Origin: Candidatus Nomurabacteria bacterium GW2011_GWB1_43_19
Lineage (GTDB): Bacteria; Patescibacteriota; Minisyncoccia; Phycocordibacterales; UBA9973
Assembly: GCA_000999465.1 (NCBI GenBank)
Contig: LCGB01000005.1
Coordinates: 1-39,759, forward strand
DNA length: 39,759 bases
Direction of reading: 5' to 3'
Part shown: positions 1 to 39,759 of the stretch, in pieces
Layout of the letters: the number at the start of each line of letters is the position of its first letter
Numbering within the stretch: the first letter of the stretch is position 1
Made by a program: the position numbers and the translations under genes
Notes under the pieces: generated by a model
What the model was told of the DNA's origin: nothing
Databases searched by the model: none
The model's input: the letters and a program-made list of their open reading frames with translations, nothing else

Positions 1-2
1 AT

Positions 3-95
3 AGAATACATTTAGGAAAATATCTCAATGGCATGATACCGATTGAAAAGTGGCGAGATTATCAATTAAAAGTGTCACCTCTGAAGGTTAACTAA
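3..95 (+). CDS. 3' end of a truncated ORF (...RIHLGKYLNGMIPIEKWRDYQLKVSPLKVN*), possibly transposase/integrase C-terminus
   Basis: Open frame from window edge to TAA at 93-95; family resemblance is weak. Confidence 0.3.
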   Translation, partial: RIHLGKYLNGMIPIEKWRDYQLKVSPLKVN

Positions 96-203
96 ACACA
101 AGAGATTAAGTCAATGAACCAGACCCGATTTTTGATAAGAATCTTTAAATCTGTTATGATTAAAAGTATAAAAGAATAATCAAAAGGAAAAAACCAAAGT
201 AAA

Positions 204-698
204 ATGACTCATAAAACTTTTATTTTATATGTCCGAAATTTTATTTTCGGCGCCGAGGATAGTTTAGTTTCCACCGTCGGCTTATTGGCGGGTATCGCCT
301 CGGCCGGGATGGCCAGACCGGAAATTATCATTACCGGAATCGTTTTAATCTTTGTGGAAGCTTTTTCCATGTCAGTGGGCAGTTTCTTATCCGAACGGGT
401 GACGGAAGAATCTTCCCCTCACTACATAGAGCAAGAAAGCCCTTCCGGGTTGGCCGCGGTGATTATGTTCGTATCATATTTTCTCTGCGGGCTTATTCCA
501 ATATTTCCGTATTGGGTTGCGGATGTCGGGCGCGCCTTTTGGTGGTCTATTTTTGCCAGTTTGTTGGCCCTGGCAGTTCTCGGATTTATGAGCGCTAAAA
601 TTCTCAAAACAAAAATATTGAAAAACATTCTGCGAATGGCGGTCTTGGGCGGACTGGCCATCGGCCTGGGAGTTGCGGTGGGAATCCTTTTTAAATAG
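204..698 (+). CDS. VIT1/CCC1-family Fe/Mn transporter-like membrane protein (short form)
   Basis: GAEDSLVSTVGLLAGIASAG and VEAFSMSVGSFLSE motifs typical of VIT/CCC1; hydrophobic segments. Confidence 0.8.
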   Translation: MTHKTFILYVRNFIFGAEDSLVSTVGLLAGIASAGMARPEIIITGIVLIFVEAFSMSVGSFLSERVTEESSPHYIEQESPSGLAAVIMFVSYFLCGLIPIFPYWVADVGRAFWWSIFASLLALAVLGFMSAKILKTKILKNILRMAVLGGLAIGLGVAVGILFK

Positions 699-736
699 GT
701 GTATAATTATATTATTAATAACTAAACAAAAACTTT

Positions 737-925
737 ATGTATATATTTAGAACATGGACATTTAGGTGGTGGGAGGTGGGTTTATTAAAAATTTGTCTTC
801 TTTCATTAGGCATCATCCTCGGCGTGTATTTCTACGATTATCTCGCGGGACTGATGTGGCTCTGGTGGACGCTCTTTGTACTGGCCGTAATCTATTTCAT
901 TCCGCAATTCTTTCGTAATGGATAA
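737..925 (+). CDS. small membrane protein, unknown
   Basis: 62 aa ORF, strongly hydrophobic, same strand as neighbour. Confidence 0.45.
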   Translation: MYIFRTWTFRWWEVGLLKICLLSLGIILGVYFYDYLAGLMWLWWTLFVLAVIYFIPQFFRNG

Positions 926-1021
926 AACAATAAATTTATTGGATTAAAAATTACGTAATTAAATACATACATAAGTACGGTTGCGGTTGATGGAAATCTC
1001 AGAACTTGATATAATTTCAAA

Positions 1022-1333
1022 ATGGAAGGTAAAACAATGTCAAGTAAATACCACTGGAGTCCCAAAGGAATCCAAAAAAGAGATGCTGACAGAGCCGAAA
1101 TTAAAGCGGCTATTCTGACCACCCTACAGGTTGTTGTTGACCAAGAAAGGGCAAAAGACCCCTCATTCAACATATCAGTAAAATTTTTAGAACAAACCAT
1201 GAAAGACCATCCGGAGGTTTTTCGGGGTATTAGAAAATACGAGGCGCTAATGCGGCCTTATTTTAGCAGCGACCTGGATTTTCTCAGGGAAAAGTTGGGT
1301 TTGCCGCGAAAAAAACCGGAAGAATCTTTTTAA
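1022..1333 (+). CDS. hypothetical protein
   Basis: ORF with TTGATG-17-TATAAT promoter ending 6 nt before ATG. Confidence 0.65.
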   Translation: MEGKTMSSKYHWSPKGIQKRDADRAEIKAAILTTLQVVVDQERAKDPSFNISVKFLEQTMKDHPEVFRGIRKYEALMRPYFSSDLDFLREKLGLPRKKPEESF

Positions 1334-1378
1334 TTTGCCAGAAGCTAGAAAAGAAAATCCGTACTAAAATAGATAAAA

Positions 1379-1840
1379 ATGGACAAATTCAAATCAACAA
1401 TTACCCCAATGCTTGCCCGGCTTGAAGATGAATGGCATTTGCCCTATTTGGCCGCGGAAATTGCCAAAGGCCTGACTGAATTTCTGCGGAAGAAATTGGC
1501 CGAAAAGGGGAAACTTATCTCTCCGAAAGAGGCGGAAGAGTTTTCAAGAAAAATAGAGATGATACACGGCTCGGAGAGCTTGGAGGAATTAGACAAACTT
1601 CTTTGGAGTTTTGAACAAATGGCGGGGGAGTTGGTGGAGTTAAAAGCCGGCGAGCTCCAGTTTGCCGCGGCAGCATGGGTACCGGAAGTATTTAAACAAG
1701 TGAAGGCCGAACTGGAAGAGCATAAGAAAAAACATCCCGGTAATTTGGAAAAAAGAGGCGTTAAGATAGTGGAGCCGGAAGCAGAAAAAAAAGAAGGCAA
1801 AATTCTAAAATTTCCACCTGACGAAAAAGGGAGGCATTAA
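1379..1840 (+). CDS. hypothetical protein, charged helical
   Basis: 153 aa ORF; Lys/Glu-rich composition. Confidence 0.6.
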   Translation: MDKFKSTITPMLARLEDEWHLPYLAAEIAKGLTEFLRKKLAEKGKLISPKEAEEFSRKIEMIHGSESLEELDKLLWSFEQMAGELVELKAGELQFAAAAWVPEVFKQVKAELEEHKKKHPGNLEKRGVKIVEPEAEKKEGKILKFPPDEKGRH

Positions 1841-1876
1841 AAATACGTACCAAAATACTTACCTGTGGGAAGAAAT

Positions 1877-2527
1877 CTATCGCGCAGGAGTCCTTTCAGG
1901 CAACCCAAATGCATTAATAATTTTCTTGGCGCATTTGTTGGCCGGTAAGCGAGTATTGTTGATAACCAGGGGTGGAAATTTTTTGAGTCCGTTAAAGCAT
2001 GCCCCATTCATATATTTTTTTAGTTTTGCTACAGTGTTTGTTTTATTCAATCCCTGTCTGGATGGCATTAAAATGCGCCTTTTGTGTTCGTTCCAATCGC
2101 ACTCCAATTTTACAAAATTAACTTTGGCGCCTGCGTGTTTTATCATCCGGGTGGCGTTACGGACTGTTTGTGATGTCGGCTCGTATCTTATACTCATTGT
2201 GCAGATAATGCCTGGGATTGGAGATTGCATAAGAAGCAAGTTCATTATTACCAAATGCATCCTCCCGTTTAATAAATGAGCGGCGTACGTACCTTTCTCT
2301 AAAAAACAACAAATCTCTTTATACATAATGTTGTGGTCAAGCAACACAAAGCCGGTTCGTTTTGCAATTAACTTGCCTACCGTAGTTTTACCCACTCCAG
2401 GCAGACCTATCATATAAATAACCTGCTTTAGGAAATTGTTTTTGGGGTGGTTATTCTCAACGTGTTGAGACATCCCTTTCATAATATAATTTAACACTTT
2501 TTTATTTTTCTTGTCAAGGGGCGGCAC
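1877..2527 (-). CDS. P-loop kinase / AAA-type ATPase (shikimate-kinase-like fold); start codon uncertain
   Basis: VIYMIGLPGVGKTTVGKLIAKRTGF Walker A. Confidence 0.7.
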   Translation of the reverse strand: MPPLDKKNKKVLNYIMKGMSQHVENNHPKNNFLKQVIYMIGLPGVGKTTVGKLIAKRTGFVLLDHNIMYKEICCFLEKGTYAAHLLNGRMHLVIMNLLLMQSPIPGIICTMSIRYEPTSQTVRNATRMIKHAGAKVNFVKLECDWNEHKRRILMPSRQGLNKTNTVAKLKKYMNGACFNGLKKFPPLVINNTRLPANKCAKKIINAFGLPERTPAR

Positions 2528-2639
2528 ATATCACTGAAAACGGGAAATGATTATGTTAAAATGAATACTTATGGGAGTACAAAAAATGATAAATCAAAGC
2601 GCGCGCTAGAATTTTAATTACGTAATTAATTACATACGT

Positions 2640-3389
2640 ATGGCGAAAAAGACAATACTTCTTATAATAGTGATAGTGGGTTTGGTTTTAATCAATAAAA
2701 TGAGCAACAACGAAGATAAAAAAGATATTGCGGGCGAAGTTGGCGTTGACCCGGTTTCCCATGCCAGTTTGATTTTGAACTGGGCGGGCAAGGCCATTTA
2801 TTCCGACCCGGTGGGCGGGGCGGAACTCTATCAAGGCAAGCCCGCCGCCGACCTGATTCTCCTGACCGATATTCACCAGGACCATTTTGACCCGGAGCGG
2901 CTCAAAGCGCTTGCCAAGGAGGAGGCGGTTATCGTCGCCCCCCAAGCGGTGATGGACGAACTGCCGGAAGCACTAGCGGGAAAAACATCGGTAATGAATA
3001 ACGGCGGAGCGAAAGAATATTTTGGATTCAAGGTGGAAGCGATTCCGATGTACAACCTGCCCGGTGGGGAAACCCTCTATCACCCGAAAGGCAGGGGAAA
3101 CGGCTATGTGCTGGAAAAGGATGGAACGCGCGTTTATATTTCCGGCGACTCGGCGGGTATTCCGGAAATGAAGAATTTGAAAAATATTGATATCGCTTTC
3201 ATGGCAATGAACCTGCCTTACACTATGGGCGTGGAAGAGGCGGCTGAGGCGGTACTTGCTTTTGCGCCGAAGACGGTGTACCCCTACCATTACCGCACGC
3301 CCGGAGGTTTCAGCGATGTTGCCAAATTCAAAACGCTGGTAAATGACAAAAACCCCAATATACAAGTAGTTTTGGCGGATTGGTATTAG
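2640..3389 (+). CDS. MBL-fold metal-dependent hydrolase with N-terminal hydrophobic anchor
   Basis: TDIHQDHFD metal motif, SGDSAG, PYHYRTPGG; N-terminal hydrophobic segment. Confidence 0.85.
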   Translation: MAKKTILLIIVIVGLVLINKMSNNEDKKDIAGEVGVDPVSHASLILNWAGKAIYSDPVGGAELYQGKPAADLILLTDIHQDHFDPERLKALAKEEAVIVAPQAVMDELPEALAGKTSVMNNGGAKEYFGFKVEAIPMYNLPGGETLYHPKGRGNGYVLEKDGTRVYISGDSAGIPEMKNLKNIDIAFMAMNLPYTMGVEEAAEAVLAFAPKTVYPYHYRTPGGFSDVAKFKTLVNDKNPNIQVVLADWY

Positions 3390-3491
3390 AAGTTTCCCGA
3401 TTTGTCTGCTATACTGGAATAACTTATCAATAACCAATTGGATAGTGTCACGCTTTAATTGACGTTGTGCGGCATGATTCCGCAGAATCAT

Positions 3492-3626
3492 ATGGCAAAA
3501 AGAGGAACTACATTAAGTCCGAAAAAGAAATCCAGACGTTCGCATAAGACCAAAAAACGACTGGCAATCAAGCGAGAAATGCTCGCCAGGAAAGTTTCAC
3601 GCAGAAAAAACCTGAGGTTTTTTTAA
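3492..3626 (+). CDS. 44-aa highly basic protein MAKRGTTLSPKKKSRRSHKTKKRLAIKREMLARKVSRRKNLRFF (absent from the ORF track)
   Basis: Read directly: ATG 3492, TAA 3624-3626; about 45% Lys/Arg. Confidence 0.6.
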   Translation: MAKRGTTLSPKKKSRRSHKTKKRLAIKREMLARKVSRRKNLRFF

Positions 3627-3645
3627 AGTAGGATTTTTAAAATAA

Positions 3646-4179
3646 ATGAATAAGAAATCTTCACCCCAAAAAACCAAAAAGGTGGTAATGGTCAGCGGAG
3701 GATTCGACCCGGTGCATATCGGCCATGTGCGGCTTTTCAACGAGGCGAAAAAGTTAGGCGACGAGCTGGTGGTGGTGATTAACAACGACAACTGGCTCCG
3801 GTGCAAGAAGGGATATGTTTTTATGCCGGAGCACGAACGTAAAGAGATTATTGAAGCGTTTCAGGCGGTAGACCGGGTTCTCTTAAGTAGCCATAAGAAG
3901 AATACGAAGGATATGAGTGTTTGCATGGAGTTAATCAGGGTCAGACCTCATGTTTTTGCCAACGGGGGAGACAGAAACGAGAAAGACGCGGACAATCCGG
4001 AGTCCTCGTTGTATCGGGAAAGGCAAATACACAAAAAACTCGGGATAACAATGGTGTATAATGTGGGGTATGGAGGCAAAGTGCGCAGTTCGTCCGAATT
4101 GATAAAAAAAGTGCATAAGAAGATAAGTAAGAATCCCAGTAGTAGAGCAAAGCTCACTACGGGACGAAGGAAAAAATAA
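3646..4179 (+). CDS. cytidylyltransferase-like nucleotidyltransferase (RfaE/HldE C-domain-like)
   Basis: VSGGFDPVHIGHVRLF (HxGH motif); C-terminus encoded by a palindromic element. Confidence 0.85.
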   Translation: MNKKSSPQKTKKVVMVSGGFDPVHIGHVRLFNEAKKLGDELVVVINNDNWLRCKKGYVFMPEHERKEIIEAFQAVDRVLLSSHKKNTKDMSVCMELIRVRPHVFANGGDRNEKDADNPESSLYRERQIHKKLGITMVYNVGYGGKVRSSSELIKKVHKKISKNPSSRAKLTTGRRKK

Positions 4180-4180
4180 A

Positions 4181-4936
4181 ATGTTGCCATTAGACCAAAT
4201 GTCGCGAAAAGATATCAGCCGGATTAAGATGATTGTTTTTGACGTTGACGGAGTGCTGGTTCCGCGGGGCACCAAGATAAAGCAGGTTGGCCATACCACT
4301 ACCCTGCAGACGAAAGTAATCAGTAAAAAACAAATCGAACAAATCAAAGCGCTCAATAAAAAAGGATTTTTAATAAATATCAGTTCGGGGCGGGGGCTTT
4401 ACATGTTGCAGGAAATGTTTCGGGAAATCCTGCCTTTTGTCAGTTTAACTTACGAATGCGGCAGCGCCACCTGGTATCGGGGGAAAATTTACCAGCACAT
4501 CAACAGCTTTGAACGCTTGCGAAAAGTATTTCCCAAGTTGCAGCGGGTAGCGGACAAAAACAAAAATGTGAAAGGATTTGAACCCAAAGAGTTCATCATC
4601 ACCGTGCATTGCAAAAGAAAGTTAAAAGAGATTGAAAAAACGGTTAAAAAAGAAAAAGGTCTGACTACCCACTGGAACGGCGAGGCCTACGACGTCTTAA
4701 TCACAAAAGACCAAACTAAAGCGCTTGGCTTGAAGCAGGCGATGAAAATCTTTAAGTTGAGGAAGGAGAATGTCATGGCTATCGGGGACAATTACAACGA
4801 CCATGAGCTTCTTGGGGCCAGCGGAATTCCCATTTCAGCCGACAAAAGCAGGGTAAAAGGTAAATTTTATGTTTCTCTGCGGGGGAAGTTCCTGCCGGCG
4901 GACAAATTAATGCAAAGAATCCTGGAACTCAAGTAA
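4181..4936 (+). CDS. HAD-superfamily hydrolase (sugar phosphatase-like)
   Basis: MIVFDVDGVLV; AIGDNYNDHELL motif. Confidence 0.85.
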   Translation: MLPLDQMSRKDISRIKMIVFDVDGVLVPRGTKIKQVGHTTTLQTKVISKKQIEQIKALNKKGFLINISSGRGLYMLQEMFREILPFVSLTYECGSATWYRGKIYQHINSFERLRKVFPKLQRVADKNKNVKGFEPKEFIITVHCKRKLKEIEKTVKKEKGLTTHWNGEAYDVLITKDQTKALGLKQAMKIFKLRKENVMAIGDNYNDHELLGASGIPISADKSRVKGKFYVSLRGKFLPADKLMQRILELK

Positions 4937-4978
4937 TAAAATTGGTTTTAAAGTCATAAAGGGTTATAATGTCTGAAT

Positions 4979-5329
4979 ATGGGAAAATTTAAGATATTTC
5001 AAGAGGAACGCCCTTGGGGGAATTTTCGGCAGTTAACCCACAATAGTTTTTCAACGGTAAAAGTGATTTCAATAGACCCGGAAAGTTCCCTGAGTCTGCA
5101 ATATCACAACAATCGTTCGGAATTTTGGCGGGTTCTTTCCGGCCATCCGCTTTTAACCATTGGTGAAAAAATAATCACCGCCAAGCCCGGTGACGAATTT
5201 ATGATTAAAAAACAGCAAAAACACCGCATTGAAACGAAAAACGACAGCGCGCAACTCCTGGAAATTTCCTCCGGCGACTTTGACGAAGAAGACATTATTA
5301 GGATAGAAGACAAATATGGCCGCGCTTAA
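4979..5329 (+). CDS. mannose-6-phosphate isomerase type II-like cupin
   Basis: RPWGNFRQL, SLQYHNNRSEFWRVLSG, KPGDEFMIKKQQKHRIE. Confidence 0.85.
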   Translation: MGKFKIFQEERPWGNFRQLTHNSFSTVKVISIDPESSLSLQYHNNRSEFWRVLSGHPLLTIGEKIITAKPGDEFMIKKQQKHRIETKNDSAQLLEISSGDFDEEDIIRIEDKYGRA

Positions 5330-6521
5330 AAAAAATCCCAGTAGTAGAGCAAAGCTCACTACGGGACAAAGAAAAGTAATACTTGCCCGCCATAGCCTTG
5401 GCGAAGGCGGGAAGAAGAAAACCAAAGTTGTTGTCAGGCGGAAAACAGCGGTCAAGAAAGCGGTTGCAAAAAAGAAAACTTCCCCGCTGGAGCTCAGGAA
5501 GTCCCAAAAAAATCCAATTATTGAGCCGGAGCGAAGCGCGTATTGGGAATCAAAAGCGACTTTTAATCCGAGCGCCGTTTACAGCGACGGAAAAGTGCAT
5601 GTCATTTACCGGGCTATTGGCGACAGCGACATTTCCGTACTAGGTTATGCCAGAAGCGACAACGGCTATTTGTTTGATAAAAATTCAAAAAAAATAGCCT
5701 ATTACCAAAAAGGAAAATTCGCGGTCAGAAAAGATGCGGTTAAAATTAACTACATATCCGGCGGCGGATGGGGCGGCGGGTGCGAAGACCCGCGGCTGAC
5801 GCTTCTGAGTGATAAAGTATATATGCTTTACACGGCGTTTGACGGATGGGGGTCCGTGCGAATTGCCCTTACCTCCATCAGCCTGGATGATTTTATCGGC
5901 AGGCGATTTGACTGGAAAGAACCGGTCTTGATTTCTCCTCCGGGAGAAATCCACAAAAATTGGGTACTTTTTCCGGAAAAGATAAAGGGCAAATACGCGA
6001 TTTTGCACAGCATTTCCCCGCACATCATGATAGATTATTTTTCTTCCCTGGATGAACTGGATGGCGAGAATTTTATACACAGCGTTCATCAGGGCAGTTC
6101 CCTGTGGTCCGCGCGGGATAGGCTAATCAGAGGCGTTGGGCCTGCGCCAATTAAGACAAAATACGGATGGCTGGTCCTCTACCATAAAATGGAAAAACAC
6201 GACTCGCACCGATATAAGCTCTGGGCGATGATTTTGGATTTAAAAGACCCGGCTAAAATTTTATATAATTCCAGGCATCCGATTCTGGAACCGGACGAAT
6301 GGTATGAGAATGAGGGATATAAAGCTGGCGTGGTGTATGCCTGCGGAGCGGTGGTCAAACCCGCCCGACCGGACGACTCCAGTCGTTCGGGCGGGGACGA
6401 GCTTTTCGTTTATTATGGCGGCGCGGACAAGGTCTCTTGCGTGGCCACGGCCAATCTGGACGCATTCTTGAAAGAACTGGTTTATTCCGGCGCGTCCAAA
6501 TTAAAAAGCAGAAAGAGTTAA
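5316..6521 (+). CDS. GH130-family beta-mannoside phosphorylase-like protein with basic N-terminal extension
   Basis: NPIIEP...YWESKATFNPSAVY, GCEDPRLTLL, HKNWVLFPEK, ELFVYYGGAD. Confidence 0.85.
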   Translation: MAALKKNPSSRAKLTTGQRKVILARHSLGEGGKKKTKVVVRRKTAVKKAVAKKKTSPLELRKSQKNPIIEPERSAYWESKATFNPSAVYSDGKVHVIYRAIGDSDISVLGYARSDNGYLFDKNSKKIAYYQKGKFAVRKDAVKINYISGGGWGGGCEDPRLTLLSDKVYMLYTAFDGWGSVRIALTSISLDDFIGRRFDWKEPVLISPPGEIHKNWVLFPEKIKGKYAILHSISPHIMIDYFSSLDELDGENFIHSVHQGSSLWSARDRLIRGVGPAPIKTKYGWLVLYHKMEKHDSHRYKLWAMILDLKDPAKILYNSRHPILEPDEWYENEGYKAGVVYACGAVVKPARPDDSSRSGGDELFVYYGGADKVSCVATANLDAFLKELVYSGASKLKSRKS

Positions 6522-6534
6522 AAGATAATTCTCT

Positions 6535-8478
6535 ATGTACGTAGTCAAAAGGTCCCATCACAACCCGATTCTTGTCCCTAACAAAGACCACTATTGGGAG
6601 GCCTTTGCGACGTATAACATGAGTGTTATCAGGAAAGGTAAAACTTTCTATGGTGTCTATCGCGCCATCGGAGCCTCTGACGTATTGCGCAAGCCGGAGC
6701 GAATTTCCATTATCGGCATAGGAGAAGGTAAGGACGGCCGGCATTTTGATGAGCGCCAGCCGTTTATTGTCCCGGAAGAGGAGTGGGAAAAATACGGGTG
6801 CGAAGATCCCCGCCTCACTTATTTTGAAGGAAATTATTACACGTTTTATACCGCTCTTTCCAAATACCCGTTTGAGGCGACCGGAATCAAGGTGGCAGTG
6901 GCAATTTCCAGGGACTTAAAAAAAATAGAAGAGCGTCATCTGGTGACGCCCTTTAATGCCAAGGCCATGACGCTTTTCCCGGAGCGCATTAACGGTAAAA
7001 TTACGGTGATACTTACCGTCAATACGGATATGCCTCCCGCGAAAATCGCCATTGCACAGGTAGATAGGATGGAAGAGTTGTGGAATCCCAAGTTTTGGAA
7101 CAAATGGTATGTAAATGTGGATAAATACACAATTGATCTGAAAAAAAATTCTTCCGATCACGTGGAGGTCGGAGCGACACCGGTTAAAATCTCCCACGGA
7201 TGGCTCTTGGTATACTCGCATATCCAGAATTATTTTTCCGGAGGAGACCGCATCTTCGGGGTTGAAGCGGCACTGCTTGATTTTGACAACCCGTTTAAAA
7301 TACTGGGGCGCACGCGCGGACCCCTCTTGGTTCCGAGAGAATCATATGAACTCTTGGGCCATGTTCCCGACATTGTCTTCCCGACAGGGGCAATTTTGGA
7401 GAAAGACGAACTTTTTGTATACTACGGGGCCGCGGACACAACAGTATGCCTAGCTCGCGTAAATTTAGTGGACCTTATTTCGACCATGCGTCCGGAAACG
7501 GCCGAGAAATGGCACTTTTGTCGTGGTCCACAAAACCCCATTATCGTGCCGGATAAAACCCATCTCTGGGAAGCAAAAGCCACCTTCAATCCAGGCGCTC
7601 TTTATCTTAAGAACACGACGCATATATTATACAGAGCACTCTCGGAAGACAATACATCCTCCATTGGTTATGCCGGAACGAAAGACGGTGTTTCCGTTGA
7701 TGCGCGGTATTCGGAACCCGCCTATATTCCCAGAGAGGATTTTGAAATGAAAAAGGTTTCCGGCGGAAATTCCGGATGTGAAGACCCGCGATTAACTAAA
7801 ATAGGGAAAAAAATCTATATGTGCTACACGGCCTTTGACGGTATTGGTCCGGCCCGCGTTGCCGTCACGTCCATTAGCGAAAAAAATTTCCTGCTCCGAA
7901 ACTGGAAATGGGAAAAGCCGGTGGTAATCACTCCGGGAGGATTTGACGACAAAGACACCTGTATTTTCCCGGAAAAAACAAATGGCAAGTATTTTATTTT
8001 GCATAGAGTGGAGAACGAAATATGCGGAGATTATTTAAAATCGCTTAATTTCAAAAAAGAAATCGTCAAGAAATGCATCAGGATTCTGGGGCCGAGGATA
8101 AATACATGGGACAGTTTTAAGGTCGGTATTTGCGCGCCGCCTTTAAAAACAAAATACGGATGGTTGCTTCTTTATCACGGTGTTTCAAAAAACCACAACA
8201 CCTATCGCATCGGCGCGGTTTTACTTGACATGAACGATCCGGCAATTATCCTTGCGCGCACCACTGACCCGATATTTGAACCGGAAGAACCGTATGAAAC
8301 AACGGGTATAATTAACAATGTTGTTTTTCCGTGCGGGATGGTTGAAAAGGACGGACTGCTATATATATATTATGGCGCGGCTGACACGGTTGTCGGAGTG
8401 GCAACCATTGAGTTAGATACTCTTCTTCGCGCCCTGACGCGGGATGTAAAACCCTCTTCGCGCTCCAAGCATGAGTAA
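6535..8478 (+). CDS. tandem GH130 (two GH130 domains fused)
   Basis: Two copies of NPI[LI]VP...[FL]WEA, GCEDPRLT, LFVYYGAADT/LYIYYGAADT. Confidence 0.85.
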   Translation: MYVVKRSHHNPILVPNKDHYWEAFATYNMSVIRKGKTFYGVYRAIGASDVLRKPERISIIGIGEGKDGRHFDERQPFIVPEEEWEKYGCEDPRLTYFEGNYYTFYTALSKYPFEATGIKVAVAISRDLKKIEERHLVTPFNAKAMTLFPERINGKITVILTVNTDMPPAKIAIAQVDRMEELWNPKFWNKWYVNVDKYTIDLKKNSSDHVEVGATPVKISHGWLLVYSHIQNYFSGGDRIFGVEAALLDFDNPFKILGRTRGPLLVPRESYELLGHVPDIVFPTGAILEKDELFVYYGAADTTVCLARVNLVDLISTMRPETAEKWHFCRGPQNPIIVPDKTHLWEAKATFNPGALYLKNTTHILYRALSEDNTSSIGYAGTKDGVSVDARYSEPAYIPREDFEMKKVSGGNSGCEDPRLTKIGKKIYMCYTAFDGIGPARVAVTSISEKNFLLRNWKWEKPVVITPGGFDDKDTCIFPEKTNGKYFILHRVENEICGDYLKSLNFKKEIVKKCIRILGPRINTWDSFKVGICAPPLKTKYGWLLLYHGVSKNHNTYRIGAVLLDMNDPAIILARTTDPIFEPEEPYETTGIINNVVFPCGMVEKDGLLYIYYGAADTVVGVATIELDTLLRALTRDVKPSSRSKHE

Positions 8479-8484
8479 TGTTTT

Positions 8485-9741
8485 TTACAGCTCGGATATG
8501 TCCCGAGGCGAGAAAAGGTTCATCGTCCAATCAATGGCAACCCGAACTTTTTTTCTCCAAGATATGAGCTTGGAAAGGTAGATCGTCCGCCAGACCCACC
8601 AAGTAAGGCGCCCGGAAAAAGTAAAATTAAGCATTTCGCCGACCGCCATCCATTGCCCGAGCGAAATCAGATTACCGGCATGGCGGTAGCGGAACGCCCT
8701 CAGCGCCTTGCCTGCTACTGCCAGTTGTATATTTTTGGCGACCGCGCGCGCCTGTTTCTCCGCCACCTGGGCCAAGGCCGGCAGAGGGACAAAGACATTT
8801 TTCCTGTTTTTTTGCGCAAACGAGGCAAAATCCCCGAGTGCGAAGATGTTCCGGTAGTTTTCCAACTGGAGATATTGGTTGACAATCAGCCGGCCGTCGG
8901 GTGATTGCGCAACCTTTCCGTCAAACTTAAGCTCAGCCGGCTTGACACCGGCGACCCAGATGACGGTTTCCGCGAAAATTTTTACATTTTTATCCGAAAC
9001 TATATACGATACTCCGACCTCCTTGACCGTACTTCCGAGCATAACCGTGACACCTTTCTTCTCCAAGGTCCTCAAACTCTGCTGGCGCACGCGCGGCCCG
9101 AAATGGGGGACCAGCTCCCGATCTTTTTGCACCAGCACGATGGAGGCATCGGCAATAATTTCCGGCGGGTAATAACTGGAGAAAGTTTCTTTGATAAACT
9201 CCTCCAGCTCAGCCGCCAGTTCTACGCCGGTAGGGCCGCCTCCGACCACGACAAAGCGGAGCATCTTTTTCCTCTCGTTCCGGTTTTGGGTGTGCGAAGC
9301 GCGTTCCATCTGCACGATACAGTGATTTTTTATTTTCACCGCGTCACTGATGGACTTCAGCGGCAAGGAATATTTTTCCGCTCCGGGTATGTTATAAAAA
9401 TTCGTCTCCGCTCCCGGCGCCAGCACCAGATAATCATAGAGAATGAGATGGTTGCCCGCTCTGACCGTTCAGTCCGCCGTATTTACGAATTCCGCTTTTC
9501 CCAGATAAAATTCATGCAGGCAGCATCCCAGCACCTTGCGGATCGGCTCCGTGATGTTGCTTGCGTTTATTCCTCCGGTTGCCACTTCGTGCAACAACGG
9601 AGTGAATAGAAAATGGTTTTTTTCACCAATCAGAGAAAGTGTGACTCTTTTGTCTTTATGAAAAAATTTATGCAAATTTTTAAGCGCATATATTCCGCCA
9701 AATCCATTGCCGATTATGAGTATTTTGATTGGTTCCGACAT
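8485..9741 (-). pseudogene. ndh: type II NADH dehydrogenase (NDH-2, FAD-dependent) interrupted by one in-frame TGA at 9469-9471
   Basis: N-part IKILIIGNGFGGIYALKNL; C-part VVVGGGPTGVELAAELEEF, FALGDFA; both track ORFs are in the same frame, and the segment between them translates as TVRAGNHLILYDYLVLAPGAETNF. Confidence 0.85.
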
Positions 9742-9779
9742 TATTTCATTTTATCACAGGAACTGATAAGATGTATTGT

Positions 9780-10409
9780 ATGATTGAGTTGATAGAATGG
9801 TCGCGTATGGTTTTTCTCGACTACCCGTCATTCCAGTTTATAATTGTCTTTTTAGGAGCGGCCTTTGGTGGAGAGTTGGCAATCCTCGCTCTTTCTTTTT
9901 TGGTGGCGCAAAATGTTTTTCCGCTATTTCCTTTTTTTCTGATCAGCGTGCTGGGAGTTTTCTCGTCGGACACTTTGTGGTTTATACTGGGCAGGACTAA
10001 GACGGTCGACAAAATTTCGAAACATCGGTATACCGTGGGTACCGTTTCAGCCATTACCGAAGCCATCCGTCGTTTGAGCCGAGGAAATCATTTTCTGGCT
10101 TTTATTTTCGCTAAATTCGTCGTTGGCACTCGCGTGGTAATAATCATGTATGTCAGCAGGACAGGCATGACTTTCAAAAACTTCATACGCTATAACATAG
10201 GGGCGATTTTCATCTGGCTTATTGTACTTATCCCCATTGGTTTTCTCTCCGGCCTCGGCTTCAACTATATTTCACACATCTTGGAAGATATTTACGCGGG
10301 GATAGGTTTTATTTTTCTGATATTGCTTGTTTTTGTCATAATCCAGATATGGATAAATAGAATACTTGTTCAAAAAGAAAAAGAGATTATAAGAGAACAA
10401 AATTTATGA
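9780..10409 (+). CDS. DedA/VTT-domain membrane protein
   Basis: Hydrophobic; FLGAAFGGELAILALSFLVA, SDTLWFILGR. Start is one of several in-frame ATGs (9729/9771/9780). Confidence 0.75.
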   Translation: MIELIEWSRMVFLDYPSFQFIIVFLGAAFGGELAILALSFLVAQNVFPLFPFFLISVLGVFSSDTLWFILGRTKTVDKISKHRYTVGTVSAITEAIRRLSRGNHFLAFIFAKFVVGTRVVIIMYVSRTGMTFKNFIRYNIGAIFIWLIVLIPIGFLSGLGFNYISHILEDIYAGIGFIFLILLVFVIIQIWINRILVQKEKEIIREQNL

Positions 10410-10421
10410 TACAATAACTAT

Positions 10422-10811
10422 ATGCAAATAAATTTTCAGGGTAAAAATATGGAATTAACGGAAGCAATTACGGAATATATCTCGAAAAGAATAAGTGGAC
10501 TGGAGAAGCTTCTCTCTGGAAGAGAAGGAGAGGTAAAGGCGAATTTTGAAGTTGTTAAAACAACCAATCACCATAAGGCGGGAGAAATTTTCCACGCAAG
10601 TTGTATGATTTTCTCGGGCAGGGAAGAGTTTTATGGCGAAACCGATCACGAAGACCTCTACAGCGCAATTGACGAAATAAAGGAAATCCTTTCAAATGAA
10701 ATTAGGAAGAATAAAGACCGCCGACAGACGCTTTTCAAACGCGGCGCAGCCAGCGTCAAAAAAATGCTCAAAGGCCTTTCCAGAAGGAATCCTTTTACCT
10801 CTAAATACTAA
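10422..10811 (+). CDS. hpf: ribosome hibernation promoting factor / RaiA family
   Basis: MQINFQGKNMELTEAITEYISKRISGLEKLL; ETDHEDLYSAIDEI. Confidence 0.9.
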   Translation: MQINFQGKNMELTEAITEYISKRISGLEKLLSGREGEVKANFEVVKTTNHHKAGEIFHASCMIFSGREEFYGETDHEDLYSAIDEIKEILSNEIRKNKDRRQTLFKRGAASVKKMLKGLSRRNPFTSKY

Positions 10812-10815
10812 AACG

Positions 10816-10850
10816 CGGGTGTTGGACACCTGACAGGTGTCCAACACCCG
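10816..10850. repeat. perfect hairpin CGGGTGTTGGACACCTG-A-CAGGTGTCCAACACCCG
   Basis: 17-bp perfect arms, 1-nt centre. Confidence 0.9.
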
Positions 10851-10862
10851 ACGGGGTAGATT

Positions 10863-11246
10863 ATGCAAAGCGAAACCAAAACCTGCCAAAACTGCAAAAA
10901 GGACTTCATTATTGAGCCAGATGATTTTGGGTTTTATGAAAAAATGAAAGTTCCAACTCCAACTTTTTGCCCAGAGTGCAGGATAAAGAGAAGATTAAAT
11001 TGGCAGGGATACAGAATTTTTTATAAAAGAATGAATTTACTCCTGCCGCACCTATGCTCAAATTGCCGGCATTTTCAAAGAAATAAATTCAGGAATCCCC
11101 TTAAACTTTGGCACAGGCAATGCATGTGCGACAAAGAGCACGCTCACCACAAGGGACGCTGTGATATTAAATTTGAAACCTCTTACGCCTCCAATCGTCC
11201 GGAAATAGTTTATTACGAAAAATACTACCAGCAAGAAGTGTATTAA
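10863..11246 (+). CDS. zinc-ribbon protein of a type frequent in CPR genomes (short form)
   Basis: TCQNCKKDF...TFCPECRIKRRLNWQ; second Cys cluster CSNCRHF. Confidence 0.7.
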   Translation: MQSETKTCQNCKKDFIIEPDDFGFYEKMKVPTPTFCPECRIKRRLNWQGYRIFYKRMNLLLPHLCSNCRHFQRNKFRNPLKLWHRQCMCDKEHAHHKGRCDIKFETSYASNRPEIVYYEKYYQQEVY

Positions 11247-11316
11247 ATGTAGTAATAATGTAGTAATAACACAATAGCAGCGACCGTTGCCATAATACTA
11301 TCAGTAGGAAGTTTGA

Positions 11317-11340
11317 CAATCTACGCTATAGCGTAGATTG
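11317..11340. repeat. 24-bp perfect palindrome CAATCTACGCTATAGCGTAGATTG
   Basis: Self reverse-complementary by inspection. Confidence 0.9.
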
Positions 11341-11347
11341 AAAATAT

Positions 11348-11371
11348 GTATTTAATTACGTAATTAAATAC
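11348..11371. repeat. 24-bp perfect palindrome GTATTTAATTACGTAATTAAATAC
   Basis: Self reverse-complementary; related half-copies at 950-978 and 2613-2640. Confidence 0.9.
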
Positions 11372-11379
11372 GTACTTTG

Positions 11380-12270
11380 TTAACCGAAATTTTTATAATC
11401 AATTTCTTTTCCGCTCTCGGGAATCACTTTTTTTATGACAAATTTCCCATCTTGGAGCGCGGCGTCGGTGACAATAATTCGTTTGCCGTCTTTTCCTCCA
11501 GAGGCGGATCCGCCTTTGGCGGAAAAAAAGAAAGTCCTGGGCCAGTGCGCGTAGGCACGGAATTTGTTGTAATTTTTTACCGCGTCGTCATCCAAGTCCA
11601 GTAGCCCGTCCTCCTTTTTTATTTTCGCGCAGTATGTTGCTTTACTTTCATCTTGCGGCACTTCTTTAATTTTTTCGTCCGCCAAGTCCGGCAAAATTTT
11701 TATCAGCAGCTCCCCGCCGATTTTTATCAGGCGAGTTCGCAACTCGGGGGCCTTCTCGTCCGGCGGTATCGCCGTTTTTTCCGTTGCGATAATCGGGCCC
11801 GAATCCATCTTATATGTCATTTTTTGGATAGTTATGCCGGTTTCCGTGTCGCCGTTTAAAATTGCGGATTCCACGGGGGAAGCCCCGCGGTATTTGGGGA
11901 GCAGAGAATAGTGAATGTTGATAGAGCCATACTTCGGAATATTCAAAATTTCCTCCGGAAGTATTTTTCCGTAAGCGACAATGATAAATAGGTCAAAGTT
12001 TTTACCCTCCCCTATGTCAGACATAGGGGAATTTCCCCTATGTCTGACATAGGGGAGAAGTTCCGCCTGATTTTCCGGCTGGATGTACGGAATCTTGTTT
12101 TTCTCCGCCCAGACCTTGACCGGCGGGGGAGTGATGAGCATTTTGCGCCCTTGGGGCTTGTCGGGAGAGGTAATAATCAAAGACGGCAGATAGCCGTTCT
12201 CTTTCAAGATTTGGAGAGTCTCCGAGGCCACATCCGGGGTTCCGAAAAATGCAAAATTTGATTTATTCAT
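11380..12270 (-). CDS. fmt: methionyl-tRNA formyltransferase with two in-frame palindrome-encoded insertions
   Basis: FFGTPDVASETLQIL, VVAYGKILPEEIL-like, NIHYSLLPKYRGASPVESAILNGD. Confidence 0.95.
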   Translation of the reverse strand: MNKSNFAFFGTPDVASETLQILKENGYLPSLIITSPDKPQGRKMLITPPPVKVWAEKNKIPYIQPENQAELLPYVRHRGNSPMSDIGEGKNFDLFIIVAYGKILPEEILNIPKYGSINIHYSLLPKYRGASPVESAILNGDTETGITIQKMTYKMDSGPIIATEKTAIPPDEKAPELRTRLIKIGGELLIKILPDLADEKIKEVPQDESKATYCAKIKKEDGLLDLDDDAVKNYNKFRAYAHWPRTFFFSAKGGSASGGKDGKRIIVTDAALQDGKFVIKKVIPESGKEIDYKNFG

Positions 12271-12302
12271 AAAACTATTGTTAAAAAGGCGGAATTTGGA
12301 AT

Positions 12303-12860
12303 CTATTTCCGTGGCAATTCTTCTTTTATATCCTTGGCATGGTCAATGAAGAGTATGCCGTTTAGGTGGTCGGTTTCGTGCTGAAAAATCTGCGCCAGCA
12401 AGCCCGAGGCTCCCCTGGTAAATTTTTTGCCGTTCTCGTCATAAGCGGCGATGGTCGCCTTTTTGGACCGGAAGGTTCGGCCGTAGAGCCACCGGACAGA
12501 AAGACAGCCTTCCGGCACCCATTCTTTCTCACGGGAAAGTTTGGAAATTTTCGGGTTGATAAAAACCAAATTTTTCGTTTTCTTTCCGATGCTTGCGGCC
12601 GGGACCCCGACCTCTTCGAGCGTCAGGGCTTTTTCTGCGCGAACAAAATCTTTTGTGAATATTTTTCCGGATACGACAAAAATTCGGAGCGGATATCCTA
12701 TCTGCGGCGCGGCCAGAGCCACACCGTCGTCTTGGCTATTGAGCGCTCCGGACATTTCCTTCAACACTTTTTGTATTTTTTTTGTTTTGATATTTGCAAC
12801 GCGCACTTCATCAGCATTTTGACGTAAAACTTTATCTTCTTTTTGAACTATTTTTTTCAT
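12303..12860 (-). CDS. def: peptide deformylase
   Basis: GVALAAPQIG, EGCLSV, QHETDHLNGILFID. Confidence 0.95.
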   Translation of the reverse strand: MKKIVQKEDKVLRQNADEVRVANIKTKKIQKVLKEMSGALNSQDDGVALAAPQIGYPLRIFVVSGKIFTKDFVRAEKALTLEEVGVPAASIGKKTKNLVFINPKISKLSREKEWVPEGCLSVRWLYGRTFRSKKATIAAYDENGKKFTRGASGLLAQIFQHETDHLNGILFIDHAKDIKEELPRK

Positions 12861-12862
12861 TA

Positions 12863-14170
12863 TTACTTAAGTTCCTTTAAGTATTCAAGCAGTTTACTTA
12901 ATTTTACGGTATCTTGAGACCTGTTTGACATGTCCCGCACAATCACCGAATTATCAAGCGCTTCTTTTACTCCGAAGATGATGGCATAGGGAATAGATAG
13001 TTTCTCGGCAATTGAAAGCTGCGAACCCAAACTGTCCTTGGAAAGCGACTGGGCGATGGGGACGTGCGCCTTGCGCAGTATCTCAATTATATTCAAGCTT
13101 TTTAGTTTGGCCTCGGCGCCGAGCTGGATAAAATATATTTTCGGCTTTTTTAATATGCGCGGCGAAAGTTTTTTATACCACGGCGCGGCAACTATCCTGT
13201 CCACCCCGATGGAAAAGCCCACTGCCGGAACGTCTTTTTTGCTTCCGATTTGGCGGGCCAGGTAATCGTAGCGTCCGCCGCCGCCCAGCGCCAAAGGAAT
13301 TCCGTCTTCATTGCCGCCCTGCTCAATAATCTCAAAAACGGTTCGGGTGTAATACGAAAGCCCGCGTACCAGATTTTTATTTATATTGTAAGCTATATTC
13401 ATTTCTTCCAAATATTCCAGCACTTCTTTGAAATGTTTTTTACAGGGAGCGCAGAGGAAAGAGATGGAATCGGGGGCCTGTTCGTTTAATTTTATCGTTT
13501 TTTCCTCCTTGGAGTCCAAAATCCGGAGCGGATTGGTCTTCATGCGCTCGCGGTCTACCGCCGGCAAGCCGCTTAAATTTTTTCGGTAATAGGAGGTCAG
13601 CTCTTTTAGGTAGGCGCCGCGGCATTCTTTGTCACCAATGGAGTTTATGTCCACGGAGAGGTCTGTTGCTCCGGCTTCTTCCAGAATGCTCATGCTTGCC
13701 TTGATAACCAGCGCGTCCATAATGCTTTTGTCGTTGCCCAGGCAGTCCAGGTCAAACTGCCAAAATTGCCGGTAGCGCCCGCGCTGAGGTTTGTCGTGCC
13801 GGAAGACCGGGCCATATTGATAAAACATTACCGGCTGGGGCATTGTCTGCATTCCGTGTTCTACATAGGCGCGCATCAGGGGGGCGGTATGCTCGGGCCG
13901 AAGCGCTAAGTGGTCTCCGCCCTTGGTCTTAAGCGTATAGATTTCCTTGTCCACGATGTCGGTGCCGGCGCCCACACCTCCCTCAATGAGCTCCTGGTGT
14001 TCCAGCATCGGGGTCTCAATCGGCTTGAATCCGTAATAAACGGCCACCTCCTGCGCCTTTTCAAAAAATCCCTGAAACGAGTAGTACTCTTCGTTCATCA
14101 GGTCTCTCATTCCTTTCGGGGACGATACTTCTGTTATTTTATTTTTACCGGTATGCGCTTTTTTCATCAA
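12863..14170 (-). CDS. hisS: histidyl-tRNA synthetase
   Basis: SPKGMRDL, LRPEHTAPLMRA, FDLDCLG, GLSYYTRTVFE, LGGGGRYD. Confidence 0.95.
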   Translation of the reverse strand: MMKKAHTGKNKITEVSSPKGMRDLMNEEYYSFQGFFEKAQEVAVYYGFKPIETPMLEHQELIEGGVGAGTDIVDKEIYTLKTKGGDHLALRPEHTAPLMRAYVEHGMQTMPQPVMFYQYGPVFRHDKPQRGRYRQFWQFDLDCLGNDKSIMDALVIKASMSILEEAGATDLSVDINSIGDKECRGAYLKELTSYYRKNLSGLPAVDRERMKTNPLRILDSKEEKTIKLNEQAPDSISFLCAPCKKHFKEVLEYLEEMNIAYNINKNLVRGLSYYTRTVFEIIEQGGNEDGIPLALGGGGRYDYLARQIGSKKDVPAVGFSIGVDRIVAAPWYKKLSPRILKKPKIYFIQLGAEAKLKSLNIIEILRKAHVPIAQSLSKDSLGSQLSIAEKLSIPYAIIFGVKEALDNSVIVRDMSNRSQDTVKLSKLLEYLKELK

Positions 14171-14172
14171 TT

Positions 14173-14760
14173 TTATTTATTGTTCGGCTTATAACTGCCC
14201 GGCCAGAAATCTATCTGGTTTACCGGCAACAGGCGTAGAAATGCTTTTCCTTGAAGAAAATTTCTTTTTACCGCTCCCCAATATCTTGAATCGGAACTGG
14301 CGCTTCTGTTGTCACCCATTACAAAATATTCATCGTCTTTTAATTCAAGATGCGTATTATTGTTGGCGAAATTTTTCACGAAAGGCTGATCCAGCGTGAA
14401 GCTTTCCTCGCTCTCTCTGTTGGTAATGGTCACTTCGCTTCCTTTTATGTCCACCGTTTCGTTGGGCAGGCCGATAATTCTTTTGACAAAGAATTTTGTC
14501 GGGTCGTTGGGATACCGGAAGACCGCCACATCGTTTCTCTTGATGTTGCCCAGCTCATAGGATATTTTATCAACAATCAGGTAATCCCCGTTTTCAAATG
14601 TCGGCACCATGGAATTCCCCGAGACGACGAACGGCTCGGCGATAAAAAGGCGTATGGGAATGACGATAATCAGGGCGATAAGCGCGAAGCGCACCAGTTC
14701 CCAAAACGACTGCGCGGTGGTTTTTTCTCGCGTTTTTTCCTGAGATTCTATCGGTTCCAT
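14173..14760 (-). CDS. lepB: signal peptidase I
   Basis: VVSGNSMVPTFENGDYLIVDK, RNDVAVFRYP, KRIIGLPNE, YFVMGDNRSASSDSRYWG. Start set to 14760 (MEPIESQ) by -10 position and TM start. Confidence 0.9.
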   Translation of the reverse strand: MEPIESQEKTREKTTAQSFWELVRFALIALIIVIPIRLFIAEPFVVSGNSMVPTFENGDYLIVDKISYELGNIKRNDVAVFRYPNDPTKFFVKRIIGLPNETVDIKGSEVTITNRESEESFTLDQPFVKNFANNNTHLELKDDEYFVMGDNRSASSDSRYWGAVKRNFLQGKAFLRLLPVNQIDFWPGSYKPNNK

Positions 14761-14822
14761 GTGTTTTAATATACCATAAAAAATCCTTGACATCATACGA
14801 GAGTTTGTTTTATAGTGAGAAT

Positions 14823-15350
14823 ATGAAATTAGTTGTCGGTTTGGGAAATCCGGGAGAGAAATACGAAAACTCAAGGCACAATACCGGGAGAATTTTAGCG
14901 CACCTGATTGAAAAAAAGTTGGGTGACGGCAAAATTAAGTTTATTACTCCGGATACATTTATGAATAATTCCGGGCGCGCGGTTGCGCCCTTGGTAAAAA
15001 GCAAGAAAGACCTGAAAGACCTGGTGGTAATTCACGACGATATTGACCTATCGCTCGGCAAAATAAAAATTTCCTTTAACCGCTCTTCCGGCGGGCATAA
15101 CGGGCTTAACTCCGTCATCAAGGCCCTGAAAAGCCAGGAATTCCTGCGCATCCGGGTGGGTATTTCTTCCACGACCCCATCCGGGAAGATACGTAAGCCG
15201 AAAGGGGAGAAAGCGGTGCTTAATTTTCTCCTCGGCGAATACAAAAAGTCCGAAATGGAAACAATCAAAAAACTTTCCAAAAAAGTAGTCGAAGCGGTGG
15301 AGATGATATTCGCCGAAGGGAAGGAAAAGGCAATGTCTCTTTATAATTAA
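14823..15350 (+). CDS. pth: peptidyl-tRNA hydrolase
   Basis: MKLVVGLGNPGEKYENSRHNTG, TFMNNSG, VIHDDIDL, SSGGHNGL. Start 14823 preferred over ORF-track 14787. Confidence 0.93.
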   Translation: MKLVVGLGNPGEKYENSRHNTGRILAHLIEKKLGDGKIKFITPDTFMNNSGRAVAPLVKSKKDLKDLVVIHDDIDLSLGKIKISFNRSSGGHNGLNSVIKALKSQEFLRIRVGISSTTPSGKIRKPKGEKAVLNFLLGEYKKSEMETIKKLSKKVVEAVEMIFAEGKEKAMSLYN

Positions 15351-15367
15351 CATGTTATGATAAATAT

Positions 15368-15883
15368 ATGATAGATAGGTCACCACAACCAAAAGACCCG
15401 GAGTTGATAGCTGGAGAAAGGATTTACCAAGAAATGCTGGATATTGCGCGGAAAGTAGGTTTGTCCTCGAAGCCAACTACAGAAGGAAACTATAAAGAAT
15501 TTGGCAATAATTTTTACCTTCTTTTCTAAGCGATAGAACTTGAAAAATCAAAACCCGATGCTTGTATCGTTGATGTATATCTTAAAAGAGCTGAAAAACA
15601 CGGAGAAAAATGGAGAAAATTTCTTGAAGAAAATTCTAGTTTGGTAAATCAAATTCAGGAAGTATTAAAGCGCAAAGAGCCCTATGACAAATTGCGTGGA
15701 CTTTTCAGAGATCTTTGTCTCTTAGAGAATCCAAAAGCCCGTGAACTTGTTGACCGTGTAGATAAGGAAATAAATTTTGAAATTATGGGAATTGAAATTT
15801 GGAACAAACTCAACCCATTACTTCAGCAGGCAAGCGAAGCTATGGCTCGATGTGGCATAAAACCGGAAGACTTCTACGGCTAA
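15368..15883 (+). pseudogene. hypothetical gene with a single in-frame TAA at 15527-15529
   Basis: Same frame open from ATG 15368 (TATGAT 6 nt upstream) to 15883 except for one TAA. Confidence 0.65.
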
Positions 15884-15895
15884 AGCCTTATATCT

Positions 15896-15912
15896 CTGAG
15901 GTCTTGCCTCAG
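15896..15912. repeat. left RAYT hairpin CTGAGG-TCTTG-CCTCAG
   Basis: Exact reverse complement of 16592-16608. Confidence 0.9.
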
Positions 15913-15938
15913 GGATGGAAACTTGTTATGATAATGGC

Positions 15939-16595
15939 ATGTCTATTCGTAAAGTCTCTTTTGTGTGTGGTGAATATTATCATATCTATAATCGCGGAAA
16001 TAGTAAGCAAAAAATATTTCACGATAAAGAGGACTATTTGCACTTTATAAAATTGTTATATGTCTTAAATGAAAAAAATAACAAACAATTAAGGGATCAG
16101 ATTCACGATGTATTTATTTTTCATGACCATCGTGACCCACTTGTTGCGATTGGCGCTTATGCTTTAATGCCGAATCACTTTCATATACTAATCACTCCAA
16201 CAAAGGAAAGAAGTGTCAGTAAGTTTATGCAAAAAGTATGTACCGGGTATGTGATGTATTACAATCAAAAATATAAAAGGAGCGGCAGCTTATTTGAGGG
16301 TAAATTTAAGTCTCAACACGCTAGTAGTGACAGATTTCTTAAATATCTTTTCTCGTACATACATTTGAACCCAGTAAAATTGATAGATAAAAATTGGAAA
16401 GAAAAAGGAATTAAAAATATTCAAAAAACTTTGGAATTTTTGAATACATATGAATATTCAAGTTATTTAGATTATGTAAACAAAGATAAGAGACCTCAAA
16501 GTATTATTTTAAATAAAAAGGCCTTCCCTGATTATTTTCTGAGCCAGAAAAAGTTTAAGGAAGAAATACTGGAATGGATAAATTATAATCACTGA
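15939..16595 (+). mobile_element. REP-associated tyrosine transposase (RAYT, Y1/IS200-like)
   Basis: YYHIYNRGNSKQKIF, YALMPNHFHILI (HUH motif), GSLFEGKFK, YIHLNPVK; start at 15939 with TATGAT 6 nt upstream. Confidence 0.92.
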
Positions 16596-16610
16596 GGCAA
16601 GACCTCAGTG
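16590..16610. repeat. right RAYT hairpin CACTGAGG-CAAGA-CCTCAGTG
   Basis: Inverted copy of the left hairpin; contains RAYT stop codon. Confidence 0.9.
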
Positions 16611-16612
16611 TC

Positions 16613-19600
16613 TTAGATTTCTTTTACTGCTTCAATGACGATGCTTTTTTCGCCGCCGCGGTTGGAGACCTTGCCGGAGAAGGCGATGCATTTTTCGGGG
16701 ACCAATATATCAATGGATGCTTTAAAGATGGAAGGGAAAGCGACGGCTTCTATCGTGTCGGTCAGGTCCGAAATTTTCAGGAAGGCCATGCGGTCGTTAT
16801 TTTTAGTGATTACCGGCCGGACGGTTTCTATTATTCCGGCAATCGTGACCGGCATACCGTTCTCCATATCCTTTTTTATCTTTTTGATGTTTATGTCCCG
16901 CTTTTCCAATTTATCCCGCAGGCGGTCAAGCGGATGGCCGGAAATATAGAGACCCAAAAGTTCTTTTTCCCAAAGTAATTTTTCCGCCTGGGTTGCTTCC
17001 TGGGCCGGCTGCATTTTGAATTCCGGAGCCTTGACGGCGGATGTTCCGCCGAAAAGGGAAATTTGATTCTCATTCTGTTTGGAGTTCTGGTGATTGTATT
17101 CCAGCATGCTCTCCAAATTGGCGAGCAATACCCCGCGGTCGGCCCATTCGTCCATACAGCCGGATTTAATCAGCGCCTCCATTGATTTTTTGTTCAGGTT
17201 CTTGTGCTTAATGCGGTCCAGGAAATCGGAGACCGATTTGAATTTACCCCCGCTTGCTCCCGAACTTTCTTGAGGGCGGGCAGGGTTTAATTTTCTTTCG
17301 GTGATAATCGCGTCCGCAATGTCGGTTCCCAAGTTTTTTATGGTATAAAGCCCGAATCTTATTTTTTCGCTCCGGTTCTCGTTATCCACTTTTATCCCTT
17401 GCTTGGACGACAGACAGGTAAACCCGCCAAAGCTTTCGTTAATATTAGGCGGCAGCACCGGAATTTTCATATTCTTGCACTCTTCTATTATCTCGGCAAT
17501 TTTTTCCACATCGCCGCTCTCGGCCGTCAGGATTGAGGCCATGTATTCCACCGGATAGTGCGCTTTCATATAGGCCGTCTGGTAGGCAACCTTACCGTAG
17601 GAAGCGGCGTGGGCCTTATTGAAACCATAGGCCTGAAACGGTTCAAAAAGCTTCCAAAGTTTGTCGGCAAATTCCTGGGTTTGCCCATTGGCGACGATGC
17701 CTTTGGTGAATTTTTCATATTGCGCCGCCATTTCCTTCGGTATTTTTTTGCCGACCGCATAGCGGAATCTGTCCACTTCTTCCCAGTTGTAGCCGGCCAG
17801 TTCCAGCGCGCAGAACAGAAGATCATCTTGGTAAACTATCAGCCCGTATGATTCACCCAGGAACTTTTTCATTCGCGGGTCCAGGTATTTAACCAGACCG
17901 GGATTGTGTTTGCGCTTGATATATTCCGGGATTGATTCCATCGGGCCGGGGCGATATAGGGCGACCATGGCGTTAATGTCGTGGATGGAAGTGGGCTTCA
18001 GTTCTTTCAGGTATCTGGTCATCCCGGAACCATTTAACTGAAAAAGTCCTTCTGTCTGACCCTTGGCCAGCAGTTCAAAAGTTTTTTTGTCATCCAGCGG
18101 AATTTTTTCTATGTCAATGTTTATGTCGTAAAATCTTTTTACCAAACTGACCGCATCCGCCAGGATTGCCAGGTTGCGAATTCCCAGAAAATCAAATTTC
18201 AAAAGACCCGCTTCTTCTATGCTGTACATGTCATACTGGGTGATTATTTTTCCTTCGCCCTTCGGGTCATATTGCAGCGGAGTGTATTCCGTGAGCGGTC
18301 GGGGGGCGATGACAACTCCGGCCGCATGTACGGAGATGTGCCGGACACACCCTTCCAGTTTCTTGGCCAAGTCAATTATTTTCTTTGTGTCTTTTTCTTT
18401 TTTATATGCCTCTTTCAGTTCCGGCACTATTTCTATGGCGTGGTCTATGGTCATTGGCATACCCTGCGCGCCTAGGGGAATCATTTTAGAGATTCGGTCG
18501 GCGACAGAGTACTCATAGCCCAAAGCCCTGGCAACATCACGTACCGAGCCCCGTGCCATCATGGTGCCGAAAGTTCCGATTTGCGCTACCTTATCTTCGC
18601 CGTATTTTTTCTTTACATATTCAATCATCTCATCCCGGCGGTTGTCCGCGAAGTCCATGTCTATATCAGGAGCCGAAGGCCGGCGCGAGTGCAAGAACCT
18701 TTCAAAGGGCAGTTTGTATTCTATCGGGTCCACATTGGTAATTCCGAGAAGATACGTGACCATGGAGCCCGCAACCGATCCCCGGATAGTAGTCAATATT
18801 CCGTTTTCTTTTGCGTGACGCAATAAATCTCCCACCACCAGGAAATACGGTTCATAACCCTTGTCGGAGATAATCTTTAATTCATATTCTACCCGTTCCT
18901 TTATCTCCGGCGTTTCTTTCAGTCCTAGTTGTTTAAATCCGGCATAGGTAAGTTCACGCAATTTCTCCGCGTAAGTTTTATCGATTTCAATTTTAAAATC
19001 CGGGAAAACCCAGCTTCCGAGCTGAAGTTCCAGATTACACATATCGGCGACTTTTTTCGTGTTTTCCACCGCTTCCGGAATATCCTTGAACATCTGGAAC
19101 GCTTGTTCGGTACTGATAAATGAAAAATCGTCGTCGGAGAATTCAAATTTGGCCCCTTCTCTGGCGTCACCCTGGGTGTTGATCTGCAACAGGGTACGGT
19201 GCGCCTCATGGTCCTCGCTACAGGGGTAATGCGAGTCCTGGGTTGCGACTATCGGTATGCCGTGCTTTTTGGCGAGCGTTACCAGGGCGCTGCGCACCTT
19301 TTGGTCATTTTCCACCAACGGGTGATGTTGGATTTCTATAAAATAATTTTCTTTGCCGAAAATGTCCTGGTACTCCAAGATAAGCTCATCGGCTTTTTTC
19401 ATATCCTCTTTGACAATCGTTTGCGACAGTTCTCCGCCCAGGCATCCGGAAAGGGCGATGATTCCGCCGGAATATTTGCGGAGTATCTCTTTGTCCATCC
19501 TCGGCTTGTAATAATATCCTTCAAGGTTGGCGATGGTAACCAATTTGATCAGGTTTTTATATCCTTCCAGATTTTTAGCCAGCAGGGTCAAATGGTAATA

Positions 19601-19873
19601 GCGCTTGGTGCCTCCTGCCTCGGCGCTTCTGTCCAGGCGCGAACCGGCCGTCATGTACGCTTCCACTCCAATGATCGGCTTGATGCCGGCTTTTTTTGCC
19701 AACTTGTAAAATTCAATAATGCCATACATGTTGCCGTGGTCGGTCAGGGCCATGGCGGACATTTTGTGTTTTTTTGCCGAATCTATTAAATCCTCAAGCT
19801 TGGAAAGCCCGTCTAGGAGGGAATAGTGGGAATGGGTATGGAGGTGGATGAATTGTGGCTTGTTTTCTTCCAT
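16613..19873 (-). CDS. dnaE: DNA polymerase III subunit alpha
   Basis: FIHLHTHSHYSLLDGLSK PHP domain; PDIDMDFADNRRDEMIEYV; FNKAHAASYGKVAYQTAYMKAHYPVEYMA. Confidence 0.97.
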   Translation of the reverse strand: MEENKPQFIHLHTHSHYSLLDGLSKLEDLIDSAKKHKMSAMALTDHGNMYGIIEFYKLAKKAGIKPIIGVEAYMTAGSRLDRSAEAGGTKRYYHLTLLAKNLEGYKNLIKLVTIANLEGYYYKPRMDKEILRKYSGGIIALSGCLGGELSQTIVKEDMKKADELILEYQDIFGKENYFIEIQHHPLVENDQKVRSALVTLAKKHGIPIVATQDSHYPCSEDHEAHRTLLQINTQGDAREGAKFEFSDDDFSFISTEQAFQMFKDIPEAVENTKKVADMCNLELQLGSWVFPDFKIEIDKTYAEKLRELTYAGFKQLGLKETPEIKERVEYELKIISDKGYEPYFLVVGDLLRHAKENGILTTIRGSVAGSMVTYLLGITNVDPIEYKLPFERFLHSRRPSAPDIDMDFADNRRDEMIEYVKKKYGEDKVAQIGTFGTMMARGSVRDVARALGYEYSVADRISKMIPLGAQGMPMTIDHAIEIVPELKEAYKKEKDTKKIIDLAKKLEGCVRHISVHAAGVVIAPRPLTEYTPLQYDPKGEGKIITQYDMYSIEEAGLLKFDFLGIRNLAILADAVSLVKRFYDINIDIEKIPLDDKKTFELLAKGQTEGLFQLNGSGMTRYLKELKPTSIHDINAMVALYRPGPMESIPEYIKRKHNPGLVKYLDPRMKKFLGESYGLIVYQDDLLFCALELAGYNWEEVDRFRYAVGKKIPKEMAAQYEKFTKGIVANGQTQEFADKLWKLFEPFQAYGFNKAHAASYGKVAYQTAYMKAHYPVEYMASILTAESGDVEKIAEIIEECKNMKIPVLPPNINESFGGFTCLSSKQGIKVDNENRSEKIRFGLYTIKNLGTDIADAIITERKLNPARPQESSGASGGKFKSVSDFLDRIKHKNLNKKSMEALIKSGCMDEWADRGVLLANLESMLEYNHQNSKQNENQISLFGGTSAVKAPEFKMQPAQEATQAEKLLWEKELLGLYISGHPLDRLRDKLEKRDINIKKIKKDMENGMPVTIAGIIETVRPVITKNNDRMAFLKISDLTDTIEAVAFPSIFKASIDILVPEKCIAFSGKVSNRGGEKSIVIEAVKEI
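17247..17285. repeat. coding palindromic element in dnaE (PARPQESSGASGG)
   Basis: GC-rich imperfect inverted repeat, in frame, same peptide family as 6360-6395. Confidence 0.7.
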
Positions 19874-19920
19874 TTTTCAGATTATACACTTTTTCCTTAT
19901 TATTGGTATAATGGAAAAGT

Positions 19921-20925
19921 ATGGATTTGATAAGTACACTTCCCGATATATATTTTCCAAAGAAAAAAAATCTTTCCAATTCAATAAAAAGACTCTTCCC
20001 GTCGGCAGATTCTTTTACTGAGAGGAAAAATTTATTTCTAAATGGACTGAAAAGTCCGACCGGTAAAAATAAATACAAGCGCTATTTAGGAGCTCCCATT
20101 AGATATGCTGGGGGCAAGAGCCTTGCCACTGGTTTGATAATTGAGTTAATACCGGAAGATGTCCAGCGGGTGATTTCTCCATTCATCGGAGGGGGTTCGG
20201 TTGAAGTTGCCATCGCTAAAGAATTAGGATTACCAGTTATTGGATATGATATTTTTGATATATTGGTAAAATATTGGCAAGTGCAATTAAAAAACCCTAA
20301 AGCACTTTATAAAAAATTAAGTAATTTAAAACCAGATGCAAAAACTTTTAAGAAAATAAAAGATGAACTTAAAAAATACTGGGAAAAAGAAAAAGAGCTG
20401 AGTGACTTAGATTTGGCTGCCCATTATTATTTTAACCATAACACTTCTTATGGCCCAGGATTCTTAAGTTGGCCGTCTTCCGTTTATATGCAAGATAAAA
20501 AATATGTCTCGATGTTGGAAAAAGTCAAAAATTTTAAAGTTTCCAATCTGGATGTTCGTTGTGATACGTTTGAAAATGTTATTCCGAAATTTGAAAATGA
20601 TTTTTTATATTGCGATCCACCATATTTTTTAGAAGGCGATAGTAAGATGTTTAAGGGTATATATCCACAGAGAAATTTTCCAGTTCATCATAATAATTTT
20701 GACCATGAAAAGTTGAGGGATTTATTGCTAAAACATAAGGGGCGGTTTATATTGTCTTACAATGACTGTTCAACCATCAGGGAGTGGTACAAAGATTTCT
20801 TGTTTATTAATGTTTCTTGGCAATATACTATGGGTCAGGGTGAGACGAGAATTGGATTAAACAGAAAAAATGGCAACATGAGTCATGTTAAAAAATCTCA
20901 CGAGGTTTTGATTGTGAAACTATGA
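19921..20925 (+). CDS. D12-class N6-adenine DNA methyltransferase (Dam-like)
   Basis: APIRYAGGKSLA, PFIGGGSVEVA, DFLYCDPPYF. Confidence 0.9.
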   Translation: MDLISTLPDIYFPKKKNLSNSIKRLFPSADSFTERKNLFLNGLKSPTGKNKYKRYLGAPIRYAGGKSLATGLIIELIPEDVQRVISPFIGGGSVEVAIAKELGLPVIGYDIFDILVKYWQVQLKNPKALYKKLSNLKPDAKTFKKIKDELKKYWEKEKELSDLDLAAHYYFNHNTSYGPGFLSWPSSVYMQDKKYVSMLEKVKNFKVSNLDVRCDTFENVIPKFENDFLYCDPPYFLEGDSKMFKGIYPQRNFPVHHNNFDHEKLRDLLLKHKGRFILSYNDCSTIREWYKDFLFINVSWQYTMGQGETRIGLNRKNGNMSHVKKSHEVLIVKL

Positions 20926-21692
20926 AAAAAAGAAAAGCAATGACAACTGAAAAGGCAAGATTTGTTAGAACAGAAGGGCACAAAGATGCCCTGGAATTCG
21001 CCCTGTCTTTAGGTTTAAAAAATGATTATAAGAACGATCCACAAGCAAAAAAAGATGTTATTGATTTGTCTGGAGATTCTTACTCGGTTAAAAGCGGAAG
21101 TAAGAGATGGCAAATATTTTTATATCACAAAAGCAGATTTGAGACAGATGACGCCTTTCAATCAATGAATGGCATAGGCCAGATATTAATTAAATGCATA
21201 GAGCTTTATCCTGAAAATTTTAAAGATTATCAGAAAAATAAAAAATTCTATAAAGAAAAATTGAGATTTTTAATGAAAGAACTTCTTGAAAAATTTCAGG
21301 AAAAAAGACGCGTTAGAACATTTTTAGGAAAATCCATATTTAACGGAGGAGAGGTTAATTATTTGGCAGTTAAACATGATAACATTTTTCATGTTTTTAC
21401 TTACAAAGATGTCATTAGTGCTTTTGCCGATAATTTAGTGATTACCAACTCTAAAGCAAGAAGTAAAAAAGAAACTTCAGAACAAAAAGTTTTATTTAAA
21501 TATAAAGGTAATAATCTCGGCGAACTGGAAATGAGAAATAGCGGTTCCAACCACTATAAAGAAGTTTTATTTGTGATGAATAAGTTAAAAGTGTTAGATT
21601 TGCTTTTTGAGAAAATTCCAATGAAAAAGAAATTAAACAATAAAGTTTTATTATATGGTGAATCGGAAAGGAAAATAGGTCGTTGGGGTTAA
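20922..21692 (+). CDS. putative cognate type II restriction endonuclease
   Basis: ATGA overlap with the methylase; D...SYSVKSGSKRWQIFLY resembles a PD-(D/E)xK core. Confidence 0.65.
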   Translation: MKKRKAMTTEKARFVRTEGHKDALEFALSLGLKNDYKNDPQAKKDVIDLSGDSYSVKSGSKRWQIFLYHKSRFETDDAFQSMNGIGQILIKCIELYPENFKDYQKNKKFYKEKLRFLMKELLEKFQEKRRVRTFLGKSIFNGGEVNYLAVKHDNIFHVFTYKDVISAFADNLVITNSKARSKKETSEQKVLFKYKGNNLGELEMRNSGSNHYKEVLFVMNKLKVLDLLFEKIPMKKKLNNKVLLYGESERKIGRWG

Positions 21693-21709
21693 TTTTATAA
21701 TTTATAATC

Positions 21710-22783
21710 ATGAAAACAATACGCGTGGGCATTAACGGTTTTGGCAGGATTGGCAGAGCTTTTTTAAAAATTGCTTGGGAGCGGTCCTACTTCGCCAAGG
21801 CTTCGAAGGACGAGCCGGAGATTGAAATAGTGGCGGTCAATGACTTAGGCAGCTTGGAGAATATGGCCTACCTTCTCAAATACGACACGGTTTATCGAAA
21901 GTGGAATCATGATATAAAAGTTGAAGGGGATAGTTTGGTAATTGACGGGAAGACCGTAAAAGTTCTGGCGCAAAAAGACCCAACCCTACTTCCGTGGAAG
22001 GACTTAAACATTGACGTAGTAGTGGAGTCCACCGGACTCTTCACGACTTTTGACAAAGCAAAAGCGCATCTAGATGCGGGCGCCAAGAAAGTGGTAATTA
22101 CAGCTCCGGCCAAACCCTCCTCCGCCTCGGCTTCGGACGGGCAAGGGGTGAAAGGCGAAACTGTTTTAATGGGAATTAATGAAGAAAAATTCGGCACTTG
22201 CGATATCACTTCCAACGCATCCTGCACGACTAACGCCGCTTCGCCTTTGATTGCGATTTTACACGAAGCGGTCGGCATTGAAAAGGCGATTCTCAATACC
22301 GTGCACGGATACACCGCTTCCCAGGCGTTGGTGGATGGGCCTTCCAAGAAGGACTTGCGCGAGGGCCGAGCGGCCGCGGCCAATATTGTTCCGAGTTCAA
22401 CCGGAGCGGCTATCGCCGTGACCAAGGCCTTCCCGGAGCTGGAGGGGCTTTTTGACGGGATTTCCATCCGCGTGCCTGTTCTGGCCGGGTCAATCGTTGA
22501 TATTACGCTCATTGCGAAGCGCGCGACAACCGTTGAAGAGATAAACGCCATTTTGAAAAAAGCCGCGGCAGACCCGCGCTGGACGAACCTTTTTACCGCC
22601 ACCGAAGAGCCGCTGGTATCAAGCGATATTTTGGGTAGCCGCTACGGCTGCATTGCCGACCTGAAAATGACCCGCGTGGTCGGAGGCAACCTGGTAAAAG
22701 TCATGGGCTGGTATGATAACGAAATGGGATACACTTACACTCTGGTGGACCACGTCATCAAGACAGGGAATACGATAAAATAA
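21710..22783 (+). CDS. gap: glyceraldehyde-3-phosphate dehydrogenase with two inserted peptides
   Basis: VGINGFGRIGRAFLK, SNASCTTNAASPLI, GYTASQALVDGPSKKDLREGRAAA, GWYDNEMGYT. Confidence 0.96.
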   Translation: MKTIRVGINGFGRIGRAFLKIAWERSYFAKASKDEPEIEIVAVNDLGSLENMAYLLKYDTVYRKWNHDIKVEGDSLVIDGKTVKVLAQKDPTLLPWKDLNIDVVVESTGLFTTFDKAKAHLDAGAKKVVITAPAKPSSASASDGQGVKGETVLMGINEEKFGTCDITSNASCTTNAASPLIAILHEAVGIEKAILNTVHGYTASQALVDGPSKKDLREGRAAAANIVPSSTGAAIAVTKAFPELEGLFDGISIRVPVLAGSIVDITLIAKRATTVEEINAILKKAAADPRWTNLFTATEEPLVSSDILGSRYGCIADLKMTRVVGGNLVKVMGWYDNEMGYTYTLVDHVIKTGNTIK

Positions 22784-22797
22784 GCCGATAAAATATT

Positions 22798-23709
22798 TTA
22801 GTAATAATTCTTGGACAAATAAGCGCGGCCGGAGTCGCCGAAGAGCATCACTACCACATCTCCTTTTTTTAGTTTATTTAAATAATTTTGGACCACATAA
22901 GACACTGCGCCGCTGCCTGTGCCGATCAAGAAACCCTTTTTTGCCATTGTCTTTAACATTCCGAGACCATGTTTGTCCGAAACCGGGAAAAATCTATCAA
23001 TTACGGATTCGTTGAGGCAGGGGGTCTCAAAATCGATTCCTATCCCTTCCATTTTGTAAGGTTTTGGATGTCCGTTTGTGGAATGGAAGGAAGTGTCAAT
23101 ATCAACCGCCATAATTTTGATTTTCGGATTTTTTTCTTTCAGAAATTTTCCCGCGCCGCTGATAGTGCCTCCTGTCCCGGCCGCCGCGAAAAAATGAGTG
23201 ATTTTTCCTTTTGTTTGGCGCCATATTTCCGGGCCCAGGGAATTGTAATGGGCTTTGGGGTTAGAGAGGTTGAAATACTGGTTGGGCATAAAGGAATTTC
23301 GTGTTTTTTCTAAAAGTTTTTCTGCTACGCTATGGCGGCTCTTCGGGTCATGGATGGGCACAGCCGGGCACATAATGACTTTTGCGCCATAGGCCTTGAT
23401 TGTTTTTATTTTTTCCTCGCTCATGGCGGGCGAAGCGGTAATAATGACTTTGTATCCCTTCATTGCCCCAATCATTGCGCAAGCAACCCCCTGATTACCC
23501 GAGGATGATTCAATAATAGTTCCTCCGGATTTGAGCAAGCCCTTTTTTTCCGCTTCTTCTATCATAAATAGAGCGGAACGGTCCTTGATGCTGCCTGCGG
23601 GATTCAGGTATTCCAATTTGGCAAAAATCTTAGCGGGAGTATTGAAGGGGACTCTTACCAAGGGGGTGTTTCCGATAGCGTCTAATAAGTTATTTGTTTT
23701 TTTTCTCAT
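22798..23709 (-). CDS. PLP-dependent cysteine synthase family
   Basis: IGNTPLVRV, NPAGSIKDRSALFMI, ESSSGNQGVACAMI, GTGGTISGAG. Confidence 0.92.
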   Translation of the reverse strand: MRKKTNNLLDAIGNTPLVRVPFNTPAKIFAKLEYLNPAGSIKDRSALFMIEEAEKKGLLKSGGTIIESSSGNQGVACAMIGAMKGYKVIITASPAMSEEKIKTIKAYGAKVIMCPAVPIHDPKSRHSVAEKLLEKTRNSFMPNQYFNLSNPKAHYNSLGPEIWRQTKGKITHFFAAAGTGGTISGAGKFLKEKNPKIKIMAVDIDTSFHSTNGHPKPYKMEGIGIDFETPCLNESVIDRFFPVSDKHGLGMLKTMAKKGFLIGTGSGAVSYVVQNYLNKLKKGDVVVMLFGDSGRAYLSKNYY

Positions 23710-23805
23710 ATTAACTCAATTTTATCTTCTTTTTGGGGTGATATTAAGTTTTCTCACATTTACCTTGATTTTGTAACTTTTTGTTAAATCTGTTAGAATT
23801 CAATA

Positions 23806-24462
23806 ATGATAAAAATACAGTCCATAACACGCGATATAATAATGGGGGATTTGGAGGCCTACACAGCGCTTACGAACGGTTACATGAACATGAGCAGTTA
23901 TGCGTACCATATCCGCCCCAGAGTTGAATCTCTTGCCAAAAAAGAGACTACCATTGCGAGCCTTGTGGTTTCACTGTCGCGCCTGCGCAAAGAATTCAAA
24001 AAAGAAAAACCATTGATACACAATGTGGCAATAAAAAACATAACCACCAAGCTTCCTCTCTCAGAAATAGCTTACGGAAATAGCGATAAATTCATTAAAG
24101 AACTTGAATTGTTACACAAAAATATATCCGTCTCGCAGGATGATTTTTTCACGATTACCATCGGAACGAAAGAAATTGACATCATCTGTTCATCCAATAT
24201 GGAGAATAAAGTATTAACACACTTCAAAATGAAGCCGAAAATTATCAACCACAATCTGGCGGCGGTCGGGGTTTCGTTCGGTCCGGAGGTTTTCGGCACC
24301 CCGAATGTTTTTTTCTCGCTCCTTTCGGTAACCGCCCGCGCCCGTATAAACCTGGAAGAACTGGTATCTACGCCTACTGAACTCATTTTCATAGTTAACG
24401 AAAAAGATTTCGGCAAAACCGTGGCCTTGTTTTCGGAATTGCACAGAGAAATGCATAAATGA
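23806..24462 (+). CDS. ACT-like domain protein (aspartokinase-like C-domain), unknown function
   Basis: VSFGPEV...LLSVTARARINLEELVSTPTELIFIVNEKD. Confidence 0.6.
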   Translation: MIKIQSITRDIIMGDLEAYTALTNGYMNMSSYAYHIRPRVESLAKKETTIASLVVSLSRLRKEFKKEKPLIHNVAIKNITTKLPLSEIAYGNSDKFIKELELLHKNISVSQDDFFTITIGTKEIDIICSSNMENKVLTHFKMKPKIINHNLAAVGVSFGPEVFGTPNVFFSLLSVTARARINLEELVSTPTELIFIVNEKDFGKTVALFSELHREMHK

Positions 24463-24474
24463 TATAATACTTTT

Positions 24475-24996
24475 ATGAATACAGGAGAACTGCCCGCCAG
24501 AGGCGGGTCCGCCCTTGGCGGAAAAATCTGTATTGGCACGGACCATGCGGGATATGTGCTCAAAGAAAAACTTGTTTCCTTCCTGAAGCTTCAAGGGTAT
24601 GAAGTCGTGGACAAGGGCGCTTTTGAATACAACGAGGAAGATGATTATCCGGATTTTGTTGTTCCTGTCGCGCATGAGGTTTCCAAAAATCCCGACAAAG
24701 TGAAGGGCATTATTTTAGGAGGCACGGGAGAAGGAGAGGCTATCACTGCCAACAGGTTTCCTCATGTTAGAGCCGTTGTTGATTATGGCAATGCGAAGCC
24801 CATTGTGGACGATGAGTCCAATATAATTGTCCGGTCCAGGGAACATAATAACGCGAACGTCCTTTCTTTGGGCGCCAGATATTTTACCGAGGAGAGCATG
24901 ATGGAAACCGTAAATCTCTGGCTCAACACGCCTTTCAACAGGGACGAAAGGCACATTCGCCGCTTGGCGAAAATTGACGCGATAAAAATAGATTAA
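24475..24996 (+). CDS. rpiB: ribose-5-phosphate isomerase B with palindrome-encoded N-terminal extension
   Basis: KICIGTDHAGYVLKEKL, GIILGGTGEGEAITANR. Confidence 0.9.
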   Translation: MNTGELPARGGSALGGKICIGTDHAGYVLKEKLVSFLKLQGYEVVDKGAFEYNEEDDYPDFVVPVAHEVSKNPDKVKGIILGGTGEGEAITANRFPHVRAVVDYGNAKPIVDDESNIIVRSREHNNANVLSLGARYFTEESMMETVNLWLNTPFNRDERHIRRLAKIDAIKID

Positions 24997-25006
24997 CGAC
25001 TCATAT

Positions 25007-25708
25007 ATGGCTGAAATAATTCCCGCAATTTTGGAAAAGGATTTTAAGGAGATAAAAAACAAACTGGCGGTCCTGTGCGAGCGGGTAAATTGCGTGCAAT
25101 TGGACTTTTGCGACGGCATTTTTACCGAAAGCCGGACCTGGCCTTTTGCTTCCGGAGGATTTAATGACGGGGATTTTCTCAAGATTATTGACGAAGAAGA
25201 AGGATTACCGTATTGGGAAAAATTTGATTTTGAGTTTGATTTGATGGTGGCGGATGCTGTGGAAAATTTTGAACTTTATATGAAACTGGGGCCGAAGAGG
25301 ATGATTTTTCACTTGGGTGCGCAAAAGAATATTGAAGATTTTGAACACTTTTTGGAAGGTCTGGATATATATATACGGGACAATGTGGAAATAGGTTTGG
25401 CTTTCAAGCCAAGTGACAATTTAGCGGTCATTTCTAGGTTGTCTCATAAAGTTGATTTTTTGCACTGTATGGGGTCTGACAAAATTGGCCATCAGGGCGA
25501 AACATTTTCAGATAAGGCGCTTCAAAATATAAAATTTCTTAAAAAAGAATTGCCCGGAATTGTTATATCGGTGGATATCGGCATTAGTTTGGACAATGTC
25601 TCAACCATACTGGAAGCCGGAGCCGACCGACTCTCTATCGGCTCGACCATCTGGAAAAGCCCGGACCCTATCGGCGCGCTCCAAACTTTCCAAAGTTTGG
25701 TATATTGA
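25007..25708 (+). CDS. ribulose-phosphate 3-epimerase family protein
   Basis: IIPAILEKDF, VQLDFCDGIF, VDIGISLDNVSTILEAGADRLSIGSTIW. Confidence 0.8.
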   Translation: MAEIIPAILEKDFKEIKNKLAVLCERVNCVQLDFCDGIFTESRTWPFASGGFNDGDFLKIIDEEEGLPYWEKFDFEFDLMVADAVENFELYMKLGPKRMIFHLGAQKNIEDFEHFLEGLDIYIRDNVEIGLAFKPSDNLAVISRLSHKVDFLHCMGSDKIGHQGETFSDKALQNIKFLKKELPGIVISVDIGISLDNVSTILEAGADRLSIGSTIWKSPDPIGALQTFQSLVY

Positions 25709-25786
25709 TTACAATATACCAACGGCACTCGGACATTATCCAAATAAATTTGGCCATAGCCCTCGTTTGTTGGTATAATAGAAAGC

Positions 25787-26650
25787 ATGTTTTTGACTGA
25801 AGAAAAAATAAAAGAACTGACAAAGAAAGCAAATGATATACGTCAGAGTATTATTGAAATGCTGGTGGAAGCGGGGAGCGGACACACCGCCGGACCGCTC
25901 GGGATGGCAGATATTTTTACCCTTTTTTATTTTCATGTTTTAAAACACAATCCCAGCGATCCGGCTTGGGAAGAGCGCGACCGGTTGGTCCTTTCCAACG
26001 GGCACATCTGCCCGGTCTTATACGCAACCATGGCGCACGCAGGGTATTTTCCCCTGGAAGAATTGAAGACCTTGCGCAAATTCGGTACCCGGCTACAGGG
26101 GCATCCGCACCGCGAATATCTGCCCTATGTGGAGACCTCATCCGGGCCTCTCGGTTTGGGGCTTTCCCAAGCAATTGGGATGGCTTTGGCGGACCGAATG
26201 GATAAGAAAGACCGAGATAGATTTATTTATTGTTTTATGTCGGACGGAGAGCTTGACGAAGGAAATTCCTGGGAAGCGGTAATGCTTGCGGGAAAAAATA
26301 AATTGCGAAATTTAATCGCGATTGTTGACCGAAATAATATTCAAATTGAAGGATTTACCGAAGATGTGATGCCGCTTGAACCGCTTCATAGTAAATGGAA
26401 ATCTTTTAACTGGCATGTAATAGAAGTTTCCGGACATGATTTTAGAATGTTGAATGAAGTAATAGAAGAAGCGCAAACGATTTATGAAAAACCGACGGTC
26501 ATTATCGCGCACACGATACCCGGCAAAGAAGTGAAAGAGTTTGAACGCGATTATCATTGGCACGGCAAACCGCCAAGCAAAAAGGAGGCGGAAATGGCGC
26601 TGAAAGAATTAAGGACGCTGGGCGGCAAAATTAAAAGCGAGCATCAGTGA
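25787..26650 (+). CDS. transketolase N-terminal (TPP-binding) subunit
   Basis: GSGHTAGPLGMADIFTLFYF, SDGELDEGNSWEA. Confidence 0.93.
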   Translation: MFLTEEKIKELTKKANDIRQSIIEMLVEAGSGHTAGPLGMADIFTLFYFHVLKHNPSDPAWEERDRLVLSNGHICPVLYATMAHAGYFPLEELKTLRKFGTRLQGHPHREYLPYVETSSGPLGLGLSQAIGMALADRMDKKDRDRFIYCFMSDGELDEGNSWEAVMLAGKNKLRNLIAIVDRNNIQIEGFTEDVMPLEPLHSKWKSFNWHVIEVSGHDFRMLNEVIEEAQTIYEKPTVIIAHTIPGKEVKEFERDYHWHGKPPSKKEAEMALKELRTLGGKIKSEHQ

Positions 26651-26686
26651 GTAGAAAGTTCATAAAATTATAAAGTTTGTAAAGTT

Positions 26687-27685
26687 ATGCTTAATCCTAA
26701 ATTAAAATTAAATCCGAAAATTTTTAACTCCGATGTTGAGCAGATCCCTATCCGTAAAGGTTTCGGGCAAGGGTTGCTTCAAGCAGGCGAGACGGATAAC
26801 AATGTGGTGGGGCTTTGCGCGGATTTGACGGAAAGTACCCAAATGAATTTATTTGCCGATAAATTTCCGGAGAGATTCGTGCAGGTTGGGGTTGCCGAAC
26901 AAAATTTGGCAACCATTGCCTCCGGAATGGCAGCTATGGGAAAAATTCCTTTCTGCTCTTCTTACGCCATGTTTTCTCCCGGGCGCAACTGGGAGCAAAT
27001 AAGAACGACGATAACATACAACGACCGGCCTGTGAAAATCGTGGGCTCGCATTCGGGAGTTTCTGTCGGCCCTGACGGGGGAACACACCAAGCCCTGGAA
27101 GACATTGCTCTCATGCGGGTGATGCCGAACATGGATGTCATTTCTCCCTGCGATGCGATAGAAGCCAAGAAAGCGACATTAGCGCTGGTAAAAACAGGTA
27201 AACCGGCATATTTGCGCTTGGTTCGCGAGAAAACTCCGGTAATAACCACCGAAGAAACTCCTTTTAATATAAATAAAGCCGAGATTTTTTGGATACCCGA
27301 TGTCGGGATTGCGCAAGCGGGAATAATCGTTACCGGCGGGCTGATGCACCGGGCGCTTTTGGCGGCAAAAGAATTGGAATTGGAAGGCATAAAAACGAAA
27401 GTAATGAATCTATCTTCAATAAAGCCAATAGATAAAAATGCTGTTGTTGCTCTCGCTAAAGAAACCAAGGCGATAGTCACTCTTGAAGAACACCAGGTAG
27501 CCGGAGGAATGGGTTCCGCGGTGGCGGAAACGCTCTCGCAAAATTTTCCGGTACCGATTGAATTTCTGGGGATACAGGACAAATTCGGCCAGTCCGGCAC
27601 TCCGGACGAACTCATAGAGCATTATGGTATGGGTAAAGATTCTATTAAAGAGGCGGTGAAGAAAGTACTGAAAAGAAAAATTTAG
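26687..27685 (+). CDS. transketolase C-terminal subunit
   Basis: GVAEQNLATIASGMAAMGKIPF, EEHQVAGGMGSAVAE. Confidence 0.93.
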   Translation: MLNPKLKLNPKIFNSDVEQIPIRKGFGQGLLQAGETDNNVVGLCADLTESTQMNLFADKFPERFVQVGVAEQNLATIASGMAAMGKIPFCSSYAMFSPGRNWEQIRTTITYNDRPVKIVGSHSGVSVGPDGGTHQALEDIALMRVMPNMDVISPCDAIEAKKATLALVKTGKPAYLRLVREKTPVITTEETPFNINKAEIFWIPDVGIAQAGIIVTGGLMHRALLAAKELELEGIKTKVMNLSSIKPIDKNAVVALAKETKAIVTLEEHQVAGGMGSAVAETLSQNFPVPIEFLGIQDKFGQSGTPDELIEHYGMGKDSIKEAVKKVLKRKI

Positions 27686-27778
27686 AAAAGCAATTTTTAT
27701 AATGCACACATAATTTTCTGCTGAAAATTTGCTCTGCTCGGCCCGTCGGCCTGCGCAAGGCATTCTAAAAACTCTTTT

Positions 27779-28780
27779 CTAAATTTTTCTTGCTTTATAC
27801 TCTGCCGGGGCGTTTTTGAGATATTCTTCCAGTTTTTCGCGGGAGAGCAGGCCTTTTTGCGCGCCGATTTGTTGCACGACGGACATGGAGTTGATTGGAC
27901 CCCAGGTGAAAGCTTCAAGCGGAGACAATCCCAAAGCGAGCGCGGCGGTCATTGTTGAAGAAAAAGCGTCTCCGGCTCCAGTACGTTCAAGTGGAGGGGC
28001 GATGTCAGGATATATTAGAATATGCCAAAGTTCGTCATTTAAATACAAATAAGCTCCCTTCGGTCCGTCGGAGAGCACAACAATCTTGGGACCTAAAGCT
28101 CGGATTCCTTCCGACAATTCCAAAATATCCCCGCTTTTGATTCCCGAAATAATTTCCGCTTCTTCTTTATTGGAAAAAAATATGTCCGTTCTGGCATAAA
28201 TGTCTTTCAGTTTTTCGGCTCCGAATTTTATCTGGAAAGTTCCCGGCTGAAAGGCGAGCTTGGTATCAGGGTGATTTTTTAAATATTTTAATATTTCTTC
28301 GTGATATGGGAGCGAGTTTTCAGCCAGCGAGCTCAGATAAACCCAAGATATGCCTCCTAGTTGTGGAAATTTATAATCAAATTTTGCATGTTTAATTAAA
28401 ATAGTGCGGTCAATGTCATACCAGAGCACATAATGGTGATTGGTGTTTTGGTTTTTTTCTATTGAAACATAATCTGTTATTACCTTGTCATTCTTCAGGC
28501 TGTCAAGGCATGCCCTGCCAAGTCCATCTTCTCCGATGTGGGTAACTAAAGCAGAGTGAAGCCCGAGTCGAGCGGCGGAGACGGCGGCGTTCGGACCGTT
28601 GCCGACAGCCGGTACGAGCTCGGTCATTTCATAAGGCACTTTGTCTCCGAAGCGGACGCACAACTCGCAGGCGTCCGTGTCTACTTTGCAATGCACATGC
28701 GCGTCTTTCAACCGGATGAACTCGTCTGCGACGATATCCCCAATTGCCAGAAAATCTATTTTATTATCATTTTCACTCAT
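27779..28780 (-). CDS. PfkB-family carbohydrate kinase
   Basis: GPNAAVSAARLGL; ERTGAGDAFSSTMTAAL. Start 28780 preferred (MSENDNK) over track 28816. Confidence 0.9.
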   Translation of the reverse strand: MSENDNKIDFLAIGDIVADEFIRLKDAHVHCKVDTDACELCVRFGDKVPYEMTELVPAVGNGPNAAVSAARLGLHSALVTHIGEDGLGRACLDSLKNDKVITDYVSIEKNQNTNHHYVLWYDIDRTILIKHAKFDYKFPQLGGISWVYLSSLAENSLPYHEEILKYLKNHPDTKLAFQPGTFQIKFGAEKLKDIYARTDIFFSNKEEAEIISGIKSGDILELSEGIRALGPKIVVLSDGPKGAYLYLNDELWHILIYPDIAPPLERTGAGDAFSSTMTAALALGLSPLEAFTWGPINSMSVVQQIGAQKGLLSREKLEEYLKNAPAEYKARKI

Positions 28781-28821
28781 GATATTATTGTAGCATATAA
28801 ATATATAAAAAATCACGAGTT

Positions 28822-30189
28822 ATGTCCAAAAAACTGATTTTAGTTTTAGTGTTGGGTCTTTTCTTTTTTAAATTCAATCTTGTCCAGGCGGGGGTGATAA
28901 TAAACGAGTTTGTTCCTTATGGGGCTACGGAATGGGTGGAATTACTTAACACAACAAATTCCGATATTCCTCTGGACGGGTGGTCCTTGGTAGATGCCGC
29001 TAATCATATTAAATCACTGACCCCGCTCGGATCAATCTCAGCTCACGGAATTGTTGTATATGAATATAATGCCGCCTCTTCAGGATGGTTGAATAATGAT
29101 GCTGATTCTATAGAGCTTCGCGATGCTGCGTTGGAACCAAAAGACAAAGTATCCTATGGCACCACCGATTTGGCTGTACCCTCAACAGGTAAGTCCGCGG
29201 CCTTAATATCGGGCGACTGGCAAACTAATCAAGAACCCACAAAAGATACAGCGAACCTTTCTTCCAGCAACAACGGCGACAGTAACGATTCCACGGAAGA
29301 CGAATTTTCTTCCGATACGATCACTCCAGCAAGCGTCGCCGACACAAAGCCGGTTTCTTCGAAAATCAAGACGGAAATTTCGGTGCGTAACATCGCGTAC
29401 GTAGGCATACCGCTCGCGTTTCAGGGCAAGGTCATGCAGGGCAAGCAGCTCTTTCGCGGCAGGTATTTCTGGAATTTCGGCGACGGTGACTTCCGGGAAG
29501 TTAAAATAATCAACACCGATAAATTTACCCACACTTATTTTTATCCCGGCGACTATGATGTTGTGCTGGATTATTATCCAAATTTTTTTGCTGACACTCC
29601 TGCCGCCAGTCAAAAAATTACGGTCAAAGTGGTGCCGGCCGGCGTTTCCATATCCAGAACCGGAGATGAAAAAGATTTTTTTGTAGAGTTGACCAACAAC
29701 AGCAATTACAATGCCGATATCTCAAACTGGAAAATCACCAGTAGTGCCAAAAGTTTTACCATCCCCCGCAACACCATCATGACGCCCAAGAAACAAATGA
29801 TTATTTCTTCCAGGATTACTGGTTTTTCAGTTGCCGACCGAGGCACTTTAAAATTATTGAGTCCTGTCGGCGAGGCGATGTCTGATTATTCATTTTCCGT
29901 TAAGCCAGTTAAAGTTACTTACAATTCGGATGTTGGACGTCCGAATTCCGGACGTCCAACATCCGAATTAACACCTTCATCCGGGCAACCCCCGGAAGAG
30001 TATTTGCCGGCCGGGGCTTTCGGTAGCGGTGTCTCTGGGGAGGACACAAGCCCGTATTCGCCCCTCTTTATTCCCATCGCTTCTGTGGTTTTAATAAGCG
30101 CCGGCGCCGGTAGCGTTTATTTTATACGCCGGAAAAAGGCCGTTCCAAGTTCGGAAATTGGCGCTGACTTTGAAATTTTGGATGAGTAG
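28822..30189 (+). CDS. secreted/anchored surface protein with lamin-tail (LTD) and PKD domains
   Basis: Signal peptide; VIINEFVPYGATEWVELLNTTNSDIPLDGWSL; YFWNFGDGD...THTYFYPGDYDV; C-terminal TM plus RRKK. Confidence 0.85.
   Translation: MSKKLILVLVLGLFFFKFNLVQAGVIINEFVPYGATEWVELLNTTNSDIPLDGWSLVDAANHIKSLTPLGSISAHGIVVYEYNAASSGWLNNDADSIELRDAALEPKDKVSYGTTDLAVPSTGKSAALISGDWQTNQEPTKDTANLSSSNNGDSNDSTEDEFSSDTITPASVADTKPVSSKIKTEISVRNIAYVGIPLAFQGKVMQGKQLFRGRYFWNFGDGDFREVKIINTDKFTHTYFYPGDYDVVLDYYPNFFADTPAASQKITVKVVPAGVSISRTGDEKDFFVELTNNSNYNADISNWKITSSAKSFTIPRNTIMTPKKQMIISSRITGFSVADRGTLKLLSPVGEAMSDYSFSVKPVKVTYNSDVGRPNSGRPTSELTPSSGQPPEEYLPAGAFGSGVSGEDTSPYSPLFIPIASVVLISAGAGSVYFIRRKKAVPSSEIGADFEILDE
29923..29969. 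repeat. perfect 21-bp-arm hairpin inside the LTD gene
   Basis: AATTCGGATGTTGGACGTCCG / AATTC / CGGACGTCCAACATCCGAATT. Confidence 0.95.
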
Positions 30190-30190
30190 T

Positions 30191-30238
30191 TCCCCTATGT
30201 CTGACATATGGGAATTTCCATATGTCAGACATAGGGGA
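30191..30238. repeat. double palindrome TCCCCTATGTCTGACATATGGGA-ATT-TCCATATGTCAGACATAGGGGA
   Basis: Same element as in fmt (12008-12056), here intergenic. Confidence 0.9.
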
Positions 30239-30287
30239 AGAGAATGATATTCTGGCTTATGGGAGCATATTTTGCTATATTCTAGAG

Positions 30288-32105
30288 ATGTGCGGCATTA
30301 TCGGATATATCGGAAAAAAGCAGGCCTTGCCGATTCTTTTGAAGGGATTGCGTGATTTGGAGTATCGGGGTTACGACAGCGCGGGAATCGCTTTAATAAA
30401 CGACGGAAAAATTGAAAGAGTTCGCGAGGTCGGGAAAGTTGATATGCTTGTTAAAAAAATTGACGGGCACAAGTTTCCCGGGAATATTGGCATTGCCCAC
30501 ACCCGCTGGGCCACGCACGGGGGAGTTACGGAAAAAAACGCGCATCCCCACATCGCCGGAGAAGGAAAATTGGTTCTGGCTCATAACGGAATTATAGAAA
30601 ACTATCGGGAACTGAAAAAAAAAGTAAAGGGGCCGTTTGAATCGGAAACCGATACGGAAATTTTAGCCAAATGGATTTTTCTCAATTATAAGGGCGACTT
30701 GTCGCAAGCGGTTAAAAAGGCCCTGCTCTCCGTGCGAGGAACATATGGCTTGGCGGTCATGCATGCCGACCATCCGGATGAAATAGTGGCAGCTCGGCTT
30801 GGCAGCCCGCTGGTCATCGGTATCGGCAAAGATGAATATTATTTGGCTTCCGATGTCACTCCGATAATACCTTATACCAAACAAGTTACTTATCTGGACG
30901 ATGGCGAAGTGGCGGTAATCAACCGAAAGGACTTGAAAATTTTTAACCTGAAAGACGAGCAAATCACAAAAGGCATCACCAAGATAGATTGGAACACGGA
31001 AAAAGCGCAAAAAGGAGGGTTTGAGACATTTATGCTCAAGGAAATTTTTGACCAGCCGACTGTTTTTGAAGACGCAATCAGGGGCCGTATAGATATGAAG
31101 GAAGGCACTGCTAAACTCGGCGGGCTCAATATGAGTCCGGAAGAAATGCAGAAAATAAAACGCATTATTCTGATCGCCTGCGGCACTGCTTTTTACGCTT
31201 GCATGGCGGCCAGATATGCTTTTGAAAGGTTGTCTGGGATTCCGACGGAAGTAGATGTTTCAAGTGAATTTCGTTACCGGGATCCGATTGTTGATGAGCA
31301 TACTTTGATATTTGCGGTATCTCAGTCCGGCGAAACGATTGACACGATCATGGCGCTGCGGGAAGCAAAAAGAAAAGGGGGCGTGGTGCGCGGTATTGTC
31401 AACGTTGTCGGTTCCACTATCGCCCGGGAGACCGGCGCCGGGACCTATATTCACGCCGGGCCGGAACTGGCGGTGGCCTCAACCAAGGCCTACACCAACA
31501 TGGTCGCCATTTTGCTTTTGTACGCGTTGCAATTCGGGAGATTACACCACACTACCGTTTCTACGGGGCAGAGGATGTTGCAGGAGTTGCTGGAAATTCC
31601 GGAAAAGATAAATAAAATTTTAAAGAATTCCGATAATATAAAAATTCTGGCAAAAAAATACAAGGATTATGAAAATTTTCTGTTTCTCGGCCGGGGCGTC
31701 AATTATCCGGTTGTTTTGGAGGGTTCGCATAAATTAAAAGAAATTAGTTATATCCATAGCGAAGCATATCCTGCCGGAGAAATGAAACACGGAGCCAATG
31801 CTTTGCTGTCAAAGAATTTTCCTGTTCTGGTCGTGATGACTCAGAATCAATTATATGAAAAAATCAAGAGTAATGTGGAAGAAGTGCGCGCCAGAAAAAG
31901 CGAAATAATCGTTATTGCCACCGAGAGCGACAAATCGGCCAAAGAGCTGTCGGATGACATAATATATGTTCCGAAGACAATGGAACTTCTGGAGCCGTTG
32001 CTGAATACCATTCCACTGCAATTATTTGCCTATCATATAGCCGCCATGTTGCATCGCGATGTGGACCGGCCGAGAAATTTAGCCAAAAGCGTAACCGTTG
32101 AATGA
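30288..32105 (+). CDS. glmS: glutamine-fructose-6-phosphate aminotransferase
   Basis: MCGIIGYIG with N-terminal Cys, HTRWATHGGVTEKNAHPH, SQSGETIDT, C-term PRNLAKSVTVE; start corrected to 30288. Confidence 0.96.
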   Translation: MCGIIGYIGKKQALPILLKGLRDLEYRGYDSAGIALINDGKIERVREVGKVDMLVKKIDGHKFPGNIGIAHTRWATHGGVTEKNAHPHIAGEGKLVLAHNGIIENYRELKKKVKGPFESETDTEILAKWIFLNYKGDLSQAVKKALLSVRGTYGLAVMHADHPDEIVAARLGSPLVIGIGKDEYYLASDVTPIIPYTKQVTYLDDGEVAVINRKDLKIFNLKDEQITKGITKIDWNTEKAQKGGFETFMLKEIFDQPTVFEDAIRGRIDMKEGTAKLGGLNMSPEEMQKIKRIILIACGTAFYACMAARYAFERLSGIPTEVDVSSEFRYRDPIVDEHTLIFAVSQSGETIDTIMALREAKRKGGVVRGIVNVVGSTIARETGAGTYIHAGPELAVASTKAYTNMVAILLLYALQFGRLHHTTVSTGQRMLQELLEIPEKINKILKNSDNIKILAKKYKDYENFLFLGRGVNYPVVLEGSHKLKEISYIHSEAYPAGEMKHGANALLSKNFPVLVVMTQNQLYEKIKSNVEEVRARKSEIIVIATESDKSAKELSDDIIYVPKTMELLEPLLNTIPLQLFAYHIAAMLHRDVDRPRNLAKSVTVE

Positions 32106-32111
32106 TATTTT

Positions 32112-32678
32112 ATGAAAATCATATTCCAGAACAATGTGCCGGAGTTTTCATTACCACTGCCCATTTGGAGCTCCATTCATCTGGCCGATGCGATTGGGAG
32201 AGACGGGGAGGAGTTCAGCGTCTTTGTCGGGCTGGAAAAAAAGTACGTCGAGCAGTTGAAGCAACTTTCCTTGGACGAAAGTGATGTTGACCTACAGAAG
32301 TATACCGGAGACAAAGAAAGGTTCGGTCTGGGATCGTTTGAGGACTGGTATAGAAAAAATCGAACCCCTTTTGCCCTTTTTCATAAGCAGAGCGATGCCT
32401 TGGCCGCTCTGGTGTGGTTTGGTCCGAGTCCCTTATTTTCCGACGAGAATTATTGGCAGACGGCGGCCTGGAGATCTTATCGCCCTTTCCGGGGAAAAGG
32501 GATAATGAGAAATTTCACTCAGTTTGCCATGGAGATTTACCGAAGTAAATTTCCCGACGCAAAATTCTGGATTGCCTTGAAGAGAGGTAATAAGGGGAGC
32601 GCCCAGCTGGCAGCCGATCTTGATTTTGAAGTTCTGGAGGAAGCGTCGGACGACTTTAAAGTGGTCATGGTAAGATAA
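32112..32678 (+). CDS. GNAT-like N-acetyltransferase family protein
   Basis: AAWRSYRPFRGKGIMRNFTQFAMEIYR; LKRGNKGSAQLAADLDFEVL. Confidence 0.6.
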   Translation: MKIIFQNNVPEFSLPLPIWSSIHLADAIGRDGEEFSVFVGLEKKYVEQLKQLSLDESDVDLQKYTGDKERFGLGSFEDWYRKNRTPFALFHKQSDALAALVWFGPSPLFSDENYWQTAAWRSYRPFRGKGIMRNFTQFAMEIYRSKFPDAKFWIALKRGNKGSAQLAADLDFEVLEEASDDFKVVMVR

Positions 32679-32704
32679 AATCAAAATCGTAGTATAATAA
32701 TTTT

Positions 32705-33652
32705 ATGGAGAGAATACTAATCATTGGGGCGTGCGGACAAATAGGGGTGGAGCTTACACTGGCCCTGCGGGCAAAATATGGCAACGAGAATGTTTTTGCC
32801 GCGGACATCAGGGAGGAGAACCCACTGCTTGCCGGCACCGGACCCTTTGCCATACTGGATGTTATGGATGCGGAAGCCACTCGGGCCTTGGTCAGGAAAG
32901 AGAAAATAACAACGATATATCTCTTGGCGGCGCTGCTTTCGGCCACTGGCGAAAAGGACCCAAAACTTTGCTGGAATTTGAATATAGGGAGTTTGCGGCA
33001 GGTATTGGATTTGGGGGTGGAGGAGAAACTTAAAATTTTTTGGCCTTCTTCCATCGCGGCTTTCGGCCCGACGACTCCGAGAGAAAATACTCCACAGAGA
33101 ACAATTATGGAGCCGACCACTATGTATGGAATTACTAAATACGCCGGCGAACTTTTGTGCCAGTATTACAAGAATAAGTTTAGTTTGGATGTGCGCAGCG
33201 TGCGCTATCCGGGCTTAATCAGCTGGAAATCCGAGCCGGGCGGAGGGACAACGGACTATGCGGTGGAAATTTTTTATGGCGCGATTCGGGAGGGGAAATA
33301 CACAAGTTTCCTTTCCGAGAATACCTTTCTTCCGATGATGTATATGGACGACGCTATCCGCGCGACTATGCAATTAATGGAAACTCCAATAGAGAAAATA
33401 AAATCCGGCATGTCCTATAATCTGTCGGCAATCAGCTTTTCCCCGAAAGAGATCGCGGAGGCGATAAAAAAGCATATTCCGAGTTTTCAAATAAGTTACA
33501 AGCCAGATTTTCATCAGCCGATTGCCGATAGTTGGCCGAAGTCAATTGACGACAGTGTTGCTCGGGCGGAGTGGGGTTGGAAACATGAATACGACCTGGA
33601 GAAAATGACGGACGTGATGCTAGAAAATTTAAAAAAGAAATTAAAACAATAG
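32705..33652 (+). CDS. SDR-type L-threonine dehydrogenase / NAD-dependent epimerase
   Basis: ILIIGACGQIGVELTLAL; YGITKYAGELL; RYPGLISWKSEPGGGTTDYAVEIFY. Confidence 0.85.
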   Translation: MERILIIGACGQIGVELTLALRAKYGNENVFAADIREENPLLAGTGPFAILDVMDAEATRALVRKEKITTIYLLAALLSATGEKDPKLCWNLNIGSLRQVLDLGVEEKLKIFWPSSIAAFGPTTPRENTPQRTIMEPTTMYGITKYAGELLCQYYKNKFSLDVRSVRYPGLISWKSEPGGGTTDYAVEIFYGAIREGKYTSFLSENTFLPMMYMDDAIRATMQLMETPIEKIKSGMSYNLSAISFSPKEIAEAIKKHIPSFQISYKPDFHQPIADSWPKSIDDSVARAEWGWKHEYDLEKMTDVMLENLKKKLKQ

Positions 33653-33680
33653 TATCGCTGTACATTATTATCAAACCGAA

Positions 33681-33716
33681 ATTGTTATAAACTTTGCTAT
33701 CGCAGAAAATGTAACA
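33681..33716. repeat. 36-bp hairpin repeat, copy 1
   Basis: ATTGTTATAAACTTTGCTATCGCAGAAAATGTAACA. Confidence 0.85.
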
Positions 33717-33725
33717 AATGGCTCG

Positions 33726-34217
33726 TTAGAGTATTTTCTTCGTTGGGTCATATCCTTTTGCCAACTTAAAGGTTTTGACATCATTTTTTAGTCCGATACT
33801 CTTTACATAGTCCAGGAATGCTTTTGGTAGGGGAGATGGCCCGACCCAGACGCTTTTTTGCATCATAATATAATTAAACTTTTTGAGATGCCAACGGAGC
33901 CACTCCCTTTCGGCTTTTTTGGTCTCAGGCACATCAAACATCACCAAGAGATTTTTTGGTTCATCCTTGCTGAACTTAAAGTTAAACTGCTTCAGTGAAT
34001 CAATTTTTCTTCTGATATAATTTCTACCCTTTAGAGTAATGAATAATCCGTCACAGTCTTCTATAAAGCCTTCCTTTTTGAGACGAGACATGGTGCCACG
34101 CAGAGAACTTGGTGAATATTTGTTAAATTTTGGCAAACCCAAAAGGTTTACACGGCTTCCTTTGTAATTGAGTGATACATTGCTAAGCTCTTTTAAAATA
34201 TCGTATATAATACTCAT
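33726..34217 (-). CDS. winged-helix + Cas2-like (PaaX/VapD-type ferredoxin fold) protein
   Basis: C-part NLLVMFDVPETKKAEREWLRWHLKKFNYIMMQKSVWVGP resembles the Cas2/PaaX-C beta-alpha-beta core; N-part wHTH-like. Start 34217 has TATATT 6 nt upstream. Confidence 0.6.
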   Translation of the reverse strand: MSIIYDILKELSNVSLNYKGSRVNLLGLPKFNKYSPSSLRGTMSRLKKEGFIEDCDGLFITLKGRNYIRRKIDSLKQFNFKFSKDEPKNLLVMFDVPETKKAEREWLRWHLKKFNYIMMQKSVWVGPSPLPKAFLDYVKSIGLKNDVKTFKLAKGYDPTKKIL

Positions 34218-34233
34218 ATATAAAATATACCAC

Positions 34234-34269
34234 ATTGTTATAAACTCTGCTATCGCAGAGAGTGTAACA
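34234..34269. repeat. 36-bp hairpin repeat, copy 2
   Basis: ATTGTTATAAACTCTGCTATCGCAGAGAGTGTAACA; 33/36 identical to copy 1. Confidence 0.85.
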
Positions 34270-34328
34270 TTTTAGTGAAAGTTTTAGCATTTAGCGCATT
34301 TTCTTCAGGAAAATGATATAATTAATCC

Positions 34329-35555
34329 ATGTATTCCAAAAAACTTACGGACGATATAGAAAAAGAACTAGAGATGCTCAAAAACGCCGGGAAATTTAAG
34401 GTGGAAAGGGAGCTCGATGGGGCGCAGGGGGCGGAAGTGGAAATTACCGGCAGGAAAGTCCTAATGTTCGCCGCCAATAATTATTTGGGTCTGGCCAACC
34501 ACCCGGAAATCAACCGAACCGCCAAGGATGCCATAGACAAATACGGCTTCGGCCTTTCCTCGGTGCGTTTTATTTCCGGCACGGAAGGCATACACAAGGT
34601 TTTGGAGAAAAAATTGTCGGAATTCCTGGGAACCGAGGATTCCATTTTATATTCCACCAATTTCATGGCTAACCTCGGTTTTTTTGCCACTATTACCAAC
34701 GAGGCGTTAGGCAGCGCGGAACACATTGACGCAATTTACAGCGACGAGCTAAACCACGCCAGCATCATTGACGCTTTCAAGCTGTGCAAAAAGGAAAGCG
34801 TGGCCAAAAGAATTTACCCGCACGGAGACCTGGCCGCTTTGGAAAAAATGCTGGAAGAAGACCGGGGCAAGGGGTATCGTTTTAAAATAATCGTCAGCGA
34901 CGGGGTGTTTTCCATGGAAGGATACTTGGCGGAACTGCCGAAGCTGAAGGAACTGGCGGAAAAATACGAAGCGCTTTTATTCGTGGATGACGCGCATGCC
35001 ATCGGAGTATTGGGGAAAACCGGGGCCGGCACGCCGGAACACTTCGGCCTGCGGGGGAAAATAGACGTTCTTTCCGGCACTTTCGGCAAGGCATTGGGCG
35101 GAGCGGTCGGCGGATATATTTCAGGCAAAAAAGAAATCATAGAATTACTGCGCCAGAAATCCCGCACCTATCTTTTCTCCAATTCCGTGCCCCCGTCGGT
35201 AGTTATTGCCTCCATCCGGGCGCTGGACCTGCTGAAAGAGAAGCCGGAACTTTTGAAAAATGTTTCAGAGAACGCGAAGTATTTCAGGGACGGCGCGAAA
35301 AAATTGGGTTTTGAGGTATTGGACGGTATCCACCCGATTGTACCGGTGATGCTGGGCGACGCCGCTAAAACGCAGGAAATGAGCAAGAAACTTTTGGAGA
35401 AAGGGCTTTTCGTGGTGGGGCTCTGGTTTCCGGTGGTGCCCGAAGGCACCGCGCGCCTCCGCTTTCAGATTTCCGCCGCGCATACAAAAGAACAAATTGA
35501 CCATGCGCTTCAAATACTCTCCGAGGTAGGAAAGGAAATGGGGGTAATCCAATAA
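34329..35555 (+). CDS. kbl: glycine C-acetyltransferase (2-amino-3-ketobutyrate CoA ligase) family
   Basis: NNYLGLANHPEI, FVDDAHAIGVLG, DVLSGTFGKALGGAVGGY. Confidence 0.9.
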   Translation: MYSKKLTDDIEKELEMLKNAGKFKVERELDGAQGAEVEITGRKVLMFAANNYLGLANHPEINRTAKDAIDKYGFGLSSVRFISGTEGIHKVLEKKLSEFLGTEDSILYSTNFMANLGFFATITNEALGSAEHIDAIYSDELNHASIIDAFKLCKKESVAKRIYPHGDLAALEKMLEEDRGKGYRFKIIVSDGVFSMEGYLAELPKLKELAEKYEALLFVDDAHAIGVLGKTGAGTPEHFGLRGKIDVLSGTFGKALGGAVGGYISGKKEIIELLRQKSRTYLFSNSVPPSVVIASIRALDLLKEKPELLKNVSENAKYFRDGAKKLGFEVLDGIHPIVPVMLGDAAKTQEMSKKLLEKGLFVVGLWFPVVPEGTARLRFQISAAHTKEQIDHALQILSEVGKEMGVIQ

Positions 35556-35664
35556 AAATAAAAAACAAGATTTTTGCCGGTACGGATTTTTTGAAGTTTA
35601 AAAAATCCTGAAATTCTCGCGCCGTCGCGCTCAAAACCCCTTAAAAACCTTGTTTTTTATTTTT
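35554..35664. other. structured intergenic element with long terminal inverted repeat and two internal hairpins
   Basis: 16 + 5 bp outer stem, GGATTTTTT/AAAAAATCC, GCGC/GCGC. Confidence 0.7.
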
Positions 35665-35679
35665 ATGAATTACACACAC

Positions 35680-35708
35680 TTGACATATACCCCCTGGGGG
35701 TATATGCT
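35680..35708 (+). promoter_or_regulatory. csoR promoter TTGACA-17-TATGCT with CsoR operator ATACCCCCTGGGGGTAT in the spacer
   Basis: Exact consensus spacing; pseudo-palindromic CsoR-type box. Confidence 0.9.
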
Positions 35709-35714
35709 CTGTTT

Positions 35715-35978
35715 ATGCATGATAATAAATCAAAACTGGTCCGCCGGCTTAAGATTATTGAGGGCCAGGTCCGCGGACTGCAAAAAATGATTAATGAAGG
35801 AGTGTATTGCATTGATATTATTACCCAAACATCGGCCGTGAAGCAGGGACTCTCTAATATGGAGGATTCCTTAATGGAAAGCCATTTGAATACCTGCCTG
35901 GTAAATCAAATCAAGAAAGGCCAAACCGGAGAAGCCACCAAAGAAATATTAAAAGTTTATAAGCTTAAAAGAAAATAA
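35715..35978 (+). CDS. csoR: CsoR-family copper-sensing repressor
   Basis: RRLKIIEGQVRGLQKMI, YCIDIITQTSAV, HLNTCL (C-H-C ligands). Confidence 0.93.
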   Translation: MHDNKSKLVRRLKIIEGQVRGLQKMINEGVYCIDIITQTSAVKQGLSNMEDSLMESHLNTCLVNQIKKGQTGEATKEILKVYKLKRK

Positions 35979-36016
35979 TTCCAGCAAGGGAAGTCCTTGC
36001 TGAACTTGCTATAAAA

Positions 36017-38566
36017 ATGAAAAAAGAAACATATAAAATTCAAGGCATGCATTGCGCCAGTTGTGTGGCGACGATTGAACGCGTGCTTTCAAAGACAGCC
36101 GGAGTGCGTTCGGCTTCGGCTAATTTTGCTTCCGAATCGGCTTTGATTGAATTTGATGAAAATGTTATTTCCGAATCAGGTCTCGTAAAGGCGGTGGATG
36201 GAGCGGGGTATCAGCTCATTTCTAAAAACACCGATATTGCTCCGACAAAAAAGGGAAAAATAGCCGACGACAAAAATACTGAAACGATTTCAATAAAGGT
36301 GCTGGGCATGGATTCTCCCCATTGCGCCATGGTTGTTGACGGTGCGCTTAAAAAATTGCCGGGCGTTAAAAACACGGATGTTGATTTTTCAAATTTGCGG
36401 GCGAAGGTGGTTTTTGACCCGTCTCTTGTGAATGTCAATAAAATTTTTCAAGTTATTTCTGACGCGGGTTATAAGCCGATTAGAGAAGAAGGCGAAGCGG
36501 AAGAAATTTTAGATAAAGAAAAAGTTGAAAGAGAAAAACAGATAAAAATACTAAGGCGCAAATTGATTATCGGCGGGATTCTCTCGTTCTTTATATTCCT
36601 GGGGAGTTTCCCGGAGTGGTTTTCTTTTGTCCCCAAGATTATGAACAACAACTGGGTGCTTCTTTTGCTGACAACCCCGGTGCAATTTTGGGTTGGCTGG
36701 CAATTCTATAGCGGACTTAAGCTTGTTGTGAAATACCGCACTGCCGACATGAATACCTTGATTGCCATCGGCACCTTGGCGGCCTATTTTTACAGCGTAG
36801 CCGTGACCTTTTTCCCCGCTTTTTTCGCCAAAGGCGGAATAATGCCGGCAATTTACTTTGACACGTCGGCAATAATTATCGTCTTAATTCTTTTGGGAAA
36901 ATATTTTGAAGTTTTAATGAAAGGCAGGGCTTCGGAGGCCATCAAAAAGCTTATAGGGCTCCAGCCCAAGACCGCGAAAATTCTACGAGGTGGAAAAGAA
37001 ATCGAGATACCGATTTCCGAAGTTGTGGTGGGAGATTTAATAGTCGTCCGGCCGGGAGAGAGGATTCCGGTTGACGGGAAAATAACCGAAGGCGATTCGG
37101 AAATTGACGAATCAATGATTACCGGGGAGTCAATGCCGGTTCATAAAAAAGTCGGAAGTCCCGTCATCGGCAGCACGATAAATAAATTCGGAGCTTTTAC
37201 TTTTCAAGCCACCAAAATTGGAAAAGATACGATGCTTTCGCAAATTATCAAAATGGTGGAAGAAGCGCAGGGCTCCAAGGCGCCGATACAGCGTCTGGCC
37301 GACCTGGTCTCTTCTTATTTTGTTCCGGCCGTGTTTGTTGTAGCCGTTCTGACTTTTGTTGTCTGGTTTTTCGCAGGACCCGCTCCCGCCTTTACTTTTG
37401 CTCTGGTCAACTTCGTGGCGGTTCTGATAATTGCTTGTCCCTGCGCGCTTGGGCTGGCGACTCCGATGGCTATCATGGTTTCGTCCGGCAGCGCCGCTTC
37501 CAGGGGGATTTTGATCAAGGACGCGGCTTCTCTGGAAATCGCCAACAAGATCAACGCGGTTATTTTGGATAAAACCGGCACTTTGACGGAAGGGAAACCT
37601 CAATTAACCGATATTCTTGCTTTTGGTAGTGAGCACAAGGTGGAAATTCTTAATTTGGCCGCTTCATTGGAACAGCGATCCGAACATCCTCTGGCCCAGG
37701 CGATATTGCAATATGCCGCGAGCTTAGACCAAAAATCATCTCATCCGCTTGACCGAACTATTTTAGACGAGGCGGCGAGAGAAAAAATCGCGTTATATAA
37801 ACTGGAAGATTTTAAAGCGATTTCCGGAAAAGGGTTAAAGGGGTATTTGCAAGTTCAGTCCGAAAAAATTGAAGCATACTTGGGTAACCGAACTCTCGTG
37901 ACAGAGATCGGTCTTGATATTTCCCCATATGAAACCGATATCAGCAGGCTTGAAAATGAAGGGAAAACGGTCATGATTCTCGCAGTTGGCGGAAAAGTAA
38001 AAGGCGCGCTGGCGGTTGCGGATGTTCTGAAAAAAGAATCAGTAGAAGCGGTGGAGGCCCTTAAAAAAAACAACATAGAGGTCTGGATGTTGACCGGAGA
38101 TAACAACCGTACCGCCAAGGCCATTGCCTCTTTGGCGGGTATAGACAATGTGATGAGTGAGGTATTGCCCGACAAGAAGTCGGAGAAAGTGCGCGAACTT
38201 CAAGAACAGGGGAAAATTGTGGCAATGATCGGTGACGGAATAAATGACGCTCCGGCGCTTACCCAGGCCAATATCGGCATAGCCATGGGAGAAGGCACGG
38301 ACATCGCCATGGAATCGGCCAACATTACTCTGATGAGAGGGGACTTGATGCTTATTTCCGAGGTAATAAAAATTTCAAAACGCACCATGAGGATAATCAA
38401 GCAGAACCTTTTCTGGGCTTTCTTCTACAACATTGCCTTTATTCCCGTTGCCGCCGGAGTTCTTTTCCCGTTCTTTGGAATTTTACTGAATCCGATTTTT
38501 GCCGCTATCGCGATGGCCTTTAGCAGTATCAGCGTCGTTCTGAATTCATTGCGATTAAAAGCGTAG
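36017..38566 (+). CDS. copA: copper-translocating P1B-type ATPase
   Basis: GMHCASC HMA; IACPCALGLATPMA; DKTGTLTEGKPQ; GDGINDAPAL. Confidence 0.95.
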   Translation: MKKETYKIQGMHCASCVATIERVLSKTAGVRSASANFASESALIEFDENVISESGLVKAVDGAGYQLISKNTDIAPTKKGKIADDKNTETISIKVLGMDSPHCAMVVDGALKKLPGVKNTDVDFSNLRAKVVFDPSLVNVNKIFQVISDAGYKPIREEGEAEEILDKEKVEREKQIKILRRKLIIGGILSFFIFLGSFPEWFSFVPKIMNNNWVLLLLTTPVQFWVGWQFYSGLKLVVKYRTADMNTLIAIGTLAAYFYSVAVTFFPAFFAKGGIMPAIYFDTSAIIIVLILLGKYFEVLMKGRASEAIKKLIGLQPKTAKILRGGKEIEIPISEVVVGDLIVVRPGERIPVDGKITEGDSEIDESMITGESMPVHKKVGSPVIGSTINKFGAFTFQATKIGKDTMLSQIIKMVEEAQGSKAPIQRLADLVSSYFVPAVFVVAVLTFVVWFFAGPAPAFTFALVNFVAVLIIACPCALGLATPMAIMVSSGSAASRGILIKDAASLEIANKINAVILDKTGTLTEGKPQLTDILAFGSEHKVEILNLAASLEQRSEHPLAQAILQYAASLDQKSSHPLDRTILDEAAREKIALYKLEDFKAISGKGLKGYLQVQSEKIEAYLGNRTLVTEIGLDISPYETDISRLENEGKTVMILAVGGKVKGALAVADVLKKESVEAVEALKKNNIEVWMLTGDNNRTAKAIASLAGIDNVMSEVLPDKKSEKVRELQEQGKIVAMIGDGINDAPALTQANIGIAMGEGTDIAMESANITLMRGDLMLISEVIKISKRTMRIIKQNLFWAFFYNIAFIPVAAGVLFPFFGILLNPIFAAIAMAFSSISVVLNSLRLKA

Positions 38567-38608
38567 TCATAAATTATTAAAATAATTAAGTAAACAATTC
38601 AAAAAGAT

Positions 38609-39022
38609 ATGGAATTTGATTACACTACAATTACAGCAAAATCATTTGATAAAGCTGTTCAAAGCGTGCAAGAAGAAATCGCCAAAGCCGGCATGCGGGT
38701 TCTATATGTCCATGATGTGCAGAAAACTTTGGGCGAGAAAGGACTTGAAAGAGAACCGTTTAAAATTATTGAATTTTGCAACGCCAAGTTTGCCAATGAG
38801 TTTCTGAACAAAGACATTAAACTCGGACTTTGTCTGCCCTGTAAGATAAATGTGTATGTAAAAGACGGACCTGCCTCCGCCCTGGCTTCGGCGGGCAAGC
38901 AAACTTTCATTTCCGGCATGCGTCCGATTATTCTGCCTCAATTTTTTCCAGAGACAGATTTGGGCGGGAGGCCCGAAGAAATTGACCAAATTATTCAAAA
39001 CATTATTAATAACGCAAAATAA
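38609..39022 (+). CDS. DUF302-family protein with inserted palindrome-encoded peptide
   Basis: KIIEFCNAKFANEFLNKDIKLGLCLPCKINVYVKDG; copper neighbourhood. Confidence 0.75.
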   Translation: MEFDYTTITAKSFDKAVQSVQEEIAKAGMRVLYVHDVQKTLGEKGLEREPFKIIEFCNAKFANEFLNKDIKLGLCLPCKINVYVKDGPASALASAGKQTFISGMRPIILPQFFPETDLGGRPEEIDQIIQNIINNAK

Positions 39023-39063
39023 AATAAAGGTCGAAATTATTATAAATGTGATATAATAATTAT

Positions 39064-39189
39064 ATGATGGGATATGGATATGGGTATAGCGGAATGATGG
39101 GCGGAGGGTTTGGTGTGGTTGTCGCTATCATAGTGATAATTGACCTGATTTTGCTCGGCATCTGGCTGTACAAACAAATTAATAAATAA
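39064..39189 (+). CDS. 41-aa Met/Gly/Tyr-rich single-TM peptide MMGYGYGYSGMMGGGFGVVVAIIVIIDLILLGIWLYKQINK
   Basis: Not in ORF track; TATAAT exactly 6 nt upstream; TM helix; stop 39187-39189. Confidence 0.7.
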   Translation: MMGYGYGYSGMMGGGFGVVVAIIVIIDLILLGIWLYKQINK

Positions 39190-39194
39190 CAAGC

Positions 39195-39608
39195 ATGAAC
39201 TTGTCTGCTGCTAAATTATTCTTGGGCTTTTTCGTACTCTTTGCTTTTGTCGGCATAGGGGTCTTCGGCTTGCTGCAGTTTAATCATGCTGATCACTCAG
39301 CGGAAGCGCCGATGGCCAATTGCCCTTATACCGGGAGCGGCTATTCAATATGCCAAAATACGCTCAATCATATTAATAATTGGCGGCAATTCTCCAATGT
39401 GACTTTCTCCGCATTTTCTATTTTTTCTTTTTTAATTCTCGGAATTGTTTTGTATTTCTTCGGACGCAACTTTTTAAACCAGAAACAGTATTTTTACAGC
39501 TGGAAATATTATTTATATAATAAAAAATTATATACCTCGCCAAACAGGATAATTAAATGGCTCTCGCTATTGGAAAATAGTCCGTCTTTCTCATATGTTG
39601 AGGCATAA
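39195..39608 (+). CDS. two-TM membrane protein, unknown, copper neighbourhood
   Basis: Hydrophobic N-term and mid segments. Confidence 0.6.
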   Translation: MNLSAAKLFLGFFVLFAFVGIGVFGLLQFNHADHSAEAPMANCPYTGSGYSICQNTLNHINNWRQFSNVTFSAFSIFSFLILGIVLYFFGRNFLNQKQYFYSWKYYLYNKKLYTSPNRIIKWLSLLENSPSFSYVEA

Positions 39609-39645
39609 CTAATTATTTTGTCGTAAAATTTTTAGTTGCGCCCTT

Positions 39646-39669
39646 AAATCCTTCAGAAGAGGATTTTTT
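39646..39669 (+). terminator. intrinsic terminator AAATCC...GGATTTTTT
   Basis: 6-bp stem followed by T-run. Confidence 0.55.
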
Positions 39670-39691
39670 ATTATTCTAATCAACTAAACTT

Positions 39692-39759
39692 ATGAACAAA
39701 AAAACAATTATCTCATTCTTGGTGGTCATTATCGGCATTGCGGGTTTGGTGTGGTGGAG
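39692..39759 (+). CDS. 5' fragment of a secreted/membrane protein (MNKKTIISFLVVIIGIAGLVWW...)
   Basis: Signal-anchor-like N-terminus running off the window. Confidence 0.55.
   Translation, partial: MNKKTIISFLVVIIGIAGLVWW

Follow-up and report, generated by a model that had tools for sequence, protein, structure and literature searches.

A short, dispersed and non-autonomous palindromic element of the REP/RPE kind very probably spreads as DNA through the genomes of Patescibacteria. At the level of sequence comparison, its dispersal, its presence or absence at orthologous sites, its in-frame coding and the preserved pairing of its hairpin are demonstrated. The starting point was the window, i.e., the whole stretch of 39,759 nucleotides analysed here, from a contig (LCGB01000005.1) of Candidatus Nomurabacteria bacterium GW2011_GWB1_43_19, for which the initial annotation had described one 31-nt palindrome as encoding the same peptide in two unrelated proteins, and had proposed a dispersing DNA element tolerating coding insertion, like the Rickettsia palindromic elements (RPE).

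An exact search bore out the two verbatim copies of the 31-mer, both on the forward strand (Table 1), and found no further copy with up to three mismatches in the window, the expectation from shuffled sequence being 0; another contig of the same genome bears a third copy, one mismatch away (G000:C10:5333-5363). The fold that had been claimed, namely CCC.GTAGT.GAGC-AAA-GCTC.ACTAC.GGG, holds, the hairpin having a minimum free energy of -16.3 kcal/mol and a z-score of -3.85. Both copies are read in one and the same frame, and translation together with Pfam confirmed the common peptide, NPSSRAKLTTG(R/Q)RK, within the C-terminal end of the nucleotidyltransferase (NPSSRAKLTTGRRKK*) and the N-terminal start of the GH130 protein (MAALKKNPSSRAKLTTGQRK).

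Table 1. Element copies, genes and neighbouring palindrome at the locus (positions in the window).
Feature	Position	Strand	Remark
Palindromic element, copy 1	4134..4164	+	In-frame, towards the 3′ end of the nucleotidyltransferase gene; encodes NPSSRAKLTTG
Palindromic element, copy 2	5336..5366	+	In-frame, Lys-rich N-terminal tail of the GH130 protein
Nucleotidyltransferase (CTP_transf_like, Pfam)	3646..4179	+	Copy 1 as C-terminal tail
HAD-like hydrolase	4181..4936	+	Start codon 16 nt 3′ of copy 1
Cupin (MannoseP_isomer)	4979..5329	+	Stop overlaps GH130 start; adjoins copy 2 upstream
GH130 protein (Glyco_hydro_130, Pfam)	5316..6521	+	Copy 2 in N-terminal tail
Different palindrome, TTGCCCGCCATAGCCTTGGCGAAGGCGGG	5381..5411	+	In-frame directly 3′ of copy 2, GH130 tail; absent from orthologs

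The peptide is not universal among the orthologs of either protein. Within the genus, copy 1 occurs in 2/30 nucleotidyltransferase orthologs, i.e., that of the window (G000) and that of G093, where two paired stem changes preserve the hairpin. The stop/start junction with the following gene, TAAaATG, is common to G000 and several orthologs devoid of copy 1, which places the insertion inside the nucleotidyltransferase gene. As for the GH130 protein, several orthologs have the same start, ATGGCCGCG, overlapping the cupin stop codon and followed by a Lys-rich tail; the conserved ATG, at 5316, is upstream of copy 2, which by this comparison lies in translated sequence. This tail holds no element in G093 and G081; in G025, G071 and G011, palindromes of another type (TCCCGA...TCGGGA) occupy roughly the position of copy 2, and in the window copy 2 is followed by the second, unrelated palindrome of Table 1. 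Within the GH130 domain itself, a GC-rich palindrome, CCCGCCCGACCGG...CCAGTCGTTCGGGCGGG, occurs in-frame at 6360-6400 and encodes the peptide KPARPDDSSRSGGDE, so that, with the two tail palindromes, a single GH130 protein carries three palindromic inserts.

Other palindromes are found elsewhere in the window. The methionyl-tRNA formyltransferase (Fmt) gene (11380-12270, reverse strand) contains two, both in-frame, at 12007-12057 and 11491-11526; the Fmt peptide HRGNSPMSDIGEGKN is an insertion respective to solved Fmt structures, and the second palindrome encodes FFFSAKGGSASGGKDG. The palindrome at 11495, CCGCCAGAGGCGG...CCGCC(T)TTGGCGG, is present again at 24494-24526, where it gives an in-frame N-terminal extension (MNTGELPARGGSALGGK) to an RpiB-like protein (24475-24996). 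Just upstream of GlmS, at 30190-30239, lies a palindrome pair, TCCCCTATGTCTGACATATGGGA, sister of the Fmt one, into which ORF calling wrongly stretches GlmS (MSDIGEEN...).

The core of the element is a 31-nt hairpin, YCCC-A-GTAG(T/C)-A-GAGC-(2-3 nt loop)-GCTC-(A/G)CTAC-GGGR, with two unpaired (bulged) A in its 5′ arm, and the flanks are unconserved except for an A at -2 and a weak-to-moderate CANG just 3′ of the core. In an alignment (A2) of 55 distinct sequences, which leans towards the model, double-sided pair changes were counted in 57 cells against 13.9 in shuffles; these double changes concern 8 of the 13 pairs, and 97.5% of the cells are paired. In the phylum set, the variable stem pair is T-A in 76 copies, C-G in 45 and otherwise in 2. 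Variants with longer inner stems are present in the same genome, and some copies form inverted pairs (L179, L222), as REPs do. In the Kazan division and others (L188, L225, L254, L266, L271), a larger palindrome, GATCCTGGAC...AAGCCAGGATGACG, has the element in its loop and ends in CGTC on the other strand; more than 20 near-identical copies of such nested palindromes were observed in one genome.

A covariance model, trained on the 20 copies that the bare 31-mer had retrieved, gave 13 matches at E<=0.05 in the genome of the window and 19 at a loose cut-off of E<=10. In the genus (Ca. Nomurabacteria), the element was found in 63/80 genomes, with up to 34 copies per genome, and went undetected at the cut-off used in the other 17; in an even sample of 294 Patescibacteria genomes searched at E<=1e-5, 34 gave a match and 260 gave none at that cut-off. 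Over 85,488 species genomes, a degenerate 29-nt pattern, which itself fixes many core positions, matched at least 119 stretches, including Kazan, WWE3, Zambryski-, Uhr-, Magasanik-, Azam-, Colwell- and other bacteria, and the 31-mer, taken with its close variants, is thus not confined to the two loci of the window. Among the matches listed (80), nearly all bear Patescibacteria group names or are labelled simply as bacteria, the two named non-Patescibacteria exceptions being PVC MAGs (3 and 6 model matches per genome). Two IMG/VR contigs carry the element as well. The core hardly varies between distant classes, in sequences retrieved by a pattern with many positions already fixed.

Across the phylum, 54/127 copies lie inside greedy ORF calls, of which the short ones are unreliable, 28 in sense and 26 in antisense. 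The long ORFs with the element correspond to UvrC, HsdS, DinB, a class V aminotransferase, RuvB, TrmD, TopA, a histidine kinase, TpiA, PheT, LeuRS, RF2, a PEP synthase-like protein, LepA, RarA, SecA, a PIF1-like helicase and RNase R. LeuRS has the element at three independent sites, and in alignments to solved structures the peptide stands out as inserted in or near RF2, TrmD, RarA and TpiA; copies at the extreme N-terminus (RuvB, LepA, aminotransferase, PEP synthase-like and RNase R) may lie upstream of the true start. With copies throughout the genus and in-frame insertions in many genes, the proposal of a dispersing DNA element that tolerates coding insertion gains support.

Four frames of the element are open, three of them hydrophilic (PSSRAKLTTG, PVVEQSSLRG and SRSELxSTTG) and one hydrophobic (PVVSFALLLG). 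In ORFs of at least 180 aa (n=26), the hydrophilic frames are used 11, 8 and 7 times and the hydrophobic one never, the probability of which under equal frame use is 0.0006; the hydrophobic frame appears six times in short, mostly spurious ORFs. Such avoidance in the long ORFs bears the mark of selection on translated insertions. Coding copies are presumably located at the protein surface. Besides, in the element-bearing proteins of L231 and L214, other repeated peptides resemble coding palindromic repeats, namely DPVRNKISNG, HPELVEG...FDAAQGD and DPSTDSGQAKG, and the LeuRS of L214 has a NUDIX domain inside.

In RF2, 18 residues ahead of the SPF motif, lies a loop that many congeners have without any insert (EIKGKNAYGTLK). 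Across species of the genus, no fewer than five distinct palindromes occupy it, namely the 31-nt element in G034, a CCCTCCCCTT/AAGGGGAGGG palindrome in G030, G087 and G021, a CCAAAGC/GCTTTGG palindrome in G063 and G023, a ACGGAGGC/GCCTCCGT palindrome in G072 and a CCCCTCTCCAAGCT/AGCTTGGAGAGGGG palindrome in G031. Filled and empty loops interleave on the tree, a quick one based on a short stretch. This pattern is explicable either by independent insertion events in a loop that tolerates them or by turnover of an insertion already present in the ancestor, and the GPYG that follows the insert in all filled RF2 genes leaves room for the latter. The element tail, GGCAAGG, coincides with GGCAAGG in the related G071 gene, a single case that hints at a possible target tetranucleotide.

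Most copies in the genus are intergenic, in sense orientation and just before start codons, which refines the earlier reading. Between co-directional genes, 27 sense copies stand against 3 antisense ones, and the hairpin precedes the next same-strand start by 8-17 nt in 20 of the 29 measured gaps; copy 1, at 16 nt from the ATG of the HAD-like hydrolase gene, fits the same placement. Part of this intergenic set derives from a model whose flank was taken from sense copies, and the same picture emerges from the 20 copies retrieved with the bare 31-mer. Since coding copies exhibit no strand bias, insertion is probably indifferent to strand and the intergenic sense bias would reflect selection on the transcript. 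The same placement, together with a conserved ACAAG and A-rich flank and with the paired changes that keep the hairpin, speaks in favour of a conserved cis-regulatory RNA leader acting on translation or mRNA stability, the coding copies then being accidents. Such a leader nonetheless appears unlikely, as the downstream genes have no evident common function (ribosomal proteins, HisS, DnaX, ABC ATPases and others), dozens of copies lie deep within ORFs, half of them antisense, and the sites are mostly not common to orthologs; a known RNA family was rejected, the Rfam search of the window giving no match above family gathering threshold.

Some copies have particular neighbours. In L159 and L200, they adjoin partial tRNA copies (Gln, Pro) with an intact tRNA gene nearby; insertion into tRNA genes was rejected because ARAGORN finds intact and unaffected tRNA genes next to the element, and the tRNA-like flanks are thus best read as partial tRNA copies. 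In L098 and L233, the element is preceded by a partial, diverged repeat of the gatB 5′ end and followed by the complete gatB gene, an arrangement that looks like a duplication of about 35 nt upon insertion.

A site of the operator or nucleoid type, bound by a conserved protein and spread by recombination and gene conversion, is a still poorer candidate: selection for a bound protein could conceivably underlie the near-invariance of the core across distant classes, considered with the fixed positions of the search pattern in mind, but the element escapes detection at the cut-offs used in 17/80 congeneric and 260/294 phylum genomes, and operators are not expected in-frame inside essential proteins. 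That the window copies, identical 31-mers 1.2 kb apart, result from one recent local duplication is extremely improbable and was rejected, since the similarity between the two places ends at 45 nt with the A-rich flank, which is not the extent of a segmental duplication, a third copy lies on another contig, copies occur in 63/80 genomes of the genus and G093 has copy 1 without copy 2.

Under the favoured reading, i.e., a palindromic element spreading as DNA, insertion would take place in and between genes and in either orientation. Copies breaking proteins would be lost; genic survivors would persist in tails and surface-type loops, in the frames giving hydrophilic peptides, and intergenic survivors in the genus, mostly sense and 8-17 nt before a start codon, would form mRNA leader hairpins. 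As for the enzyme, an IS200/IS605-like Y1 transposase might act in trans on the single-stranded hairpin, which is our best guess and a tentative one. Y1_Tnp genes above the Pfam cut-off are present in 54/80 genomes of the genus, their count correlates with that of the element (rho 0.40, p 3e-4, for raw counts ignoring phylogeny and genome size), and all 15 genomes with at least 10 copies have at least three Y1_Tnp genes each; some genomes possess Y1_Tnp genes without elements (11 and 0, respectively, in G001). No enrichment of the element was seen beside Y1_Tnp genes, 20 such loci of about 3 kb giving a single strong match for about 0.5 expected from the genus density, and a REPtron arrangement was rejected on these 20 loci. 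No transposition event was observed, and neither an exact target site nor a clean target duplication was definable, since outside coding sequence the divergence between relatives is too great. In its fullest form, the scenario would involve a near-invariant hairpin mobilised in trans through much of the Patescibacteria, which, along with unrelated palindrome families, inserts peptides repeatedly at preferred protein loops, and whose copies between genes now serve, by co-option, as translation-leader hairpins; taken as a whole, it is possible, with the chances somewhat against it.

In-frame palindromic insertion was known before from Rickettsia and Wolbachia, and from a set of genomes rich in REPs; it is now found in many lineages of a large reduced-genome phylum, where a single element sequence can be recognised in groups from Kazan through to Nomurabacteria. 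The RF2 loop, with its different palindromes per species, constitutes a natural experiment on proteins absorbing inserted DNA. There is also a warning for annotation, namely that unusual peptides and extended protein ends in annotated Patescibacteria genomes are in many cases DNA repeats and not protein features. No report of palindromes or REPs in Patescibacteria was found in the part of the literature that was searched.

GTAG- and CGTC-tagged REPs have been described with intragenic copies in several bacteria, the intragenic CGTC repeats of R. conorii corresponding to RPE-4 and RPE-6 (PMC3733652). Like the present element, these REPs are hairpins of 20-40 bp, single or in inverted pairs, located in and between genes, many of them in repair and replication genes. 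The tag of the GTAG REP superfamily is absent here as an unpaired end, GTAG being within the stem and paired with CTAC, and no CGTC tag is found at the core ends in the window copies or the consensus, the Kazan copies being enclosed by a CGTC-type outer palindrome. Described uni-REPs adjoin the upstream gene at its 3′ end, their distance to the following gene being variable, whereas the genus copies hug the next start codon. With REPtrons and their RAYT (IS200/IS605 Y1), the element has in common the bulged-base hairpin and a genus where Y1_Tnp genes are common and vary in number with the element, but it differs in not being enriched beside them.

With the palindromic elements of Rickettsia and Wolbachia, the likeness is one of behaviour. 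There as here, short dispersed palindromes occur in-frame in housekeeping genes and add a peptide to unrelated proteins whose orthologs are without it; the present element is a dispersed palindromic repeat with many copies per genome, inserted in-frame in conserved protein genes. The RPE-like interpretation of the initial annotation is in this respect supported and largely right, descent forming no part of the likeness. Unlike RPE, the element occurs in other taxa, has a core shorter than RPE-1, lacks the terminal CGTC tag reported for R. conorii RPE sequences (PMC3733652) and displays one sequence common to a phylum. Its unusual traits are precisely this spread over a phylum and the insertion sites it has in common with unrelated palindromes.

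What the first reader, a model, noticed from the sequence alone, without database searches (positions are those of the whole stretch)
24493..24521. RpiB N-terminus is built from a palindromic element shared with Fmt
RpiB normally starts close to KI.IG.DHAG. Here M-NTGELPARGGSALGG precedes KICIGTDHAG. The DNA CCGCCAGAGGCGG-GT-CCGCCCTTGGCGG matches 11495-11522 in fmt at about 25 of 28 positions. RpiB reads PARGGSALGGK and Fmt reads SAKGGSASGGK from the opposite genomic strand. The element keeps one preferred translation frame relative to itself.
Basis: partly seen in the sequence, partly recalled or inferred. Interest (0 to 1): 0.8.

Follow-up and report, generated by a model that had tools for sequence, protein, structure and literature searches.

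The report
Mobile palindrome encoding in-frame protein linkers
A 30-base DNA palindrome has repeatedly inserted itself into essential genes of tiny uncultured bacteria (and some unrelated phyla), almost always exactly between two codons so that it adds a harmless-looking ten-residue flexible linker (Ser-Ala-x-Gly-Gly-Ser-Ala-x-Gly-Gly); the odd start of RpiB in this window is one such insertion.

Summary
The unit is 30 nt, TCCGCCNNNGGCGGATCCGCCNNNGGCGGA, at 24493-24522 (rpiB) and 11494-11523 (fmt). The host genome has about 26 copies (<=3 mismatches; reversed-pattern control 0). All 20 coding copies at <=2 mismatches read SAxGGSAxGG, in core genes such as gyrA, gyrB, atpA, alaS, pnp, ftsK, dnaJ and gatB. 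In 132 long ORFs from many phyla, 123 insertions lie between codons. Target sites alone would give about 43% (p~1e-34). On the coding strand the loops hold no stop codon, against 13 reverse-complemented stops, and Ser is preferred to Phe at the second loop. Relatives give exact empty sites: WPRTFFF^KDGKR (Fmt), EIF^KD (GyrB), YPNPF^NPST (Ignavibacteria). These show a clean 30-nt insertion at TTY^RAA without target duplication. At gyrB, fmt and rpiB the same site was hit in unrelated or non-sister genomes. Best reading: a non-autonomous mobile palindrome working like the Rickettsia palindromic elements, filtered by selection on the encoded peptide. It is not a member of that family: 30 nt rather than 105-150, and found across phyla. 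The mobilising enzyme is not identified.

The parts
24493..24522 (+). 30-nt palindromic element (two 15-nt hairpins) in rpiB, read PARGGSALGG
   Evidence: RNA fold shows two hairpins
24478..24492 (+). 15 nt (NTGEL codons) between the rpiB ATG and the element, absent from relatives and not seen at other copies; AATACAG is the inverse complement of CTGTATT at 24528-24534
   Evidence: origin unexplained
24475..24996 (+). rpiB, ribose-5-phosphate isomerase B, with N-terminal insertion
   Evidence: PF02502 / NF004051; AlphaFold model: residues 1-13 pLDDT below 50, first strand at 17
24463..24468 (+). TATAAT 6 nt before the rpiB ATG, as in several relatives, suggesting a leaderless mRNA starting at that ATG
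   Evidence: sequence comparison; promoter function inferred
11494..11523 (-). 30-nt palindromic element in fmt, read SAKGGSASGG
   Evidence: exact empty site WPRTFFF^KDGKR in relatives
11380..12270 (-). fmt, methionyl-tRNA formyltransferase, carrying two palindromic inserts of different families
   Evidence: TIGR00460; AlphaFold segments below pLDDT 50 are only 79-89 and 250-258, the two inserts
12007..12057 (-). second, unrelated palindrome doublet (TCCCCTATGTCNGACATAGGGGA twice) in fmt, read RHRGNSPMSDIGEG
   Evidence: same palindrome borders the Y1 transposase gene at C4:8851-9117
30190..30239 (.). another copy of the second palindrome doublet, directly after the stop codon of ORF 28822-30189
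15915..16595 (+). Y1_Tnp (RAYT/TIRYT-like) single-strand transposase gene
   Evidence: PF01797 match at C5:16140-16364
15892..15916 (.). palindrome at the left edge of the Y1 transposase gene (CTGAGGTCTTGCCTCAG)
16590..16610 (.). matching palindrome at the right edge of the Y1 transposase gene (CTGAGGCAAGACCTCAG)

Best explanation
The element is a very short, non-autonomous mobile palindrome: two 15-nt hairpins, 30 nt in all. It inserts cleanly at TTY^RAA-like sites without target duplication. Because it is 30 nt long, free of fixed stops in every phase and close to its own reverse complement, insertion between codons always adds an SAxGGSAxGG linker, whichever strand is coding. Insertions in the other two phases add Pro-rich (PPxADPPxAE) or Arg-rich (RxRRIRLxRK) peptides and are mostly purged. 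What remains in genomes is therefore an in-frame flexible linker in loops and at termini of essential proteins. In rpiB one such insertion sits just after the start region and is translated as part of the enzyme. Shown: repeat family, exact empty sites, phase bias beyond target availability, coding-strand stop avoidance and orientation bias, recurrent occupation of the same sites. Inferred: selection as the cause of the bias; mobility by a DNA transposition mechanism; neutrality of the linker. Not shown: the mobilising enzyme and the protein itself.
For: Census: own genome 20/20 coding copies in one phase, public genomes 80/4/3 in ORFs >=150 aa, stricter rule 104/5/3 overall. Phase expected from flanks of intergenic copies 43/16/41% against 123/5/4 observed (p 2e-34). 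No stop codon in the loop codons of 129 coding copies against 13 codons whose reverse complement is a stop (p 2e-4). Orientation 60 against 22 in favour of Ser over Phe/Leu/Tyr at loop 2 (p 3e-5). Empty sites: fmt, gyrB, rpiB; YPNPF^NPST in three Ignavibacteria. Recurrence: gyrB site occupied in four genomes scattered on the gyrB tree; rpiB start site occupied in G000 and G096 of different families and in no other of 397 genomes. Core genes confirmed by Pfam. AlphaFold puts the inserts in the only very-low-confidence segments. In rpiB no ATG/GTG/TTG lies in frame between the element and the conserved KICIGTDHAG, so translation must pass through it (sequence).
Against: No transposase flanked by this palindrome was found among about 45 Y1_Tnp loci. 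No proteomic proof of translation. Gene calls outside the host genome rest on ORF length, not annotation. Copies are not fully independent, since some shared sites may be inherited. About 7% of coding copies are in other phases, some possibly upstream of the true start. Low pLDDT at the inserts may partly reflect absent homologues in those columns.
Confidence: 0.85

Rival explanations
1. The palindrome is a host-functional DNA or RNA element (regulatory hairpin, protein-binding or recombination site) kept for its structure; the reading frame is a side effect.
For: Stems are far more conserved than loops; RNA of the rpiB start folds into two hairpins, z -2.7; a few CAGCC/GGCTG stem variants keep pairing (but the search itself favoured paired stems).
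Against: Absent at the same sites in most relatives; copy number ranges from 0 to about 14 among congeners at <=1 mismatch; phase and orientation biases follow the encoded peptide. No Rfam match in the window.
Confidence: 0.07
2. The element interrupts genes but is removed or skipped (RNA processing or translational bypassing), so it never enters protein.
For: Strong hairpins inside essential genes would suit such a mechanism; insertion is exact.
Against: A skipped insert would show no codon-phase bias, no stop avoidance and no Ser/Phe orientation bias, yet all three are seen. Length is a multiple of three.
Confidence: 0.03
3. Codon-phase bias comes from insertion-site preference alone, since TTT^AAA within codons would create TAA in one phase.
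For: Target TTY^RAA is real in coding and intergenic copies and disfavours one phase in empty genes (216 against about 1,050-1,100 sites in the other two phases).
Against: The remaining phase (NNT TTA AAN type) is as frequent as the codon-boundary phase (1103 against 1054 sites) but holds 4 against 123 insertions.
Confidence: 0.04
4. For rpiB only: the palindrome is 5' leader, with translation starting elsewhere (CTG at 24490 or a non-standard codon).
For: AGGAG precedes CTG at 24490; no other ATG is near.
Against: A CTG start at 24490 still reads through the element. No ATG/GTG/TTG occurs between element and active-site strand. TATAAT 6 nt before ATG 24475 matches leaderless-looking relatives.
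Confidence: 0.05

Closest known systems
Rickettsia palindromic elements (RPEs; Ogata 2000 and later, as reviewed in PMC10969869 and PMC2229807)
   Same: Palindromic repeats found both between genes and in frame inside unrelated conserved protein genes of a genome-reduced bacterium; encode a recurring peptide; no mobilising enzyme identified.
   Different: RPEs are 105-150 nt and known from Rickettsia. This one is 30 nt, 10 residues, a codon-aligned doublet hairpin, in Patescibacteria and several unrelated phyla, at a defined TTY^RAA target.
REP / REPIN doublets with RAYT transposases (PMC3116915, PMC2817692, PMC6006769)
   Same: 20-40 nt hairpins, often as doublets; Y1 transposases with flanking palindromes are abundant in this genus.
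   Different: REPs are extragenic; here nearly all copies in the host genome are in genes. No Y1 gene flanked by this palindrome was found.
MITEs with in-frame fusions (ERIC, Correia/NEMIS, YPAL; PMC2229807)
   Same: Small non-autonomous repeats occasionally fused in frame.
   Different: Those are mainly intergenic, about 100-200 nt, mostly with target-site duplication; none seen here.

Membership tests
Rickettsia palindromic elements | palindromic repeat inserted in frame in unrelated conserved protein genes | tested here: met
Rickettsia palindromic elements | recurring encoded peptide in a dominant frame | tested here: met
   123 of 132 read SAxGGSAxGG
Rickettsia palindromic elements | length about 105-150 nt with long stem-loop | tested here: not met
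   unit is 30 nt
Rickettsia palindromic elements | sequence homology to an RPE family / occurrence in Rickettsia | not tested
REP/REPIN with RAYT | mainly extragenic location | tested here: not met
   20 of 21 copies at <=2 mismatches lie in genes; sampled coding fraction 0.89
REP/REPIN with RAYT | cognate Y1 transposase flanked by the same palindrome | tested here: inconclusive
   none among about 45 loci; genomes with the element more often carry some Y1_Tnp, 27/30 against 41/70, p 0.002
REP/REPIN with RAYT | short hairpins arranged as doublets | tested here: met
   two TCCGCCNNNGGCGGA hairpins
IS200/IS605-type insertion | insertion without target-site duplication | tested here: met
   exact empty sites
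MITE | terminal inverted repeats with target-site duplication from a parent transposon | tested here: not met
   no duplication at empty sites; no parent transposon found

The most novel reading that the evidence does not exclude
A cross-phylum mobile palindrome whose own sequence is tuned so that any codon-boundary insertion, on either strand, adds a benign Gly/Ser linker; that is, a selfish element adapted to live inside essential protein genes of streamlined genomes, and a recurrent natural source of linkers in gyrase, ATP synthase, tRNA synthetases and similar proteins.
Probability: 0.5. Interest if true: 0.85.

Novelty: new variant of a known kind. Interest (0 to 1): 0.72.

Why it matters
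Protein-coding palindromes have been described as a Rickettsia peculiarity. Here is a much shorter, apparently independent family spread over many phyla, with enough copies to separate target preference from selection on the peptide. It makes the question of how mobile DNA persists inside essential genes testable by counting. It also explains odd SAKGGSASGG-type segments in proteins of uncultured bacteria, which should not be read as functional motifs or assembly errors.

Tried and rejected
Chance or low complexity (none in shuffles). Plasmid or phage cargo: no match in plasmids or phages at that sensitivity and 1 of 2.9 million viral contigs. Known RNA family: no Rfam match. Y1 transposase as the mobiliser of this palindrome: looked for around the copies and at 40 fetched Y1 loci, not found. 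A first rpiB-site pattern search over the class was off by one base and missed even the window, so its negative is void; the corrected search over the order is. Literature searches for such elements in candidate phyla gave nothing, but the library holds open-licence papers only.

Full report
Observation. The window is contig 5 of a 623 kb genome in 24 contigs. Shuffled sequence gives no such match. The full unit is TCCGCCNNNGGCGGATCCGCCNNNGGCGGA, 30 nt, two hairpins of 15 nt. The RNA around the rpiB start folds into those two hairpins.

Spread. The host genome holds about 26 places with up to 3 mismatches and none for the reversed pattern. Among 100 relatives 30 have it at up to 1 mismatch, with strong differences inside one genus (0 to about 14 copies). 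It is nearly absent from viral contigs (one) and not found in plasmids or phages.

Genes hit. In the host genome the carriers are core genes by Pfam: RNase PH/S1/KH (pnp type), RsmA type, FtsK, AtpA, RsmH, GyrA, GyrB, pseudouridine synthase, poly(A)/CCA polymerase, DnaJ, AlaRS, MYG1 family, GatB, an amidohydrolase, a glutamine amidotransferase, RpiB and Fmt. Comparison with solved structures places the AtpA, AlaRS and GyrB inserts as gaps in the alignment.

Frame. All three phases of the unit are free of stops apart from the NNN codons. Coding copies with ORF of 150 residues or more: own genome 20/20, relatives 23 of 25, public genomes 80 of 87 in the codon-aligned phase. A stricter rule gives 104 against 5 and 3. 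With 3 mismatches allowed the host genome adds one further copy in this phase and two degenerate copies in another phase. Flanks show a target TTY^RAA in both coding and intergenic copies. Scanning genes with the flank profile of intergenic copies predicts 43/16/41% for phases 0/1/2, against 123/5/4 seen (p 2e-34). So target preference explains part of the shortage in one phase but not the other. On the coding strand loops contain no stop, while 13 loops are reverse complements of stops. The orientation giving Ser rather than Phe, Leu or Tyr at the second loop is preferred 60 to 22. These are signs that the peptide is made and selected.

Empty sites. Fmt relatives read WPRTFFF-KDGKR; the window has exactly ten residues more, G017 has a copy at the same point, and G031 a different palindrome-like insert there. 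DNA of empty sites is TTTTTT^AAAAAT or TTTTTC^AAAGAT. GyrB relatives read EIF-KDIKFDW, with inserts in the host, G035, G037 and a Nomurabacteria genome that do not group on the gyrB tree. Three Ignavibacteria carry it inside the YPNPF^NPST motif (that this motif is a conserved sorting-domain motif is general knowledge). No duplication or loss accompanies the fmt and YPNPF inserts. Recurrent gain, or less simply repeated exact loss, is required.

RpiB. In 28 congeners the gene starts ATG-AAAAT or ATG-AAGAT, often with TATAAT 6-9 nt before the ATG. The window gene keeps TATAAT-6nt-ATG, then has 15 nt of unknown origin, then the 30-nt unit, then AAAATC. G096, from another family, has the unit directly between ATG and AAAATC. 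A search of 397 genomes of the order found only these two. No start codon follows the unit before the active-site strand, so translation must run through it. The AlphaFold model has residues 1-13 below pLDDT 50 and the first strand at 17. In Fmt the only segments below 50 are 79-89 and 250-258, the two palindromic inserts.

Mechanism of spread. The genus is rich in Y1 single-strand transposases, most of those inspected bordered by their own palindrome pair. The second palindrome of the window fmt (12007-12057) is the one that borders the Y1 gene on contig 4, so for that family a REP-like origin is plausible. For the 30-nt unit no such gene was found. Clean insertion without duplication fits single-strand transposition, but that step is inference.

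Comparison. It works like the Rickettsia palindromic elements described in PMC10969869 and PMC2229807, but differs in length, target, host range and codon-aligned design, so it is filed as a new variant of that kind and not as a member.

Noticed in passing
window 12007-12057 and 30190-30239: Second palindrome family (CCCCTATGTCNGACATAGGGG, doublets about 25 nt apart), 32 places in the genome, one doublet translated inside fmt and one probably coding at C15:15350; borders a Y1 transposase on contig 4.
   Followed up: partly
window 15892-16610: Y1 transposase gene bordered on both sides by its own palindrome (CTGAGG..CCTCAG), RAYT/TIRYT-like.
   Followed up: partly
window 5382-5411 and 38870-38899: Third GC-rich palindromic repeat (CTTGCCCGCC..GGCGGG).
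   Followed up: no
window 4129-4173 and 5331-5375: 45-nt repeat, 93% identical, containing AGTAGTAGAGCAAAGCTCACTACGGGA.
   Followed up: no
window 949-973, 2616-2640, 11354-11378: Three copies of AATTACGTAATTAAATACATACATA-like sequence.
   Followed up: no
window 33681-33716 and 34234-34269: 36-nt repeat, 92% identical, on both sides of ORF 33726-34235.
   Followed up: no
L236, L218, L219, L221, L240, L244 (fmt of relatives): Fmt linker regions of relatives hold other recurring inserts (LRTLGRSDGDGQRKFS, STSPLLRGRLGG, DPLDPARGK, ARRSLGEGG), suggesting several further coding repeat families at the same tolerant loops.
   Followed up: no
window 24478-24534: AATACAG in the extra 15 nt of rpiB is the inverse complement of CTGTATT just after the element; possible template-switch origin.
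   Followed up: no
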